The notes beneath the pieces are model-generated. The model was not told the origin of the DNA and did not search any database. It saw only the letters and a list, made by a program, of their open reading frames with translations. Positions 1 through 60,262 of a stretch of 60,262 nucleotides of DNA are shown here, in pieces; position 1 is the stretch's first letter, and every line of letters begins with the position of its first letter. The stretch is from Candidatus Saccharimonadota bacterium (GTDB lineage: Bacteria > Patescibacteriota > Saccharimonadia > Saccharimonadales > UBA4665), in assembly GCA_018062785.1 (NCBI GenBank), contig JAGORO010000006.1, forward strand, positions 1 through 60,262, given 5' to 3'. The translations under genes were made by a program, and so were the position numbers.

Positions 1-117
1 GCAGCAGACAGGGGCAGAATGATCCGCCAAGGCACTGTGGATGAGGCGGATTGGAATAAGGTGCGCAGCAGCAACGACGGCACTTGGTGGAGTCTTTTTG
101 GGGGGCCGTTACAGTAG
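1..117 (+). CDS. C-terminal end of an unknown protein (partial)
   Basis: An open frame enters from the left edge and ends at a TAG at 115-117. The 38 visible residues end in a tryptophan- and glycine-rich tail (TWWSLFGGPLQ). The frame has no start inside the window, and no other frame here is better. I do not recognise the family. Its stop lies about 50 bp before the convergent stop of the exonuclease III gene, a normal convergent gene end. Confidence 0.5.
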   Translation, partial: AADRGRMIRQGTVDEADWNKVRSSNDGTWWSLFGGPLQ

Positions 118-170
118 CCTTATCTCGGCCTAGATTACGAGCTAGTACAACATCTGTAGGATTGGTATTA

Positions 171-965
171 CTACAACTCGATGCTGACCGGACAGTGATC
201 TGATCCCATCACATCGGCGTGTATTTGTGGATTTTGGACTTGCGCTGCAATCTCGCGGCTAGCGAGCCAGTAATCTATCCGCCAACCAACATTGCGAGCT
301 CGTGCGTTGGCCCAGTGAGTCCACCAACTGTAGGCTTCGGTTTTGTCTGGGTAGGCTGCGCGAAAGGTATCTGCAAAGCCGGCATCTAGGTAGTCTTGGA
401 ATCTTTCGCGCTCTTCGTTGGTGAAGCCATGCTTGCCAACATTTGGCTTGGGGTTGGCTAGGTCAATTTCGTTGTGCGCAACGTTCATATCGCCACAGTA
501 CAGTACGGGCTTAGATTGCTCGAGTTGCTGCAAATAAGCCAGACAGGCGCGATCCCAGTGGTCGAAGCGTAGACTCAGGCGACTTAGGTCACCCTTGCTG
601 TTTGGGGTGTAGCACGTTACAACCCAGAATTTCTCAAACTCCCCTGCAATAATACGCCCCTCGGCGTTTGGGTCACCGTACGTGTCGCCGGTGATACCAT
701 ATTTTTTGATGATTTCATTCGGGAAGCCGTTTATGTATCTGATAGCTTTAGTCTTGGAAAAGATGGCTGTGCCACTGTAGCCCTTCTTGACGGCGCTAAA
801 AAAGTGCTCGTGATACTGGGGAAAATCCAACTCGAACTGTCCCCTTTCGGCCTTAGTTTCTTGCAGACAAAGTATGTCTGGATCATGCTCCTCGATAAAT
901 TTTTGCAACAAGCCTTTGTTTAGTACGGCGCGGATGCCGTTTACGTTCCACGAGTATAACTTCAT
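171..965 (-). CDS. xth: Exodeoxyribonuclease III
   Basis: Mg-dependent AP endonuclease and 3'-5' exonuclease of the exonuclease/endonuclease/phosphatase fold, used in base-excision repair. Visible family motifs are the N-terminal KLYSWNVNGIRA, LCLQETK (metal-binding Glu), CYTPNSKGD, YCGDMNVAHNEIDL (catalytic Asp and Asn) and the C-terminal GWRIDYWLAS and GSDHCPVSIEL with the catalytic His. The 264-residue length is usual for the family. I start at the ATG at 965 rather than the longer upstream frame: it gives the normal N-terminus, and a TATACT box lies 8 nt upstream (974-979), which suggests a leaderless mRNA. The product is cytoplasmic. Confidence 0.95.
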   Translation of the reverse strand: MKLYSWNVNGIRAVLNKGLLQKFIEEHDPDILCLQETKAERGQFELDFPQYHEHFFSAVKKGYSGTAIFSKTKAIRYINGFPNEIIKKYGITGDTYGDPNAEGRIIAGEFEKFWVVTCYTPNSKGDLSRLSLRFDHWDRACLAYLQQLEQSKPVLYCGDMNVAHNEIDLANPKPNVGKHGFTNEERERFQDYLDAGFADTFRAAYPDKTEAYSWWTHWANARARNVGWRIDYWLASREIAAQVQNPQIHADVMGSDHCPVSIEL

Positions 966-1078
966 GGCTATATAGTATACCTTAGAGTAATTAAAAAAAT
1001 CCCTTGCAAAAAAATACAACATGTAGTATGGTGAAGATACTTGGTATAAACATAAACACTAAATAAAAGGAATACTGC

Positions 1079-1357
1079 ATGAGTAAATCCTATAGTAAAC
1101 AAGCAGGCTTTACGGTTGTTGAGGCACTGATCGTAGTAGCTGTGCTAGCCATAGTAGGCTTTGTTGGCTACACCTTCACGCAAAAGCGTTCGGAACAACA
1201 AGCCTCGACGCCACAGTCCTCACAAACGGCCGATAAGGAAGAAGCTACTCAAACAGGTAGTGATGGTGAAGATCTTTCAGGGGGTGGGGTTGATGATGTC
1301 GATACTGATGCCGCAGCAGCGGTTAAGCAAGCCGCAGAAGCTCAGGAGACAAACTAA
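1079..1357 (+). CDS. Type IV pilin-like (prepilin) protein
   Basis: A 92-residue protein with a classical prepilin N-terminus: a short basic leader, the cleavage/methylation motif KQAGFTVVEAL with Glu at +5, and one hydrophobic helix. The remainder is a low-complexity Ser/Thr/Gln/Asp/Ala-rich tail with no folded head, so it is probably a minor pilin or pseudopilin. A purine-rich AAAAGGAA lies in front of the ATG. The stop overlaps the start of the next gene (TAATG), so the two are translationally coupled and probably work together at the cell surface. CPR bacteria commonly use type IV pili for host contact and DNA uptake; that role is an inference here. Confidence 0.85.
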   Translation: MSKSYSKQAGFTVVEALIVVAVLAIVGFVGYTFTQKRSEQQASTPQSSQTADKEEATQTGSDGEDLSGGGVDDVDTDAAAAVKQAAEAQETN

Positions 1358-2199
1358 TGATAGCGAAACGACTTATTGCATTGAGCGTCGTTACGGTTAT
1401 GCTTAGTAGCGCAACGGTTGCCCCAGCATACGCCGTAGGCGAGTCAGCACAAAAAAAACAGAACGTTACTTCTGGCTCGGATGGCCGGAAAGACTCGAAA
1501 TCAAGTAAAAAGCAAGCTGGTAACTTCTGTGCAACTATCAATCAAACTGTTGCCAAAACAACTGCAAGCGTTAAAAAATCTGTCGAAAAACAGGCTCAAG
1601 TTCAGAAAGCTAGTCTCGACAGGTACACGGAGACTAAGCTCAAAGAAAAACAGGCACGAGATGTTCGATGGTCGACAGCAGATTCGATGCGCGCACGTAG
1701 CATCGCGGGAATGGACGCACAGTACGGCAGTGACCCTATCAAGCACGAAGCCATAGCAACATTCCAGACAACATTAGGGCAACTAGTCGGCGTTCGTCGT
1801 GCTGACAATCAAAAAGCACGCGAAGGGTTCAATGTCAAACATTTAGCATTGCTCGAACAGCGTATCCGGCAACGTCAGGCAGCTTGGGAGGACTACCAAC
1901 AGGACATTACTGCTTCCCTTGCAAAGGCCAAAGCATCTTGCGAGACGAATGCTACAAATAGTAGTCAGATAAGAAAGATATTTTTAGCGGAGCGTAAGGT
2001 TGCAACCAAGAAGAGGGTTACACAGCTAAAGAGTATGCCATCAATAAGCGTAGAAACGAAGAAATTAGTAGCGATTCGGAAGCAAGCAATTGATACTAAT
2101 AACCAGACTTTTGGACAAGGATTGCAATCGGCCAAGTCCCAACTTCAGAAGGCGCTTCAGGGGCCTCTTAGAGAGCTAGAAGCATTAGCTAAAGAATAG
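1357..2199 (+). CDS. Secreted coiled-coil protein of unknown function
   Basis: 280 residues starting with a signal peptide (MIAKRLIALSVVTVMLSSAT, then an Ala-rich cleavage region near APAYA). The rest is lysine-, glutamine- and alanine-rich with long helical heptad-like stretches and two Cys (near 54 and 189). No enzyme motif is visible. The start overlaps the pilin stop by one base, so the two are co-translated and the protein is probably exported with the pilin, perhaps as an assembly or surface partner. A strong terminator follows at 2232-2262. The family was not recognised. Confidence 0.8.
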   Translation: MIAKRLIALSVVTVMLSSATVAPAYAVGESAQKKQNVTSGSDGRKDSKSSKKQAGNFCATINQTVAKTTASVKKSVEKQAQVQKASLDRYTETKLKEKQARDVRWSTADSMRARSIAGMDAQYGSDPIKHEAIATFQTTLGQLVGVRRADNQKAREGFNVKHLALLEQRIRQRQAAWEDYQQDITASLAKAKASCETNATNSSQIRKIFLAERKVATKKRVTQLKSMPSISVETKKLVAIRKQAIDTNNQTFGQGLQSAKSQLQKALQGPLRELEALAKE

Positions 2200-2231
2200 A
2201 GTCATAGAACTGATTTTCAAGCGTCGACCTC

Positions 2232-2262
2232 AAAATAGCCTTGCACACGCAGGGCTATTTTT
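2232..2262 (+). terminator. Rho-independent terminator of the pilin operon
   Basis: Inverted arms AAAATAGCC and GGGCTATTTTT around an 11-nt centre, ending in a T run. It sits 33 bp after the stop of the secreted coiled-coil gene and before pyrH. Confidence 0.8.
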
Positions 2263-2296
2263 GCGAGAGGCGCCTAGGGTGATAAGCTAGGTAGGT

Positions 2297-3001
2297 ATGT
2301 ATAAAAGAATTTTACTCAAACTTTCGGGTGAGCAGCTCCAAGGTGAACAATCTGGTGGTTTTGACACTGAACGAGCGACATGGGTAGCCGGACAGGTTCG
2401 CACCGCCCTTGCCTCCGGTACGCAAATTATCATTATGGTCGGTGGTGGCAACTACGCGCGTGGCGCACAGCTCGCTAATGATGCTATTCAACGGATTACA
2501 GGCGATTATGTCGGTATGCTGGCGACGATGATGAACGCACTGGCATTGGCCGATGTGTTCAATCACGCAGACGTACCGACTCGAGCGCTTACAAATGTTA
2601 AGGCGGATCAAGTACTCGACCAATTTACGCATCGACGAGCCATGAGCCATCTAGAAAAAAATCGTGTGGTAATTGTGGCGGGCGGTACCGGTCGGCCATT
2701 TTTGACAACCGATACTGCGGCGGTTAATCTTGCGCTCGAGCTTGACTGTGACGCTATCATCAAAACCACGAAAGTCGATGGCGTCTACGATAAGGACCCT
2801 GCTATGTTCTCGGACGCTACTAAATACGAAAATCTAAGCTATCAGGAGGCACTATCTAACCCAGACATCGCTGTCATGGACAAGGCTGCTCTTGGGCTAG
2901 TACTAGAGACTCGAACTCCCTTGATTGTGTGTGACTTGCTAACCGATGGCAATATTTCGCGCGCCGCAAACGGCGAAGCTGTTGGCACGACTATCTCTTA
3001 G
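2297..3001 (+). CDS. pyrH: UMP kinase
   Basis: ATP-dependent phosphorylation of UMP (or dUMP) to UDP, an essential step in pyrimidine nucleotide supply. The bacterial amino-acid-kinase fold is clear: KRILLKLSGEQL at the N-terminus (ATP site), MVGGGNYARG, ITGDYVGMLATMMNALAL (UMP-contact helix), VIVAGGTGRPFLTTDTAAV and KTTKVDGVYDKDP. The length of 234 residues is normal. A TAAGCT box lies 8 nt before the ATG and an AGGTAGGT stretch lies between, so either leaderless or weak SD initiation is possible. The gene converges with the NADAR gene and overlaps its 3' end by 11 bp. Confidence 0.97.
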   Translation: MYKRILLKLSGEQLQGEQSGGFDTERATWVAGQVRTALASGTQIIIMVGGGNYARGAQLANDAIQRITGDYVGMLATMMNALALADVFNHADVPTRALTNVKADQVLDQFTHRRAMSHLEKNRVVIVAGGTGRPFLTTDTAAVNLALELDCDAIIKTTKVDGVYDKDPAMFSDATKYENLSYQEALSNPDIAVMDKAALGLVLETRTPLIVCDLLTDGNISRAANGEAVGTTIS

Positions 3002-3464
3002 TTGTCTTGCGTAGCTCTGACCAGAGCTTACCTAGGTTATTTTGGCCATCGCCATTCGGCCCAACCCCCCAGAAAGGATCCCATGGCGAATTTTCGATAA
3101 TCATTCGATCGCCAGTCGACTGAAGCCGCTCTTGTACATCCTCATTTTGCTCTAGTTTTGCCAAAATGATCTGTCGCATTAATGCTACTTTATCTTCGTC
3201 CCATGTTTTGGGCCGACGATTTTTGCTGGCTTTTGCAATTTGAAACGCTGCCCAAGGGCTAGGTGCTGCGAGTATCTGCACCGCTACTTCTGGGGCGGTT
3301 TGGCTGTATTTCTTCCACTGAAACGCATGTTCGGCAGTTGGGAAAGTATGACCCCATACCGTTACTTGGTGGGCGGACCAGTTGTTAAGCGCCTCGTAAG
3401 GCACGCTAAAGAATGCAACTGCTGTTTGGCTTTGATAATTGAGGTCGTGTCGTTCTGGGTACAT
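2991..3464 (-). CDS. NADAR/YbiA-like ADP-ribose-processing protein
   Basis: 157 residues matching the NADAR (DUF1768/YbiA) fold: an N-terminal strand with FFSVPYEALNNWSAH, the TFPTAEHAFQWKKY segment carrying the conserved His/Phe/Gln, a central LRQIILAKLEQN-like helix and the C-terminal NSPWDPFWGVGPNGDGQN with NxLGKLWSELR. Family members remove ADP-ribose from riboflavin intermediates or from modified guanine, so NAD/ADP-ribose metabolism or reversal of DNA ADP-ribosylation is possible. The promoter box TAGAAT is 6 nt before the ATG, implying a leaderless transcript. It is convergent with pyrH (11-bp overlap). Confidence 0.85.
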   Translation of the reverse strand: MYPERHDLNYQSQTAVAFFSVPYEALNNWSAHQVTVWGHTFPTAEHAFQWKKYSQTAPEVAVQILAAPSPWAAFQIAKASKNRRPKTWDEDKVALMRQIILAKLEQNEDVQERLQSTGDRMIIENSPWDPFWGVGPNGDGQNNLGKLWSELRKTTKR

Positions 3465-3482
3465 AGAAGTATTCTAGCAAAA

Positions 3483-3500
3483 TGGCGGAGAGAACAGGAT
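3483..3500 (-). repeat. Copy of the tRNA-Ser 3' end (possible relict att site)
   Basis: 18 bases (TGGCGGAGAGAACAGGAT on the + strand) identical to 3674-3691, which is the 3' end of tRNA-Ser including its CCA. The copy lies 191 bp downstream of the tRNA in its direction of transcription. Duplicated tRNA 3' ends are the usual scar of site-specific integration. Only about 170 bp remain between the copies, so any element has been lost. Confidence 0.6.
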
Positions 3501-3637
3501 ATCGCTCGGCTTTGCCTCGCTTCTCCGCTCGTTTGCCAGAGAAAATGACTTTCGGTCGCTTTCTCTGGACTTCACTCGCTACGCCGAACCTTTTTTGCCG
3601 AAGGCAAAAAGCAGGTTCTTCTGGCTGGAATGTACCC

Positions 3638-3674
3638 CAAACTAAAACCCCACCTTACGGAGGGGCTTTAGTTT
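3638..3674 (-). terminator. Bidirectional hairpin terminator after tRNA-Ser
   Basis: Arms AAACTAAAaCCCC and GGGGcTTTAGTTT around a 10-nt centre. Read on the minus strand the hairpin directly follows the tRNA CCA end, and its GGGGTTTTAG arm is terminator-like. A second smaller hairpin (TTTTTGCC/GGCAAAAA) sits just beyond it at about 3592-3610. Confidence 0.65.
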
Positions 3675-3763
3675 GGCGGAGAGAACAGGATTCGAACCTG
3701 CGGTACAGTTGCCTGTACACACGCTTTCCAAGCGTGCGCCTTCAACCACTCGGCCACCTCTCC
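3674..3763 (-). tRNA. tRNA-Ser (anticodon GGA)
   Basis: A 90-nt type II tRNA. The 7-bp acceptor stem is GGAGAGG/TCTCTCC with discriminator G and an encoded CCA. The D-arm reads GGCCGAGTGGTTGAAGGC, the anticodon stem-loop has the loop TTGGAAA with anticodon GGA, there is a long variable arm (TGTACAGG...CTGTACC), and the T-arm contains GGTTCGAATCC. It reads UCC and UCU serine codons. Its 3' end is duplicated at 3483-3500. Confidence 0.97.
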
Positions 3764-3806
3764 ATACGAACCATTATAACCAAACTACTTACAAGCACCT
3801 ATACGC

Positions 3807-4697
3807 TTAATTCATGCTCATGCAAAAAAGGCCAAGCATAACGAATACCAAGCCAACCCATTGCATACGGACAATTTTTTCGTGGAAAAAGAGCATTCCA
3901 AGGATCATAAGCGGCAAGACACTGGCCCCTTTGACTGCTCCGACGTAGCCAGCATTTGGACTCAGAAGCTTTGCTTGGAAAGTTGCAAGCAAATTTAGCG
4001 TATAGGTGATGCCGATAATGGTTAATGGCCACAAGTTCTTTACGGTAGCAGTTCGGATAGTTTGTCGAACTGAGGTCCCCTTTCGTTTTGTGCGTTGTAT
4101 CAATACCGCTGCCGCAAATAATATTGGTATTGCAAAAAGTGACGTATAAAAATTAAAACTAGTAACATTGCTCTCCTGTAGCATCGGCACCTCTATGTTG
4201 GAGTAGTACGCCCGAATAACAACCAAGATAAGGACAAAGAGTAGCGCTAGACGGTTGTTGGCGTGCTGATCGGTGTTTTTCTGCTTGGCACGATTAGCGA
4301 GATATGCCCCAGCGATTATCCATGCTCCGCCCAGCATTCCCCACATGGTGAGTGGTTGCCCAAGGACAAAGTAGGCACCAATACTATTACCAATCGCAAC
4401 AAGCGATAACAGCGGTGCGACATAGCTTATATCGGCGAGGCTGAGTGCTTTGAAGTAGCACCAAACATCAATGCACGAACAAATAGTAAAGATGAGCATA
4501 AGCAGCCAGAAGTGGCTCGATAGTTGGTGTGGCCAATAAAATGGTGCCAAAAACAGGGTGGCGATGATGAACGGCATGCCGAAAAGCTGTTGTAGCCAAG
4601 CCAAGTGGCTAGAATCGATAGTGCTCGAGAGATGCTTGTCGGTGGTACGTCTAGTTACCTGCATCATAAGAGCGCTTAAAGAAAGCATAAACCACAT
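3807..4697 (-). CDS. EamA/DMT-family membrane transporter
   Basis: 296 residues with ten hydrophobic segments arranged as two EamA repeats, typical of the drug/metabolite transporter superfamily. No soluble domain is present. The first repeat contains the DISYVAPLLSLVAIGNSIGAYFVL stretch (split here: DISYVAPLLSL then VAIGNSIGAYFVL), and the second ends with PLMILGMLFFHEKI and VGLVFVMLG, the signature end of EamA domains. The substrate cannot be read from sequence. The -10 box TACACT is 6 nt before the ATG, so the mRNA is probably leaderless. It is divergent from the ABC operon that follows. Confidence 0.85.
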   Translation of the reverse strand: MWFMLSLSALMMQVTRRTTDKHLSSTIDSSHLAWLQQLFGMPFIIATLFLAPFYWPHQLSSHFWLLMLIFTICSCIDVWCYFKALSLADISYVAPLLSLVAIGNSIGAYFVLGQPLTMWGMLGGAWIIAGAYLANRAKQKNTDQHANNRLALLFVLILVVIRAYYSNIEVPMLQESNVTSFNFYTSLFAIPILFAAAVLIQRTKRKGTSVRQTIRTATVKNLWPLTIIGITYTLNLLATFQAKLLSPNAGYVGAVKGASVLPLMILGMLFFHEKIVRMQWVGLVFVMLGLFCMSMN

Positions 4698-4808
4698 AAA
4701 GGTAGTGTACGGTACGGCGCAAAGGTATAGTGTTGTAATTTATACGCAAACGTGAGCATTTTGGGCCGTTGCTCCTCTGTTATTTTCAGGGTAGAATAAA
4801 GGCTAAGT

Positions 4809-5720
4809 ATGTCTCTCATTGAACTAAAAGAGGTCTGTAAGCTGTATGGCTTCGGCGACGCGGCAAATCTTGCCCTCGACGAGGTCGATTTGAATATCGA
4901 AAAAGGTGAGTGCGTGGCTGTGATGGGCCCAAGTGGCTCGGGCAAAAGCACGCTTATGAATACTATCGGTCTTCTCGATCATCCAACCCACGGCGAATAC
5001 CGTTTTAATGGCCGCAGAGTTAGTCGGCTTCGCTCGATGCAGCGGGCAAAGATTAGGCGCGATAAAATCGGATTTATTTTCCAATCGTTCAATCTTTTGC
5101 AGCGTCTGACCGCTCTCGAAAATGTCTCCCTGCCCCTTTTGTACAAAGGTGTTCCACAGGGCAAACGGATGAAAGTCGCTCGTGATATGTTGGAGCGCGT
5201 CGGGCTGCACGACCGAACATTCTATCTGCCAAAGCACCTTTCTGGTGGCCAAACACAGTGCGTCGCTATTGCTCGGGCGCTGGTGAACGAGCCCGAGCTC
5301 ATCATTGCCGATGAACCAACTGGCAATCTTGATAGCGAAAGCTCACGTCTCATTATGGAGCTGCTAAGTGAGATTCATAAAAGTGGCAACACGGTTATAT
5401 TCGTAACGCACAACCCAGAACTCACAAAGTACGCTACTAGGGTTGTGTATATGCAAGATGGTATGGTCCGCCACGATGAGCAAAAGCAAATCGGCGTTAT
5501 TGGCAAGTACGCCAGAACAGTTCTGTATGACGAGACCGATATGCCTGTAAGTGAGAAAGAAAAAGATGAAGAAGCAGCCGCTGGCGTATCCGCACTTATG
5601 AGTATTCGCGAAGACAAAGAGTCGTCGCACGAATCGAAAAAGCACAGGTCACGAGCGAACAAATCGGGCGCCAAGTCTTTGCGGCGTAAAAAATCACCTA
5701 AAAGAAAGACGAAAAAATGA
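4809..5720 (+). CDS. MacB/LolD-type ABC transporter ATP-binding protein
   Basis: ATPase subunit of a MacB-type (type VII, mechanotransmission) ABC system. Walker [10 protein letters not shown] lies near residue 40, the Q-loop is FIFQSFNLL, the signature is [15 protein letters not shown], Walker B is [12 protein letters not shown], and the H-loop is VTHNPE. The signature helix has TQC where QQR is usual. The protein is about 70 residues longer than typical, ending in a Lys/Arg-rich tail ([12 protein letters not shown]) that may bind phospholipid or nucleic acid. The ATGA overlap with the permease start shows tight coupling. A TAGAAT box lies 11 nt before the start. Confidence 0.93.
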
Positions 5721-6925
5721 ATGTAGGGAACGGCAATTTTCGCCTAGCTTGGCAGTCGGTAAGGTCCACGAAACTCCGAAGCCTTTTAACGACAACGGGC
5801 ATTATGATCGGCATTGTATCTGTGGTGACGATGATTTGCATCGGTGAAGGCATAAAACGACAAATTGACGGACAGACGAGTCAATTTGGCAAAGATGTGA
5901 TGATCGTTCGACCAAAAGCAAGCGTTGGTGGCCTGCTGTCTGGTGATGGGTTGCCAAGTGGCGGCTCGGCACTTCTGACGCCCGTGGATGTTGAGGTGCT
6001 TAGAACGGCTCCAGGCGTGGTCGGTGTTGCGCCTTTGAGTGCGGTGAGCGGTAGCGTCAAGGGTGATAAGGAAGCCAATGCTCCGCTGATCGTTGCAACA
6101 ACAGCCAATTTCTCGTCGCTCATAAAGCAAAAAATCGAAGGCGGATTCCTGCAGGATGACTCGGGAGTGCAAACTGCGGTACTCGGCCCATCAATCTCAA
6201 AAAAGCTCTTCGAGGACAATATACCGCTCGGTCAATCATTTAAGTACCGAGGTCAAGATTTTATGGTAGGAGGAGTATTCAAAACCTTCTCTGCCCCGCC
6301 TTTCTCTATCGAAGCAAATTTCAATGATGCGGTGTTTATATCGTATGCTACCGCTACCAATATGCTCGGCTCTCCTCCGGGGATTTATCAGGTTCTCGTC
6401 AAGACAAAAGCAGATGTAGATCCGAAGGCGGTTTCGTCCGAACTCGTTAAGCGCGTCGAGGAAAAGCACGGCGGCACAAAAGATGTCGTTGTTACGGGAG
6501 TGGGCATTCGGGCTGGTGGTGCGGACCGTACGATTAAGATGCTAACCTATCTGACGGCCGGTGCAGCCCTGATAGCATTTTTGGTCGGCGGAGTGGGCAT
6601 TATGAATATTATGCTACTTACCGTTACGGAGCGAATTCACGAGATTGGCCTGCGTAAAGCTATCGGTGCGACAGATCGACAAATCTTGAAGCAGTTTGTA
6701 GCTGAAGCATTTGTACTGAGCACTGTCGGGGCGGTGATAGGCGTGAGTATATCTTTACTGCTCGTATTTATTCTTAGGCTATATACGAGCTTGCAACCAG
6801 TATTTGTTTGGCCGGCGTTCGTTTTTGTACCGCTCGTGGCCGTAGCTACAGGTGTACTGTTTGGGAGTTTTCCAGCCTTTAAGGCAGCGCGTAAGGACCC
6901 TATCGAAGCGCTCCGTCACGAGTAG
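5717..6925 (+). CDS. MacB-type ABC transporter permease (FtsX domain)
   Basis: 402 residues: an N-terminal membrane helix with KLRSLLTTTGIMIGIVSVVTM, a large extracytoplasmic MacB periplasmic-core domain (about 50-270), then the FtsX domain with three helices (GVGIMNIMLLTVTERIHEIG followed by LRKAIGA, the coupling-helix motif; FPAFKAARKDPIEALRHE at the C-terminus). With the preceding ATPase it forms a complex that exports peptides or lipids or does mechanical work at the envelope. Its start overlaps the ATPase stop by 4 bp, and a third gene follows after 2 nt. Confidence 0.93.
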   Translation: MNVGNGNFRLAWQSVRSTKLRSLLTTTGIMIGIVSVVTMICIGEGIKRQIDGQTSQFGKDVMIVRPKASVGGLLSGDGLPSGGSALLTPVDVEVLRTAPGVVGVAPLSAVSGSVKGDKEANAPLIVATTANFSSLIKQKIEGGFLQDDSGVQTAVLGPSISKKLFEDNIPLGQSFKYRGQDFMVGGVFKTFSAPPFSIEANFNDAVFISYATATNMLGSPPGIYQVLVKTKADVDPKAVSSELVKRVEEKHGGTKDVVVTGVGIRAGGADRTIKMLTYLTAGAALIAFLVGGVGIMNIMLLTVTERIHEIGLRKAIGATDRQILKQFVAEAFVLSTVGAVIGVSISLLLVFILRLYTSLQPVFVWPAFVFVPLVAVATGVLFGSFPAFKAARKDPIEALRHE

Positions 6926-6927
6926 GT

Positions 6928-7503
6928 ATGGCCTCGGTCTACCACGTTACATCTACAGACAGGCTCGCCTCTATTGAGCAGGCTGGTCTACGGCCGGACA
7001 TTTATTCTGCGCATCGACTAGATAGTCGTAGTGATTGGGGCCGATTTGAGCTAGAAATTGAAAGCATCTGCCCGCCATACTTACGGGACGTAGGTGTTAC
7101 AAGAAAATTTGCAACCTTTGCGCATGCGGACGAGGCAAGCTCGGTTGCGTGGTACGGAAGGTGCACTATGGGTGGCGTTCCAAGCAAGAGGCGATTGGCT
7201 ATTTTGGCGGTGGCGATTGATCCGCGCAATACATTTGTAGCTGATGCTTCGCTCGCGACTAGGCGCACAGCGACGGAGTATTGGGCTGGAACAATTACAG
7301 TACATCAGCTTTGGGAACAGTACGAACCTACGCCGACTGGGGCTTGGCAGCGGACGCATCTAGGACAGTTTGGCTGGAATGAAATGCCAGAGTACTACAC
7401 TATGCCAGAAGTGATTATTCCCGACCTTGTTGAGCCAAACCGCTTAGCGGTACACTCATTGAGCCTCTACCCAATCAAGACTCAAACGAGCTGGTACTTT
7501 TAG
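6928..7503 (+). CDS. Putative ADP-ribosyltransferase-fold protein
   Basis: 191 residues, no signal peptide or membrane segment. The N-terminus VYHVTSTDRLASIEQAGLRPD has the pattern (Y-H-x-T, I-x-x-x-G-L) that opens DarT-, Tpt1- and RES-type ADP-ribosyltransferases, and the C-terminal MPEVIIPDLVEPNRL resembles their Glu-containing last strand. A central region has no clear assignment. The fold call is an inference from these two motifs. The gene begins 2 nt after the permease stop, so it is the third gene of the ABC operon, and it is convergent with the Nramp-like gene (4-bp overlap). It could also be an unrelated conserved hypothetical. Confidence 0.45.
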   Translation: MASVYHVTSTDRLASIEQAGLRPDIYSAHRLDSRSDWGRFELEIESICPPYLRDVGVTRKFATFAHADEASSVAWYGRCTMGGVPSKRRLAILAVAIDPRNTFVADASLATRRTATEYWAGTITVHQLWEQYEPTPTGAWQRTHLGQFGWNEMPEYYTMPEVIIPDLVEPNRLAVHSLSLYPIKTQTSWYF

Positions 7504-8927
7504 ATCATTGCCCAGATAGCAGATATGCCCGAAATGGTCATAAGGCCAACAGTCAACCAGCCGATCTTGGTCACGATGGATCGGTTGACCCAGTGGCCCA
7601 TAATTCGTCTATCGCTCGACAAACGGACGATAAAGAATAAGATAAGTGGCGCTACGATGCCGTTGGCAACCGCTGCGTACAGCAACGCCTTGATGGGGTT
7701 GATACCTGTAAAATTGAGCCCGAGGCCTACTAGCATCGAAATGATGATAACCCCGTAAAAAGCGTGGGCTTGCTTGATACTTGTGTGTAGGTTACCTTTC
7801 CATTGAAAAACCTCACTCAACGCGTAACTACTGCTTCCGGCCAGTACTGGGATGGCGAGCATGCCCGTGCCTATAATGCCGATAGCGAAGAGCCAGTAGC
7901 TAGCGTCGCCGGCGATTGGCCGCAGAGCTTCAGCTGCTTGGGCTGACGTCTCAATGTTGGTTATGCCCTGCGGAAATAGCGTTCCTCCGCAAGCTGCAAT
8001 AATGAAGAACATGACGATATTTGATAGTAACATACCGCTCCAGACATCAATCCGCATTCGTTTAATCTGACTTGGATGTGTTGCGCTGCGACGGAGTTTG
8101 AGCGTTGTTTCGCCATTGTTTATTTTTTCTTCGACTTCCTGTGATGTCTGCCAGAAAAACAAATAGGGAGAGATTGTTGTGCCTAGGATGGCACAAATCA
8201 GCAGCAGACTTTCCTTGTTTAGGTGTATTGTCGGCAAGAGAGCTTGGTGTAACGCATCCCCCCAATTAATGTTGGCCAGTAACGCAGCCAATATGTAGCT
8301 CAGCAGTACAAGCGCCAGCCATTTTAGGTATTTGGCATACTTTTGATACGGCAAGTATATCTGTAGGCCTAAACTAAGAGCGGTGAAACCAAATAGTATT
8401 GCCCAAAATGGTACATTGGGGCGAATCAGCTGCACTGCTTGAACCATAGCACCCAAGTCTGCCCCAATATTGAAGGCATTGGCCAAAAATAGCAGTAAAA
8501 CACTGGTGCGTAGTAACCGCTTGGAAAAGTGCAACCGAATATTACCAGCCAATCCCCTGCCCGTTACCATGCCAATTCGCGCACACATTTCTTGTACTGT
8601 ACACATGAGCGGGAATGTCCAAAGCCCAAGCCACAGGAAGCCAAACCCATGCTGCGCGCCAGCTTGGCTGTAGGTCGCAATGCCCGATGGGTCATCGTCG
8701 CTTGCTCCCGTAGTCAGCCCTGGGCCAAGCGCACTCCAGTAGTCTTTCGCACGCCTAAGTCCAGGAGCTTCTGGCATGGAGCGTAGTATAGTTGTGCTGC
8801 GTTCGACGGTTTTGTCTAGTACTACCGCCGGCATCTCCATGCTCTTTAATATGAGCTTATCGGTATCGAGGCGCGCTGCAGGTGGCGTAACTTTTGGGTT
8901 AGTCGGATCAGCTGTTGGTTTTTTCAT
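7500..8927 (-). CDS. Nramp-related divalent metal transporter
   Basis: 475 residues with about eleven membrane segments. The family is recognised from GPGLTTGASDDDPSGIATYS in TM1, GFLWLGLWTFPLMCTVQEM, the TM6 segment LGTTISPYLFFWQTSQ, and a later IGTGMLAIPVLAGSSSYAL. It should move a divalent cation into the cell with protons. The usual metal ligands of Mn/Fe Nramps are changed: DPGN is DPSG in TM1, and the TM6 Met-Pro-His is Ser-Pro-Tyr, so specificity may differ. I chose the ATG at 8927 because a TACAAT box at 8949-8954 leaves about 21 nt; an upstream GTG at 8948 is directly against that box. The 3' end overlaps the convergent gene by 4 bp. Confidence 0.88.
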   Translation of the reverse strand: MKKPTADPTNPKVTPPAARLDTDKLILKSMEMPAVVLDKTVERSTTILRSMPEAPGLRRAKDYWSALGPGLTTGASDDDPSGIATYSQAGAQHGFGFLWLGLWTFPLMCTVQEMCARIGMVTGRGLAGNIRLHFSKRLLRTSVLLLFLANAFNIGADLGAMVQAVQLIRPNVPFWAILFGFTALSLGLQIYLPYQKYAKYLKWLALVLLSYILAALLANINWGDALHQALLPTIHLNKESLLLICAILGTTISPYLFFWQTSQEVEEKINNGETTLKLRRSATHPSQIKRMRIDVWSGMLLSNIVMFFIIAACGGTLFPQGITNIETSAQAAEALRPIAGDASYWLFAIGIIGTGMLAIPVLAGSSSYALSEVFQWKGNLHTSIKQAHAFYGVIIISMLVGLGLNFTGINPIKALLYAAVANGIVAPLILFFIVRLSSDRRIMGHWVNRSIVTKIGWLTVGLMTISGISAIWAMI

Positions 8928-8994
8928 AATACTTATGCTACTCGGCACATTGTAGCAAAAACATCAGGCAAATGACAGTACATATCAGGTGAGT

Positions 8995-9286
8995 CTAGCG
9001 GTAGAGCTGTCGATTGAAAGCACGTAGGTGATTCGCCGAACCACTACGCAGACGCTCTAGGCTGGCTACAACATCAGGGTTGGTGGCTGTAGTAGGCTGC
9101 TTGGTGATATCGGCAATGTCTTTTCTTCGATTGCAACACCAACCCCGTAGGCCTCAGTAGTACCTTGAGACTCTTGGGGCTTTGATCGACGAGGTACTCG
9201 GTGAAGTCTAGTTTATTCTCTATAAGCCACTGCTTGAGCATTACGCAGTAAAGGCATGTCTAGGTGCTGCAGGCGGTAATTTTCAT
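8995..9286 (-). pseudogene. Decayed glutaredoxin and possible ferritin-like remnant
   Basis: Starting at the ATG at 9286, 8 nt after the rhodanese stop, the frame reads MKITACST-stop-TCLYCVMLKQWLIENK and on to EYLVDQSPKS, which is a glutaredoxin N-terminus with its CxxC motif but with a TAG (9260-9262) inside the active-site loop. The frame is then lost, and another frame gives DIADITKQPTTATNPDVVAS and SGSANHLRAFNRQLYR before a stop at 8995. The latter piece resembles the end of DUF2202 ferritin-like proteins (a weak guess). It is the third position of a Fur-family operon, so the unit once probably carried redox or iron functions. Confidence 0.6.
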
Positions 9287-9293
9287 ACTGTAT

Positions 9294-9719
9294 TTAGTTG
9301 CCTGCCATCGGTAGCCCAATGCGGTCGAGTGCTGTAGTGCCGCCAAGGTCGATAATGTTTTTGTAACCGGTCTGCTCGAGAATCTCTTTGGCCTGAGCAG
9401 ATCGATTACCACTCCTGCAGTATACGTAGTATTTCTGAGATTTGTCTGAGCTAGGGAGCTTGCCCGCCTGAATATCTTGTAACGGCCATAGAGTTGCGTC
9501 CTTGGCGTGGCGGGCATTGTACTCTTCGGGTGTTCGTACATCGAGCAAAACAGCGCCGTTTTTCAAGTCATTTTGAATGGTTTGGAGCTGGCTGGTTTGG
9601 CTGCTCGATGTTTTCGTTGTCGTATTTTTTGATTGGTTTGATCTGAGCATAGCCACAAGTCCTAGTATAAGCAAGACTACTGCTAGCACTGTACCTATAT
9701 TCGCTAGTATTTTCTGCAT
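9294..9719 (-). CDS. Membrane-anchored rhodanese-domain protein
   Basis: 141 residues: an N-terminal membrane helix (ILANIGTVLAVVLLILGLVA), a Ser/Thr/Gln-rich linker, then a single rhodanese domain with AVLLDVRTPEEYNARHAKDA and the active-site loop VYCRSGNRSAQA holding the nucleophilic Cys. It should handle sulfane sulfur (persulfide) at the outer face of the membrane. The start overlaps the end of the Fur-family gene by 16 bp and has a good ribosome site (AAGGAG), so it is co-translated with the regulator. The C-terminus is complete (DLGGTTALDRIGLPMAGN). Confidence 0.88.
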   Translation of the reverse strand: MQKILANIGTVLAVVLLILGLVAMLRSNQSKNTTTKTSSSQTSQLQTIQNDLKNGAVLLDVRTPEEYNARHAKDATLWPLQDIQAGKLPSSDKSQKYYVYCRSGNRSAQAKEILEQTGYKNIIDLGGTTALDRIGLPMAGN

Positions 9720-10132
9720 AGTAACTCCTTATTTTTTATACAATCTTTACATACGCCATGGACCGTCAAACGGCCATGCACGCCACAGTCTGGTAACTGA
9801 CGCTTGAGCGCATCTTTGACCTGCTCTGCAATATCTGCATCGCGCAGCTTGCCGCAGCGTTCACACATAAAGTGATCATGCGGTGCGGTCCGATGGTCGT
9901 ATCGCATAGCACCTTGCTTGTCGGCGGGTGCTACGGCGATCGAACCACGGGCTTCAAGTCTGGTAGTGGCCCTATGAATAGTCGTAGCACTAACATCAGG
10001 ATAGGTGTCTCGAACAGCATCGAGAAGCTGGGCGTTGGTGGCATGTCCAAGCTGCTTGATCACTCGCAAAATAGCCGTACAATATTTGCTTGATCTCGTC
10101 TGGGATTGAGCTTTTACCTCAGTGTCTTTCAT
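9704..10132 (-). CDS. Fur-family metal- or peroxide-responsive repressor
   Basis: 142 residues. The N-terminal winged helix has SSKYCTAILRVIKQ, ATNAQLLDAV, VSATTIHRATTRLEARG (recognition helix region). The C-terminal dimerisation domain has HDHFMCERCGKL and GVCKDC, two CxxC pairs (Cys 90/93 and 128/131) that bind structural zinc. Fur, Zur and PerR cannot be told apart from this. I start at MKDTEVKAQ because a TACACT box with TTTACA at -35 (17-bp spacer) is 8 nt upstream, giving a leaderless mRNA. The longer upstream frame would run through the operator. It is divergent from a second rhodanese gene. Confidence 0.9.
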   Translation of the reverse strand: MKDTEVKAQSQTRSSKYCTAILRVIKQLGHATNAQLLDAVRDTYPDVSATTIHRATTRLEARGSIAVAPADKQGAMRYDHRTAPHDHFMCERCGKLRDADIAEQVKDALKRQLPDCGVHGRLTVHGVCKDCIKNKELLCRKY

Positions 10133-10136
10133 CTGG

Positions 10137-10181
10137 TTGTAGTGTACGTGCACTTTGCTATAATGTAAACGATTTACATTA
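10137..10181. promoter_or_regulatory. Divergent promoters sharing one Fur-like operator
   Basis: A perfect palindrome at 10161-10181 has 9-bp arms TAATGTAAA and TTTACATTA around CGA. It overlaps the -10 box (TATAAT, 10159-10164; -35 TTGTAG at 10137-10142, 16-bp spacer) of the rightward rhodanese gene and holds the -35 box (TTTACA, rc of 10164-10169) of the leftward fur promoter, whose -10 is TACACT (rc of 10141-10146). One bound dimer would therefore block both genes. The architecture is read directly; that the Fur-family protein binds here is an inference from position and symmetry. Confidence 0.75.
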
Positions 10182-10198
10182 ATATGAAAGGATGACGA

Positions 10199-10456
10199 AT
10201 GGATACAATAATTATTGATGTACGGGAACCCTTTGAATTTCGGATGAGCCATGTTAAGGGCGCGCTCAACCTACCGCCGGCAGCGCTTATGGCGGGGGCG
10301 AAGGTACTTTCGGAGACTCCAAAAGACACCGAGATTGTTCTGTACTGTCGTACGGGAGCTCGATCAAACGCAAGTATGCATTACCTAAAGCAGCTTGGTT
10401 TTACGAATCTGGTTAATGGCATAAATCAGTCACATGTTGAAAAGAATTATTTGTAG
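10199..10456 (+). CDS. Single-domain rhodanese
   Basis: 85 residues, a minimal cytoplasmic rhodanese: TIIIDVREPFEFRMSHVKGA at the start and the active-site loop LYCRTGARSNAS with the catalytic Cys, ending shortly after the last helix (YLKQLGFTNLVNG). It should transfer sulfane sulfur between thiols. A strong ribosome site (GAAAGGATG) lies 6 nt before the ATG, unlike the leaderless fur gene opposite. It is transcribed from the operator-controlled promoter, so persulfide chemistry on both sides of the membrane seems to be under the same regulator. Confidence 0.88.
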   Translation: MDTIIIDVREPFEFRMSHVKGALNLPPAALMAGAKVLSETPKDTEIVLYCRTGARSNASMHYLKQLGFTNLVNGINQSHVEKNYL

Positions 10457-10907
10457 CGAAAATAGTTTTTAGTTAGTTTCTCCTCATCCTCCACTTTTAT
10501 CCCCGTATTTTCATCTTCATTTTCACAAATGGTTTTTAGCCAACTCTGTTGGCTCCCTCTCACTTTTGCCTGCAAAACTCGGGGTTCGTATGAAGCCTGT
10601 TTCGTAGGGTGGAATGTAGGCAAAACTCACTACCAACTACAGCTCATCTCACCTTATCTCATTTCTAGTCAAAGGAGGGGCCACCCCTCCAGCCTTAGGC
10701 CCACAAGGGCCTAAGATCCCTCCCCCTAAAGCTCGGTTCGCCCCTTTGGTGCTCACATCAGTGAGATTAAGAAAGTTTTGTGGTTGCCCCCTGCGACCGA
10801 AAGTCTGTTCTCCGGCGTGGGGAGCCCGCGTTCGTGTTTCTTGCCTCGTGCCTCTATTCTTACGCACGAGGCTATGCTATTAACAACTATAAACTAATCA
10901 CTAGAGC
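10457..10907. other. Non-coding stretch rich in strong hairpins
   Basis: No convincing reading frame in 450 bp. Clear inverted repeats are AGCCAAC/GTTGGCT (about 10538-10554), GGAGGGG/CCCCTCC (about 10676-10692), CTTAGGCCC/GGGCCTAAG (about 10694-10715) and GCCTCGTG/CACGAGGC (about 10844-10873). GCCTGCAAAACTC and GTAGGCAAAACTC form a near-direct repeat about 50 bp apart. A 13-base string GACTTTCGGTCGC (minus, 10793-10805) also occurs at 3547-3559 beside the tRNA-Ser. This could be a structured RNA or an intergenic repeat element. I looked for tmRNA, RNase P and SRP signatures and did not find them. Confidence 0.4.
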
Positions 10908-11537
10908 CTAAATCAGGGTTTGCCAGTAGTACCAGAAACGCCAGGCGATGGCGATGATGATAAGCAGCAGCCAGCTAACAGCGATCTCAAGGTGATATTT
11001 TTGGGCAAATTTGACCAACCTAGCGAGGCTACCATGGAGGCGTAAGTGTTCTTTGCGGAGGCCATAGAGCAGAATGTACCAAAAGGTAACGATGGTCGTG
11101 ACCCAAGTGGCCATGCAGAATGGGCAAAGATGCTTGAGCACAAAGAGGCTCTGGAAAATAAACCAGTGAACAAAGATGACTCCGGCCAGTAGGCTAAGGT
11201 GCACGAGTTGCCAGAACCATTTTTTGTAGTGTGCTCCGGCCAGTAGGCTAACGCCAATCGTTGCGATAACGGTGAATGCGATTGCGCCGAGGAACTGGTT
11301 GGGGATGCCGAGGAGTGCGTGGCCCTGCCAAGTGTCTAGTATGCTTCCGCAGCCAATAATTGGATTGATATCACAGCCGAGTGGTGCGCTAGGGTTTTTG
11401 AGGTGTTTGAACTCCTCGATCGAAAGACCTAAAGACGCGAGGACTCCTATTCCTCCGCCGACCGTGAGGATCCATGGCGCCCAGCGCTCTAGACGACTAG
11501 CGCGTAGTGTCTTTTTGTTGCTTGAGACTTTTTTCAT
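10908..11537 (-). CDS. Vitamin K epoxide reductase (VKOR) family protein
   Basis: 209 residues, about five membrane helices. The disulfide-forming machinery is visible: the loop pair C55-D-I-N-P-I-I-G-C63, the conserved SIL/NQFLG region, and the redox-active C138-P-F-C141 in a later helix. VKOR reoxidises a thiol oxidase with quinone and so drives disulfide formation outside the cytoplasm. No fused thioredoxin domain is present. A ribosome site (CAGGAG) precedes the ATG, which is 1 nt after the stop of the MarP-like protease gene. A sensible partner is therefore that protease, which has two Cys in its extracytoplasmic part. An 18-bp repeat (11180-11197, 11234-11251) encodes SLLAG twice. Confidence 0.9.
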   Translation of the reverse strand: MKKVSSNKKTLRASRLERWAPWILTVGGGIGVLASLGLSIEEFKHLKNPSAPLGCDINPIIGCGSILDTWQGHALLGIPNQFLGAIAFTVIATIGVSLLAGAHYKKWFWQLVHLSLLAGVIFVHWFIFQSLFVLKHLCPFCMATWVTTIVTFWYILLYGLRKEHLRLHGSLARLVKFAQKYHLEIAVSWLLLIIIAIAWRFWYYWQTLI

Positions 11538-11538
11538 A

Positions 11539-12717
11539 CTACTCCTGACTACATGTATTTGGTATGGCTATTGGTTGTGCGGTTGGTGCGCGGAGGAACT
11601 CCTTGGCTAGCTGTTCGTTCGCGAGAGCGTAGCCGATATTATTGTAAGTGGTGGAGGTGGCAAACACAACGCCCACGACATTGCCCTTGCGGTCTAGGAC
11701 GGGGCCGCCCGAGTTGCCGTGTTCAATATGGGACTGCATCGACAAAACTTTCCTGTTGGCAGCAGCTTTGCCGTATATATCCTTACTTGCCGCAATAATC
11801 GTCTCGGTCAAAACACCCGTCTTCTCCTTGTATGGTCCGCCGCCAGGGTAGCCTGGAATAAACAGCGGTGTGCCGTTTTGAGGGTTAGTGAAATCGACTT
11901 GCAGCGGCTCTGCGACTACCGATCGGGAGACTCGTAGAATTACGAAGTCGTATGCTGGGTTGAATAGTACTGGCTGAGCGTTGTACAGATGTCCATCACG
12001 CATAATTATTTTGGGATTTGTAACGCCAGCTATGACATGAGCATTCGTTGCTACAAGGTTTGGTTGAATAAAGAAGCCTGTGCCGGTCGCTATCCCCCCG
12101 CACCCCAGCCCCTGCACCTTTACAAGCGAGCGAGTAGTCCTTGCGCGGATACTCGAAAATGTATCGAGTGATGGCTTTGGGTACTTTGCAATCGGTGATG
12201 GTTCGGAGGTGGTAAAGACCTCGTTTGTCTTGGTCGGTTCGACGAGTGTGTCGACGCGCTTGAGGATTGCGGTGGGCTCTGGTAATCGTGCGCTCATTGA
12301 TGCGTAGATAAAGGAATCTTGGATGCGGTCTTGCCACTTGCTCGGTGGCCCGAAGAGCCAGAATGAGCTTGCGAGCCATGCGATAAACAGTAGTGTAATA
12401 CCTGAGACGATTGATCCGCCTACGATGTCGATTTGATGAGCCCAAGTATTTTTGAGGCGCGACTTTATGAAATTTGTCGCAAACTCCCCAGCCAGCATAC
12501 ATACAACAATCGATCCTACAAGGAGCAAAAAGGTTGTCATTGTTTTGCTGGTTGCCCCAACAAGATGAGGGGTGGTGAGGGGTATGAGCCAAGCACTCAG
12601 CAGCATGCCACACAGAAAACCGATGGTTGACCCCATTTGCCGCACAAATCCAATGTGGTAACCTCGCACTAGACCGAGGACCATGACGATGATAAGTATC
12701 AAGTCAAATAGATTCAT
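11539..12717 (-). CDS. MarP-like membrane serine protease (CvpA domain + trypsin fold)
   Basis: 392 residues. Residues 1-125 form four CvpA/colicin-V-production-like helices. Residues about 185-380 form a chymotrypsin-fold protease with catalytic His227 (ATNAHVIAG), Asp257 (YDFVILRV) and Ser336 (HGNSGGPVLD). This order and length match mycobacterial MarP (about 397 aa), an extracytoplasmic protease needed for acid and oxidative tolerance. Two Cys, C206 (just before the protease core) and C389 (four from the end), are placed like the activating disulfide of MarP. The next gene is a VKOR. The -10 box TACACT is 11 nt before the start, leaving an mRNA leader of only a few bases. Confidence 0.9.
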   Translation of the reverse strand: MNLFDLILIIVMVLGLVRGYHIGFVRQMGSTIGFLCGMLLSAWLIPLTTPHLVGATSKTMTTFLLLVGSIVVCMLAGEFATNFIKSRLKNTWAHQIDIVGGSIVSGITLLFIAWLASSFWLFGPPSKWQDRIQDSFIYASMSARLPEPTAILKRVDTLVEPTKTNEVFTTSEPSPIAKYPKPSLDTFSSIRARTTRSLVKVQGLGCGGIATGTGFFIQPNLVATNAHVIAGVTNPKIIMRDGHLYNAQPVLFNPAYDFVILRVSRSVVAEPLQVDFTNPQNGTPLFIPGYPGGGPYKEKTGVLTETIIAASKDIYGKAAANRKVLSMQSHIEHGNSGGPVLDRKGNVVGVVFATSTTYNNIGYALANEQLAKEFLRAPTAQPIAIPNTCSQE

Positions 12718-12733
12718 ACTCTACCAACAGTGT

Positions 12734-12767
12734 AGCAAAAAACCCAGGAATCCCCGGGTTTTTTGCT
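12734..12767 (-). terminator. Strong terminator after the RRM gene
   Basis: Near-perfect inverted repeat AGCAAAAAACCC...GGGTTTTTTGCT with a GC-rich tip and T runs on either strand. It lies between the stop of the RRM gene and the start of the MarP-like gene. Confidence 0.85.
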
Positions 12768-12790
12768 CATGTTCAGATAGTTCGACTGGA

Positions 12791-13081
12791 CTATCGGAAA
12801 TTGCGGTCGTTAAACTCGCGGCGTGGTCGCTCTTCGCGTGGGCGTGCCTCATTGACGGTGATGCTACGACCCTGAACGTCAGAACCGTTCATCTTGTCGA
12901 TAGCGGTCTTGGCTGCGTCGTCGTCCTCGAACTCTACAAACCCGAAGCCTTTGCTGCGGTTTGTCTCGCGGTCGACAATTACTTTTGCTGATGCAACTGT
13001 ACCAAACTCTGCAAAGAGCTCTTCGAGTTGTGTGTCGTCAACACCCCATGGGAGTGAGCCAACGAATAGTTTGGTTGCCAT
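12791..13081 (-). CDS. RRM-domain RNA-binding protein
   Basis: 96 residues, one RNA-recognition motif with RNP2 LFVGSLPW and RNP1 KGFGFVEF, then a short Arg-rich tail (PREERPRREFNDRNFR). Bacterial single-RRM proteins bind single-stranded RNA and are often cold-induced, taking the place of cold-shock proteins. The gene has a long upstream non-coding stretch (13082-13241) and a strong terminator behind it, so it is an independent transcription unit. The ribosome site is unclear: AAAGGG lies about 13 nt upstream of the ATG. Confidence 0.95.
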   Translation of the reverse strand: MATKLFVGSLPWGVDDTQLEELFAEFGTVASAKVIVDRETNRSKGFGFVEFEDDDAAKTAIDKMNGSDVQGRSITVNEARPREERPRREFNDRNFR

Positions 13082-13241
13082 TGGTAGGTAACCCTTTCTT
13101 CGACTGTTGCTGGAGGTAATGCCTTATGAAAGGATTAGCTGCGCCTCATTGAACACTTACTTTTTAAACGATCTAGAACCGGAAAATTATGATCATGCAC
13201 AATGTCCCAGAGGAACTTCCCGCAGCTTTCTAGTGACTATA
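13082..13241 (-). promoter_or_regulatory. Long 5' leader and putative promoter of the RRM gene
   Basis: No ORF is supported here. A TATAGT box (rc of 13236-13241) would give a leader of about 150 nt, unlike most genes in this window, which have nearly none. The leader contains TTACCTCC and a GGTTACC palindrome next to the start, features that could mask initiation. Long leaders are common for cold-shock type RNA-binding proteins. The regulation is inferred. Confidence 0.35.
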
Positions 13242-13402
13242 GCGTACCATGAACGCCACAAAACACAAAACTACAACATGGATCAGTGGGTTAGTAGGAT
13301 TTCTCACAGCTTTCCCTCAGGCATAACTAGTATGCTATAGGTAATCGCGAATAAAACGTTCCGCGAAGCAAAATAAGAGTCGTTGAAAGGAGCCAACCGC
13401 TT

Positions 13403-13558
13403 ATGAAACGATTTAAATTACGAAATAAAGCATATAAAGTATCGAGCGCAGATATTACCGAATTTGACGACCAAGCGACCGAAGACAAATGGTTATTAAA
13501 GACTGAGCGCATTCAGCTTAGACAATTCCGACGCTTTAAGCAGCAGCTTTCGGCGTAG
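13403..13558 (+). CDS. Small basic protein of unknown function
   Basis: 51 residues beginning MKRFKLRNKAYKVSSADIT and ending RQFRRFKQQLSA, with many Lys and Arg at both ends and an acidic middle (EFDDQATEDK). A clear AAAGGAG lies 10-11 nt before the ATG, and a perfect terminator follows 28 bp after the stop, so it is a complete single-gene unit. The charge suggests nucleic-acid or ribosome binding, but there is no recognised family. A TATGCT box (about 13331) could serve as its promoter. Confidence 0.65.
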   Translation: MKRFKLRNKAYKVSSADITEFDDQATEDKWLLKTERIQLRQFRRFKQQLSA

Positions 13559-13586
13559 GAAGCGCATAGGAAAAATAGCTTTCGAC

Positions 13587-13611
13587 AACCGGCCCATGTG
13601 GGCCGGTTTTT
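13587..13611 (+). terminator. Terminator of the small basic protein gene
   Basis: Arms AACCGGCCC and GGGCCGGTT around a short loop, followed by TTTA and further Ts. It ends the transcript just before the flavin-reductase promoter. Confidence 0.9.
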
Positions 13612-13625
13612 ATTTGAAAAAAATT

Positions 13626-13658
13626 CTTAGGTTTTTCTCAGGATGTATAACGTATACT
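13626..13658 (+). promoter_or_regulatory. Promoter with paired CTYAG repeats (flavin reductase)
   Basis: A TATACT box at 13653-13658 lies 11 nt before the chosen ATG. Immediately upstream is CTTAG-N6-CTCAG (13626-13641), a direct repeat with an 11-bp step, ending 11 nt before the -10 box. A nearly identical layout precedes the FMN-binding protein gene at 16416-16447, so both halves of the electron-transfer locus may be controlled together. Confidence 0.5.
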
Positions 13659-13669
13659 CTCAGGTAGCT

Positions 13670-14968
13670 ATGTCAGAAAACACAAAACGGACACTACTTA
13701 TCGGGACGCTAGTCATTACTATTCTCCCGTTGCCATTCATCGTTAAGCATCCGAGTAACTGGGGCAATCTACAGCAAATCTGGTTGTATACTTCGGCGGT
13801 GCTGGGATATGTTGGACTAGTTGGCTTGCTTTGGATGTATATCATCGGTACAAAATCGGTAATAGGTCTATACTTCACCGACCTTGCTAAGATCAATCAA
13901 TTGCACCGTTGGCTCGGTACCTACGGAACGGTGCTAGTATTTCTACATCCAGTAGCGGCGACATTGGCCTACTCGGAAAGTCTCGTAACGTACTCACTCT
14001 TGCCGCGATTCGGCTCACCGTTCGAGCAGAGTGTCACATGGGGACGCTTTGCATTCTGGGTACTCTTGGTTGTATGGGTGACGTCTGCGCTCGTTCGTAG
14101 TAACATTCACTATCGACCGTGGAAATATATACACTATTTTGCCTACGTCGCCCTGCCCCTAGCCCTGCTTCACATACCAAGTATCGGTAGTTCTTATAGG
14201 ACTTTGAGTGTACCTCGAGTGTACTTTGTGAGTATTTTGGTGCTGGCAGGGTTGTTCACCGTACTACGTTTGCGGCATCTCTTTGCGCTTGGTCGCGCAG
14301 AGTATACGATCACGCAACACATACCGCTTGCGCCTCAAGTGATGCTTGTTAAGCTCAAGCCCCTCCGTAGTATGCTTTCACCTCGGCGTGGCCAGTATGT
14401 TTACCTACAAAAAACACTACTCGGTGCCGGACATCCTTTCTCTGTCGTGCAGGTTGATGTGTCTAGTGGGGATATAACGCTTGCCTACAAGCAATTTGGG
14501 CCATTTACGACCAGTCTTGCCGAGTTGAAAACTGGCGAAAAAGTATTCCTAGATGGACCATACGGACTATTTACGAGCCAGCGATGGCGTCGTACGTCAC
14601 GGCCAGCTGTGTTTATCGCCGGCGGTATTGGGATTACGCCGTTTGTCGACCATGTACTGCATGATGATGGTCGATCTTGGCTGTTCTATGCCAGTCAAAA
14701 TCGCACTATGGCCGCCTTTTGGCCGCACTTATCCAAGGCGTTGGGCACACGGTTTGTACAGATTTTGAGTGATGAATCTACCGCCTTGCGGCAAGGTGAG
14801 GTCGACGGGTATATCTCCAAAGAGATACTGGGCAGCAGGCTCCACGATCCATCTGAATTTGAGTTCTTTATCTGTGGCCCAGAGGGCTTCATGCGTGCCA
14901 CCGCTGATATCTTAGCCTCACTTGGGGTGCCGGCTAACCAAGTGCATACCGAGTCATTTTCGTTTTAG
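13670..14968 (+). CDS. Ferric-reductase-like membrane flavocytochrome
   Basis: 432 residues. The N-terminal half has six membrane helices with two His pairs placed for two b-hemes across the membrane: His79/His93 (QLHRWLGTY, VFLHPV) and His155/His168 (KYIHYFAY, ALLHIP). The C-terminal half is a ferredoxin-NADP reductase-type module with an FAD motif HPFS (near 255), NAD(P) motif AGGIGITP (317-324) and ICGPEGFM (401-408). It should move electrons from cytosolic NAD(P)H outward. I start at MSENTK because the TATACT box sits just upstream; the longer frame would begin before it. It faces apbE and the FMN-binding gene, which supply a likely acceptor. Confidence 0.9.
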   Translation: MSENTKRTLLIGTLVITILPLPFIVKHPSNWGNLQQIWLYTSAVLGYVGLVGLLWMYIIGTKSVIGLYFTDLAKINQLHRWLGTYGTVLVFLHPVAATLAYSESLVTYSLLPRFGSPFEQSVTWGRFAFWVLLVVWVTSALVRSNIHYRPWKYIHYFAYVALPLALLHIPSIGSSYRTLSVPRVYFVSILVLAGLFTVLRLRHLFALGRAEYTITQHIPLAPQVMLVKLKPLRSMLSPRRGQYVYLQKTLLGAGHPFSVVQVDVSSGDITLAYKQFGPFTTSLAELKTGEKVFLDGPYGLFTSQRWRRTSRPAVFIAGGIGITPFVDHVLHDDGRSWLFYASQNRTMAAFWPHLSKALGTRFVQILSDESTALRQGEVDGYISKEILGSRLHDPSEFEFFICGPEGFMRATADILASLGVPANQVHTESFSF

Positions 14969-14998
14969 AAAGCAGATACTATATAGAAGAACCAAGCC

Positions 14999-15859
14999 TT
15001 AGAACTGCTCTTTTTTTAGCAGGATTGTCTGGAGACCAAATAGTTTTTTGAGACGAGCGTTTTGGGCGGGATCGATAAGGAGGATGGTGGCACATGTGTC
15101 TGCAATGAGGGCCGAGTCGGCGCGCGCATACACGCTTAAAATCTCGCTGTCTGAAGACGCTTGTTGTCGCGGGTCGATAATGTGATGATGGGTGGTATCG
15201 CCCTGCTTCCACTGGCGTTTGACCGTTGAGCTTACAGCAAGAGCGCCGCGGCTAATGCGAGTCGTACCGATAACCGCCGTATCTACTAAAGGGTGTTCGA
15301 GGCCAAATTCTTGCGGTTCAGTAAGCTTTGCAAACAAATCACCGCCGCCGTTAATAACATAATTTTTTAACCCAGATCTATCCAGTAGTGCTGCGAGCGC
15401 ATCGATGAGCCACCCCTTTCCAAACCCGCCAAAATCGAGCGCTACATTTTTGGGAATTTTTATCTTATTTTGATTAAATGTGATGTTTTTCCAGAGGTTA
15501 GCAGTAACTTCCTTCTTCTCATTTGGAATTCCGTAGCCAGTATTTTGCAGGGTCGCCCCAACAGAAATATTGAAGATACCGTTGCTCTTTGCATACATAT
15601 CTGCGGCAAATTCGAGCATTGCGAGAAGCTCTTTGGGCGGGTTTACGAGGCGGCCAGTCTCGTTTAGCTGGCTAATGAGTGAGTTTGGGTCGAAGCGAGA
15701 GTATGCGAGTTCAAAATCACGAACCCGCCGAGCAATAGCAGCTTGCACGCTCAGGATTGCAGGTCCATCTTCCAGTTCTATGTTCCAGACCGTTCCTAGG
15801 GCCGAGAAAGTGTGTGATACGAGTGGTGATTGGTTGCTGTCATCCGTACTTTTGGTCAT
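14999..15859 (-). CDS. apbE: ApbE, FAD:protein FMN transferase
   Basis: Transfers FMN from FAD to a Thr or Ser of a target protein as a phosphoester bond. Visible motifs are the N-terminal LGTVWNIE strand, SRFDPNSLISQLN, LDFGGFGKGWLIDALAALL, YVINGGGDLFA and the C-terminal SALIADTCATILLI with metal-binding Asp/Thr. I use MTKSTDD (286 residues), which begins 13 nt after the upstream stop; an in-frame ATG at 15916 would overlap it by 44 bp. The adjacent FMN-binding protein is the obvious substrate. There is no lipobox, so it acts inside or at the membrane. It is convergent with the flavin-reductase gene. Confidence 0.9.
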   Translation of the reverse strand: MTKSTDDSNQSPLVSHTFSALGTVWNIELEDGPAILSVQAAIARRVRDFELAYSRFDPNSLISQLNETGRLVNPPKELLAMLEFAADMYAKSNGIFNISVGATLQNTGYGIPNEKKEVTANLWKNITFNQNKIKIPKNVALDFGGFGKGWLIDALAALLDRSGLKNYVINGGGDLFAKLTEPQEFGLEHPLVDTAVIGTTRISRGALAVSSTVKRQWKQGDTTHHHIIDPRQQASSDSEILSVYARADSALIADTCATILLIDPAQNARLKKLFGLQTILLKKEQF

Positions 15860-15872
15860 TGGTCGAAGCACC

Positions 15873-16409
15873 CTAAGCTTTTGCCTGAGAGGTGATGGTC
15901 TGAATAGCTTCATCAAAGGCCATGGTGGTTAGTGATGCGCCCCCAATTCGACTGGCCGAAAAGTCGCCGAGGTACTGGCCAACAACCGTATTTTCAACAT
16001 CGCTTTCGAAGGCGTCAATGTAGTTCCTCGACTCATGGTCGCTGTACGTATCATCCGTGCTAACACTTGTTATCTTACCATCCTTAATCGTTGCTTTGAC
16101 GGCAATAGAGTTTTGGTAACCATGAGGCACTTGGTACTTCGCTGTCGTACTGTAGGTCCCATCCTTGTAGGCACTGATCGCGCCAGAAGTGGTGGCCGTC
16201 TGCGTTGCGGAAGTGGTGGTGTCGGCGGTAGTATGTACCATTGCTGCCGTTGTAGCGGCAGTATCATCCTCAGCTTTGGCTGCAGATATGGTGCTAGGGT
16301 TTTGGTCGCTCGCGCTCGATGTTCGGATAACGTAGCCCGCACTGCCGATGATAGCGAGGAGCGCGACAATACCGACGATGGTTGGGGTGGATTTGTTGGT
16401 TGATTTCAT
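15873..16409 (-). CDS. Membrane-anchored FMN-binding domain protein
   Basis: 178 residues: an N-terminal membrane helix (IVGIVALLAIIGSAGYVI), an Ala/Thr-rich linker (about 30-85), and an FMN-binding domain beginning at YKDGTYSTTAKY with a C-terminal flavinylation-type motif IGGASLTTMAFDEAI, where the residue after GGA is the expected FMN attachment site (usually Thr in SGAT; Ser here). It is likely an extracellular electron carrier flavinylated by ApbE from the next gene and reduced by the flavocytochrome. The promoter box TAACAT is 6 nt before the ATG, so its mRNA is leaderless and it is transcribed separately from the two-component genes upstream. Confidence 0.88.
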   Translation of the reverse strand: MKSTNKSTPTIVGIVALLAIIGSAGYVIRTSSASDQNPSTISAAKAEDDTAATTAAMVHTTADTTTSATQTATTSGAISAYKDGTYSTTAKYQVPHGYQNSIAVKATIKDGKITSVSTDDTYSDHESRNYIDAFESDVENTVVGQYLGDFSASRIGGASLTTMAFDEAIQTITSQAKA

Positions 16410-16415
16410 ACCGCT

Positions 16416-16447
16416 ATGTTACAAAAAAATACTGAGGCATAACTGAG
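16416..16447 (-). promoter_or_regulatory. Promoter with paired CTCAG repeats (FMN-binding gene)
   Basis: On the minus strand CTCAG-N6-CTCAG (rc of 16432-16447) is followed after 10 nt by a TAACAT box (rc of 16416-16421), 6 nt before the ATG. The repeat step of 11 bp is one helical turn. The same pattern stands before the flavin-reductase gene. A DNA-binding activator on one face of the helix would explain it, but the adjacent response regulator has no DNA-binding domain. Confidence 0.5.
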
Positions 16448-16460
16448 AATAGTGACGATA

Positions 16461-16844
16461 CTATTTGGCCGCATCTGCCAGCGTATCTTGGACGACACTG
16501 ACCAGCTCTTTGGGCGAAGCCCATGCCTTTAGGATGTAGCGAGTTGCACCAAGATCGAGCGCTTTTTGGATCTCGGACTTGCTGTCTAGGTTGCTCATCA
16601 CGACGACGGGCATGGTGTGCTTGCGATCGAGTTTTTCGAGGAATTCTTTACCATCCATAACGGGCATGAGTAGATCTAGGATAACGAGGTCTGGCTCGCT
16701 ATCTTCGATTGCATCTAGGCCCTCTTGACCATTGAATACGGTGCGCACAGCGTATCCTGCGTGCGTCAACACCATACTAAAGGCTTCGTTCAGCGCCTCA
16801 TCGTCTTCTACTATCAATACGCTCTTTTGGCTCATCTCGTTCAT
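16461..16844 (-). CDS. Receiver-only response regulator
   Basis: 127 residues, a single CheY-like receiver domain: acidic pair at residues 14-15 (IVEDDE), phosphoacceptor Asp57 (LVILDLLMPVMDG), Thr/Ser position in VVVMSNLD, and Lys106 (YILKAW). No output domain follows, so it cannot bind DNA by itself and must act through protein contacts. I start at MNEMSQ, which has GGAG 6 nt upstream and sits 1 nt past the kinase stop; ATG at 16856 would overlap the kinase stop. It is the partner of the kinase and lies just before the FMN-binding gene. Confidence 0.88.
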   Translation of the reverse strand: MNEMSQKSVLIVEDDEALNEAFSMVLTHAGYAVRTVFNGQEGLDAIEDSEPDLVILDLLMPVMDGKEFLEKLDRKHTMPVVVMSNLDSKSEIQKALDLGATRYILKAWASPKELVSVVQDTLADAAK

Positions 16845-16845
16845 A

Positions 16846-18681
16846 TTATACTCCATCACCGGTATTTTTAGGATATTTTGTTGTTGCCTGATCAAGATTG
16901 ACTCGTATTTTCTGGTTGCCAACCCCAGTTCTCGGCAGAGAGAGTATGAAGGTACTGCCAATGCCTAGCTCTGAGGTTACCTCGAGTGAGCCTCCGTGGG
17001 CCTCTGCCAGCCCATGTGCGAGATACAACCCAAGCCCATTGCCACCCTCGGATTTGGAAAGCGGATTTTCTAGTCTGGAGAACTTCTCGAATACCTTGGG
17101 CAGGTCTGACTCGTGGATACCTACGCCCTCGTCAGAGACCGATAAACAGGACATTTTTTCGGCCAAAAAGACACGTACAGTAACTTTTTTGTCGGCCTGC
17201 GTGTATTTGATGGCATTGCTGATAAGATTATCTATAATCATCGCCACGTAGCGAGAGTCACCATACGCCGGAGTACTTTTCTTGGAGCCAAGTTCTAGGG
17301 AAATGTTTTTGTTGGTCGCCGTAGACTTTTGGAGGTTAAGCGCTGTCCTGGCCATTTCTAGCAAATCGATTTTTTCTGGTTCAACAAGTAGCTGGCCGGC
17401 ATCTGCCTTGGCAACGTAGAGCATCTGGTTGATGATCTCTAGCTGGCGCTCATTTGCGGCGTAGGCTTTCTCGGCAACCTTTAACTGTTGCTCGCTTAGG
17501 TCACCGATAAAGCCCTGTGTAAGCATACCTAGGTATTGCTTGACGCCACTCGCGGGCGTGCGAAGTTGGTGTGACGCTAGGGCGAGCATGTCGTTTTTGG
17601 TTTCTTGGATTTTTTGGTCGTACTCATCTGTTAGCCTTTTAAGTCGCCTGACTAATGATCTAAAAATGAGGCTAGAAATAATGATACTCAAGAACGTACC
17701 TACACCAAAAATACTCAGGGGTAGCCATCTTTGGAAAGAGTTTGGTGATGCTTCGGGGATGGCAACTCGCCATACTCGGTTGGCAGCGCGGACGATTTGT
17801 GAAACCTGAATGGCGTCGAGGTTTGATGACGCATCTGTAACACTACGGGAATTCAGACGTGCGGGCGGCTGTTCGGATATGTCACTCAAACGAATGTCTT
17901 CCTGTGATACGGAGCCTACATTGCTTAGAATATCGACAAAGGTTTGGGGTAGTACTACAAGGTACGTAAAGCCTATCGCTTTTTCGCGCCGCTCTTCGAC
18001 CGTATCCGGTACGACTAATGTTGAGTAGATGGGGTAATAGACAAGAATTCCCTTCGAGGGTTTTGGCTTATTGGCGAATTGGACAAGCTGCACAGGGGCC
18101 GATATAGCGCTGTGACCGGTATCGATTGCGGCTTGCATAGCCTTTTGTCTTGTCTCGTCGCTATACATATCGTAGCCGATAGCTTTCTTATTGGCGTCGC
18201 TTTCGGGCTCTAAGTAGACGATGCCTGAAACATTGTTTCGGGGAGCTTCGGAGAGGGTGGGCCATATGTGGTAGCTCTCTACTCCGGTAGTCTGAATTCT
18301 AGCTTCGTGGGCCTCAAGCTGAGTTGACGGAAAATACTCTACGTAGCCCATGCCCAAGATGGAGGGAAATTGTTCGTCCGGCTTTAGGTCGGCTACAAAG
18401 GCTTTCCACTGGCCCTTGGACGTGTCGGGGTTGAGCCTTAGTAGTGCTGCGCCAGAAATAAGCAGTTGATTGTACCCGTCAATCTTTGCGTTCACCTGAG
18501 AGGTTATGGCATCGAGCTGTCGGACAGTATCGCTTCTACGATCAAGCTTATTTTGGTCAGAAAGGTTGGTGGCTATGATCACAGACGCGATCAGTCCAGC
18601 GCACAGTATAAATAGCGAAGCTAGGGTAATGACATTTCTCTCCGACCCGCGAAAAAGTTTAGTTACAAATAGTTGATGCAT
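16846..18681 (-). CDS. CHASE-domain sensor histidine kinase
   Basis: 611 residues. Membrane helices at about 17-39 and 320-340 enclose an extracytoplasmic CHASE domain (about 45-255, with LGMGYVEYFP). The kinase has the H-box ASHQLRTP (His371), N-box DNLISNAIKYT, G1 DEGVGI and G2 GGNGLGLYL, so it should autophosphorylate. CHASE domains sense small extracellular ligands. The start MHQLF fits a TACAGT box 11 nt upstream. An upstream in-frame codon would lie before the promoter. It is co-transcribed with the receiver-only regulator and followed by the flavin genes, which suggests it senses an external redox or nutrient cue. Confidence 0.92.
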   Translation of the reverse strand: MHQLFVTKLFRGSERNVITLASLFILCAGLIASVIIATNLSDQNKLDRRSDTVRQLDAITSQVNAKIDGYNQLLISGAALLRLNPDTSKGQWKAFVADLKPDEQFPSILGMGYVEYFPSTQLEAHEARIQTTGVESYHIWPTLSEAPRNNVSGIVYLEPESDANKKAIGYDMYSDETRQKAMQAAIDTGHSAISAPVQLVQFANKPKPSKGILVYYPIYSTLVVPDTVEERREKAIGFTYLVVLPQTFVDILSNVGSVSQEDIRLSDISEQPPARLNSRSVTDASSNLDAIQVSQIVRAANRVWRVAIPEASPNSFQRWLPLSIFGVGTFLSIIISSLIFRSLVRRLKRLTDEYDQKIQETKNDMLALASHQLRTPASGVKQYLGMLTQGFIGDLSEQQLKVAEKAYAANERQLEIINQMLYVAKADAGQLLVEPEKIDLLEMARTALNLQKSTATNKNISLELGSKKSTPAYGDSRYVAMIIDNLISNAIKYTQADKKVTVRVFLAEKMSCLSVSDEGVGIHESDLPKVFEKFSRLENPLSKSEGGNGLGLYLAHGLAEAHGGSLEVTSELGIGSTFILSLPRTGVGNQKIRVNLDQATTKYPKNTGDGV

Positions 18682-18778
18682 CGTATATGTGTACTGTAGC
18701 AGATAGAAGCGGAGCGTAAAGTAGAAATTTTTACAGAGAATGCTTTGATGAGTGGCCATCGGTATATACTGGTACGGT

Positions 18779-19459
18779 ATGGCATCTGATAAACAAGAGT
18801 TTACGAGGGCGGTTGAGCGTTGGGAGGGTTTGCACGCAGCGCAGCGCTACAGCGCACCGCCACAAGAAGGGGCGACGGCTATACTCTACTCGCTGGAGAC
18901 AATCGCCTACGATGCCGAAGACTACCCCGTAGTGCAGAGTACGCAAATGAGCTACTTTCGAGAGGAAGCACAGCGTATTGCTGATGACATTGAGTTTGGT
19001 GGCGGAGCGGCTCATGTATTTTCGAGCATGAGTATGGAGAGTATGGCCCTAGTGCTACAGGAAGAGATGTACTCTGATGTAATCATCATTGGCCACGGTG
19101 CTCTTGGCAGCGTTTTTTGTGACGTTTCAGCGGACGAGCCAGAGAAAATAACGTGGAAGAATGTGTCTAAACTTGCCTCACATCTGAAGCTGGGTAGCTT
19201 TGTCCAGCGGACATGTGCTGGGATTGAGGTAGATATGCCCGTGCCACTTGGAGCCTTCGCCGTTACTTCACACGCCAATCTCATCATGCCTCAGCCCGGC
19301 CAACCCTTTGCGCCTGAGCTGCATGGCGAATCGGAAGAGGCAAAGCTTGGACCGTTCACCAAAAGTCGCTGTATTACACTCCAAGAGATCAAGGCGATGA
19401 AGGTGCGGGCGGCATCTACCCTTTCTCGATCCGTACAAGATGGTATAGTACATCTATGA
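18779..19459 (+). CDS. Hypothetical protein with caspase/CHAT-like His-Cys motifs
   Basis: 226 residues, no signal peptide. The middle reads [18 protein letters not shown], and about 45 residues later [17 protein letters not shown] strand ending in (G)HG and a second strand ending in a Cys is the dyad layout of caspase-fold and CHAT peptidases; the assignment is motif-based and tentative. The start follows a TATACT box by 8 nt (leaderless), which excludes the longer upstream frame. Its TGA overlaps the ATG of pgi by 4 bp, so it is translationally coupled to glycolysis. It could equally be a conserved hypothetical with no protease activity. Confidence 0.7.
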
Positions 19460-21075
19460 GCATAACCAACTTAGAATCATGGCAAAACCTTACTACTCAA
19501 GCGTCACAGGTAGCCCCCGTCCACCTGCGCTCTATATTTGAGGCGGATACGGCAAGGGGTACTCGACTCAGCTTGCAGGTTGCAGACATCTACCTCGACT
19601 ATTCCAAAAACCGCGTCACCGACGAAGGTATGCAAGGTCTGTTCGAGCTTGCAAGAGAGCGAGATGTTGAGGCCGCTCGAGATGCAATGTTTGCGGGAGA
19701 AAAGATTAATACCACCGAAAATCGCGCTGTGCTTCACACTGCTCTTCGCAATCGGTCGGAGCGATCGGTGCTGGTAGATGGCACTGATGTCATGCCCGAA
19801 ATTCGCGCTGTGCTGGCCCAGATGCGGCAGTGCGCCATATTGGTTCGAGACGGACAGTGGCTAGGGTTTACGGGCAAGCGGATTCGCCATGTCGTAAACA
19901 TCGGTATTGGTGGGTCAGATTTGGGGCCGGTCATGGCCTGCGAGGCACTCAAATTTTACTCTACCAAGGAGCTTGCGGTGCATTTTGTATCGAACATCGA
20001 TGGCACGCACATTGCTGATGTTTTGGATGAGATAAATCCCGAGGAAACGCTATGTATTATTGCCTCCAAGACGTTTACAACCGACGAAACAATGACAAAT
20101 GCGGCAACTGCTCGCCAGTGGCTGGTTGATCATCTTGGCTCTGAGGATGCGGTGGCAAGGCATTTTATCGCTCTGTCAACCAACGCTTCCGAGGTCCAAA
20201 AATTTGGCATTGATCCTCAGAATATGTTTGTTTTTTGGGATTGGGTCGGCGGCAGGTATTCACTAACGAGTGCAATCGGCTTGTCTTGTATGATAGCGAT
20301 TGGCCCAGATCATTTCGATGAACTGCTCGCTGGATTTTACACCATGGATGAGCATTTTAGGACTGCACCAATCGAGCAAAATATGCCGGTACTTCTCGCT
20401 CTCATCGGCATTTGGAATTGCAACTTCCTAGGTGCTTCGAGCGAGGCCATTCTACCCTATGACCAGTATCTTCATCGTTTTCCGGCCTATTTCCAGCAAG
20501 GTAATATGGAGAGCAACGGAAAATCGGTCACTAAAAACGGACGACGAGTCGACTATACCACCGGTCCAATCATCTGGGGGGAGCCGGGTACTAATGGGCA
20601 GCATGCATTCTACCAGCTGCTACACCAAGGAACCAGTCTTGTACCAGTCGATTTCATTGCGTTTGTCGAATCGCTGCATAATCCAGACGGCAGAGGAACG
20701 CACCACCGCAAGTTAACGGCCAATGTATTTGCGCAGAGTCAGGCATTGGCGTTTGGTAAGACGGCGGACGAAGTACGGGCCGATGGGGTACCGGAAAATC
20801 TTGTTCAGCACAAAATATTTGAAGGTAATCGCCCGAGTAACACCCTGCTCGTTTCCAAGCTTACGCCTAATACCCTCGGGCAACTTATCGCACTATACGA
20901 GCACAAAATATTTGTACAAGGCGTCATTTGGGATGTAAATAGCTTTGATCAATGGGGTGTTGAGCTCGGCAAAGTTTTGGCCAAAAGTATCGACGACAGT
21001 TTAGCTCACGACACCTCTGTTACTGTTGATTCTTCTACGGCCAGCCTTCTCGAAAGAGTACGTCATTCTACCTAA
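19456..21075 (+). CDS. pgi: Glucose-6-phosphate isomerase
   Basis: Interconverts glucose 6-phosphate and fructose 6-phosphate. 539 residues of the long (classical) PGI form. Key segments are [15 protein letters not shown], the substrate loop [13 protein letters not shown], the [12 protein letters not shown] signature, QGNMESNGK and [16 protein letters not shown], with the second signature [18 protein letters not shown]. The start overlaps the preceding hypothetical gene by 4 bp. It is convergent with gdh, the stops overlapping by 3 bp. With zwf at 27.4 kb the organism has the entry points of both glycolysis and the oxidative pentose phosphate route. Confidence 0.98.
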
Positions 21076-22280
21076 GCCTGCTCAGCAACAAGTCGTTGTA
21101 GTGCTATCGTAAAAGCCGCTTCTTTTAGCGAGCATGCATGCGTCTGAGCGGATGTCATGCAGGCTTGCATGGCTTTGGTTATGACGGCATCTACATGGGT
21201 ATTCACTGTGGTGCTATCCCAATGCTCGTTGGATATATTTTGCTTCCATTCGAGATAGCTTACGATTACTCCGCCGGCATTGGCAATGACATCAGGTATT
21301 ATAGATACTCCTCGCTGCGCCAAGGGTTCATTGGCCATGTAGTCCACGGGTCCGTTGGCTAGCTCTAGTATGTGTGCCGCTTTGAGGAGATTGAGGTTTT
21401 TAGTATCGATAACATCACCGAGGGCAGCGAGCACCAACACATCGCACTCAGCTTCGAGGATAGCTTCCGAGGGTCGCTTGGTACCTACAAACTCACTCGG
21501 GATTGTGCCATCAGTAAACTTTACGCCAGAAAATGAAAAGCCTTGCTTGGGATTTTTAGCAAATACAGATCGATGCATATCGGCTAGCGCCACAATGGTA
21601 ATACCCAGCTCCTCTTGGGCTATTTGGGCAAAGTAAAACCCAACATTTCCTACTCCCTGTATGGCTACTTGCAGACCGCGCGTCTTAATCCCGCGAGCTT
21701 TGCAATACTCTCGCAGGGCGATAACGCCCCCCCTGCCCGTCGCCTCGACTCGCCCCTCAGACCCGCCATTGGATACGGTTTTGCCGGTAAAGCTGGCCTT
21801 AGTGGCGTCTCCGGTCAGCTGCTCATACTCATCGACCATCCAGTCCATAATCTCGCCATTTGTGTTTACATCGGGCGCGGGTACGTCCTTAGTTGGCCCA
21901 ATATGGTCTTCGAGTGCTCGAACATATGCTCGAGCCACAGATTCTAGATGCTTCTTACTGTATAGTCTTGGGTCGAAGGCTATCCCCCCTTTTGCTCCAC
22001 CCATTGGGATGTCGACTGCTGCACATTTTATGCTCATTAGTGTGGCCAAGGCGCGGACCTCATCCTCGTCGACATGAGGATGAAAGCGGATGCCACCCTT
22101 GAACGGTCCACGTGAGTTATTGTGCTGGACGCGAAAAGCTTGGTGCCGAATATCATCAACGACGATCTCGAAGCGGTGGTCGTGCATCGGCTCGGCGATC
22201 GCGACTAGCTGTCCTGTGCTCAGGTCTAGGTTTTTGGCGGCTTTATTCATCATTGCGAGCGCACTTTCGAGCATGTTCAT
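21072..22280 (-). CDS. gdhA: Glutamate dehydrogenase
   Basis: Reversible NAD(P)-linked deamination of glutamate to 2-oxoglutarate and ammonia. 402 residues with the substrate domain ([34 protein letters not shown] with catalytic Lys, [11 protein letters not shown]) and a Rossmann domain ([15 protein letters not shown]). The hexameric short form is about this long. A good ribosome site, AGGAG, is 7 nt upstream, so this gene is not leaderless. No TCA-cycle neighbours are visible in the window, so the enzyme probably serves amino-acid catabolism or NAD(P)H balance. Its 3' end overlaps pgi. Confidence 0.96.
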
Positions 22281-22368
22281 CTTTGTTCTCCTAGGGTTGA
22301 CCTCGCTCTATTGTCTACTGGCCAGATGTGGTTGTCAAATTCTGGGCGGTTCGCCTACCGACATATAC

Positions 22369-22403
22369 CAAAAAGCCCCACTCGTTCGAAGTGAGGCTTT
22401 TTT
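22369..22403 (-). terminator. Terminator after the GlsB/YeaQ-like gene
   Basis: Inverted arms AAAAAGCC...CACT and AGTG...GGCTTTTTT around a short loop. On the minus strand it follows the stop of the GlsB/YeaQ gene by about 50 bp and precedes the gdh promoter region. Confidence 0.7.
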
Positions 22404-22453
22404 GGGCTTTTTTCGGGTTGTTTTGCTGTGTAGTGTCAAATAACTACAATACC

Positions 22454-22714
22454 TTAAACGCGACGACGACCCGTAATGAGCTGTACGATGAAGATGACAA
22501 TCATCGCACCAACGATGGCGATAAGAATTCCAGGCAGACTGAATACGTTCGGATCGTAGTTAAGTAGCTGCGAAGAAAGCCAGCCGCCAACAAATGCACC
22601 TGCTATTCCGGCTGCGATGTTTGCAAATGCACCCATCTGTGCGTCGGTTTTCATAAGCATTGAAGCTATCCAGCCAGCAAATGCACCGACAACGACCCAA
22701 AGTAGTATATTCAT
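22454..22714 (-). CDS. GlsB/YeaQ/YmgE family stress membrane protein
   Basis: 86 residues, nearly all membrane: LLWVVVGAFAGWIASMLMK, then IAAGIAGAFVGGWLSS and ILIAIVGAMIVIFIVQLI, the transglycosylase-associated family pattern with glycine-rich helices, ending in a basic tail GRRRV. The family is linked to general and envelope stress, but the mechanism is unknown. The start MNILLW has a perfect AAAGGAG 7 nt upstream, whereas the longer upstream frame has no support. A TATAGT box about 45 nt before the start could be its promoter. Confidence 0.92.
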   Translation of the reverse strand: MNILLWVVVGAFAGWIASMLMKTDAQMGAFANIAAGIAGAFVGGWLSSQLLNYDPNVFSLPGILIAIVGAMIVIFIVQLITGRRRV

Positions 22715-22868
22715 GATTTTCTCCTTTTTACTTACCTGTACGGTACGTACTATACGGAGCGAAATACAATATGACTGTAATCGATCTGACAAAAAAAGTG
22801 TAAAAATTCACTCATACCTACTACTACTTCACAAGATAGCAGCAGGGGTGATCTGCTATACTAGTAGC

Positions 22869-23114
22869 ATGAGCAAATTACCCAAAATCGAAAAACAAAT
22901 TGTCAAAGATGCCGTACGCGAACAGCGAGTATTAAATCGAAAGTTTCCACTGAGCATGGCGCTGCTGGCCTCTTTTGGGCTGGTGTGTCTTTTTTATGGT
23001 TTCGAGCATATCATCGAGAAGACCCCGTTTTTGGTTGAGCGTCCCTTGCTTATGGTGGTGCTCGGGCTCGGGTGCCTTTTTGTCACTGGGCAGATCTACA
23101 AAAAGCTCGATTAG
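22869..23114 (+). CDS. Small two-helix membrane protein
   Basis: 81 residues: a charged N-terminus (KLPKIEKQIVKDAVREQRVL), then two hydrophobic helices (SMALLASFGLVCLFYGF and LLMVVLGLGCLFVTGQ) and a short basic end (YKKLD). I choose the ATG at 22869 because a TATACT box is 6 nt before it (leaderless); the longer frame from 22617 crosses this promoter. No family was recognised. It is convergent with the efflux-pump gene. Confidence 0.75.
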   Translation: MSKLPKIEKQIVKDAVREQRVLNRKFPLSMALLASFGLVCLFYGFEHIIEKTPFLVERPLLMVVLGLGCLFVTGQIYKKLD

Positions 23115-23147
23115 GACGTAGCGGAAAAGCGTATGTGCGTACTGCTA

Positions 23148-24854
23148 CTACAGCTCACCTGGGGTGACATGGGCATCAGAAGCTGCAAGCTCCTTCTCGC
23201 GGGTCGCCAATACTAGGAGGATCGCCGGTGCCATTATGACCGCCGAGGCAATGAAAATCGTTCGCAGTGATGACACAAAGGCATCGGTGACTGTCTCGGA
23301 ATAGGCTTCCTGCTTAGCAATAAAAGATTGTTTGACTTGTTGCTTGCTGGATTGGGATATGACGGAGTCGTCGATCGCCGAGAGTGTCGAGGTGCGAATT
23401 TTTTCACGAACATCAGGCATATTGAGGGTGACAAGTGTGTCGGTATCTGTAATGTCTCCAAAGCGTTGTGTAATGGTTGGCTGTTTCGCGAGGTCAGCGA
23501 TGTATGGACTACTCTTGGCGGTGCCACTGAGCTGTGTGGCTAGCCCACTCGTAAGCAGAGCTCCAAAAAGTGCAACACCTACCGTAGAGCCAAGACCTCT
23601 AAATAATTGAATGGAACTAGTCGCAACGCCAAGGTCTTTCTGAGAAAATTCGTTCTGCACCGCAATGTTCATGACTGGCATAACAAAGCCTAAACCGATA
23701 CCAAGTACAATCATCAGCATTGCCTCATGCCAGTACGGGCTGGCGGGTGTGAGTATTGCTAGCGCGCCGACCATGAGAGTAGCAATGGTGATGCCGACTT
23801 GGAGAAATATCTTGTAGTGACCACGCTTGCTTATGATCTGTCCAGATCCGATCGACCCAGCCATAATACCGGCAACCATTGGTACGAGCATCAGGCCGCT
23901 TTCGGTTGCACTAGCGCCAAAGACTTGTTGGTTGAACTGTGTAAGGTACAAGATCGCACTCATGAAGCCAGCGCCAAACAAGGTCGCCACACCCATGATC
24001 AGCGCAAAGTTGCGGTTTTTGAAGAAGTGCAGCGGCATGATAGGCTCTTTGGCACGTTGTTCTCTGACAATAAAAAGCCCAAAGACGATCGCAACAAAAA
24101 CGGCCATAACGACTCGGAGCATACTAAGTGACCAGCCGGTTGCATCTAAGACGCCGCTAAAAATTTGTTCGGTATTGTCTACTGCCAGTACGATTGTTGC
24201 TAGCCCAACTGTAAGCAGTCCCGCACCGATATAGTCGACTTTTGGCTCTCGGGCGTGTTTGAGCGGAGGGCAAAAAATGACGATGAGCGCAAAGGCAACG
24301 AGGGCAATTGGTACGTTGATCCAGAAGATCCAGTGCCAGCTCGTGGTAAGCCCAAGCAAGGCATGACTATCCGTTAGCCAGCCACCGAGGAGCGGGCCAA
24401 TAACAGAAGATATACCAAAGACTGCCCCGAACAACCCCTGCCACCTGCCCCGCTCACGCGCCGCAAAAAGGTCACCAATAATAGTAAAGGCGTTGGCGGT
24501 GATTATTCCACCACCAATTCCCTGCATGGCACGCCAGAAGATCAAACTTCCGATGTCGCCGGATAGGCCACAAAGTAGCGATGAGGCACCAAAAAGCGCT
24601 ACGCCTACAAGAAGCATAATGCGTCGGCCAAACAGATCGGAAAGCTTGCCAGCAATGGGCACTGTTACGGTAGTGGTGAGTAAGTAAGCGGTGACAATCC
24701 AGCCGAGGCTACTGTAGGCATTAAGGTCTTCAACGATCTTGCCCAATGCGGTCGTGACGATAGTTTGGTCGAGTGCGACCAAGAAAAGGCTCGCCATGAC
24801 GGAGAGCATAATGATAAGTTTTGAGCGCAGGCTCAGGTGGTGATGGTGCTGCAT
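23148..24854 (-). CDS. DHA2-family (EmrB/QacA) multidrug efflux transporter
   Basis: 568 residues with 14 membrane segments. MFS motifs are ALDQTIVTTALGKIVEDL (motif D1 region), GKLSDLFGRRIMLL (motif A), AMQGIGGGIITAN (motif B) and GSVIGPLLGG-like FGISSVIGPLLGGWL (motif C, antiporter). It should export lipophilic drugs or host metabolites with protons. An AAAGG about 13 nt upstream is the only ribosome signal. It lies 19 nt after the AbrB-type regulator, so both form an operon and the regulator probably controls the pump. Confidence 0.93.
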   Translation of the reverse strand: MQHHHHLSLRSKLIIMLSVMASLFLVALDQTIVTTALGKIVEDLNAYSSLGWIVTAYLLTTTVTVPIAGKLSDLFGRRIMLLVGVALFGASSLLCGLSGDIGSLIFWRAMQGIGGGIITANAFTIIGDLFAARERGRWQGLFGAVFGISSVIGPLLGGWLTDSHALLGLTTSWHWIFWINVPIALVAFALIVIFCPPLKHAREPKVDYIGAGLLTVGLATIVLAVDNTEQIFSGVLDATGWSLSMLRVVMAVFVAIVFGLFIVREQRAKEPIMPLHFFKNRNFALIMGVATLFGAGFMSAILYLTQFNQQVFGASATESGLMLVPMVAGIMAGSIGSGQIISKRGHYKIFLQVGITIATLMVGALAILTPASPYWHEAMLMIVLGIGLGFVMPVMNIAVQNEFSQKDLGVATSSIQLFRGLGSTVGVALFGALLTSGLATQLSGTAKSSPYIADLAKQPTITQRFGDITDTDTLVTLNMPDVREKIRTSTLSAIDDSVISQSSKQQVKQSFIAKQEAYSETVTDAFVSSLRTIFIASAVIMAPAILLVLATREKELAASDAHVTPGEL

Positions 24855-24873
24855 CTTTATTCGGTACCTTTAC

Positions 24874-25107
24874 TTAGCTGTTTAGTATATTTTTGTAGCT
24901 TTCAACATCATCGGTTATGGTGTTGATTAATTCTCGAAGTTGCTCCTCTTGGATTAAACCGATCCATCTCATTTCGGGACTGCCAACTACGTACAGTCGG
25001 TCGCCGGGGTGGATACCAAGCTCCTCGCGGGCATCAGATGGAATAACAACTTGGCCTTTCGTCCCAACTGTGGCTGCGCCATACAACTTCTTCTTGTGCA
25101 AACTCAT
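24874..25107 (-). CDS. AbrB/MazE/SpoVT-type DNA-binding regulator
   Basis: 77 residues. The swapped-hairpin AbrB domain is clear: GAATVGTKGQVVIPSDAREE, LGIHPGDRLYVV. A short acidic tail (TITDDVESYKNIL) follows. It should bind DNA as a dimer or tetramer. Start chosen at ATG 25107: a TACAAT box is 7 nt upstream with a perfect TTGACA at -35, so the mRNA is leaderless. An in-frame GTG 2 codons earlier is inside the presumed untranscribed part. Tandem repeats in its promoter suggest autoregulation. There is no toxin gene next to it, so it is not an antitoxin here. Confidence 0.9.
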   Translation of the reverse strand: MSLHKKKLYGAATVGTKGQVVIPSDAREELGIHPGDRLYVVGSPEMRWIGLIQEEQLRELINTITDDVESYKNILNS

Positions 25108-25114
25108 GCACACT

Positions 25115-25149
25115 ATTGTATGAAAAGTATGACAAGTATGTCAAGTATG
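25115..25149 (-). promoter_or_regulatory. AbrB-gene promoter with tandem 9-bp repeats
   Basis: On the minus strand TTGACA (rc of 25139-25144), an 18-bp spacer and TACAAT (rc of 25115-25120) make the best sigma-70 promoter in the window. It is overlaid by three exact CATACTT units spaced 9 bp apart (rc of 25143-25149, 25134-25140, 25125-25131) and a fourth partial one. Tandem sites across -35 and spacer are a typical repressor target. The adjacent AbrB-type protein is the likely ligand. Confidence 0.75.
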
Positions 25150-25151
25150 TT

Positions 25152-27398
25152 TTATTTTTTGAGCCGAGTTGCACTAACGACAGCGCTCAGCATAATCGGC
25201 GCATCGAGCCTATCTCCATCAAAGGCAATGAAATTGGTATGCCAAACTGGCGCAAATTTACTCTTGAATTGCTCGAGTCCATGGCTTGAGAATATGGGCG
25301 TAAGAGCTGTTCGCAGAACTTGCATTGTGGCACTACCGATGCCCTTTGTGTTGAGCCCTGCGAGTGGAACGAAGCCAAGATCGAAGTATGATGCAGCGTT
25401 TTCTTGGGCTTGGGCGCAAATAATCTCGCGCAGCAAAAATGCCATAGCATCGGCAGCCTCGGGCAAAAAACGCATAAGATCTATGGTGCGACAGTCGATC
25501 TCAGCATAGTGAGGCAATTGGTTCGCGAAGGCGATGATATCTTGGCGCTGATTGCGCAAGACATGTAGTGTCTGGCCAGCAAGCTCGCTTGCATCAAAGT
25601 GACCGAGCGCAAAACCTCGTTCTTCGTGCCCGCCACGCCTAAGCCATTGCTCGGATATGGTGCCGAGCTGGTCGAGTAGTTTTGTGGTGTGCGGTGGAGT
25701 GAGGCGTTCGTAGGTCAAACTCGCCTTAATGGCTTTATTTGTTTTCCATCGCCACCATTTATTTTTGACAGTTTCGGTTGCAAATGTCTGAACGGCAATA
25801 ATGGCGCTGGAGCCGATCGGTAAAAGTCGATAGCCTGCTTGTTCAAAAGGCGTAACGTTAGGCTGGCCGATAAGTAGCCACACAGGCTTGGCGCCTTGGG
25901 TATGCGCGTACTCTCGAAAAGACCTGAGGTAGCTCGGCACCGATCTGGGGCTGCACATTGGGTTGGCGAGGGCAATAAAGTACCCAGCACTTTGCGCATA
26001 TGCTACCGCTCCCTGCCCCGTTTCGTCGAACCAGTACTCTTTGTCCTTTGGCCAGAGCTTAAAGTAGTCTTCGCTCGAAGTGCTGTACTTTGAAAGAAGT
26101 AGGGCTACTTGTTCTCGATTCAGGGCTCGGTCTTCCGTGGGCGCTAGCTTTCTTGGCAAGAATAGTCCGGCGAGTAGCCACAAGTACATAAAGCCACCAA
26201 TCATGTTCAAGCTCCGATCGAAAAGCTTTAGTCGATGGGATGAAGACTGGCCAGTTACAGGCTCGAGCAGTAGAGTCTTGGAGATAATGTGGCTTGCTCC
26301 GGTGTTATCGAGCTCTAATTTGCGAGTGGTACCGTAGCGAAATGCAATGCTTAAGGCAGTCACAATACCTGAGGTGATCGCAACAATCCGGACGGCATAC
26401 AACAATCGTGTGCGGAACCTACCGAGGCTATGGTGCAGCGTAAATGAGCTTCGCGAGAGGAGTAGTGTACAGAAAAGTAGCAGGTATAGCGCAGTAATCG
26501 GATAGGCAAAGCCGAGTGCGGCGTACCGAATCGCTTCGGTAATGCTCAGCACTGTCACTACCCGCCAAGCACTCAGAGATCCCTGCCAAAAATTACGCGT
26601 CACGTATAGCATTGCGAGTGTAACGAGCAGTCCATGCCCTGCCAGCCAGCTGTTGTTGAGAGAGAATAAAAAATGTCCTTGATGGTGCTGGTGATGCACA
26701 AAGCGCACAAGTGTGTTACCAAGGTTGAATAGCGCGCTCATAATTACCACGAATGTTAGCGTGCCAACAACGAACCGAGGTGAGCGCACCGAATGTTGCC
26801 GGCTAAACCCAAAATGATGTCCAAGCAAAATATACCACAAGCCGTAGGTGGTTAGGCACATCGCCACGGCTTGGATCGAGAACAGCCACTGGGGTGCGAG
26901 TTGTGTGGCTAGTGTCGCTACCACTCCCAGTAAAACTAGGGTGATGGACACCCAGCGGAGCGATCGATCTCCGAGGCTACGCCACGCGACCACCCCAAAG
27001 GCAAGTATCATTACAATGATGCTTTCGACTCGGTGTACAGTCAAAAGTACCCCTACATCTGGACGACATACATACTCGGTCACCGTACAGCTGACCGGCA
27101 CTATTGCATCGAATAGCTGCAGGCCGCCGATGGCGTAGACAAGCCAAGTAGCATGACGATCGATGCTGTTTGTCGGGCTGCGCTGTTGCCAAGCCGCTAT
27201 GGCGATCAGCAGCAAGGCAGCGACGACATCGAACACGCGAAATAGGCTGGCGTAGGGCATGCCGTTCGCTTCGTAGAAGCTGATAAGGTTTGGTCCTGGT
27301 GCTAGGACATTATTCAAGAAGGGCCCAGCAAGCCAAGAGGTACTGACAAAAAATAGTGCAATCGTCGCAATGCTTGCCAGAATACTCTGCTTTTTCAT
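25152..27398 (-). CDS. MprF-like lipid aminoacyltransferase with DUF998-like N-terminus
   Basis: 748 residues. About 1-430 is membrane: the first seven helices resemble DUF998 proteins (start with SWLAGPFLNNVLAPGPNLIS), then further helices. The C-terminal about 300 residues is a DUF2156 acyltransferase domain (EDYFKLWPKDKEYWFDETGQ, KPVWLLIGQPN, FALGHFDASELAGQ, EIDCRTIDLMRF, YFDLGFVPLAGL), as in MprF/LysX enzymes that add Lys or Ala from tRNA to phosphatidylglycerol. That changes surface charge and resistance to cationic peptides. I start at MKKQSI: TATACT lies 8 nt before this ATG (leaderless). The zwf stop is 28 nt upstream. Confidence 0.82.
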   Translation of the reverse strand: MKKQSILASIATIALFFVSTSWLAGPFLNNVLAPGPNLISFYEANGMPYASLFRVFDVVAALLLIAIAAWQQRSPTNSIDRHATWLVYAIGGLQLFDAIVPVSCTVTEYVCRPDVGVLLTVHRVESIIVMILAFGVVAWRSLGDRSLRWVSITLVLLGVVATLATQLAPQWLFSIQAVAMCLTTYGLWYILLGHHFGFSRQHSVRSPRFVVGTLTFVVIMSALFNLGNTLVRFVHHQHHQGHFLFSLNNSWLAGHGLLVTLAMLYVTRNFWQGSLSAWRVVTVLSITEAIRYAALGFAYPITALYLLLFCTLLLSRSSFTLHHSLGRFRTRLLYAVRIVAITSGIVTALSIAFRYGTTRKLELDNTGASHIISKTLLLEPVTGQSSSHRLKLFDRSLNMIGGFMYLWLLAGLFLPRKLAPTEDRALNREQVALLLSKYSTSSEDYFKLWPKDKEYWFDETGQGAVAYAQSAGYFIALANPMCSPRSVPSYLRSFREYAHTQGAKPVWLLIGQPNVTPFEQAGYRLLPIGSSAIIAVQTFATETVKNKWWRWKTNKAIKASLTYERLTPPHTTKLLDQLGTISEQWLRRGGHEERGFALGHFDASELAGQTLHVLRNQRQDIIAFANQLPHYAEIDCRTIDLMRFLPEAADAMAFLLREIICAQAQENAASYFDLGFVPLAGLNTKGIGSATMQVLRTALTPIFSSHGLEQFKSKFAPVWHTNFIAFDGDRLDAPIMLSAVVSATRLKK

Positions 27399-27426
27399 CA
27401 CTACGTAGTATAGACTGTTTGCTTGG

Positions 27427-28698
27427 TTACGCGCCCAAAAGCATTCGATACTCGGCACCTTTTGGATAGGTCGGGATTTTCACTGTATCAATAGCCCACG
27501 CCTCGAGTAATGGTTGCAGCACACGCCAGCTCTCGAGAATCTCTGCACTCGAAGTAAAGAGACTCTTGCGCGACAGGACAGCATCAACAATCACCTGCTC
27601 ATAAGCGCTAGGTAATACAGTATCTTCTGGGTATTCAAAGTGGAGCTTTTGCATCTCGAAGCTGCGAGTATAGCCAGGTTTTTTAGTGTAAAGATCGATC
27701 TCAATGCCTTCATTCGGCTGCACTTTAAACCGGAGACAGTTACTCTGCTCAATGTTGTTTGCTCGGAAATAAATCTTAATTTCGGTTCGTTTTTCGCTTA
27801 GAGCTTTGCCGGTAACAAGACTGATCGGCACCCCTTCCCAATTTCCCGAATCACTAACCAGCTGAACGGAAACAAATGTTTCAGTTTGAGTCTTAGGATT
27901 TTTAACATCTCGAGCATAACCCCTATATTGTGCTCGGCTGGCAGATGTTGGGTTGGCGGGCTGTAGTCTGCTGAGTGCTTGCTGGCGTAGTCTGGGCAGC
28001 TGATCCCAGTCTAGCTTAGAGGGAGTATCCATGAGTATGAGTGCCAAAAGCTGCATAAGATGGCCTTGCACGACATCACGGAGTGCGCCCACCTGCTCGT
28101 AGAACTGTCCTCTGCTCTCAACATCGACGGTTTCTAGTGCCAAAATCTCGATGCGCTCGATGGACTGTCGTGACCAGACGTGCCGCAAGACGGCATTACC
28201 GCTTCGGAAGGCGACGATATTCTGGGCCATTTCTTTCGCAAGATAGTGGTCGATGCGGTAGATTTGATCCTCATCAAAAAAAGTATTGGTCCGAGCGGTC
28301 ATCTCTTCGGCCGAAGTTAGATCAACACCAAATGGTTTTTCGAACAGTACTTTACAATTGGTGGTATTGAGCCCAGCCTCACCTAGATTATCGGCTATCC
28401 GTGTCGCCGCAGCAGGCGGTACAGAAAGATAAAAAACGGCTTGATCCTCGGCCGTGAGTGCAAGGTGTTTTTTGAGTGTGTGGTACGACTTTTGTTCGGC
28501 AAGATCAATACTTATACTGGTTGAGATGGGTGCGAGTGTTTTGCCGACGAGTCGCTCCATGTCGAGTGGCTGACGAGAGACGCCGATGATTTCTAGATCG
28601 TCGATTGCCTCATTGCGAACTATTTTTCTGAGTGCCGGCAGCAGCATGCGTCTAGATAAATCACCAGTCACCCCAAAAATGACAAGCTTGGTCTTCAT
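27427..28698 (-). CDS. zwf: Glucose-6-phosphate dehydrogenase
   Basis: NAD(P)-dependent oxidation of glucose 6-phosphate to 6-phosphogluconolactone. 423 residues, slightly short for the family. The N-terminal VIFGVTGDLSRRML is the dinucleotide motif, KVLFEKPFGVD follows, and the active site is RIDHYLAKEMAQN, with an Ala in the loop where many enzymes have Gly. The C-terminal YKKPGYT-like segment (TKKPGYTRSFEMQ) is also normal. Start at MKTKLVI with a TATAGT box 7 nt upstream (leaderless). It is followed by the mprF-like gene after 28 nt, which holds that gene's own promoter. Confidence 0.95.
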   Translation of the reverse strand: MKTKLVIFGVTGDLSRRMLLPALRKIVRNEAIDDLEIIGVSRQPLDMERLVGKTLAPISTSISIDLAEQKSYHTLKKHLALTAEDQAVFYLSVPPAAATRIADNLGEAGLNTTNCKVLFEKPFGVDLTSAEEMTARTNTFFDEDQIYRIDHYLAKEMAQNIVAFRSGNAVLRHVWSRQSIERIEILALETVDVESRGQFYEQVGALRDVVQGHLMQLLALILMDTPSKLDWDQLPRLRQQALSRLQPANPTSASRAQYRGYARDVKNPKTQTETFVSVQLVSDSGNWEGVPISLVTGKALSEKRTEIKIYFRANNIEQSNCLRFKVQPNEGIEIDLYTKKPGYTRSFEMQKLHFEYPEDTVLPSAYEQVIVDAVLSRKSLFTSSAEILESWRVLQPLLEAWAIDTVKIPTYPKGAEYRMLLGA

Positions 28699-28789
28699 GA
28701 CACTAACTATAGCAGCAAATACACAAGGGATTATAGCTTGCGTAAGGTGTAGCCAATGATATGCTATCAAGCGGCAAACAAGAATAAAA

Positions 28790-29678
28790 GTGCAAACTTC
28801 AACTCAAAAGCTACGCGCCCAGATACAAAAAACCTCATCCATTATAGTGATCGTCTTGTTTGTCACCACAGTGGCCGTAGGCACTATGGGTATACCAGCT
28901 GCGCGTGCGCACCCGCTGCACAATGTCGCCGTTACGAGTGGTTTGCCGCCAGAGAAGAAGACGGTAATGCTTACGGTTGCAACCCATAATGCCTACTCGC
29001 AAATATGAGACGCAAGAAAAAGATTGGTACTTGGCAGGCAAGAAAGGCAAATGTCTTTCGAGTAATCTCGACCGCAAATCCCGATATCATTGGCTCCTAG
29101 GAGGTAATCGCGCAACGCTTTGATGATAGAGGAATGAGTTACCAGCGTGCTGATCTGACAAACTTTATGAGAAGTAGGTCGTACATTGAGTATGTAGGGA
29201 GTGGGGAGAACTCAAGCCCTATCTATGTAAAGAGTGTTGCGGGTATTTCTAGGCTTGTAAGCGGAGAAGTCCTTATACAGCCATCTCACGACCGCAATTG
29301 GAATACGGGCTTTGCGCCAAGGTATCTGACGTGGGTGCGCGTTTCTAAGAATGGTAAGAACCTACTTGTTTTCAACTACCACTATAACCAGTTTGTGAAG
29401 GGAGAAAATAGACGCGGACAGCTTGAGGTACTAAAAACGCAAATAAAGTATGCTATGAGCAGATACCCCTACGATGCTGCAGTTTTAGTGGGCGATTTTA
29501 ACGGCAATCGACGAGAGGTACTTAGCCAGATCGGATTTAATAAAATAGATACACTACCCGGCATCAACCACGTTACTGGCTCTTCGAAAGTCTATAGCTT
29601 AAGGCAGTAAAGTTTCGTAACACAACGCCGATAGCATCCGACCATCAGCTTGTAAAAGCAAAAATACTCCTGCACTAA
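28790..29678 (+). pseudogene. Broken secreted endonuclease/exonuclease/phosphatase gene
   Basis: A signal-peptide part (start at 28790; AARAHPLHNVAVTSG) runs into TVATHNAYSQ, then the frame shifts near 29007 to KKKIGTWQARKANVFRVIST and NPDIIGS-stop-EVIAQ, with TAG at 29098-29100 where the intact paralogue has the catalytic-type QEV. The frame then continues through APRYLTWVRVSKNGKNLLVF and LVGDFNGNRREVL to a second frameshift near 29605, after which the paralogue end PIASDHQLVKAKILLH can still be read. The intact homologue at 41628-42497 follows the same order. It is one gene with two frameshifts and one stop. Confidence 0.85.
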
Positions 29679-29776
29679 CTTAGATAGCTTACTTTTTTGA
29701 CAGCGTGTAGTTTTTACAGGAGTAGCGCCACACTTTGAGGCTACAGGTTTGTGGCATGACAAGGTATACTATACAT

Positions 29777-30085
29777 ATGAGTGCAGCATTGCAGACGGGT
29801 ACGGTACATCCCCTCCCCGACGATTTTAAGAAGGCGATTCTCTCCGACGAGAAAGTTACCGAACTATGGAATGCCATTACGCCCCTCGCGCGAAATGAGT
29901 GGATTTGCTGGGTGACCTCAGGTGCGCTTGCGGAAACGCGCGTCAAGCGTATTACGGTCGGTCTTTCCAAAATGCACGGCGGCATGCGTCGTCCTTGCTG
30001 CTGGCAGGGCTGCGCCCACCGTACGGACAAGGCTCCAAACGCAACCCAGCAGTGGCTTGCCGAAAAACAAACCAAAGTAAAATAA
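29777..30085 (+). CDS. YdeI/OmpD-associated family protein
   Basis: 102 residues. VHPLPDDFKKAILSDEKVTELWNAITPLARNEWICWVTSGALAETRVKRI (read here in parts: LPDDFKKAIL, NEWICWV, ETRVKRI) is the pattern of the C-terminal domain of YdeI-type 'bacteriocin-protection' proteins. A Cys-containing tail (RRPCCWQGCAHRTDK) follows. Function is unknown; the family name comes from early reports and does not prove a bacteriocin role. TATACT lies 6 nt before the ATG, so the mRNA is leaderless. It is convergent with the DUF488/UDG pair. Confidence 0.8.
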   Translation: MSAALQTGTVHPLPDDFKKAILSDEKVTELWNAITPLARNEWICWVTSGALAETRVKRITVGLSKMHGGMRRPCCWQGCAHRTDKAPNATQQWLAEKQTKVK

Positions 30086-30124
30086 AACAAAGCGAAAAAC
30101 TTTACCCTAGCGAGCCATTTTCAT

Positions 30125-30712
30125 TCAAGATTTCTCATTCAAAATTGTAGCGACTATTTTTTGTAGCTTCGGAATCACAGCTTCTAAGAACCACGGGTTT
30201 TTAGTCTGCCAGCGAAAATTGAGTGGTGATGGATGGACGATAGGAAAGAATTTGGGTAAGTACTCATTGTAGGAACCAACCGTCTCTGTCAGGTTGCGCT
30301 TTGAGTTAGAGCCGAGATAATGGGCTTGCGCATACTTCCCGACGAGAATGAGTAGCGCTACCTCAGGCATGTCGGCCAGTAGCCTAGGGTGCCATTTTTC
30401 GGCAAAACCCTTTCGCGGCGGCAAGTCGCCGTGGGAACCTTTGCCTGGATAGTAAAAATCCATAGGTATGAGTGCAATAAGTTCAGGGTTATAAAACTGT
30501 TCTTTCGTTACGCCTAGCCACTCACGTAGCTTATCGCCACTGGCATCATCCCACGGTATGCCGCTGGCAGTTGCTTTGCGGCCCGGTGCTTGGCCGACGA
30601 TCACAATCCGTGCATGGCTTGTGGCGGTAAAGAGCGGAGCTACCCCTTCTCTCGTGTATGTCTCGTTCTGGGGGTCTTCTTGGATGGCTCGGGTTATTTC
30701 GGATATATTCAT
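30125..30712 (-). CDS. Uracil-DNA glycosylase family protein
   Basis: 195 residues. IVIVGQAPGRKATASGIPWDD carries the water-activating motif region of the UDG superfamily, with YNPELIALIPMDFYYPG as the next block, LLILVGKYAQAHYL and a closing PIVHPSPLNFRW (the minor-groove intercalation motif HPSPLN). It should remove uracil or damaged bases from DNA. It is not the classical Ung family, since the GQDPYH motif is absent. The start is 8 nt after the DUF488 stop, so the two genes are an operon, though no ribosome site is obvious. Confidence 0.85.
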   Translation of the reverse strand: MNISEITRAIQEDPQNETYTREGVAPLFTATSHARIVIVGQAPGRKATASGIPWDDASGDKLREWLGVTKEQFYNPELIALIPMDFYYPGKGSHGDLPPRKGFAEKWHPRLLADMPEVALLILVGKYAQAHYLGSNSKRNLTETVGSYNEYLPKFFPIVHPSPLNFRWQTKNPWFLEAVIPKLQKIVATILNEKS

Positions 30713-30720
30713 GATCTTAG

Positions 30721-31254
30721 TTACTTTTTCGTCGGTGTGTCGGAGGGGTACGTAATGTTCCTACCTTCTACTACAGCAAAAGAGGTCATTTTGTGAGGCT
30801 GTACAGTCTTTGGGCTCATGATATCGCAAACTTTCATACGGCGAACGAGCAGCGCATCGCCCACCAATGAGCGATGACACCGCCAAGGCACGGCCTCTGC
30901 GCACATAATTGCAGTCGGATTTTCGTTGGCAAGGGCAACTAACTCTTCGATAGCTTTCGTAAACTGGTCCGTCTGCATGTAATCGGCATAATTACGAAAT
31001 GATTCGTTATGCCACCCCATATTTTTAGAGTCTTTCGCTTTTGGCCTAAGTCCACCGAGCTGCGGCATGTACAGGTAGGCTATACCGTGCTTGGGTAGGG
31101 TTTTTTCTAGGGCAGTTTGCTCGTACTGTGGATTATGGCGAGAGCGAGGCATCGTACGAATATCTACAAGTCTACGTATCTTATTTTGTTGCAGTAGCTC
31201 GATAAACTCCTCGACTGGTCGGGTCGAGTGACCAATGGTGAATACTGTGTGCAT
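30721..31254 (-). CDS. DUF488 family protein
   Basis: 177 residues, whole-length match to DUF488: VFTIGHSTRPVEEFIELLQQ at the start, DIRTMPRSRHNPQYE, AYLYMPQLGGLRP, and EAVPWRCHRSLVGDALL with the conserved Cys-His-Arg. The biochemical activity is unknown, and the Cys/Arg signature suggests an enzyme. TATACT is 6 nt before the ATG (leaderless). It is the first gene of the pair with the UDG-family gene. Confidence 0.88.
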   Translation of the reverse strand: MHTVFTIGHSTRPVEEFIELLQQNKIRRLVDIRTMPRSRHNPQYEQTALEKTLPKHGIAYLYMPQLGGLRPKAKDSKNMGWHNESFRNYADYMQTDQFTKAIEELVALANENPTAIMCAEAVPWRCHRSLVGDALLVRRMKVCDIMSPKTVQPHKMTSFAVVEGRNITYPSDTPTKK

Positions 31255-31334
31255 GCATATAGTATAACTTTGTCGTCAAAAACAAGCAGGTATAACTAAG
31301 ACGGATAGGCATAGTACTATGATAAAATTTTGAC

Positions 31335-31703
31335 ATGAACGAGCAAAATAGCGCCAAAAAACACCGCATATATACCATGAGTTTTGCCAGCATCTACCCT
31401 CTCTATGTTGCCAAGGTGGAAAAGAAAGGCCGTGCTCAAGCGGAGGTGGATGAAGTGATCCGTTGGCTTACCGACTACTCGCAGAACGAGCTAAAGCATC
31501 AAATTGCGACTGCAGCTACCTTGGAGGATTTTTTTGCTAATGCCCCCACACTTAATCCAAACCGCAAAAAGATCACTGGGGTAGTCTGTGGTGTTCGAGT
31601 CGAAGACATTACCGACAAGCTTATGCAAGAAGTGCGGTACCTTGACAAGCTTATAGACGAGCTTGCTCATGGCAAGGCCATGGAAAAAATCCTACGAACC
31701 TGA
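31335..31703 (+). CDS. DUF2200 family protein
   Basis: 122 residues. [24 protein letters not shown], then [14 protein letters not shown], a middle [23 protein letters not shown] block and a helical end ([21 protein letters not shown]) are the full DUF2200 profile. Function is unknown. A TAAAAT box is 6 nt before the ATG, so it is another leaderless transcript. It is divergent from DUF488 and upstream of the heme-molybdopterin gene, from which it is separated by 66 nt. Confidence 0.85.
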
Positions 31704-31769
31704 GCGACCAAAGTAACTACTTCCATAAGCAATTTCGCGTATCGACAGCAGTAGGAGTATGATAAGAGT

Positions 31770-33245
31770 ATGGAAACAGGATTGAGCCTACCTATTCTTA
31801 TTGTCGCGCTGCACCTCGTGAATTTGCTTTGCCTCATCCTACTTATCCGTAGCGGTATACAGATTTTGTACGACCACCCCAAACTGTATTGGACAGATCA
31901 CACGACCGACGATAATCACTGGCTGCGATTCGGCAAGAAAATTATGCCCAAAGATCGGCTTTGGACAGCCCGTGATGAGGCCGAGGACCCTCCGTCGTAC
32001 GTTGGCGCACTGCCCGGCGGCAACCACAATCTGGGCTCGGGCAGACATTGGCATTTTACGGCAGCACTCATTTGGGTTATTACCGGAATTATATACGTAG
32101 GCTATTTGTTTGCGAGCGGACAGTGGCACCGTATAGTGCCTACCGATCTGAATATTTTCTCTCAGGCTATTGCTGTGCTTGGCAACTACCTTACGCTCAA
32201 TATTCCTGCCGAGGGCGCAGGATACAATGCTCTACAACAACTTACCTATGCCGTCCTGATTTTTGTACTGGCCCCTGTTCAGATTCTGAGTGGTCTGGCG
32301 CTGTCGCCTGCACTCATCGCTCGATTCCCCGGCTACTTACGGATTTTTGGCAACAGACGACAAATTGCACGCAGTGTGCACTTTATCGTGATGGTGCTGT
32401 TTTCGCTGTTCATTCTCGTGCACATTACTATGACGATTGGCCTACATTTCCATACCAGCATACAGCGGTTCGTATCGGGTAATACAGAGATCGATTTTGC
32501 GCTCGCACTCACGTGGTTCCTGATGATTATTATTCTGCTAGTGGTGTTCAACATCTGGGCTTCGCTCGTTACGTTACGCTATCCCAATGCCGTCCGCAGA
32601 GTGCTGATGAAGTTCTATGTACCGGTAGTTAAGTTTGTGTTTGGCAAGATGCAATCCAAGCAAAATTACGAGAAAAAAGACATTTCACCATTCTTCCGTG
32701 TCAATGGCTATCCGCCCACTACAAAAGAATATAAAGATCTACTGGCAAATGACTTCAAAGATTGGAAGCTCAAGGTTGGTGGCATGGTCAAGGAGCCGCT
32801 CGAACTTTCGCTCAAAGACCTAAAGAAAATGCCCAAACAAACCCAGATTACCAAGCACAACTGTATACAGGGTTGGACGGGTGTTGCCGAGTGGACGGGT
32901 GTACCCATGCAAGAAATCCTTAAATACTGCAAGCCGGATCCAAAGGCCAAATATGTCATCTTCTACTGCTACGATATTTATCCGGATGGCTCCCAGTTTT
33001 ACGTAGGCCTTCGTACCAGCGACATGATGCAAAAGCAAACCATCTTGGCATATGAGATGAACGGCGAGAAATTGCCAGTGAACTACGGTGCGCCAGTCCG
33101 CGTTCGCGTTGAACACAAATGGGGATACAAGATGGCAAAATACGTAAAGTCCATAGAATTCGTCGACGATTACTCGCATATTGGCAAAGGCCTAGGCGGC
33201 CATCGTGAGGACATGTTTAAGTTCGACTGGGAAGCTTCTATTTAG
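31770..33245 (+). CDS. Cytochrome b561-molybdopterin oxidoreductase fusion
   Basis: 491 residues. The N-terminal about 280 residues are membrane helices with likely heme-b ligands His15, His95, His204 and His218, as in b561-type thiosulfate or formate dehydrogenase cytochromes. The C-terminal about 170 residues are a sulfite-oxidase-fold molybdopterin domain with the Mo-ligand Cys365 in KHNCIQGWTGVAEWTGVP and YVGLRTSDMMQKQTILAYEM, NYGAPVRVRVEHKWGYK. One chain therefore joins heme and Mo centres that other bacteria keep in separate subunits (as MsrPQ or YedYZ). There is no Tat signal, so the Mo domain's side of the membrane needs testing. TATGAT is 6 nt before the ATG (leaderless). Confidence 0.85.
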   Translation: METGLSLPILIVALHLVNLLCLILLIRSGIQILYDHPKLYWTDHTTDDNHWLRFGKKIMPKDRLWTARDEAEDPPSYVGALPGGNHNLGSGRHWHFTAALIWVITGIIYVGYLFASGQWHRIVPTDLNIFSQAIAVLGNYLTLNIPAEGAGYNALQQLTYAVLIFVLAPVQILSGLALSPALIARFPGYLRIFGNRRQIARSVHFIVMVLFSLFILVHITMTIGLHFHTSIQRFVSGNTEIDFALALTWFLMIIILLVVFNIWASLVTLRYPNAVRRVLMKFYVPVVKFVFGKMQSKQNYEKKDISPFFRVNGYPPTTKEYKDLLANDFKDWKLKVGGMVKEPLELSLKDLKKMPKQTQITKHNCIQGWTGVAEWTGVPMQEILKYCKPDPKAKYVIFYCYDIYPDGSQFYVGLRTSDMMQKQTILAYEMNGEKLPVNYGAPVRVRVEHKWGYKMAKYVKSIEFVDDYSHIGKGLGGHREDMFKFDWEASI

Positions 33246-33284
33246 CTCGATATATAGCTAAGGCTACTCCCCAGTACGGTGTAT

Positions 33285-34475
33285 ATGAAGCAAGCAAAAA
33301 ACAACTCAAATGGTCGCACCGCCCTACTTCTCGCAACCACTGCATTGGTACTTAACTTTTGGGCGTGGACGCTTCTGAGCCCGCTCGGTACACAGTACGC
33401 AACTAAGCTGTCGCTGCAGCCGCTCAGCCTGTCGCTGCTCTTGGCAGTGCCTGTGCTGGTTGGTGCGCTTGGGCGCATCGTCCTAGGAATGCTCACGGAT
33501 AAATACGGCGGCAAGACAATGCTCTCGCTAGTCTGTTTTCTGACGGCAATGCCAGTGATGGCGCTAGCGTTTGTGTCTACCTACATGCAGCTTATTGGTG
33601 TGGCCACTATTTTAGGACTCGGCGGCGCGGTGTTTGCCGTGGGAGTGCCGTTTGTGAGTGCGTGGTTTGCGCCGAAACGTAAGGGGCTAGTACTCGGCAT
33701 ATACAGCATGGGAAATGCTGGTACGGCACTGTCGGCATTTGCTACTCCGCGGCTGGCAGATGCGCTAGGGCTTGATCGGACATTTTTCTTGGTGGCTGCT
33801 CTGCTGTTCGCTATGGGTATGGTGTGTATGCGCTATGGTCAAGACAGCCCCATCTGGAAGCCACAGCAGGGTTCGGCAGTACTTCGCATGGTTGCCGCAG
33901 CAAAGCAGCGTATTACATGGGATTTGGCCGCGCTCTACGTCGTAACTTTTGGTGCCTTTGTGGCGTTTGGTGTATATTTGCCCGTTCTGCTTAAGGTCGC
34001 CTATGGGCTGAGCTTTACCGATGCAGCCTCGAGGGCTGCGGGTTTCGTATTATTGGCTACGGTTGCGCGGCCAATTGGTGGTTGGCTGAGCGACAGTGTT
34101 GGTGGCAAGACTGTGGTGCGGGTGAGTCTAGTGACAGTGTCGGTGTTGGCAACATTTGTGGGGCTACAACCAACGTTACATAGTAGTACAACCGCTGCCT
34201 ACTTGAGCCTAGCGTGCGTCTTAGGTGTATGTAACGGCGCAATTTTCGCGTTGCTTGGCCGATTAGCAAAGCCAGAAAATATGGGTAGCGTAGCTGGCAT
34301 TGTTGGCGCGGCCGGCGGCTTGGGTGGATTCTTACCGCCACTTATCCTCGGCCTAACATACCAAAAGACGCACTCATACGCTATAGCGCTCATCATGCTC
34401 GCGATCAGCGCATTCCTCGTCCTCGTATACATACATATGCGCTTTAAGGATGTCAAAGTCTATAACCAGGTGTAA
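33285..34475 (+). CDS. NarK/NasA-like nitrate-nitrite (MFS) transporter
   Basis: 396 residues, twelve membrane segments. MFS motif A-like GRIVLGMLTDKYGGKTML, nitrate-signature-like GLGGAVFAVGVPFVSAWF, and the second-half PIGGWLSDSVGGKTVV with GAAGGLGGFLPPLILG. These glycine-rich motifs are typical of the NNP family for nitrate or nitrite uptake or exchange, though substrate cannot be proven. It lies 39 nt after the molybdopterin fusion gene on the same strand. A GTG at 33279 could be an alternative start, but the ATG at 33285 begins the family-like N-terminus. Confidence 0.82.
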   Translation: MKQAKNNSNGRTALLLATTALVLNFWAWTLLSPLGTQYATKLSLQPLSLSLLLAVPVLVGALGRIVLGMLTDKYGGKTMLSLVCFLTAMPVMALAFVSTYMQLIGVATILGLGGAVFAVGVPFVSAWFAPKRKGLVLGIYSMGNAGTALSAFATPRLADALGLDRTFFLVAALLFAMGMVCMRYGQDSPIWKPQQGSAVLRMVAAAKQRITWDLAALYVVTFGAFVAFGVYLPVLLKVAYGLSFTDAASRAAGFVLLATVARPIGGWLSDSVGGKTVVRVSLVTVSVLATFVGLQPTLHSSTTAAYLSLACVLGVCNGAIFALLGRLAKPENMGSVAGIVGAAGGLGGFLPPLILGLTYQKTHSYAIALIMLAISAFLVLVYIHMRFKDVKVYNQV

Positions 34476-34486
34476 ACTATAGGTAG

Positions 34487-35239
34487 ATGAGTGAGTTTCC
34501 AGCAAAACATTTAGTGTTAGTTCGACACGGCGAGAGCGAAGGTGATGTTCGCCGCGGACTAACCGCACAGCCCACCAGCCATGCCCTGCTCAAACATCCG
34601 CTTCACGAAGAACAAACCTCGCGTGGCCATGAGCAATCAGTACTTTCTGGCCAGTGGATCGCAAAATTTGTATTACAGCCCTACGCAATCGAAGGGTTCG
34701 ATTGGCAATATACCTCTCCTCTTATTCGTACCAAGCAGTCAGCCGAATCACTTGGGCTCTTGGGGAAATGGTCCGAAGACCCCAGATTGTCCGAAAGAGA
34801 CCGCGGAAAAATCCAAGGCATGACAAAGCTGCAGCACCAAGACGAATACCCCCAGAGTTATACCGCCATGCTAGAGGCACCTCTAGCATGGGCACCACCA
34901 GAGGGTGAATCACTACTCAAGGTTCTGAAACGGTTCAGTAGTCATGTACATGATTTTGTGGAGAGCGAGGCGACAATGGGAATATGCATGACGCATCGAG
35001 ATGTCATGTGGATGGCGCATGCCCCTCTCGATGGCATGTCGCGTGGATCTTTGGCGAACTTTGATTCGAGCGCCCTCGATAATGCGCATATTATGCACTA
35101 CACCAATGTGGAACCTTCGTCTGGTCGAGCGACTACACGGCAACTTGTTTGGAAGCGGTCGTGTACCCCGTGGCTCGGTGGTAGTGGCCAACCGGTACGT
35201 ACGATCGACTGGACTCAGCTAAGCCTGAATAATCTTTGA
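34487..35239 (+). CDS. Histidine phosphatase (phosphoglycerate mutase family)
   Basis: 250 residues. The catalytic motif LVLVRHGESEGD is at the start, TSPLIRTKQSAESL follows (second Arg), and GICMTHRDVMWMAH holds the later catalytic His. This is a broad-specificity phosphatase or a mutase of the dPGM-like superfamily. The extra middle part (LKHPLHEEQTSRGHEQSVLS) is unlike true mutases, so I do not assign glycolysis. It lies 11 nt after the NarK-like gene. Confidence 0.85.
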   Translation: MSEFPAKHLVLVRHGESEGDVRRGLTAQPTSHALLKHPLHEEQTSRGHEQSVLSGQWIAKFVLQPYAIEGFDWQYTSPLIRTKQSAESLGLLGKWSEDPRLSERDRGKIQGMTKLQHQDEYPQSYTAMLEAPLAWAPPEGESLLKVLKRFSSHVHDFVESEATMGICMTHRDVMWMAHAPLDGMSRGSLANFDSSALDNAHIMHYTNVEPSSGRATTRQLVWKRSCTPWLGGSGQPVRTIDWTQLSLNNL

Positions 35240-35301
35240 CCTCAAGGCAAAATGAAAATTTCCACTCAAGGGTTATTGCTCAATTCCAGACAAGATATAT
35301 C

Positions 35302-35350
35302 CTTTTCGCAGCGTCTAGATGCTTAGCGTTTACCGTTCAGCTGCTTCCCT
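35302..35350 (+). repeat. Left copy of a 49-bp direct repeat around the surface-protein gene
   Basis: 49 bp matching 41214-41262 at 46 positions. The right copy contains the last 8 codons and stop of the small membrane gene at 41235 (GKYLNGKR). The left copy still spells GKQLNGKR-stop on the minus strand but lacks the rest of that gene. The shared core holds an imperfect palindrome around TCTAGA. The layout fits insertion or recombination of a 5.9-kb segment at the 3' end of that gene. Confidence 0.7.
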
Positions 35351-35396
35351 ACAATAACTTTAATGGAACGGCGAGTCCTCTACTCGCCGAGCAAAC

Positions 35397-38300
35397 CTAC
35401 TGTATTTGGCGGTGTTTTTTATAACCTACAAAGGCTACCGTACTCGCAGTAATAAGAATTAGGCCAGCAAGAGCCTCGACAATCCACACGCGAGTTCCAG
35501 TATTGGCGAGTGTCGTACCCGCTCTAGGGTGCGTGACAATATTTGTAACGGTAGGTGCTATGATAGTAAGTTCGTTTACCGAAGCGTCCCCAAGAACAGC
35601 ACCATTACGTGTCGAAACCGAAACGGTGACATTGTAGCTACCAAGAGGAAGCGGCGGTACGAGATTGGTGAGGTTGAGTGTCCATGCATTGCCTTCAGTA
35701 GTCAGACGCCCATCGGTGCCCAGCACGTAAGTGGTACCATTCAAGGCTACCACAAGGTTTTGGCTATTAGCGCTATCGTAGGTTCCGTGGACAACCGGCT
35801 GGCCACCGATCCAAGTCAGAGGAGATACCGTCGGTAGATCTGCATCAGAACGTAGTATCGTAAAACTGGTGGACTGTTGTGTGCTATTACCGGCCGCGTC
35901 CTTGAACGTCACTGTCACTGTATAGTTGCCTGGGTTAAGCCCTGGGTCTATGGTTCCTTGTGCAAGCGTCCAAGTGCCATCACCATTGTTTACGGCAGTA
36001 TAGTTGCTACCGTTGACCGTGACCACAACAGAGGCCGTCGGGTCGTTTGTGGTACCGTGTATTTCTGGACTATTGGTAATGCTTGCGGAAACAGTACTGA
36101 CGGTACCTGTAGGGGCAACAGTATCGATCACGACTTCATTGGTTGTAGAGTCTGTCCCAGCATTGCCCGCGGCATCGGTTGCCATTACCGCGATGTCATA
36201 CGTGCCATCAGCCAGCGCAGGCATGATGGTATTATCCGCAAGCGTCCAAGTGCCATCACCATTGTTTACGGCAGTATAGTTGCTACCGTTGACCGTGACC
36301 ACAACAGAGGCCGTCGGGTCATTGATGGTGCCGTGCAAGCGAGGCGTGGTGTCTTTCGTAGTTATCGAGGCGATAGTTACATTTGGTGCTGTCATGTCAT
36401 ATGTCACGCTATTGTCGGTGCTGGTGCTTGCAGTGTTAGTGTTACCTGCATCATCACTCACTTGACCCGCTGCTAATGAAAGTTTAACTGTGTTGCCGTC
36501 TGTCATCGTGCCAATGACAGCCTCCCATGTTGTTGAGTTGAGTTTTGTTAGGGAACTGATGGTTGCGGTTGCCGAGCCTGCAATACTGAATCCACTTGCT
36601 ACCACACCGCTAACAGGCTCAGAGAAAATAATTGTAAATGTGGCACTGTTGGTGCTCGTCGGATCAGCTTGGCCAGACTTTTGGTTGATCGTGACGGACG
36701 GGCGTGAACTGTCGTAGGTGATTGAGTTGTCAGTGCTGGTACTGACCGAAGTAGCATTGCCGCTAGGATCTTTCGCCGCACCGGCTAATAAGCTTGCTAC
36801 GGCCGTATCGCCGTTTGTCATTCCAGTGACTGTTACGTCCCATGTTCTACTGTCTACTTTTGTGAACGTAGTAACCGTTCCAGTCGTTCCGCTCAATTGC
36901 ACATCACTTTGGGTGAATGTCGTTGCATCGATCGGTTCACTAAAGATGACTCTGTACGTTGCGCTATCGGTGCTCGTCGGATCAGCTTGGCCAGACTTTT
37001 GGTTGATCGTGACGGACGGACTAACCGTATCGATAACGTAGTCTTGAGAGTTACTGGTTGTAACGCCGCTGTCACTCGTCGCCGTAACGGTGAGTGTACC
37101 CGATGAAGCGATAGAGCCACCAGAACACGTCACGGTTACTTGGGTTGTTGGACTTGGGGTGGGGTTACAAACAAAGCCACTGCTCCCGGCACCACTAATT
37201 CCTACATCTGTGATAATCATACCGATCGGACCTTGGATCTTGATGGTTGTATCGGTGATCGAGCTATTGCTAAGGGTAGTTGGTGCGGTGATAACAACCA
37301 CGGGTGGGTAGATCACCGTTTTCTCACTGTAGTTGCCGGCTTTATCATAGGCTCGAACTGCTACCGTGTGCGAGCTTGCCGCACTGAGCGTCGGGGTGAA
37401 CGGCGACGATCGTGTCGTAAATGTGCCGCCGTCGAGACTGACGGTATAGTGGTCTATACCTGACTCACCGTCTGTTGTGTCCCAAGTGATACGAGGGCTG
37501 TCGATACTATAAGAGCCGCTAGTATCGACATTAACCGCGAACGCAAGCGGCGCGGTAACGTCATACATCACCCATGTGTTAGTCGCACTCGTGCTGGCTT
37601 TATTTGTATTCCCATACGTGTCGGTGAACGCGTTGGTGGCAATACTCGGGGTGGTTGTGTCACCACTCGTCATACCGGTAATTTCAAACTCGTAATGGGT
37701 TTCGTCAACCTTCGTAAACGTAGAGATACTCCCAGTTGTGGTTCCGATGTTAATATCGCTTGCCGTAAGCGTGGCATCATTGGCGTCTTCGCTAAGCGTT
37801 AATGTAAACCACGCACTGTTTGTCTGCGTATAGTTTGTCTGTCCAGCCTTACGGGCAACCGAGACCGTTGGTTGAGTTGTTTCAATCGTCAGTGCCCCAG
37901 TTTTTGAGTAACTTGCTGCCATGGTTGATTCTGGGTCTGCTATGGTCAATGCTGTATCGTACGTTCCGTCGGCAAGCGTGATCAGGGTATTGTCGGCAAG
38001 TGTCCAAGTCGAACCAGCGATGCTGGCTGTTACATCTTGGCCATCAATGCTTATTGTCGAGGCTGTCGGTGATACTCCAGCTGTGAAGCCAGCTAGCGTT
38101 ACTGTTCCAGCCATGCTTGGAGTGGGGTCGTTGGTCGTTTTGTTCGTGACGCCGCAGCCAGTTATAGAAACAGCACGCTCATTGCTAAACTCGCTCGTAT
38201 TACCGTCTGGATCGGTCGCTGTCATGCTTAGGTTTGTTACCGTTGGCGGAGTAATAATCGCGTACCCCGTACTTCCAGTTGTTACTGAGGTGGAACTATC

Positions 38301-40832
38301 ATAGACTTGACCCTCGCCATTGCCAGACGGGTCGCGTCCAGACGGATTGGCATAAAAGTCTACGGTAAATGTTGTGTTTGGTTTTGAGCGAAGTACTGTC
38401 CGGACTTCAGTGGTCGTTCCATCGCATTTTGTCAGGGTTGTACGCCTAGGGAAGTTCTGTAGCCCATTTGCGCCGGTATCATTGTCGGTCAGATTAGTAT
38501 CATTGTCGGTCACTTCATCGGTGCCAAGGTTGATGCCTATCTTGCCGTTGCTTGCTATTGCATTGCCACGAACCGAAATGCTACTTGATGTGCCGTGTAT
38601 GTGCACGCCATAGGTTGTGTTGTTCCTGATTGTATTCGCTTCGCCTGTACCTACACCACCGATAGTGACATACTGTGAATTACTGGACTCAACACCCATG
38701 GCTGTATTACCACGTGCCATTGTTCCGTCGAGCGCAAGTCCTATCAGGTTACCTTGGACAACAATAGGGTATGTACTAGTCGCTACGGTCGACGTTAGAG
38801 TGATACCCTTGGTATTACCCGAAATGACATTGCCCTGCCCCGCACTGGCGCCACCAATCTTGTAGCTTCCTGTAGGTGCCGTCACGCTACTAAACAAGAT
38901 ACCGCTACCGTTTGCAGCTACAGTAGTGCCGTCTGGCTTGAGGCCAATAACATTGCCATAAACCTGAACATTTGCACCTCCGTTGCCCAGTAGAGTTATG
39001 CCGCTGCCGGTATTACCCGAGATAATATTGCGCTCTCCTGCACTCGTCCCACCAATCCGGACACCAGTCAGGCTAGTTGCGACTATGCCCGATGTTGCTG
39101 CACCAGGTATAACATCTCCATTCTTGTCTAGGCCAATATAGTTGCCGCTAATAACATTATTGGCCCATGTCGCACTACTGACAGCGCGGATATTGATGGC
39201 CGTATTGCCGCTAATAATATTCCGTTCAGCGGCAGTTGAGCCACCAAGCTTCATTCCGGTATTATTCCCAGCCAAACTCACGCCATAGTTATTCGGTTTT
39301 CGGCTCATCCCGTCGACACCAACACCGATATAGTTACCGTAGATCGATGAATTGACAGTGTTTGCAAAGGTAAGCCCCGGTGCTGCTGCTACGTTATTCT
39401 GTCCAGAAATAATATTGCGATCATTCGGACCTACACCACCTACCAACGCATCAGACGTGTTGTTAATCGAGACACCGCTTGCGTTCGGTATCAGGGTATT
39501 GGCCGGTGTGATTCCGACATAGTTTCCCTTTATCTGAACGCCCGTTCCGCCGTTAACTGCGATGCCGGCCGATGCCGAAGCCACCACAACATTACCTTCA
39601 CCCGGATTTGAGCCGCCGATAATCGCATTGTCATACGATTGTGTAAATACATTGTACATCTGGTTCGGAATAGCCGTCGTGCCGTCCGCACCAAGACCAA
39701 AATAGTTTCCGGCTATTTGCACTGTGTCAGTGGCCAGACCACTTGCCGATGTCACGAACCCGTAGCCAGTATTGCCGGCTATAATATTCCTATCGTTTGT
39801 CGTGCTACCACCGACGATAGTTCCCGTACTGTACCTACCGTCTTGGATGCCATAGCCGTTGGCTATTGCCGCGGAGCCAGCGAGGTTTGTGCCTATTTTA
39901 TTGCCACGTATAGCTAAAGATGCCTGATGGGTGAAGTACACCCCTGCAGTGGTATGGCCAGAGATCACATTTTGATATATTGACGTGTTATTTCCTAGGG
40001 TAATATAGATTCCTGTACCATTTGTCCCAGAGGTGTTTGAGTTGCTAACATTGATCATCCCAGTCTTGTCGGTTCCGACGAGGTTGTTATGTATGGACAC
40101 ATTACTCGAGCGCGCTGATGTACCGCTTGTGTCAGTGCTAACAATGCCCTGCAGCCCATTACCGCTAATGAGATTATTGCGAACTTCTAGACCGCTTGCC
40201 TGTTGGTTGTATATAAGACCACCGCTGCCATCACGGCTCACGACCGTTTGTCCATCGGCTGCCGTGCCAATATAGTTACACTCGATAGTATTGTTTGGTG
40301 AATATACTACCAAATTATAAACCGAGATTGTGTTGGCCCCATTGATTACTAGGCCACGAATGGTTGAACCACCAGCTGCCGCTCCCACAAGGAGTGTATT
40401 GATATCTGTCTTGTTTCTTGAAGTGACTTCGACGGTTAATGCGTGTGGAGTATTTGTTGTTGCCGATACCCCAGGGACTAACGTACCGCATGATGAGCCT
40501 GGCTGCGTCAATCCATCAAGTACTATTGGCTGGTTGATCGTTGGCAACTGTCCAGCAAGATTGATCGTATGAAGCCCTGTACCGGTGATATTAAACGAGA
40601 TCGTGTGCGGCGCGGCAGCGGTTGTTGCGCTCGCATTTGCATCAATGATGGCTTGACGCAGTGTACCCGTCCCAGCGTTTGCTGCCGGATTAACTCCACC
40701 ATTATCTCCTGTGTTCGTAACAGTGAGACTTAGTTGTGCTGCTCGTGCGGGGGGCACTACTGCAAATGCTTGGAGTGCCACAAACATGATAAGGAGCAGT
40801 AAGCTCAGACCAGTATATTTCAGTATTTTCAT
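35397..40832 (-). CDS. Giant secreted beta-helix/Ig-repeat surface protein
   Basis: 1811 residues. Signal peptide (KILKYTGLSLLLLIMFVALQ, cleavage near ARA); an opening CSLREA-like block (LTVTNTGDNGG..GTLRQAIIDANAS); about 800 residues of right-handed parallel beta-helix with rungs such as GNYIGL, GNVISGNT, NNLISGNG; then bacterial Ig-like and transglutaminase-free domains with repeated ASVVVTVNGSNYTAVNNGDG; finally TTLANTGTR, a membrane helix and KKHRQIQ, a sortase-like or anchor tail. It is probably an adhesin or host-recognition fibre. The start has an AGGGG ribosome site, and the promoter is at 40862-40890. Confidence 0.9.
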   Translation of the reverse strand: MKILKYTGLSLLLLIMFVALQAFAVVPPARAAQLSLTVTNTGDNGGVNPAANAGTGTLRQAIIDANASATTAAAPHTISFNITGTGLHTINLAGQLPTINQPIVLDGLTQPGSSCGTLVPGVSATTNTPHALTVEVTSRNKTDINTLLVGAAAGGSTIRGLVINGANTISVYNLVVYSPNNTIECNYIGTAADGQTVVSRDGSGGLIYNQQASGLEVRNNLISGNGLQGIVSTDTSGTSARSSNVSIHNNLVGTDKTGMINVSNSNTSGTNGTGIYITLGNNTSIYQNVISGHTTAGVYFTHQASLAIRGNKIGTNLAGSAAIANGYGIQDGRYSTGTIVGGSTTNDRNIIAGNTGYGFVTSASGLATDTVQIAGNYFGLGADGTTAIPNQMYNVFTQSYDNAIIGGSNPGEGNVVVASASAGIAVNGGTGVQIKGNYVGITPANTLIPNASGVSINNTSDALVGGVGPNDRNIISGQNNVAAAPGLTFANTVNSSIYGNYIGVGVDGMSRKPNNYGVSLAGNNTGMKLGGSTAAERNIISGNTAINIRAVSSATWANNVISGNYIGLDKNGDVIPGAATSGIVATSLTGVRIGGTSAGERNIISGNTGSGITLLGNGGANVQVYGNVIGLKPDGTTVAANGSGILFSSVTAPTGSYKIGGASAGQGNVISGNTKGITLTSTVATSTYPIVVQGNLIGLALDGTMARGNTAMGVESSNSQYVTIGGVGTGEANTIRNNTTYGVHIHGTSSSISVRGNAIASNGKIGINLGTDEVTDNDTNLTDNDTGANGLQNFPRRTTLTKCDGTTTEVRTVLRSKPNTTFTVDFYANPSGRDPSGNGEGQVYDSSTSVTTGSTGYAIITPPTVTNLSMTATDPDGNTSEFSNERAVSITGCGVTNKTTNDPTPSMAGTVTLAGFTAGVSPTASTISIDGQDVTASIAGSTWTLADNTLITLADGTYDTALTIADPESTMAASYSKTGALTIETTQPTVSVARKAGQTNYTQTNSAWFTLTLSEDANDATLTASDINIGTTTGSISTFTKVDETHYEFEITGMTSGDTTTPSIATNAFTDTYGNTNKASTSATNTWVMYDVTAPLAFAVNVDTSGSYSIDSPRITWDTTDGESGIDHYTVSLDGGTFTTRSSPFTPTLSAASSHTVAVRAYDKAGNYSEKTVIYPPVVVITAPTTLSNSSITDTTIKIQGPIGMIITDVGISGAGSSGFVCNPTPSPTTQVTVTCSGGSIASSGTLTVTATSDSGVTTSNSQDYVIDTVSPSVTINQKSGQADPTSTDSATYRVIFSEPIDATTFTQSDVQLSGTTGTVTTFTKVDSRTWDVTVTGMTNGDTAVASLLAGAAKDPSGNATSVSTSTDNSITYDSSRPSVTINQKSGQADPTSTNSATFTIIFSEPVSGVVASGFSIAGSATATISSLTKLNSTTWEAVIGTMTDGNTVKLSLAAGQVSDDAGNTNTASTSTDNSVTYDMTAPNVTIASITTKDTTPRLHGTINDPTASVVVTVNGSNYTAVNNGDGTWTLADNTIMPALADGTYDIAVMATDAAGNAGTDSTTNEVVIDTVAPTGTVSTVSASITNSPEIHGTTNDPTASVVVTVNGSNYTAVNNGDGTWTLAQGTIDPGLNPGNYTVTVTFKDAAGNSTQQSTSFTILRSDADLPTVSPLTWIGGQPVVHGTYDSANSQNLVVALNGTTYVLGTDGRLTTEGNAWTLNLTNLVPPLPLGSYNVTVSVSTRNGAVLGDASVNELTIIAPTVTNIVTHPRAGTTLANTGTRVWIVEALAGLILITASTVAFVGYKKHRQIQ
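35962..37019 (-). repeat. Exact internal DNA repeats in the surface-protein gene
   Basis: 83 bp at 35962-36044 are identical to 36238-36320 and encode the NGSNYTAVNNGDGTWTLA repeat. A second pair, 51 bp, is at 36651-36701 and 36969-37019, inside other Ig domains. Identity at the DNA level shows recent duplication or gene conversion, which would allow length variation of the stalk. Confidence 0.9.
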
Positions 40833-40861
40833 TTTGAAACCCCTCATTATGCTTTCGCTTA

Positions 40862-40890
40862 ATTGTACTAATTTTCACATACTTTGTCTA
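40862..40890 (-). promoter_or_regulatory. Promoter of the surface-protein gene
   Basis: TAGACA (rc of 40885-40890), 17-bp spacer, TACAAT (rc of 40862-40867), then about 29 nt to the ATG with AGGGG as a ribosome site. Of the long genes in the window it is one of the few with a normal leader. Confidence 0.7.
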
Positions 40891-41213
40891 CGAAAACACT
40901 GATGTAACGTTGCTAATAAAACATTGATAGAGTGACTCCTTCCAGATAACAGATAACGCTGACTTGTGCGTACACACGGTGCATCCAGAGATAAATACGC
41001 CCACGGCCTACCGTATGCTTATTTATTCTACTGTACTAACACTCTCAATGGGCAAGCCTGTAAGTAGCTAATGTTTAGGTGTTTGGCGTGCGACGCACTT
41101 TCCTATCTCATCCTTCAAATATTTCGCTCGATGTCTTGATGGTGGCATCAGTGGAAGGCTTGTCGTCTCCTAATCTTAGCGTGTGGAGATGACAGCGCTG
41201 CGTATACTGTATA
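40891..41213. other. Intergenic stretch upstream of the surface-protein gene
   Basis: No supported ORF in about 320 bp. The only clear structure is at the right end: GTATAC-T-GTATAC (41201-41213) nested inside CGCTGCG (41195-41201) and CGCAGCG (41219-41225), which runs into the 49-bp repeat. It could be a terminator for the gene at 41235 on the minus strand or a recombination site. Confidence 0.4.
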
Positions 41214-41262
41214 CTTTTCGCAGCGTCTAGATGCTTAGCGTTTGCCGTTCAGGTACTTCCCT
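41214..41262 (+). repeat. Right copy of the 49-bp direct repeat
   Basis: Partner of 35302-35350 (46 of 49 identical). Part of it is coding: it includes the 3' end of the small membrane protein gene at 41235-41444. The adjoining hairpin (CGCTGCG/CGCAGCG) is present only at this copy. Confidence 0.7.
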
Positions 41263-41444
41263 GCGATGCTGAGGGCAAATGATGGCAAAATGATGAATAC
41301 ATTAGCAAAAAGTAAACGAATAAGAAAGTGCGTTAGGTCTGTATCGGGAGTGTCCGGTCCACCTGCGGTTAGGACGAGCACGATACCTGTCAGGCCAAAA
41401 ATAACCGACGAAATAATGAATATCTTAGTAGCGATTTTTTGCAT
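41235..41444 (-). CDS. Small two-helix membrane protein
   Basis: 69 residues with two membrane helices (IFIISSVIFGLTGIVLVLTA and FLIRLLFANVFIILPSFALS) joined by a Pro/Asp-rich loop (GGPDTPDTD). No family was recognised. TATACT lies 6 nt before the ATG (leaderless). Its last codons lie in a 49-bp repeat whose other copy is on the far side of the surface-protein gene. Confidence 0.75.
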   Translation of the reverse strand: MQKIATKIFIISSVIFGLTGIVLVLTAGGPDTPDTDLTHFLIRLLFANVFIILPSFALSIAGKYLNGKR

Positions 41445-41627
41445 ACATTCAGTATAGCAGCATAGTACTCCATGTCCCCATCCCCAAGCTGCCTTGCCAA
41501 CAGCTGTTGGGTTGCTCCAAAAACGGGTATACTAGTACGTACGAAAGTCCAAGCGGATTATGTCGGTGTCGTCCATTCTGACATGCCGAGCATACAAATT
41601 TGGATAGATGGGGTTATGCTGTAAAAA

Positions 41628-42497
41628 ATGAAGACAAAACAATTCACAAGACCTACTCTTTATCGACAGTGTGGCCGAGGCGTGGGGTTTCGCGTCTTTA
41701 CGCTATTCGGCGTAATGGCTTTACTGCTTACTCCCTTTATCCGCCCTACGCCAGTCGCGGCAGTCGATACGGCCGCCAGCCCGCGCATCATACGCGTGGC
41801 AACATTCAATGTGCTCTCGCAGTTTTGGGATCGCCAGAACTCAACCAAAAAAACGTGGAATCAGCGCAAAGCGAGTGTATTCGACCGCATATCCGCATTC
41901 GACCCCGATATTATTGGCCTCCAAGAAGTGATACTGCAAAATCCGGACAAATCTGGCGTATCCAAGCAGCGAGCTGATGTTGTGAACTATATGATCAAGA
42001 AGGGCTACAAGTATTATGTCGGAAGCAAGCAAAACTCGGGCCCAATTTTCTTCCGTGCCTCCAAATTCAAGGTGATCAATAAGGGCGAGATTCTTCTCGT
42101 TGCTGCGCAGCCACGGTCAAAGTCAGGTCCGGCGGCTCGCTACCTAACGTGGGTACGCCTTTCCTCTGAACATGGACAGATTTTGGTGCTAAATTACCAT
42201 CTTAACCAATTTCGAGAAGTAAACCAACAAATTGCTAAACTCGAAAAAATAATTAAAAACAAACCTCAGCCCGATGAGTATGTATTTTTGACGGGTGACT
42301 TTAATGAGCGGCACGGCATCATCGCTAATAAAACAGAACTGCGCCTTATCGATAAGGCAACCGGCATCGACCATGTGCTCGGCTCAAAGAATATGCGCAG
42401 CAAAGGCTGGGTCAAATTAAAACCGGGTGATCCGCCTGCCTCCGATCATCGTCTAGTGGGTGTCCGCGTCGAACTTCGCCGGCAGCAATTACACTAA
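41628..42497 (+). CDS. Secreted endonuclease/exonuclease/phosphatase family protein
   Basis: 289 residues: signal peptide (VMALLLTPFIRPTPVAAVD) then the EEP fold, RVATFNVLSQFWD, DIIGLQEVI (metal Glu), YLTWVRLSSEHGQ, VLNYHLNQF, FLTGDFNERHG (catalytic Asp/Asn) and ASDHRLVGVRV (catalytic His). As an exported nuclease or phosphodiesterase it could release nucleotides from extracellular nucleic acid, useful for an organism with reduced nucleotide synthesis. TATGCT is 7 nt before the ATG (leaderless). A degraded paralogue is at 28790-29678. The next gene follows after 23 nt. Confidence 0.88.
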   Translation: MKTKQFTRPTLYRQCGRGVGFRVFTLFGVMALLLTPFIRPTPVAAVDTAASPRIIRVATFNVLSQFWDRQNSTKKTWNQRKASVFDRISAFDPDIIGLQEVILQNPDKSGVSKQRADVVNYMIKKGYKYYVGSKQNSGPIFFRASKFKVINKGEILLVAAQPRSKSGPAARYLTWVRLSSEHGQILVLNYHLNQFREVNQQIAKLEKIIKNKPQPDEYVFLTGDFNERHGIIANKTELRLIDKATGIDHVLGSKNMRSKGWVKLKPGDPPASDHRLVGVRVELRRQQLH

Positions 42498-42520
42498 ATC
42501 ACCCAAAAGGAGACTAGTAT

Positions 42521-42943
42521 ATGACAAGTATCAATCCATACATCAACTTCAACGGTAACGCCGAAGAGGCGTTCGAGTTCTATCGCTCGATTTTTGGCGG
42601 TGAGTTTGGCGCCGTTGTTCGCTTTAAGGATATTGCCAGCGCGGAGTTCCCTATTCCCGAAGACGAGTCGGAAAAGATTATGCGAATTACGCTGCCTGTT
42701 GGCGATAGCATGCTTATAGCCAATGATGTGCCCAAAGCAATGGGTCGAGTAAATGAGGATGAAAACCGCTCCAAAATATCCGTAAGCACCGAAAATCAGG
42801 ATGAAGCCAACAAGATTTTCGCTGGCCTTAGCGATGGCGCGGCCGTAGAAATGCCAATGAGCGAAAGCCCGTGGGGTACACGCTTCGGCATGCTCCGCGA
42901 CAAATACGGTATCGAATGGACGGTGGAATATACTAACCAATAA
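42521..42943 (+). CDS. VOC-family (PhnB-like) protein
   Basis: 140 residues. SINPYINFNGNAEEAFEFYRSIFGG is the standard opening of the PhnB/3-demethylubiquinone methyltransferase-like VOC family, followed by RITLPVGDSMLIAND and a closing WGTRFGMLRDKYGIEW. It is a likely metal-binding or antibiotic-binding fold without an assignable reaction. AAAGGAG precedes the start, so it is translated as the second gene of the nuclease operon. Confidence 0.88.
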   Translation: MTSINPYINFNGNAEEAFEFYRSIFGGEFGAVVRFKDIASAEFPIPEDESEKIMRITLPVGDSMLIANDVPKAMGRVNEDENRSKISVSTENQDEANKIFAGLSDGAAVEMPMSESPWGTRFGMLRDKYGIEWTVEYTNQ

Positions 42944-43025
42944 GCCCCCTAGCTCCTACTAGATAACCAACTACTGCGTTAGGAGCGGGTAGTCGTTTTT
43001 ATCGACACCGACATGAAGACTCGGC

Positions 43026-43211
43026 TTAAACCTCATTGTGCGTGCGGACGAATAGCTCATGTTGCTCCGGAAATTTTGTCGCATGCCTCTTTGCTATCGC
43101 TCGATGAACCAACACGGTGGAATGTTTATGACAAGTCCGGTACGGCGTTCCCTTGACTTTTAAATGGCCGATTCGCCAACATTTTTTGCATTTATGGCGA
43201 CGGTATACCAT
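43026..43211 (-). CDS. Small Cys/His-rich (zinc-binding) protein
   Basis: 61 residues: MVYRRHKCKKCWRIGHLKVK then GTPYRTCHKH, a Cys-x2-Cys with a later Cys-x-x-His pair, so probably one zinc ribbon, and a basic C-terminus. No family was recognised. No clear ribosome site is seen; a TAGGTT box is about 8 nt before the ATG. It may be a small regulatory or ribosome-associated protein. Confidence 0.55.
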   Translation of the reverse strand: MVYRRHKCKKCWRIGHLKVKGTPYRTCHKHSTVLVHRAIAKRHATKFPEQHELFVRTHNEV

Positions 43212-43346
43212 GATTAGCGAACCTACGATTGCGAATTCGGCTATATCACCTCCAAAGCCTGACTAAAACGCATACCAGTTTCCAGACATGTTGTTCATGC
43301 CAGTTATTATCAAGAGCCAATGCCAGATAGTTTCCATAAACCCCCC

Positions 43347-43450
43347 TATACTATCGCCAGTATGCCAATGTATTCATAAAGAAAGGAGTGGTTTCTTTGC
43401 TAGAAACGAGCTTTAATCTTCTGGCGCCTAATGTAGTTGATGCTTATTGA
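43347..43450 (+). other. Possible short transcript with a 17-codon leader ORF
   Basis: A TATACT box at 43347-43352 is followed by a perfect AAAGGAG (about 43382-43388) and a TTG-started 17-codon frame (43397-43450, MLETSFNLLAPNVVDAY). The ribosome site sits in a hairpin AAAGAAA...TTTCTTT. This is either a leader peptide or a chance signal. No gene follows within 120 bp on this strand before the CPBP region. Confidence 0.3.
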
Positions 43451-43576
43451 CTACTATCTCATATACATTGACGAGGTCTGGCCTTCGGTAAATTTGTTTT
43501 GGGTCTTTTCGGTGAACTACGAACTTTAATGTGGGGCATATAGCATATTGCATCGCTAGGGTATAAGATTGGTTAT

Positions 43577-43744
43577 ATGATGACTAAAAAGCTTACTTCA
43601 ACGTTATCCAAAATTGTCCAGTTTTCGTTAGTAATGAGCCCGTGGCCGTGGTGGTATGCCTTGGCTGGTTTTTGTGTCTCGGCTATTGGTTTAGTGGTTG
43701 TGCCGACACTCTTTATCGGAACGATTCTAGCACCAGCTGCCTAG
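43577..43744 (+). pseudogene. N-terminal part of the CPBP gene, cut by an amber codon
   Basis: The frame MMTKKLTSTLSKIVQFS, then two membrane helices (WYALAGFCVSAIGLVVVPTL and an LFIGTILAPAA end), closes with TAG at 43742-43744 and continues in the same frame, without a shift, into the CPBP protease gene whose first ATG is 43772. A TATAAG box lies 9 nt before the ATG at 43577. CPBP proteins normally have such leading helices, so the TAG probably truncates what was one gene of about 294 codons. Confidence 0.65.
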
Positions 43745-43771
43745 GTTATTAGCCTTGGTATTTTTAGCATT

Positions 43772-44458
43772 ATGACAATCGCAATTGGTAGTTTAGTGTA
43801 CCGCCGCAACGACTTTAGATGGTTTTCTTTTTTGCCAAGAAGCACTAAGAAGGTTTTACTCTGGGGTCTTGCCGGAGGGGTAATCCACATTGTTCTGGTG
43901 GAGCTTTTACAACTGGTATTCCCCAGTGCTCGCTCGGATGTTTATAAAGAGCTTACTAACTTAGGGTTTGGTACTGAATATACAAAACCTCTTGTCATGA
44001 TTGTTACAATGACGATTCTAGCGCCAGTCTTTGAGGAGATGTTTTATCGAGGCATTATGTTCCGAGCATTACGAGATGGGCTTGCTAAGCTAGGCATTGG
44101 GAAGAAGATAGTTGGCAATCAAACATGGGCAAAAGCCGCACTTCTATTGGCCGTTATCGTGTCGACTGCCGCATTTATGAGCGCTCATAGTGAGGAAGGA
44201 ATGGCCTCGTCGCTCTATTTGCTGTATGCGCTTATGCCACTAACAACTATCTTCGTCTATCTTAAAACTGGCTCGTTAACCGCATCTATCATTACGCATG
44301 CTTTCAACAACTGCTGGGTGCTGACGAGTGCCTTGCTACAATTTCCAACGAGGCTTCCTCAGGAATTTGTGTTTCTTTCGATTGCAGGGCCATTTATGGC
44401 GTATGGCTTTGCCCTGCTTCTTGGCAAACTTTTTACTGAAAAATCAATAGATACGTAA
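43772..44458 (+). CDS. CPBP-family intramembrane metalloprotease
   Basis: 228 residues (from the first ATG after the amber codon), six or more membrane helices. The CPBP/Abi motifs are present: motif 1 FEEMFYRGIMFRAL (EExxxR), motif 2 FMSAH (conserved His) and motif 3 ITHAFNNCW (HxxxN). The fold cleaves prenylated or other membrane proteins, and in bacteria is often tied to bacteriocin immunity. The missing N-terminal helices are at 43577-43744 behind a TAG, so the protein may be non-functional or depend on re-initiation. Confidence 0.8.
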   Translation: MTIAIGSLVYRRNDFRWFSFLPRSTKKVLLWGLAGGVIHIVLVELLQLVFPSARSDVYKELTNLGFGTEYTKPLVMIVTMTILAPVFEEMFYRGIMFRALRDGLAKLGIGKKIVGNQTWAKAALLLAVIVSTAAFMSAHSEEGMASSLYLLYALMPLTTIFVYLKTGSLTASIITHAFNNCWVLTSALLQFPTRLPQEFVFLSIAGPFMAYGFALLLGKLFTEKSIDT

Positions 44459-44544
44459 TCGTTCAGTCCGAAGCTCGTCAACTAATCACGCGACTCACTA
44501 ATTGCAAGAAAGATATACCTCTGGCGATATCGCTCGAGGTAAAA

Positions 44545-44751
44545 TTATTCGTCATCGGTTTCCCCTGTATTGTCATATAGGCCATTATGGGTGGCGAGTA
44601 TTTGCTGTAAGCGAATCGTATTGGCAAGATCAACAGACTCAGATAGCTTATGCCGTGGCCCTGATGTCGGCAATGCAAGTATCTGAACTTGTCTTTCGGT
44701 CAGAATATACGAATTGCTGGGGTAGTAAAGAAAGTCATCAACTTTAAGCAT
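44545..44751 (-). CDS. Small hypothetical protein
   Basis: 68 residues (MLKVDDFLYYPSNSYILTE at the start, ending NGLYDNTGETDDE). The composition looks like a real acidic protein, and the segment ILTERQVQILAL resembles a helix of a DNA-binding domain, but no family is recognised. No strong ribosome site or promoter box is visible. It is weakly supported. Confidence 0.4.
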   Translation of the reverse strand: MLKVDDFLYYPSNSYILTERQVQILALPTSGPRHKLSESVDLANTIRLQQILATHNGLYDNTGETDDE

Positions 44752-44917
44752 GGATACGCGACAAGGTGATACGTCGTAGCTAATGATATGATCAGCTTTA
44801 CAAAATTAGCGTTCTGGAAGAGAGGCAAGACCCCGAAAATTTTTTCCCAGAATTTCGTGCTATATTTGCCATGCTTTACCCTAAAAATTTATCTTGGAAC
44901 TCTACTTAATCGGTTGC

Positions 44918-46681
44918 TTATTCTGTTGGCAATAAATTTTGTTGCCTTTTCCATAGCTTGGCATAGAGTCCGTTTTCTGTCAGTAAATCGTCATGCGTGC
45001 CATCTTCAACCATCTCGCCCTTGTCTAAAACAATAATCCGATCCATTTCAGATAGGGTACTGAGCCTGTGTGCCACAACAATGGCGGTCTTGCCCTTAAG
45101 AATTTCTCCGAAAGATTTCTTAATTATCTGCTCGCTTTCGCTGTCCAGTGCACTAGTGGCCTCATCAAGTACCATGATTGGAGTATGCTGGAGAACGGCT
45201 CTGGCAATAGCAATTCGCTGCTTTTGACCACCGCTTAGCTTTACTCCTCTTTCGCCCACAATACTGTCTAGTCCGTCGGGCAATCTTTCCACAAACTCTA
45301 GTGCGTGAGCTGCTTTCAGTGCCTTGTTGACTTCAACATCAGTAGCGTCAGGGTTTGATAAGATAATGTTATCCCTGATACTCGTGTGGAATAGTAATGG
45401 CTCTTGAGGTACATATGCAATATGCCCACGCAAATCCGTTTGTTTCAACATGCGAACATCAGTGTCGTTTATAAGCACTTGACCATTTTCTACATCATTG
45501 AAACGTAAAATTAACTTGGTCAAGGTGCTTTTTCCAGCTCCACTAATACCTACTACCCCAACTTTTTGCCCATTAGGTATCTGCACTGAGAAGTTCTTCA
45601 AAACCAACCGATGCTTACTTCCTTGGTCATACGAGAATGAGACGTTCCTGAACTCAATCACACCCCTATGGTCGTTGAAAGGGATAGGCTTAGTAGGGTC
45701 TTGCAGGAGATTGTGGCGATTTAGAATCTCAAAGGCTGGAATAATACGGTCAACAATATCATCATGCTCGTCAAGGTCGTCAGATAGTGAGTAGACCCCA
45801 GTAAGGATAGTAGCCGCATAAGTTACGACTAGCACTGCGGTTGTAAGCCCGATGCGCCCTTCACTCATGCGGCTAACTGTTAGCCAGAACAATGTGGCAA
45901 AGACCGTTACGGTAATTGCTTCACGTGCACCTATTAGCTTTGCTTGCATAGTATAGCGTTTGGCAAACGCCAGCGATTCTTCATTAGCTCCTTTGCGTAC
46001 TTTTTCAACGTAGCTTGCTTCTTGAGCTGTAGATTTGACTGCAAGGATATTCGAAACAATGTCTGCCATTCTTCCCGAGTTCTGCTTATAAAGTTCTCGT
46101 GATGTTGTACGGTAAGGACCAATGGCGTGCGAAGCCCAAATCATATAAGCGGCGTTTACTATACTAAGACCTAGGGCAACTAAACCAAGCGGAAAATCAA
46201 GATAAAGAATAACACCGATGGGAAATATAATGCTTAAAATTGTTGTAGTGTAACGGTCTCGCAAGGTACGAACTAGCTGCATACTGCCGTCAACGTAGTG
46301 CCTAGTAGCCGCCGTCAAATAGCCTGAGAGGTTAGAATTGAAATATTCTATATCTACTGATACTAACTTCTCGAAGTATTGTGCGGTTAACTCACGATAT
46401 ACTCTGTTTTCGCCACCCATGCCTATGTATTTAACAAGCGGCGTAAGCAAGCCTAGCAGCGAAGAGAAGCAGACGAAGAAAAGTACGGCGTTGCGTGCAT
46501 CATCGTACTCTTGTTTTGATAGATGAGTGATAATAAGGCTTATTGCGATTGGCAATACAATCAGCTTACATATTCGAGTTAGAAGCTGAAGTACATAGGA
46601 GAGTCGAACTTGCCATGCACTCCCGAAGGTCTTCCAGAGGTGTCGGTAAACAATCTTATACTTATCAAAAACGTTATGCAT
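44918..46681 (-). CDS. ABC exporter (fused permease and ATPase)
   Basis: 587 residues: six membrane helices (about 30-300) followed by an ATPase with Walker A GISGAGKST, Q-loop VPQEP, signature KLSGGQKQRIAIARAV, Walker B IMVLDEATSALD and H-loop AHRLSTLSEMD. This is a homodimeric exporter of the lipid, peptide or drug type. I start at MHNVFDK, which has AAAGGA 5 nt upstream; a GTG 8 codons before lies next to no site. The C-terminus is complete. Confidence 0.93.
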   Translation of the reverse strand: MHNVFDKYKIVYRHLWKTFGSAWQVRLSYVLQLLTRICKLIVLPIAISLIITHLSKQEYDDARNAVLFFVCFSSLLGLLTPLVKYIGMGGENRVYRELTAQYFEKLVSVDIEYFNSNLSGYLTAATRHYVDGSMQLVRTLRDRYTTTILSIIFPIGVILYLDFPLGLVALGLSIVNAAYMIWASHAIGPYRTTSRELYKQNSGRMADIVSNILAVKSTAQEASYVEKVRKGANEESLAFAKRYTMQAKLIGAREAITVTVFATLFWLTVSRMSEGRIGLTTAVLVVTYAATILTGVYSLSDDLDEHDDIVDRIIPAFEILNRHNLLQDPTKPIPFNDHRGVIEFRNVSFSYDQGSKHRLVLKNFSVQIPNGQKVGVVGISGAGKSTLTKLILRFNDVENGQVLINDTDVRMLKQTDLRGHIAYVPQEPLLFHTSIRDNIILSNPDATDVEVNKALKAAHALEFVERLPDGLDSIVGERGVKLSGGQKQRIAIARAVLQHTPIMVLDEATSALDSESEQIIKKSFGEILKGKTAIVVAHRLSTLSEMDRIIVLDKGEMVEDGTHDDLLTENGLYAKLWKRQQNLLPTE

Positions 46682-46732
46682 CACTTTCCTTTGTTGTTTT
46701 GTCACACCTTATCAGCCAACACTAAGCGTCAA

Positions 46733-46919
46733 TCAATGTTGCTCCAAGAACTTCAGGACATCTTCTTTTTTTCCAGCATCTTATTTTGCGGCCACCTATG
46801 CGGATTACTTTGAGTCTTCCTTCGCGGTCTCAATTTCTGAGCGTATTCTCACGAACTTTTAATAGACTCGTCACTTCTTTTAACGTCAAATATTCTGGTA
46901 GTTCGTTCTTCTCGCTCAT
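46733..46919 (-). pseudogene. Broken excisionase-type helix-turn-helix gene
   Basis: The frame from 46919 gives LPEYLTLKEVTSLLKVRENTL and RN, then TGA where homologous DNA-binding domains have Trp, then DREGRLKVIRIGGRKIRCW, and after a shift at a run of seven As the end KEDVLKFLEQH-stop. The AlpA/excisionase (MerR-like HTH) pattern is clear. One stop and one frameshift mark it as dead, a scar of an older mobile element. A TATAAG box lies 10 nt before the ATG. Confidence 0.75.
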
Positions 46920-46950
46920 CTATCAATATCTTATAATATCTAACAATAGT

Positions 46951-47784
46951 ATGGAAGCTCCAAACAAACCATCACGAGCAAACGACTACGCAGTAGCAAA
47001 GGTGATGAATGCCGAGGTCTTTACAACATTTGCCGTCGTTAGTTTCGGAGATTATGTGGAAATATCTGAGTATCATGAAATACCGGACTTTAATCGTGCG
47101 TACATATTGCTAGTAAGCGAGCTTGAGCGAATCTATGAACGTAATCCTGAGCTGCAAGCGATACATCCGAGGCCATTGTGGAAGCGTTTTGATATGCTTA
47201 AAAACCGTTCAGCAGATATAGGTGAGTATATGATTGATGGCGATGATTCAATCGTTGAACATGACGTAAGGATTGAGAGGCTTTGCACTATAGCCGGGAT
47301 TGAAGATCCTGTATTTACTCCTGAACAACAAAAGCTGATGAATGACCTAGATACTCATAGGAAACAATACGTTAAAGTAGTTAAAGAAAAATGGGAAAAC
47401 ACCAAGAATAAAAAACAGATTTCTGAATATCGTCTTACATATGAGCCTATCGGTACTATTCTGATAAACGGCGTATTCAAACTCAAGAAGGCACATGCAG
47501 GTTCAAACACCGAAAGACTGCTAGAACAGGCTCTAAAGAGTCCAAACACGCTATTTAAGCCAGATATAGGTCAAACACCACGTAACCTTAGTACGGTATT
47601 GAGTAGTGCTGGATTCACAAAAGAACTAAGAGAACTATTTTTCCCAACAGTCAGCAATAGCAAGGGTATTGTTTTCCGCCCCACCATTTCACGCAAGCAA
47701 GCCGATGGCGAGAATATAGACACTGCAGAACTAGATGTAAAGAGCTATGCATTAGGTGCAGTAACTGAACCGAAAAGTACGTAA
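46951..47784 (+). CDS. Hypothetical protein (mobile or defence cargo)
   Basis: 277 residues starting MEAPNKPSRANDYAVAKVMN; no signal peptide or membrane helix. An acidic N-terminal half, then Lys-rich helices (KQYVKVVKEKWENTKNKK) and a compact C-terminal part with GVFKLKKAHAGSNTERLLEQ, which could be a small winged helix. No family was recognised. The start follows TATAAT by 13 nt, and the gene diverges from the broken excisionase gene. AT-rich DNA and unknown function fit accessory cargo. Confidence 0.6.
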   Translation: MEAPNKPSRANDYAVAKVMNAEVFTTFAVVSFGDYVEISEYHEIPDFNRAYILLVSELERIYERNPELQAIHPRPLWKRFDMLKNRSADIGEYMIDGDDSIVEHDVRIERLCTIAGIEDPVFTPEQQKLMNDLDTHRKQYVKVVKEKWENTKNKKQISEYRLTYEPIGTILINGVFKLKKAHAGSNTERLLEQALKSPNTLFKPDIGQTPRNLSTVLSSAGFTKELRELFFPTVSNSKGIVFRPTISRKQADGENIDTAELDVKSYALGAVTEPKST

Positions 47785-47866
47785 ATCGAACTGATTTAGC
47801 ACCAAAAGCAAAATCAAGAAGGAGCTTAAGGCAATAGGTGCTGATGCTGACTTACGATTTCGTCAT

Positions 47867-48313
47867 GTGTTCAGTACCGATATTTCTCGAAGAGTACTAC
47901 TTTGTCATTGGACAAATATGACTGCCTCAATCCCTAAGGTCGAATCACTTGCATCAACACCACCACCACAAATACTTGTCTCCCATGTAAACACTAAGCC
48001 AAGAATGAAATTTATAGAGGCCAGTGCTTATGCACTTATGTGGATCTTACGAAATGAAATCCAAGAAGAACGTGCAGTGCGTAACATCATCGAAGGTCTG
48101 TTCGGCAACGGTCAGTACGCTCGACTAAAGAAAAATACCTTCGGTGCTTTTCTTTCTTGGCTCACCTCCGCCGAACCAGTAGTTTGCTACGCTCTCGCAT
48201 CTGGTTATCATCCAATCCTAGAACAAAATAAAAGAGCCAAGCTTTGCCTGACTCTTTTATTTTGGCTCACGGTTGTGAATGAGTTGCGAATACTAACAAT
48301 GGCGCAGTTATGA
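47867..48313 (+). CDS. Doubtful or degraded ORF
   Basis: A GTG-started frame of 148 codons, open upstream to a TGA near 47792 without an ATG. The middle (KFIEASAYALMWILRNEIQEE, RNIIEGLFGNGQYARL) is protein-like, but the frame runs straight through a perfect terminator-like hairpin at 48224-48264, so its C-terminus is unlikely to be real. It may be a 5'- and 3'-truncated gene. No family was recognised. Confidence 0.35.
   Translation: MFSTDISRRVLLCHWTNMTASIPKVESLASTPPPQILVSHVNTKPRMKFIEASAYALMWILRNEIQEERAVRNIIEGLFGNGQYARLKKNTFGAFLSWLTSAEPVVCYALASGYHPILEQNKRAKLCLTLLFWLTVVNELRILTMAQL
48224..48264 (+). terminator. Perfect 13-bp inverted repeat (terminator)
   Basis: Arms CAAAATAAAAGAG and CTCTTTTATTTTG around a 15-nt centre, symmetric and so possible on both strands. 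It sits before the HEPN gene promoter and insulates it from upstream genes. Confidence 0.65.
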
Positions 48314-48335
48314 CTCCGATAGATATAATTAGTGT

Positions 48336-49508
48336 ATGGAGAATGTAACTTGCGCCCTGGACATACAGCCAACTGACAGTGAGCATATTTTTGGAGATGG
48401 CTGGGACTTCACCATGGGTATCTACCAGTTCAATAAGGTGTCTGACACTCGAGTGCGCGTCACCTTCATGTATCAGGATGAGGTGAATAGGCGTGACCCT
48501 GATGGAGTAATGGTCTCTGGTCACGATCCATGGACAGATAACTATGTCCGAGTTGAGGAAGAGCTCCAAACACTTTTAGATGTAATCTGTTTTCAAACTA
48601 GCGGCATCGGTCTCAAAATACTGCCAGACAGCCTTGAGATGAGATCTAGCTCAATGATCTCACATCGAAGTGAGCAAACTCACAATATAAACCTTAGACA
48701 CCACGATGATATCCAAACCAGGTTCGAAACCACCATCCGAAACAATAATGAGAAGCTCTTAGATGCACTTCGTTTAAATAGGTTAGCGGCCGGCGAAGAG
48801 AACGACGGAGAAAAAATTGGCCAGCTATGGGGTGCCGTAGAAAGACTTTACGCAAGTGATCCTCCAAGACTGCTGGATACCAAAGAGAAACGTAAAGAGC
48901 TGGGCAATCTAATTGACCAAGCCACATCAATCACGGATGACGATAAAAAGAGGCTCAAGGACGCAATCAATAATACTTACAAGGTAAGCAAGCCAAGTGT
49001 CATTGCCGAAAAATTTGGTCTTATAAATGGCGATGGTGAAGCTATGTCCCACGCAGAAATCAAAAGCAAACTAGATTATTGGATTGGTGTACGCAGCGTT
49101 CAGTCACATGGAGTTATTCTAATGCGCAATGAAGACGTCAATATGCTCGCGTCTGAGATGGATCACATAATGGAAACTGCTTTGAGCGGCGAGATAAGAC
49201 CTTCTAAGTACGTATACGTTGTCTACAAACCTGATGATGTTAGAGACTTTTTTGAGGAAAGAAGGCAGGCAACCGTCAAGGAGCATGATGCCGGCTACAG
49301 ATCTATGCCAATCCACAAATTTGCCGCCTTTGATGATATGCCCCAAAGGCTAATGCATAGTCTTGCAGATGAAAACTCATCGATGTTTCTCGTAGAATAT
49401 GACTCAATACATAAAATTACACTGGCTAGCCAAGATTTGGTAGAGCTGGAGGATCTAGCCGATCCCCTAAAGCAGATCGTTGAAGAAAGAATGAGAAAGC
49501 TCAACTAG
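48336..49508 (+). CDS. HEPN-motif protein (putative defence RNase or sensor)
   Basis: 390 residues, cytoplasmic. An N-terminal beta-rich part (about 1-110), then an all-helical region with IGQLWGAVERLYASDP and the HEPN-like signature YWIGVRSVQSHGVIL, in which Arg253 and His258 form the Rx4H RNase motif. A C-terminal domain of about 130 residues (KYVYVVYKPDDVRDFFEERR) has no match. HEPN proteins are common toxins in antiphage systems. Its mRNA is leaderless (TATAAT 6 nt before the ATG). It is convergent with the next HEPN-motif gene (8-bp overlap). Confidence 0.7.
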   Translation: MENVTCALDIQPTDSEHIFGDGWDFTMGIYQFNKVSDTRVRVTFMYQDEVNRRDPDGVMVSGHDPWTDNYVRVEEELQTLLDVICFQTSGIGLKILPDSLEMRSSSMISHRSEQTHNINLRHHDDIQTRFETTIRNNNEKLLDALRLNRLAAGEENDGEKIGQLWGAVERLYASDPPRLLDTKEKRKELGNLIDQATSITDDDKKRLKDAINNTYKVSKPSVIAEKFGLINGDGEAMSHAEIKSKLDYWIGVRSVQSHGVILMRNEDVNMLASEMDHIMETALSGEIRPSKYVYVVYKPDDVRDFFEERRQATVKEHDAGYRSMPIHKFAAFDDMPQRLMHSLADENSSMFLVEYDSIHKITLASQDLVELEDLADPLKQIVEERMRKLN

Positions 49509-50433
49509 ACTCAGGAATAGATGTGGTGGTTCCGTACTTTTGTATAAAAAGTAAGATTAGCTGTCTGCAAGTGTTCATATAATTGATGAGGTTTTCTTCA
49601 AATTGTAGGTTCGCTGGATCATCTGCTATCCAACCGCCTTCGTTTTCGCCTCCGGAGAGTATACCGTCATGAAGAAACGGTGAACGAACACTGTAGTAGC
49701 CGTGTTTAATTAAATTTATGCCGTTATCAAGATTATTGCCCGTAAACAGTTCTCTCATCAATTCCTCGATCTTTTTTACATGACTCGTTTTTTGGTGTTG
49801 CACATTATGTTTCTGGCAGACAGGACACTCACCTATCACATGTGTGCAAATTTCAGGATTTTCTGCCAATTGATTTATAGCAGAAAGATACAAGGAAGCT
49901 CTTACGGTAGCTTTGGTGTGCGGGTTAACTGTCCTCCCAATCTCCTCGGAAATAATAAAGGTCGAAAGCGCACGCTCGGCCTTGGTTCTGGATGATGTAT
50001 CCATATTGTTTAGCAGGGTCACACAGGCAGGTAGCTTATCCAAGACATTGTGTTCCCTCACCATACCGTGATGTTGAATGTCGGGCTTATTATGATCTTG
50101 CCCCTCGGCCAAATACTCAGCAATAATTGCATCAAAATCTGAGTTATTTGTTATGTCAATTGACTGCCCTGGGTCGGAAGGCTTCCCGCTTACTAAGCAC
50201 AGTAAATTTTCGTAGAGCCGAAGATTTTTATAAACACTGCTCGCATCAAGCACACTAGTGGTCTCAAGATATAAATAGCAAACGGCACCTATCACCGTTC
50301 TGAATGGTCCATTCACCTTTCCTGCAAATACCACGGCCCTGCTCACGTCAGACCCTTGAAGTGGCTCAAGTTCATGCAGAGCAACTTCGCCATTGAAAAC
50401 ATGGTTTGGGTATATATACAGATACCTATGCAT
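49501..50433 (-). CDS. Second HEPN-motif protein with a CxxC zinc site
   Basis: 310 residues. The C-terminal third reads HVIGECPVCQKHNVQHQ (likely zinc knuckle) then GYYSVRSPFLHDGIL, with Arg250 and His255 as Rx4H and a helical end. The N-terminal part (about 1-190) is unassigned. The signature is laid out as in the facing gene (VRSxxxH followed by IL), though the rest of the two proteins does not match. Start at 50433: TAAACT is 9 nt upstream; a GTG 3 codons before is possible. It should act with its neighbours as an abortive-infection type RNase. Confidence 0.65.
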   Translation of the reverse strand: MHRYLYIYPNHVFNGEVALHELEPLQGSDVSRAVVFAGKVNGPFRTVIGAVCYLYLETTSVLDASSVYKNLRLYENLLCLVSGKPSDPGQSIDITNNSDFDAIIAEYLAEGQDHNKPDIQHHGMVREHNVLDKLPACVTLLNNMDTSSRTKAERALSTFIISEEIGRTVNPHTKATVRASLYLSAINQLAENPEICTHVIGECPVCQKHNVQHQKTSHVKKIEELMRELFTGNNLDNGINLIKHGYYSVRSPFLHDGILSGGENEGGWIADDPANLQFEENLINYMNTCRQLILLFIQKYGTTTSIPESS

Positions 50434-50569
50434 TACATACACAGTTTACATCTTTTAATCTTATTGCGGTCGAAATCGAGAAGTACTGGGAGGCGCAGAG
50501 TTTAATTACAATTGAGCTTTATTGTGCTCATGCTATGACTGGAGGAATTGCTAACTATAATAGAAATCA

Positions 50570-53500
50570 ATGCTAGACAATGCATCTCAAGAAAAACGAC
50601 TCAAGAAAGCCATTGAATTGGCTGGAGATCGCTATGATACGACTATAAATCTAAAGGTTCTGAACGTATTGAAGAATATCTACGCTTTGAATAGAGAGCC
50701 ACAATATGTCACTGAGCTACTTAAAGCAGCCTATGAGATACGAAAAGAGAATGTATACCAACGGTTAATTGACAGCAACCCCGAAAAGAAAGCTGAGCTA
50801 GAGAATGTTAAGAACGATATCGAAGCAATTACAAACAGACTCATAGGCATCAAGGAAAAATCCAAAGACCAGCAGGTTCAGTGGAAAACTGCTACAGATA
50901 AATTAAAGAAGATTGCGGATGATTGCTATGAACTGTATGCATACTTTGACAAATTGAAAGAGGCAAAAAGAAAAGCAAAGACAAAGTCACAGGATACAGA
51001 CCCTTCTTATGACTCAAGCACCATGTGGAAGCTCTACAGTGATCTAAGTAGTCTGAGCGGCCTTTTAGATGATGTTCGGCCTGTACTATTTAACAAACCT
51101 AGAATGCTCTTGCGCGGTGAAGCCGGAATTGGCAAGACGCACCTGCTTTGTGATTACGCAAAGGAAAGAATTGAAGCACATAAGCCCACATTTGTTTTTC
51201 TTGGTCATGAGCTGAGTGGGGCCAGAACCTCAGATCCGGTTGAGGCAATAGCTAAGGTGCTTGGCTATCGAAATACCCCCGATTTCATCAAAGATTTACA
51301 AAGTCTCTGCTCTTCATCTGATGAAAGAGTCTGTTTGATAATTGATGCAGTTAACGAGGCTGATCAGATTAAATGGACTCAACTTACACAGCTTCACAGG
51401 ATTAAAGGACTCTCGCTTATTATAAGTCTTCGTAATGGTTACGACTATCTCGTTAAAGACCGCTCTAAATACACAATTATTGAGCACTCGGGATTTTCTG
51501 AAATTGAATGGGAAGCAATACCGCTATTCTTTGGGCACTATAAGCTAAAGCTTCCCGAGATACCTATCATTGATCCGGAATTCAAGAACCCATTATTCCT
51601 TACCATATTCTGTAAGGCTTACTCAAAGAATGGAAAGACGCCCAGGGGCAAGGGCGCAACACACGTATTTGAGCACTACATTGCGACACAGTCCAAGAAA
51701 ATTATTCAAGAGCTTCAAATTAAAGATAGCAACGGTGTGATTGTCCCTGACAAATACTTATGGAATGTCGTAATAAAAGGCGTTGGCGTGTGGATGGGCA
51801 AAAATGGAAAAAATAGAATTCTGCGGCCAAAACTTCTCGAGATCATCAAACAAGATCCTAAACTAGCCCCTAGCGCATCTAAACTAATACAGTTAATGGA
51901 AAGAGACGGCTTAATACTCAAATATCCGCATTACTCGAAGAGTTATAGAAGGACTGGCTACAATTATCAATTCACCTACCATCGGTTTAGTGATCATTTG
52001 ATTGTTCGATCAATCCTAACAGAGAATGGCATACATGGCCCCGACGCCTCAACTAAGGCAAAGACATTTCTAAGCGAGAATGGATTTTTCAAGAGAATAG
52101 TAGAGTCATATAACGAGGGTTTAGTTGAAGCATTAGCTATTCAGATACCTGAGCGCTGTGGTGGTGACGAACTCGCTTGGCTAATACCGAGAAGATACCG
52201 TGATCACTACACGGTGAAGAGAGCCTTTATAGAAGGCTTGAAGTGGCGAGATGTCGTAACTAAAGGCGAAGGCGATCAACTCAAATATATTAACGAGAAA
52301 CAAGTTACCAAATACTTGAATGAGTACATGCTTGGAGAAGAGGAAGATGAGCATAGGGTCATAAATTGTATGCTAGATGTTTCTGCGATACCATCTCACC
52401 CATTTAACGCCGATAGATTTCATAAATTTATGTGCAAGTTTACATTGCCAAAAAGAGACTCATGGTGGCAAGAGTTTCTTGTTAATGGCTCGAGCCAAGG
52501 GGGACCTGTCGATAGGCTTCACTCGTGGAGTCTTAGTGACCTTACGAGACAGGCTTCACCTGAGTCAACCAAACTTGCAGCAGTTGCGCTTACATGGACT
52601 CTGGCTTCCACAAACCGGGTTATTAGGGACACGTCTACAAGATCCGTAATTGCTTTATTGAGTCACCAGCAAGCAATCCTCTACGGACTAATGTCTGAAT
52701 ACTTTTGGAATAATAACGACCCGTACATTACCCAAAGGCTGTTTGCGACCATTTACGGATGCTTGAGTATTAACCCCAACGATAAGCACAACTTTAAAAA
52801 GATCGCCTCGTTTATATATAAAAACCATTTCAAGAATAGCAGTAGACGACCCGATGCTCTACAGGATGACTACGCAAAAGCAATAATTGAGCTTTACCTA
52901 AGAACATATAGAAATGACATTTGGGTTAGACATAAGCGCATAAATCCGCCATATGCCTATAGATTTCCTAAGCGCATTCCAACGGTTGATGGCTTGAAGA
53001 AAAAATATAGAGGTGAAGACAGAGATTACTATTCTATATGGGGTTCTTTGATGTATGGAGACGCAGCAATTGCAGATTTTGGGAATTATACGTTAGGACA
53101 CGCACTTAGGAAGTTTTCAAATACGCCGAATGGCGTCAAGCCAAAAGTTACGGAGAAAGATAAATACAATAGGTTCATAGAGTCCCTGACTCGAAGACAG
53201 AAAAAATTATTTGAGGCCTACAATTCGCTTCATCACACTAAATTCATTTCTTCAATCCTTTCAACACTTGAAGAGGAGCCAAAGAAGTCACCTCATAGAC
53301 TTGAAATCACCCTCCAAGACGAAGATGGTGCTGATGATGCACTCGTTAAATTCGAAAAGTCTCTTGGGGTATTCAAAAAGCATAAGTATGCACTATATAA
53401 ACCCTTTATAACTGGCGAGAAGAGCTTTCCAACCCATCGTTCTCATGAATTTGATCTTAACATTGCACGCAGGTGGATATTTACTAGGGTAATCTCTCTT

Positions 53501-54637
53501 GGATGGAACCCTGCTCAACATTCCAATTTCGACAAATACACCGCTCGAGATGGGCATAATCGGATGGAAGAAGTTAGGACGGAGAGGATTGGCAAGAAAT
53601 ACCAGTGGATAGGCCTATACGAATTTGCCGCACTCCTAGGCTCCAACTATCGCTTACTTGAGGATACTTTTAGCTCAAATCCGAAGTACACTCAGTACGA
53701 AGGAACATACCAGATTGGCATTCGAGACTTCGATCCTACAATCGATCCGAGATGGCTAGCAAAAATGCAAAGAAAAGGCGCAACATCTAACGGATGGTGG
53801 GTCCCAAGCTACACTGCTTGGGATAGGCCTAATTGGCGACATTCTACAGAGGATATTCCACGCCCTAAAGAGCTTGTGGAAACGAAAAAAGACAAAATAA
53901 CATACTTAAATCTACAATGCTGGGTGACTTGGAAGGGCCAGAGTAATCCGCCGGAAGATAAGGATAGTTATAATTACCCCGAGCTATGGGTTCATGTTAA
54001 TGCTTACATTGTTAAAAAGAAGGATTTGCAGACTGTAGTTGAGTGGTGTGAAGAAAAGGAATTTTGGAACGGACTACTACCAGAGCCTAACCAGGAGTCA
54101 AACGGAGTCTTCTTAAAAGAGTTTGATGGCAGCAATGCATACATGCAAGCATTCTACCCGTACTACGAACGTAGTGACTGGATGCCTAAGACGACAGACA
54201 GGCCATTTGATTTACTCACCCCCATTGAAGCATATACAAGCAGTTCATTTACTGGTGACGGCACTATCAAAAATAACTTCGATGTATACATGCCAAACTA
54301 TTATCTGAGAAAAAACCTACAGTTGTTGCCGACGGAAGAAATAGGCTCCTACAAATCATCCGATGAAAGAATAAAGATGTTCGATCCTTCTGCCGATGAA
54401 GAACCCGGAAGAGAAACCTTATTGGTTAATAAAGATGAATTCCTAGAGGAGATCGAAAAACAAGGACTCACAATATTCTGGACTGTGCTTGGGGAGAAAA
54501 TGTATATTCAATCACACGACCAAGAAGAATATAGAGGGCAACGACTCGAAATTCACGGCTTCTGCTATTACGATGAAAGCGGAAATCTGGTTGAAAATAT
54601 ACGCTTTAAGAATGAATGGAAAGATGAAGACTCATAG
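50570..54637 (+). CDS. Large P-loop (STAND-like) NTPase, candidate antiviral protein
   Basis: 1355 residues. A helical N-terminal part (1-165, coiled-coil LENVKNDIEAITNRLIGIKE), then a NACHT-like ATPase: Walker A GEAGIGKT (183-190), Walker B VCLIIDAVNEAD (254-265), sensor-like LSLIISLRNGYDYL. The long C-terminal part is helical repeats and then a mixed domain with GKKYQWIGLYEFAALLG. Size and order resemble AVAST/STAND antiphage sensors, but the sensor and effector parts are not recognised. It is leaderless (TATAAT 8 nt before the ATG). It stands beside two HEPN-motif genes and ends overlapping a zinc-ribbon gene by 6 bp. Confidence 0.8.
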   Translation: MLDNASQEKRLKKAIELAGDRYDTTINLKVLNVLKNIYALNREPQYVTELLKAAYEIRKENVYQRLIDSNPEKKAELENVKNDIEAITNRLIGIKEKSKDQQVQWKTATDKLKKIADDCYELYAYFDKLKEAKRKAKTKSQDTDPSYDSSTMWKLYSDLSSLSGLLDDVRPVLFNKPRMLLRGEAGIGKTHLLCDYAKERIEAHKPTFVFLGHELSGARTSDPVEAIAKVLGYRNTPDFIKDLQSLCSSSDERVCLIIDAVNEADQIKWTQLTQLHRIKGLSLIISLRNGYDYLVKDRSKYTIIEHSGFSEIEWEAIPLFFGHYKLKLPEIPIIDPEFKNPLFLTIFCKAYSKNGKTPRGKGATHVFEHYIATQSKKIIQELQIKDSNGVIVPDKYLWNVVIKGVGVWMGKNGKNRILRPKLLEIIKQDPKLAPSASKLIQLMERDGLILKYPHYSKSYRRTGYNYQFTYHRFSDHLIVRSILTENGIHGPDASTKAKTFLSENGFFKRIVESYNEGLVEALAIQIPERCGGDELAWLIPRRYRDHYTVKRAFIEGLKWRDVVTKGEGDQLKYINEKQVTKYLNEYMLGEEEDEHRVINCMLDVSAIPSHPFNADRFHKFMCKFTLPKRDSWWQEFLVNGSSQGGPVDRLHSWSLSDLTRQASPESTKLAAVALTWTLASTNRVIRDTSTRSVIALLSHQQAILYGLMSEYFWNNNDPYITQRLFATIYGCLSINPNDKHNFKKIASFIYKNHFKNSSRRPDALQDDYAKAIIELYLRTYRNDIWVRHKRINPPYAYRFPKRIPTVDGLKKKYRGEDRDYYSIWGSLMYGDAAIADFGNYTLGHALRKFSNTPNGVKPKVTEKDKYNRFIESLTRRQKKLFEAYNSLHHTKFISSILSTLEEEPKKSPHRLEITLQDEDGADDALVKFEKSLGVFKKHKYALYKPFITGEKSFPTHRSHEFDLNIARRWIFTRVISLGWNPAQHSNFDKYTARDGHNRMEEVRTERIGKKYQWIGLYEFAALLGSNYRLLEDTFSSNPKYTQYEGTYQIGIRDFDPTIDPRWLAKMQRKGATSNGWWVPSYTAWDRPNWRHSTEDIPRPKELVETKKDKITYLNLQCWVTWKGQSNPPEDKDSYNYPELWVHVNAYIVKKKDLQTVVEWCEEKEFWNGLLPEPNQESNGVFLKEFDGSNAYMQAFYPYYERSDWMPKTTDRPFDLLTPIEAYTSSSFTGDGTIKNNFDVYMPNYYLRKNLQLLPTEEIGSYKSSDERIKMFDPSADEEPGRETLLVNKDEFLEEIEKQGLTIFWTVLGEKMYIQSHDQEEYRGQRLEIHGFCYYDESGNLVENIRFKNEWKDEDS

Positions 54638-55807
54638 AATGATCTCTTCCCCATTCTTTCCTTTAATGCGATAAGCGTTCTTCTTGACCTCTTCACTGAG
54701 CATGCTTGGCTTAGTTTTTATGCCGTTCTTCAAGACCAGCTTTTTCAACTCCTCCTCGTCTTCATACGCACGGAGCCTTCCCGTAAGGTACCCAAGTCGA
54801 TAAGATATGCCCTCATTTGTTAAGCGCCAGTTGGTATCACCCAGAGCCTTTCTAAGGGCAGTTTGGAGCGTTTTTCGGCTATCACGGTCGTCTCGATCCG
54901 ACTTGCTATCCAAACAACTAAAACCAACGTAAACGATCTTTCCAGTCTCTGGCTTATCCAAACCGAACTCAACATATCCCGCAGCCTCAAATATCGGCTG
55001 TAGGAGCGGTATGAGTTCCGGTATCTTTGGCTTCTTCAACTCCGCAATGGCATCATAGATGTGTTTATTATCCTCTTTCTCTTTCCACTCCTTGCCCATC
55101 TTGGCCATTTCTTCAAAACGCCACTTAGCATCGCGAAGTTCATTGAGAACCTTCTCATCATGTAAACAATAGATAGCTCTGTCGGCTTCAAAGTCTGGAT
55201 CAACTTCCTTTTTCTCGGGACTAAAATCGAGCTTGTCTTTATACTGATGTCCGCACGAATGACAGGTATACGTGGTTGTAATAACCTTACCCTTGCGACT
55301 ATCCTTCTTGCTCATCTCCGCATTACATTTTGGGCATAAGGTCTTTTTTGGCTCTAGTGGTTTTCCATCACTCCATACGGCCGTATTCTTCTCGCATTTT
55401 GAGCACTTGAGGAAGAATAGTACTTCTTCGGGCTTATCGAAACTGTCGCGATAGGAGAGCATCTTATCCGTAAGACGTAAGCCGGTGACATGACAGTGTT
55501 GGCATACCGGCTCAACAGTTAATCGAGCGTTAGCAATCTGGCGATCCTTCGCTTCATCCTTCGCCATCATTTCATGGATATCGCCTTCGCGGCTGTCGTA
55601 GCGTTCTATAAGCTCGTTGCCCACGAAAACCATGTAGACAATATTCAGGTGGAGTACGGCTCTGTGGGAATTGCGAGGTTCATCCGGCATGATCTCAAAA
55701 AACTTGTCATAGAGCTCATTGAACGTCTCAGTATTACGACGGCCCCACTCAACGGTAAGACGGTCGTAAATGTCCTCGTAGTATCCCCGTTCTTTTAGGT
55801 GAACCAT
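54632..55807 (-). CDS. Zinc-ribbon protein of the mobile module
   Basis: 391 residues with four CxxC pairs between about 100 and 195 (CQHCHVTG, CSKCEKNT, CPKCNAEM, CHSCGHQY), so two zinc ribbons. They are flanked by an N-terminal helical part (YYEDIYDRLTVEWGRRNTETF) and a charged C-terminal half (GKIVYVGFSCLDSKSDRDDR). Nucleic-acid binding is likely; the family is not recognised. It is downstream of the single-helix membrane gene in an operon (7 nt) and convergent with the NTPase. Confidence 0.7.
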   Translation of the reverse strand: MVHLKERGYYEDIYDRLTVEWGRRNTETFNELYDKFFEIMPDEPRNSHRAVLHLNIVYMVFVGNELIERYDSREGDIHEMMAKDEAKDRQIANARLTVEPVCQHCHVTGLRLTDKMLSYRDSFDKPEEVLFFLKCSKCEKNTAVWSDGKPLEPKKTLCPKCNAEMSKKDSRKGKVITTTYTCHSCGHQYKDKLDFSPEKKEVDPDFEADRAIYCLHDEKVLNELRDAKWRFEEMAKMGKEWKEKEDNKHIYDAIAELKKPKIPELIPLLQPIFEAAGYVEFGLDKPETGKIVYVGFSCLDSKSDRDDRDSRKTLQTALRKALGDTNWRLTNEGISYRLGYLTGRLRAYEDEEELKKLVLKNGIKTKPSMLSEEVKKNAYRIKGKNGEEIIL

Positions 55808-55814
55808 GAAACAG

Positions 55815-56096
55815 CTATCTACTTAAACCGCAATTAGGAGGGATCTCCTCTCCTCCTTGTTGAAGGTAAGCGATGGAATTGCTGGATAATTTTGAGCAAT
55901 CAATTCTTTCGTTTCTCTGATTGTAAAACGTAATAGTAAGTGCGATGAGTGGTGCGACCACGAGCATAACCAGGTAAATAATGGCGGTTCCTGTATCGAG
56001 CCCCCAATTGATCTTTTGCTTGGACTTTTTTCTTGATGGCCATGCGGCTAAAAGTTCGTCAGCTGCTGGTCCGTATGAAATTTTCTTCTTAGACAT
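55815..56096 (-). CDS. Small single-helix membrane protein
   Basis: 93 residues: a Lys-rich cytoplasmic start (MSKKKISYGPAADELLAAWP, SRKKSKQK), one membrane helix (AIIYLVMLVVAPLIALTITF) and a Cys-containing outer tail (RIDCSKLSS...IPPNCG). I start at MSKKK because AAAGGCGG lies just before it; the longer frame extends into a structured leader. The function is unknown, and it is the first gene of the operon with the zinc-ribbon gene. Confidence 0.65.
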   Translation of the reverse strand: MSKKKISYGPAADELLAAWPSRKKSKQKINWGLDTGTAIIYLVMLVVAPLIALTITFYNQRNERIDCSKLSSNSIAYLQQGGEEIPPNCGLSR

Positions 56097-56422
56097 GTTC
56101 CGCCTTTCCTTGATTTTGGCGGGAACCAAAAAGCCCGCCACGAGCGGCAGCCTTTCAGCTACCCACAAACCTTTCGGAATGCGACAACGGAAAGAAGTAC
56201 TCATGACGAGCTGTTTCTTTCCGTTGATTTGATGACCGTACCTTCCTGCAAGCAGGTGGCTCTAGGCCGGAGTGGTTAAACCACTTGCAGATGATTATAT
56301 CAAGTGAATGCCCGGAGGGGCACCCCCTTATCACCGGATTTTGCCTCAGGCGTGAGAAAGCACTATATAAACCACGCTCCCACCGTGTCTATAAATTTTT
56401 ATAAAATTTTTGCAATAGGTAC
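56097..56422 (-). promoter_or_regulatory. Structured 5' leader before the small membrane gene
   Basis: On the minus strand there is a TATAAT box (rc of about 56296-56301), then CTGCAAG...CTTGCAG, a perfect 12-bp hairpin CAACGGAAAGAA/TTCTTTCCGTTG (rc of 56187-56225), and TGGCGGG/CCCGCCA with a T-rich loop just upstream of the ribosome site. A long leader with stacked hairpins suggests attenuation or another RNA switch, but this is inferred. There is no ORF worth calling in it. Confidence 0.45.
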
Positions 56423-56797
56423 TTATCGGTACTTTTGAGTAATTCTTGTGAGGGTTTGAGCTGATTTTAAAGGGGATGAGTCAACTAGGGTCTGTGCGTG
56501 CATGGCCTCGGAAATACGGCATAAGTCAGCAACCGATATATTGATTGCTCCCATGCCGTCTAGAGCTAGCAGTCGAGCAATTCGCTTATTGGTTTTTTGC
56601 AGAAGCTCTTTAGCGCTGTCGGCTTGTTCGTCAGCGTGCTTTGTATAGGATTGTGCGATCGCTGCGTCATTGCGCTTTTTAATCTTCTTTATCGTGGAAA
56701 CCGGCACATTAGTCTTTTGCGAAACCTCAGAATAAGTATCACCCATCAGAATGGATGTAAGTACTTCTCTTTCTTTGTCAGGTGATGTTCGCTTCAT
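56423..56797 (-). CDS. Helix-turn-helix protein (terminase-small-subunit-like)
   Basis: 124 residues. An N-terminal helix-turn-helix (REVLTSILMGDTYSEVSQKT then VPVSTIKKIKKR) is followed by a long helical part (DSAKELLQKTNKRIARLLAL). This order is common in phage terminase small subunits and plasmid regulators; there is no large terminase gene in the window, so I prefer a regulator of the mobile module. It is divergent from the 56825 gene. Confidence 0.6.
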   Translation of the reverse strand: MKRTSPDKEREVLTSILMGDTYSEVSQKTNVPVSTIKKIKKRNDAAIAQSYTKHADEQADSAKELLQKTNKRIARLLALDGMGAINISVADLCRISEAMHAQTLVDSSPLKSAQTLTRITQKYR

Positions 56798-56824
56798 ACA
56801 TATATTTTCTCATATACTAGTCCT

Positions 56825-57451
56825 ATGCGGTCAGGCTATGAACTAGATGTGTATTTTGAAAGTAAGCGTTTTTGCGACCGGCTAAACTTCTTTCGTGAAC
56901 TCGGAGAAGGTTACGATGTAGCTGGTGCTATTTTTATCGTTAATCAATTTGAGCTTATGCAATATCACTATGGTATTATCCAACATTATGTTCAGACTGG
57001 TAATTATGATCCTAGTAAAACAAACCGACATCAGATTGAGATTATCGATTACACAAACGCTCACTTAATAGGCCTACACTCTCAAGGACGAGACAAGCTA
57101 GACAGTCTGGGTTTATTGGCGCCCCAAGAAGGCGTTCACCTACTTTTACCCCCTGGCATGCGTCAAAAAGATCTTATTGAATATGTAAGCGATAAGCATA
57201 ACTTTAAGAAAATCAAAGAGACGCTCGATAGTGCATACAAAGATGATCCTAAAAATAAACATGCATTCAGACCTGTTGAGAGAATTGATACTTACTTAGA
57301 GATCGTAGATAAGATTGACGCGATAGGTGCTCCGACGCCTCGATTTATTCTTGACTTATCCGTTGAGTATTCTGTTGATGAGCGGGATATATCAAAGTTA
57401 TATGATCGTCTAGGGTCTCATAAAAACCCTTTTTTGAACCCCGTTTCATAA
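56825..57451 (+). CDS. Hypothetical protein of the mobile module
   Basis: 208 residues, soluble, acidic, no recognised domain. MRSGYELDVYFESKRFCDRL opens it, and the end (VDERDISKLYDRLGSHKNPF) is helical. It is leaderless (TATACT 6 nt before the ATG). It is read from the same divergent region as the helix-turn-helix gene, so that protein may control it. Confidence 0.6.
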   Translation: MRSGYELDVYFESKRFCDRLNFFRELGEGYDVAGAIFIVNQFELMQYHYGIIQHYVQTGNYDPSKTNRHQIEIIDYTNAHLIGLHSQGRDKLDSLGLLAPQEGVHLLLPPGMRQKDLIEYVSDKHNFKKIKETLDSAYKDDPKNKHAFRPVERIDTYLEIVDKIDAIGAPTPRFILDLSVEYSVDERDISKLYDRLGSHKNPFLNPVS

Positions 57452-57477
57452 TCTAACCCACCAACTATGATCGTTGT

Positions 57478-57526
57478 GTACGGTCAGATTGAAAGGCACC
57501 CATACCTGACCGTACGGGTGCCTTTC
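57478..57526 (+). promoter_or_regulatory. Two interleaved complementary arm pairs (pseudoknot-like leader)
   Basis: Arm 1 GTACGGTCAG (57478-57487) pairs with CTGACCGTAC (57506-57515). Arm 2 GAAAGGCACCC (57491-57501) pairs with GGGTGCCTTTC (57516-57526). The order 1-2-1'-2', with 1' directly touching 2', is that of an H-type pseudoknot or of two mutually exclusive hairpins (the second resembles a terminator). All 21 base pairs are perfect. A ribosome site (AAAGGAG) and the next gene follow within 30 bp. Confidence 0.65.
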
Positions 57527-57556
57527 TTATTGTCAAAAACCTGAAAGGAGAAAGTT

Positions 57557-57859
57557 ATGGGTTTAAGAGAAGTTTTAGAAAAGAACATGAGGGCCGAAGC
57601 CTACTTTGAGAAAGGCGGAGTTTATTATGTCAAAGCCAAACTTTGGGGTATGGCAATCTCCGGTATTACCGTGAGGCCCTCTAAGAAGTTTGACGAGCTG
57701 TGGGTACAAATGCCCATGTTTAAAGCTGGTGGTCAGTTCCGACGCTATGTTGAATTCGATAAAGACGAGAATGGTGAAACATCTAAGGATGTGATTGAAA
57801 CCAAGGCTCGTCTTGCAGTGGAAGCCTATCGAGAGGCTTCCACCTCACAGAATAGTTAA
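57557..57859 (+). CDS. Small SpoVG-like protein
   Basis: 100 residues with AAAGGAG 6 nt before the ATG. The middle KAKLWGMAISGITVRPSKKF and ELWVQMPMFKAGGQFRRYVEF follows the strand order of SpoVG-type RNA-binding proteins, a weak match. It is the first gene after the interleaved-hairpin leader, so the leader probably controls it. Confidence 0.55.
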   Translation: MGLREVLEKNMRAEAYFEKGGVYYVKAKLWGMAISGITVRPSKKFDELWVQMPMFKAGGQFRRYVEFDKDENGETSKDVIETKARLAVEAYREASTSQNS

Positions 57860-57948
57860 CTTAAAAACTCGATAGAGCTCCATAGATAACTATAAGAACT
57901 CTCTTATCGTATCTATATATAAGACTCTATCTATATAGGGGGAATTTC

Positions 57949-58092
57949 ATGAAAGCACCGCCTACCAGGCAGCCCGATTACGAGGCTCTTCGCAGGATCC
58001 TGCAACAGGATCTCGGCAAAAGCGTTGATCTTGCCACCGCCCGTAAGATTGGGCAATGGCTACTTCGCTTTTACTCGCACTTAGCAGAGTAG
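57949..58092 (+). CDS. Very small helical protein of the mobile module
   Basis: 47 residues (start MKAPPTRQPDYEALRRILQQ, ending WLLRFYSHLAE) with GGGGGAA just before the ATG. An amphipathic helical protein with no membrane segment. It is probably a helper or regulator of the recombinase that follows; no family was recognised. A short AT-rich repeat tract (CTATATATA) lies just before it. Confidence 0.6.
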   Translation: MKAPPTRQPDYEALRRILQQDLGKSVDLATARKIGQWLLRFYSHLAE

Positions 58093-58111
58093 CTGGAGTA
58101 TAATACTAAAC

Positions 58112-58207
58112 GGACACAACTCAACTAACGGTATTTTTTCTGCCTTGAAAAGGGGCGGTTTGTACAATTCCGTTAGGGGTTGTGTCCAGCAAGCCGTCCC
58201 TTTTTGA
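58112..58207 (+). promoter_or_regulatory. Interleaved long stems before the recombinase gene
   Basis: Stem 1 is GGACACAAC + CTAACGG (58112-58131) with CCGTTAG + GTTGTGTCC (58170-58187): 16 bp with a 4/2-nt interior loop. Stem 2 is TTGAAAAGGGGCGGTTTG (58145-58162) with CAAGCCGTCCCTTTTTGA (58190-58207): 18 pairs of which four are G-U and none a true mismatch. The order is again 1-2-1'-2'. A ribosome site (AAAGGAG) and the recombinase ATG follow within 26 nt. It may be an RNA switch, or a DNA element used by the recombinase. Confidence 0.7.
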
Positions 58208-58232
58208 GTGGTGGCAGAAAAGGAGAAAAGCT

Positions 58233-59834
58233 ATGAATACTAAAGATAATCGAGCCGTGACTCTTGCTCGTGTTTCGTCAAAGGAACAAGAGGAAGAGGG
58301 CTACTCGGTAGATGCGCAGACTCTGTACTTGAAAAAGTATTGTCAGGATCGAGAACTCAAGGTTGTTAAACCGTTTGAGATCGCGGAGACAGCCTCGAAA
58401 CCCGAGATGCGCAAAGAGTTTCAGCTTTGCATGCAGTATCTCGACAAGAACAACATCAAGAACTTAGTGGTTGAGAAAGTTGACCGACTTACTCGCAATA
58501 GTCAGTCTGCAATCGAAATCGATAACTGGCTAGCAGAAGATGCGGATAGACGCCTCCACTTACCCAAAAATGGTTTGGTGCTACATAAAAACTCCACTTC
58601 ACAAGACCGTTTTATGTGGGACATCTATGTTGCGGTTGCAAAGCAGTACACCAATAATCTCCGCGAGGAAGTTAAAAAAGGCGTTATGGAGAAGCTGAAC
58701 CAGGGTTGGTATCCTGGCACTCGCCCGCCTGTTGGTTATGTGCATTCCGGAGAGAAAGGCCGCAAGACACAAGTTGTGGATCCCACTACTGCACCGCTCG
58801 TTAAACTTGCATTTGAGCTTTACGATACTGGAAACTACTCGATCAAGACGCTTTGTGCTGAATTGAAAAACCACGGACTCGTTAATCGAGTAGGTAAGCC
58901 CCTTTCTAAAAGCTATGTTCACTATATGCTTCGTGACAAGTTCTACATCGGCATCATGACCTGGATGGGCGTTGAATACCAGGGCAAATTTGATCCAATT
59001 ATCGATGAAGATTTATGGGAACGAGTACAGGCTCGACTTGGCAGCGGTACGACGCCACGGGTTGAGAAAAGGCTTACTCTTATGCATCGAAAGGCAGTAT
59101 GTGAAGAATGTGGCGGTACTATCTCGTGGTATGAGCAAAAAGGAAATTGGTATGGTGAATGTAAGTCGAACAAGCCATGTACAGTCCGTGGATGTGCTCG
59201 TCAGGACAAGATCGAAGAAGAACTTGCTGAGTATTTCAATGAGCTTATAGCACCCTCTCCTGCCCTCATAGCGTGGGTTAAAAAGGAGCTCCGCCAATCA
59301 CACGCAAGCGAAACCGAACAATATCAGGCTTCGATCGATAGATTGCAAAACTCGTTACGACGTTTAGACACTCAGCTCAAAGTCCTGTATGAAGATCGTT
59401 TGGATGGACGTATTAGCTCTGAGGTTTATGATCAGAAGTTCAAGGAAAAGAAGGACGAACGTAAGTCGATAGTTAAAAACATAGACAGACTTACAAATCA
59501 GAACACGGAATATATCGAGCAAGCAATCGACATCCTAGAGCTTACGCAGAACGCTGCTGAGATCTTCCGTACTAAACCACTCGAGGAACAGCGCATCCTC
59601 CTCGGAGATATCTTCTCTGCCATCACACTTAACGGCAAGCACATGAAAGTCGTATGGAAGCCGGAAACAGAAGTAGTTCGAAACGCCGTTGAAAAAACAA
59701 AACGGCTCGAGAAAATTCTCGAACCGTCTTCTGACCCCAGTAAATTGGTACTTTCTGAGGCTTCTCGTTCAATATGGCTCACAACGATAGAGGACGTTAT
59801 AACCACAATCAAGCAAGATTTAGCTTCGAGTTAG
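58233..59834 (+). CDS. Large serine recombinase/integrase
   Basis: 533 residues. The N-terminal resolvase domain has ARVSSKEQ with nucleophile Ser15 and VEKVDRLTRNSQSAIE. The recombinase domain follows (about 160-270, GTRPPVGYVH..., SYVHYMLRDKFYIG), then a zinc ribbon (CEECGG...CKSNKPCTVRGC) and a coiled coil near 370-430, the normal layout of phage and transposon integrases. I use MNTKDNR (AAAGGAG upstream). The longer frame starts inside the structured leader. It should insert and excise the surrounding element. Confidence 0.95.
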   Translation: MNTKDNRAVTLARVSSKEQEEEGYSVDAQTLYLKKYCQDRELKVVKPFEIAETASKPEMRKEFQLCMQYLDKNNIKNLVVEKVDRLTRNSQSAIEIDNWLAEDADRRLHLPKNGLVLHKNSTSQDRFMWDIYVAVAKQYTNNLREEVKKGVMEKLNQGWYPGTRPPVGYVHSGEKGRKTQVVDPTTAPLVKLAFELYDTGNYSIKTLCAELKNHGLVNRVGKPLSKSYVHYMLRDKFYIGIMTWMGVEYQGKFDPIIDEDLWERVQARLGSGTTPRVEKRLTLMHRKAVCEECGGTISWYEQKGNWYGECKSNKPCTVRGCARQDKIEEELAEYFNELIAPSPALIAWVKKELRQSHASETEQYQASIDRLQNSLRRLDTQLKVLYEDRLDGRISSEVYDQKFKEKKDERKSIVKNIDRLTNQNTEYIEQAIDILELTQNAAEIFRTKPLEEQRILLGDIFSAITLNGKHMKVVWKPETEVVRNAVEKTKRLEKILEPSSDPSKLVLSEASRSIWLTTIEDVITTIKQDLASS

Positions 59835-59900
59835 AAACAAATCGATTTCAAATTTTTTAGTAAGCTGAGTCATGACTTACTTCTGTTGTTCTAAAAATTA

Positions 59901-60262
59901 TTAAAACAAATGCTTCAATCTATCTTTTATGCTGTCTTCGCTATGACCACCGCTACATGATGCAGGGTCTTTTGTTACATTGTACTTTTCTGCGGATGAG
60001 GGAACTGTACTAAACTGTTTGTTAATTTCATCTTTTGATGCTGTACCGTAACTTACTAGTAGACGATCTTTATCTCCAATAACCTTGTTAGTTATATTGC
60101 TGACTACTTCACCGTTTAATACATAAGTGACCTTATTGGTTTCGGTATTTACTAATAAATCCTCTGAAGTATCCAAGTACTTGTCACTGACATTCCAATT
60201 TATGTTCTGGAAAAAATTGCCCCAAGTTACTGCGCTATCTTCCACATGAACTACATCTTTAA
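59901..60262 (-). CDS. C-terminal part of a secreted/surface protein (runs off the edge)
   Basis: 121 codons open to the right edge. The fragment KDVVHVEDSAVTWGNFFQ, VTYVLNGEVVSNITNKVIGD, DRLLVSYG is the common CPR/actinobacterial extracellular domain in which VNG-x(n)-y.l.d.DrivisYG repeats, followed by a low-complexity tail with Cys (DPASCSGGHSED). It lies just outside the recombinase, so it may be a chromosomal flank of the mobile module. The protein begins outside the window. Confidence 0.7.
   Translation of the reverse strand, partial: KDVVHVEDSAVTWGNFFQNINWNVSDKYLDTSEDLLVNTETNKVTYVLNGEVVSNITNKVIGDKDRLLVSYGTASKDEINKQFSTVPSSAEKYNVTKDPASCSGGHSEDSIKDRLKHLF

Follow-up and report, generated by a model that had tools for sequence, protein, structure and literature searches.

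The 60,262-nucleotide stretch of contig JAGORO010000006.1 that we analyzed (hereafter the window), from the 862-kb genome assembly of a Candidatus Saccharimonadota bacterium, contains a mobile-element serine recombinase gene whose leader probably acts in cis as a bistable, two-state 5′ RNA that limits translation of the recombinase, with a first stem (S1) marking the ON state and a second (S2) the OFF state. By comparing related sequences we identified the helices of this leader, their covariation, the position of the promoter, the association with the recombinase gene and the overlap with the ribosome-binding site. The leader contains two interleaved stems whose arms occur in the order A-B-A′-B′, and its features, with the evidence for each, are as follows:

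58099–58104, + strand: −10 box TATAAT, which puts +1 at about 58112 (sequence)
58112–58131, + strand: arm A, 5′ half of S1 and predicted 5′ end of the mRNA (sequence, covariation)
58134–58163, + strand: arm B, 5′ half of S2, with a U-rich 5′ part that is an anti-Shine-Dalgarno sequence (sequence, covariation)
58162–58171, + strand: segment C, which pairs with 58176–58185 (S3) and is the rival of A for A′ (covariation)
58170–58187, + strand: arm A′, 3′ half of S1 and, in the S2 state, the partner of C (covariation)
58189–58223, + strand: arm B′, 3′ half of S2, overlapping the ribosome-binding site (covariation)
58220–58225, + strand: Shine-Dalgarno sequence AAGGAG (sequence)
58233–59834, + strand: large serine recombinase of 533 amino acids (Resolvase PF00239 and Recombinase PF07508 domains)

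S1 comprises 18 bp, with an outer part of 11 bp including one G-U (58112–58122 with 58177–58187), a continuation of 7 bp (58125–58131 with 58170–58176) and a bulge of 2 nt on the 5′ side. S2 comprises about 30 pairs between B and B′ in which every deviation is a G-U: its core (58144–58163 with 58189–58208) is an unbroken run of 20 pairs without mismatch, of which 15 are Watson-Crick and 5 are G-U, and its outer part (58134–58144 with 58213–58223, 11 pairs) lies over part of the Shine-Dalgarno sequence of the ATG at 58233. A preliminary description of this DNA had placed interleaved stems at 58112–58235 and had held that the differences in stem 2 are all G-U; the stems are indeed present there, slightly larger than described, and the composition of the S2 core bears out the second point. 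The interleaved score of the leader (70) is the highest on either strand of the whole window, the maximum in 20 shuffled windows being 59, and the two halves of the leader have folding z-scores of −8.2 and −5.5 relative to dinucleotide shuffles.

The same arrangement recurs upstream of serine recombinase genes in related genomes. Among 76 recombinase upstream regions drawn from the source genome and 60 relatives, 18 carry the A-B-A′-B′ order at high score and immediately 5′ of the gene, with letters that differ between them; these leaders score 55–83, and 456 dinucleotide shuffles peak at 52. We built two covariance models, one (R1) from five leaders with stem 1 as the sole structure, and the other (R2) from four leaders with stem 2 and the inner hairpin as the structure and no stem 1. 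R2, which was built without the window leader, recovers 58111–58222 with an E-value of 8e-8. Matches to R1 and R2 comprise 47 distinct leaders among 247 relatives, and 22 more were found across the phylum Patescibacteria (CPR). A serine recombinase, as identified with phmmer, begins at the end of the leader in 57 of 66 tabulated matches, a finding that fits the earlier suggestion that the structure controls recombinase production, and inspection of three later matches (L163–L165) places a recombinase directly downstream in these as well. Seven serine recombinases in the source genome have a leader (on contigs C4, C8, C10, C17, C18, C20 and C21) and one, on C14, has none. The window leader itself has the A-B-A′-B′ order, a −10 box immediately before A and a serine recombinase immediately downstream.

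In nearly all leaders examined the −10 box keeps a short spacing to arm A. When 85 nt are scanned, the hexamer most like TATAAT ends 3–8 nt before arm A in 56 of 59 leaders, mostly at a spacing of 5–6 nt, an arrangement that would be expected by chance in about 4 of the 59. Transcripts are therefore most likely to start with the first base of A, a start predicted from the match to the promoter consensus. The preliminary description had named a start downstream of 58190 as evidence that would tell against a structured RNA; the −10 box predicts one at about 58112 instead.

We assessed covariation on two alignments, A5, which was fitted with R2 and is hence blind to stem 1, and A6, which was fitted with R1 and is hence blind to stem 2. 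On A5 the outer helix of S1 is 89.5% paired, six of its ten pairs are changed on both sides, and there are 63 both-side changes as against 20 in shuffles; sliding the S1 partner by 1–3 columns lowers pairing to 22–48%. On A6 the S2 core shows 14 both-side cells as against 3.7. When each stem is instead scored on the alignment fitted to it, the S2 core is 97.8% paired on A5 with both-side changes in 12 of 14 pairs, and 29 of 30 S1 pairs in subfamily II are changed on both sides on A6. Both-side changes also occur in 10/10 pairs of S3, the inner hairpin between C and A′, and in 12/13 pairs of the outer part of S2 over the ribosome site, on an alignment (A5) that leans towards both of these helices. 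The comparative alignment of recombinase leaders that the preliminary description had called for thus reveals strong covariation of both crossing helices, with each model containing only one of them.

The wobble pairs are informative as to the strand on which selection acts. Pairing within DNA predicts that G-U and A-C are equally frequent, because an A-C on one strand is a G-T on the other. On the mRNA strand of the 41 leaders of subfamily I, however, deviations in the S2 core comprise 74 G-U and 0 A-C, and on the sense strand of subfamily II they comprise 24 G-U and 2 A-C; the excess is weaker in S1 (43 G-U versus 14 A-C and 15 versus 8 on the sense strand of the two subfamilies). That deviations are G-U and rarely A-C argues for selection on the sense RNA. 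Together with the compensatory changes in both crossing helices and the placement of the −10 box, this excess supports the earlier claim of constraint at the RNA level. Inverted repeats beside a recombinase gene are typical of cruciforms, operators and attachment sites, and the leader might on that ground be taken for an element that functions as DNA. We consider this very improbable and rejected it on the strand asymmetry, and it is also at odds with arm letters that vary between loci while pairing is retained, with a position anchored to the promoter, and with the many relatives whose tRNA genes lie past the 3′ end of the recombinase, away from the leader. A serine-integrase attachment site in particular does not account for wobble pairs that are strand-asymmetric or for arms that covary. 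An RNA-level role of a different sort, as a substrate for RNase III or an antisense RNA in which S1 is cut or paired in trans so as to free or silence the ribosome site, is suggested by the long, near-perfect duplex that S1 forms where the mRNA is predicted to start; such a role would not call for S2 and S3 to covary, and we think it a poor prospect.

Because the B:B′ pairs all cross the A:A′ pairs and the linkers are short, the full stems are mutually exclusive; with stems as long as 18 and 30 pairs, linkers of this length leave no room for complete S1 and S2 to coexist. A true pseudoknot could nevertheless be envisaged in which S1 and only the outer part of S2 form together, with the inner part of B′ as a linker, and the composite blocks the ribosome, given that B lies within the S1 loop and that the 3′ part of B′ is distant enough from the base of S1 to reach B. 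We regard this as improbable, as the inner S2 core and S3 covary as strongly yet would be without a role in such a fold, and the short linkers bar both complete stems from forming simultaneously.

Constrained folding, in which energies ignore pseudoknots, gives the S1 and S2 states similar mean energies (−37.9 and −38.8 kcal/mol, respectively), with a median difference of 1.3 kcal/mol and 25 of 60 leaders within 3 kcal/mol. S2 is the preferred state of the window leader, by 12 kcal/mol if stem 1 alone is considered and by 3.4 kcal/mol once downstream local pairing is permitted. Folding of successive prefixes indicates that S1 is optimal once A′ is complete and stays so for about 20 nt, after which S2 overtakes it in leaders that favor S2. 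Nested refolding barriers in six leaders are about 18–38 kcal/mol with pseudoknotted intermediates ignored; intermediates with partial pseudoknots might reduce the barrier or might themselves be the functional fold. Since the two states are similar in energy and separated by a high barrier, the choice between them is probably made during transcription, and a decision so made would be lasting, barring help with refolding from pseudoknotted intermediates or from a factor.

The two states differ in what they do to the ribosome site. With S2 formed, B pairs with 14 (median) of the 20 nt that precede the start codon, and folding predicts that on average across the family 2.3 of the 6 Shine-Dalgarno bases are paired in S1 and 4.7 of 6 in S2. 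Some of the leaders found across the phylum lack a clear Shine-Dalgarno sequence. For the window leader, our scorer has 2 of the 6 bases covered in the S2 state, and in the S1 state local pairing takes up 5 of the 6, so the ON/OFF contrast of the family average is absent here. Prediction and covariation together thus describe, at the level of the family, mutually exclusive folds over the ribosome site of the kind found in riboswitch expression platforms; in the window leader alone, the Shine-Dalgarno sequence is only partly covered.

We infer the ON/OFF polarity, a decision during transcription, its kinetics, and the presence or absence of a trigger. In the mechanism we propose, transcription would start at the first base of arm A and, as the RNA emerges, A′ would be taken either by A, forming S1, or by the neighboring segment C, forming S3. 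In the S1 state B would be held in a loop with the ribosome site exposed (ON), whereas S3 would run on into B:B′ and zip into one long S2+S3 hairpin that masks the Shine-Dalgarno region (OFF). The choice of fold would then be a race between A and C for A′, and recombinase output would be low, pulsed or regulated. A bolder version, which we hold tentatively and as possible rather than probable, is that the switch is ligand-free and co-transcriptional, that competition of A and C for A′ splits new recombinase mRNAs into translated and silent ones, and that it does so phylum-wide, such that recombinases are rare or pulsed.

The choice between the same two folds could instead be set by a factor that binds one of them, be it a metabolite, an RNA-binding protein of the host or the recombinase. 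The letters of B:B′ are conserved beyond what pairing needs, which hints at a trans-acting factor, and a degenerate 22-mer from B/C, TTTAATRGCCGTCTYGKACAAT, has exact matches in 10 records from a set of about 85,000 species genomes; the architecture, moreover, is that of riboswitch expression platforms. A responsive leader of this kind seems to us rather unlikely, as a conserved, unpaired, aptamer-like core is not seen in the alignments, the conserved bases lie almost entirely within the S2 and S3 helices, and the leaders have no match in Rfam. The 22-mer precedes recombinases in all 10 records, nine of which are labeled as CPR lineages and one as TM6, and it has zero matches in viral contigs. 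The labels are Saccharibacteria, Magasanikbacteria, Moraniibacteriota, Shapirobacteria, Woesebacteria, Parcubacteria group and TM6, and the leader of the TM6-labeled record is identical to that of a genome (G441) placed in the same phylum, Patescibacteria. Candidatus Saccharibacteria is the label of several of the leader-bearing records. Searches with the leader DNA against phage and plasmid collections, and a protein search of a genome contig collection, returned no match.

In the window leader and in subfamily II, a G+C-rich S2 core precedes a U-run such as UUUUUGA, and S1 precludes S2, all of which would suit a transcription attenuator with S2 as an intrinsic terminator and S1 as an antiterminator. 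A run of at least five T residues after A′ is present, however, in only 19 of 60 leaders (the window leader among them), subfamily I reads AUUUAAG at this place, still paired with B, and the outer part of S2, where it lies over the ribosome site, shows covariation that a terminator would not require. We find an attenuator improbable and have discarded it as a general reading for want of a conserved U-tract.

Regulators of this general kind, in which a leader acting in cis can fold in alternative ways over the ribosome site, are known. As in the translational platforms of riboswitches, the 3′ arm would mask the ribosome site and a rival stem upstream would prevent masking; unlike riboswitches, the leader has no recognizable aptamer, starts at +1, has no Rfam match, and contains an A′ with two competing partners, A and C. 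With terminator/antiterminator attenuators it shares sequential, exclusive stems and, probably, a decision during transcription, but its order is crossed (A-B-A′-B′), S1 and S2 share no arm, and what is conserved is the cover of the ribosome site and not a U-tract. In transposase leaders of the IS10/IS50 type, mRNA structure masks the start site and limits mobility, as the recombinase leader would, although there the blocking stem is present only in read-through RNA begun outside the element. The recombinase leader has its own predicted promoter, which starts at arm A, and its native mRNA has both folds; we therefore set aside read-through protection of the IS10 type. Metastable mRNAs of the hok type resemble the proposed switch in that alternative folds of the mRNA of a mobile element set its translation, and differ from the leader in having a toxin gene, 3′-end pairing and a known antisense RNA. 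A search of Rfam 15 at gathering and relaxed thresholds gave nothing credible on the leaders, its matches elsewhere being to tRNA, tmRNA, LOOT and SAM only, and a literature search limited to open-licence papers found no description of them. The architecture, gene class and phylum-wide distribution of the leader thus appear new.

What we describe looks like an uncatalogued family of structured RNAs associated with a single gene class in Patescibacteria, a phylum whose gene regulation and mobile elements have received little study. In the three-way covariation of A, C and A′ there is a record of selection for two folds instead of a single one, a clear comparative signature of an RNA switch. If the two-state mechanism is correct, it would explain how these epibionts restrain several recombinases together (there are at least seven leaders in the source genome), and would supply a natural, promoter-proximal expression switch for bacteria without genetic tools.

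A second structure of similar layout lies upstream in the window, before an ORF of 100 amino acids:

57466–57526, + strand: upstream leader, a layout analogue with TATGAT followed by interleaved S1 and S2
57477–57487 with 57506–57516, + strand: S1 of the upstream leader, 11 bp
57491–57501 with 57516–57526, + strand: S2 of the upstream leader, 11 bp

Its TATGAT is followed 5 nt later by the compact interleaved pair and then by a U-rich tail, and its S2 stops short of the ribosome site. The preliminary description saw one form shared by two genes; the layout and the promoter spacing are common to both, but kinship found no support, as homologues of the 100-amino-acid protein retrieved by protein search lack an interleaved leader and a DNA search found no relative with the interleaved layout, two weak DNA matches being spurious. 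We regard the upstream leader as an analogue whose kinship is unproven, and possibly as a terminator-type attenuator.

Other features were noted around the recombinase genes. An ORF of 47 amino acids (57949–58092, + strand) adjoins the leader on its upstream side and resembles, by eye, the ends of small ORFs that precede four other recombinases (L011, L012, L013 and L015; LRxIL...IGxxLIxFYxxL). These four have the small ORF directly upstream and lack the leader, and ORFs of this type may encode a conserved partner protein that could be a directionality factor. A LOOT RNA (RF03000, E = 1e-8) at 56146–56268 on the − strand, at the start of the ORF 55815–56204, is a different structure from the leader and a second structured RNA in the neighborhood. 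Integration at tRNA genes is suggested by nine loci (L004, L005, L006, L010, L016, L022, L025, L029 and L032) in which such genes lie past the recombinase on its 3′ side.

Some leaders have unusual surroundings. Six (L132, L135, L136, L137, L142 and L145) have no adjacent recombinase and carry a sequence close to AAAAGTTCTTTAAAATTTTTGCGTTTTT immediately 3′ of the leader, and in L132 an inverted copy of it occurs about 310 bp further on, just 5′ of a recombinase; these leaders may be MITE-like inserts or remnants of recombination. In four others (L128, L143, L156 and L157), AAAAAGAATTTTTGC lies a few tens of bases 5′ of arm A, and its inverse, GCAAAAATTCTTTTT, lies at the codons for QKFFLY in the recombinase. 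A short inverted repeat thus flanks promoter and leader; this could mark an invertible segment or be a chance similarity. A weak model match, L124 (1501–1631, − strand; E = 9.5e-4), has crossing stems and a −10 box and is followed by a gene for a predicted secreted or membrane protein and no recombinase. In L098 (1501–1619, − strand), the leader is intact with its ATG and continues into unrelated sequence in place of the recombinase, as though the gene had been cut off precisely at its start.
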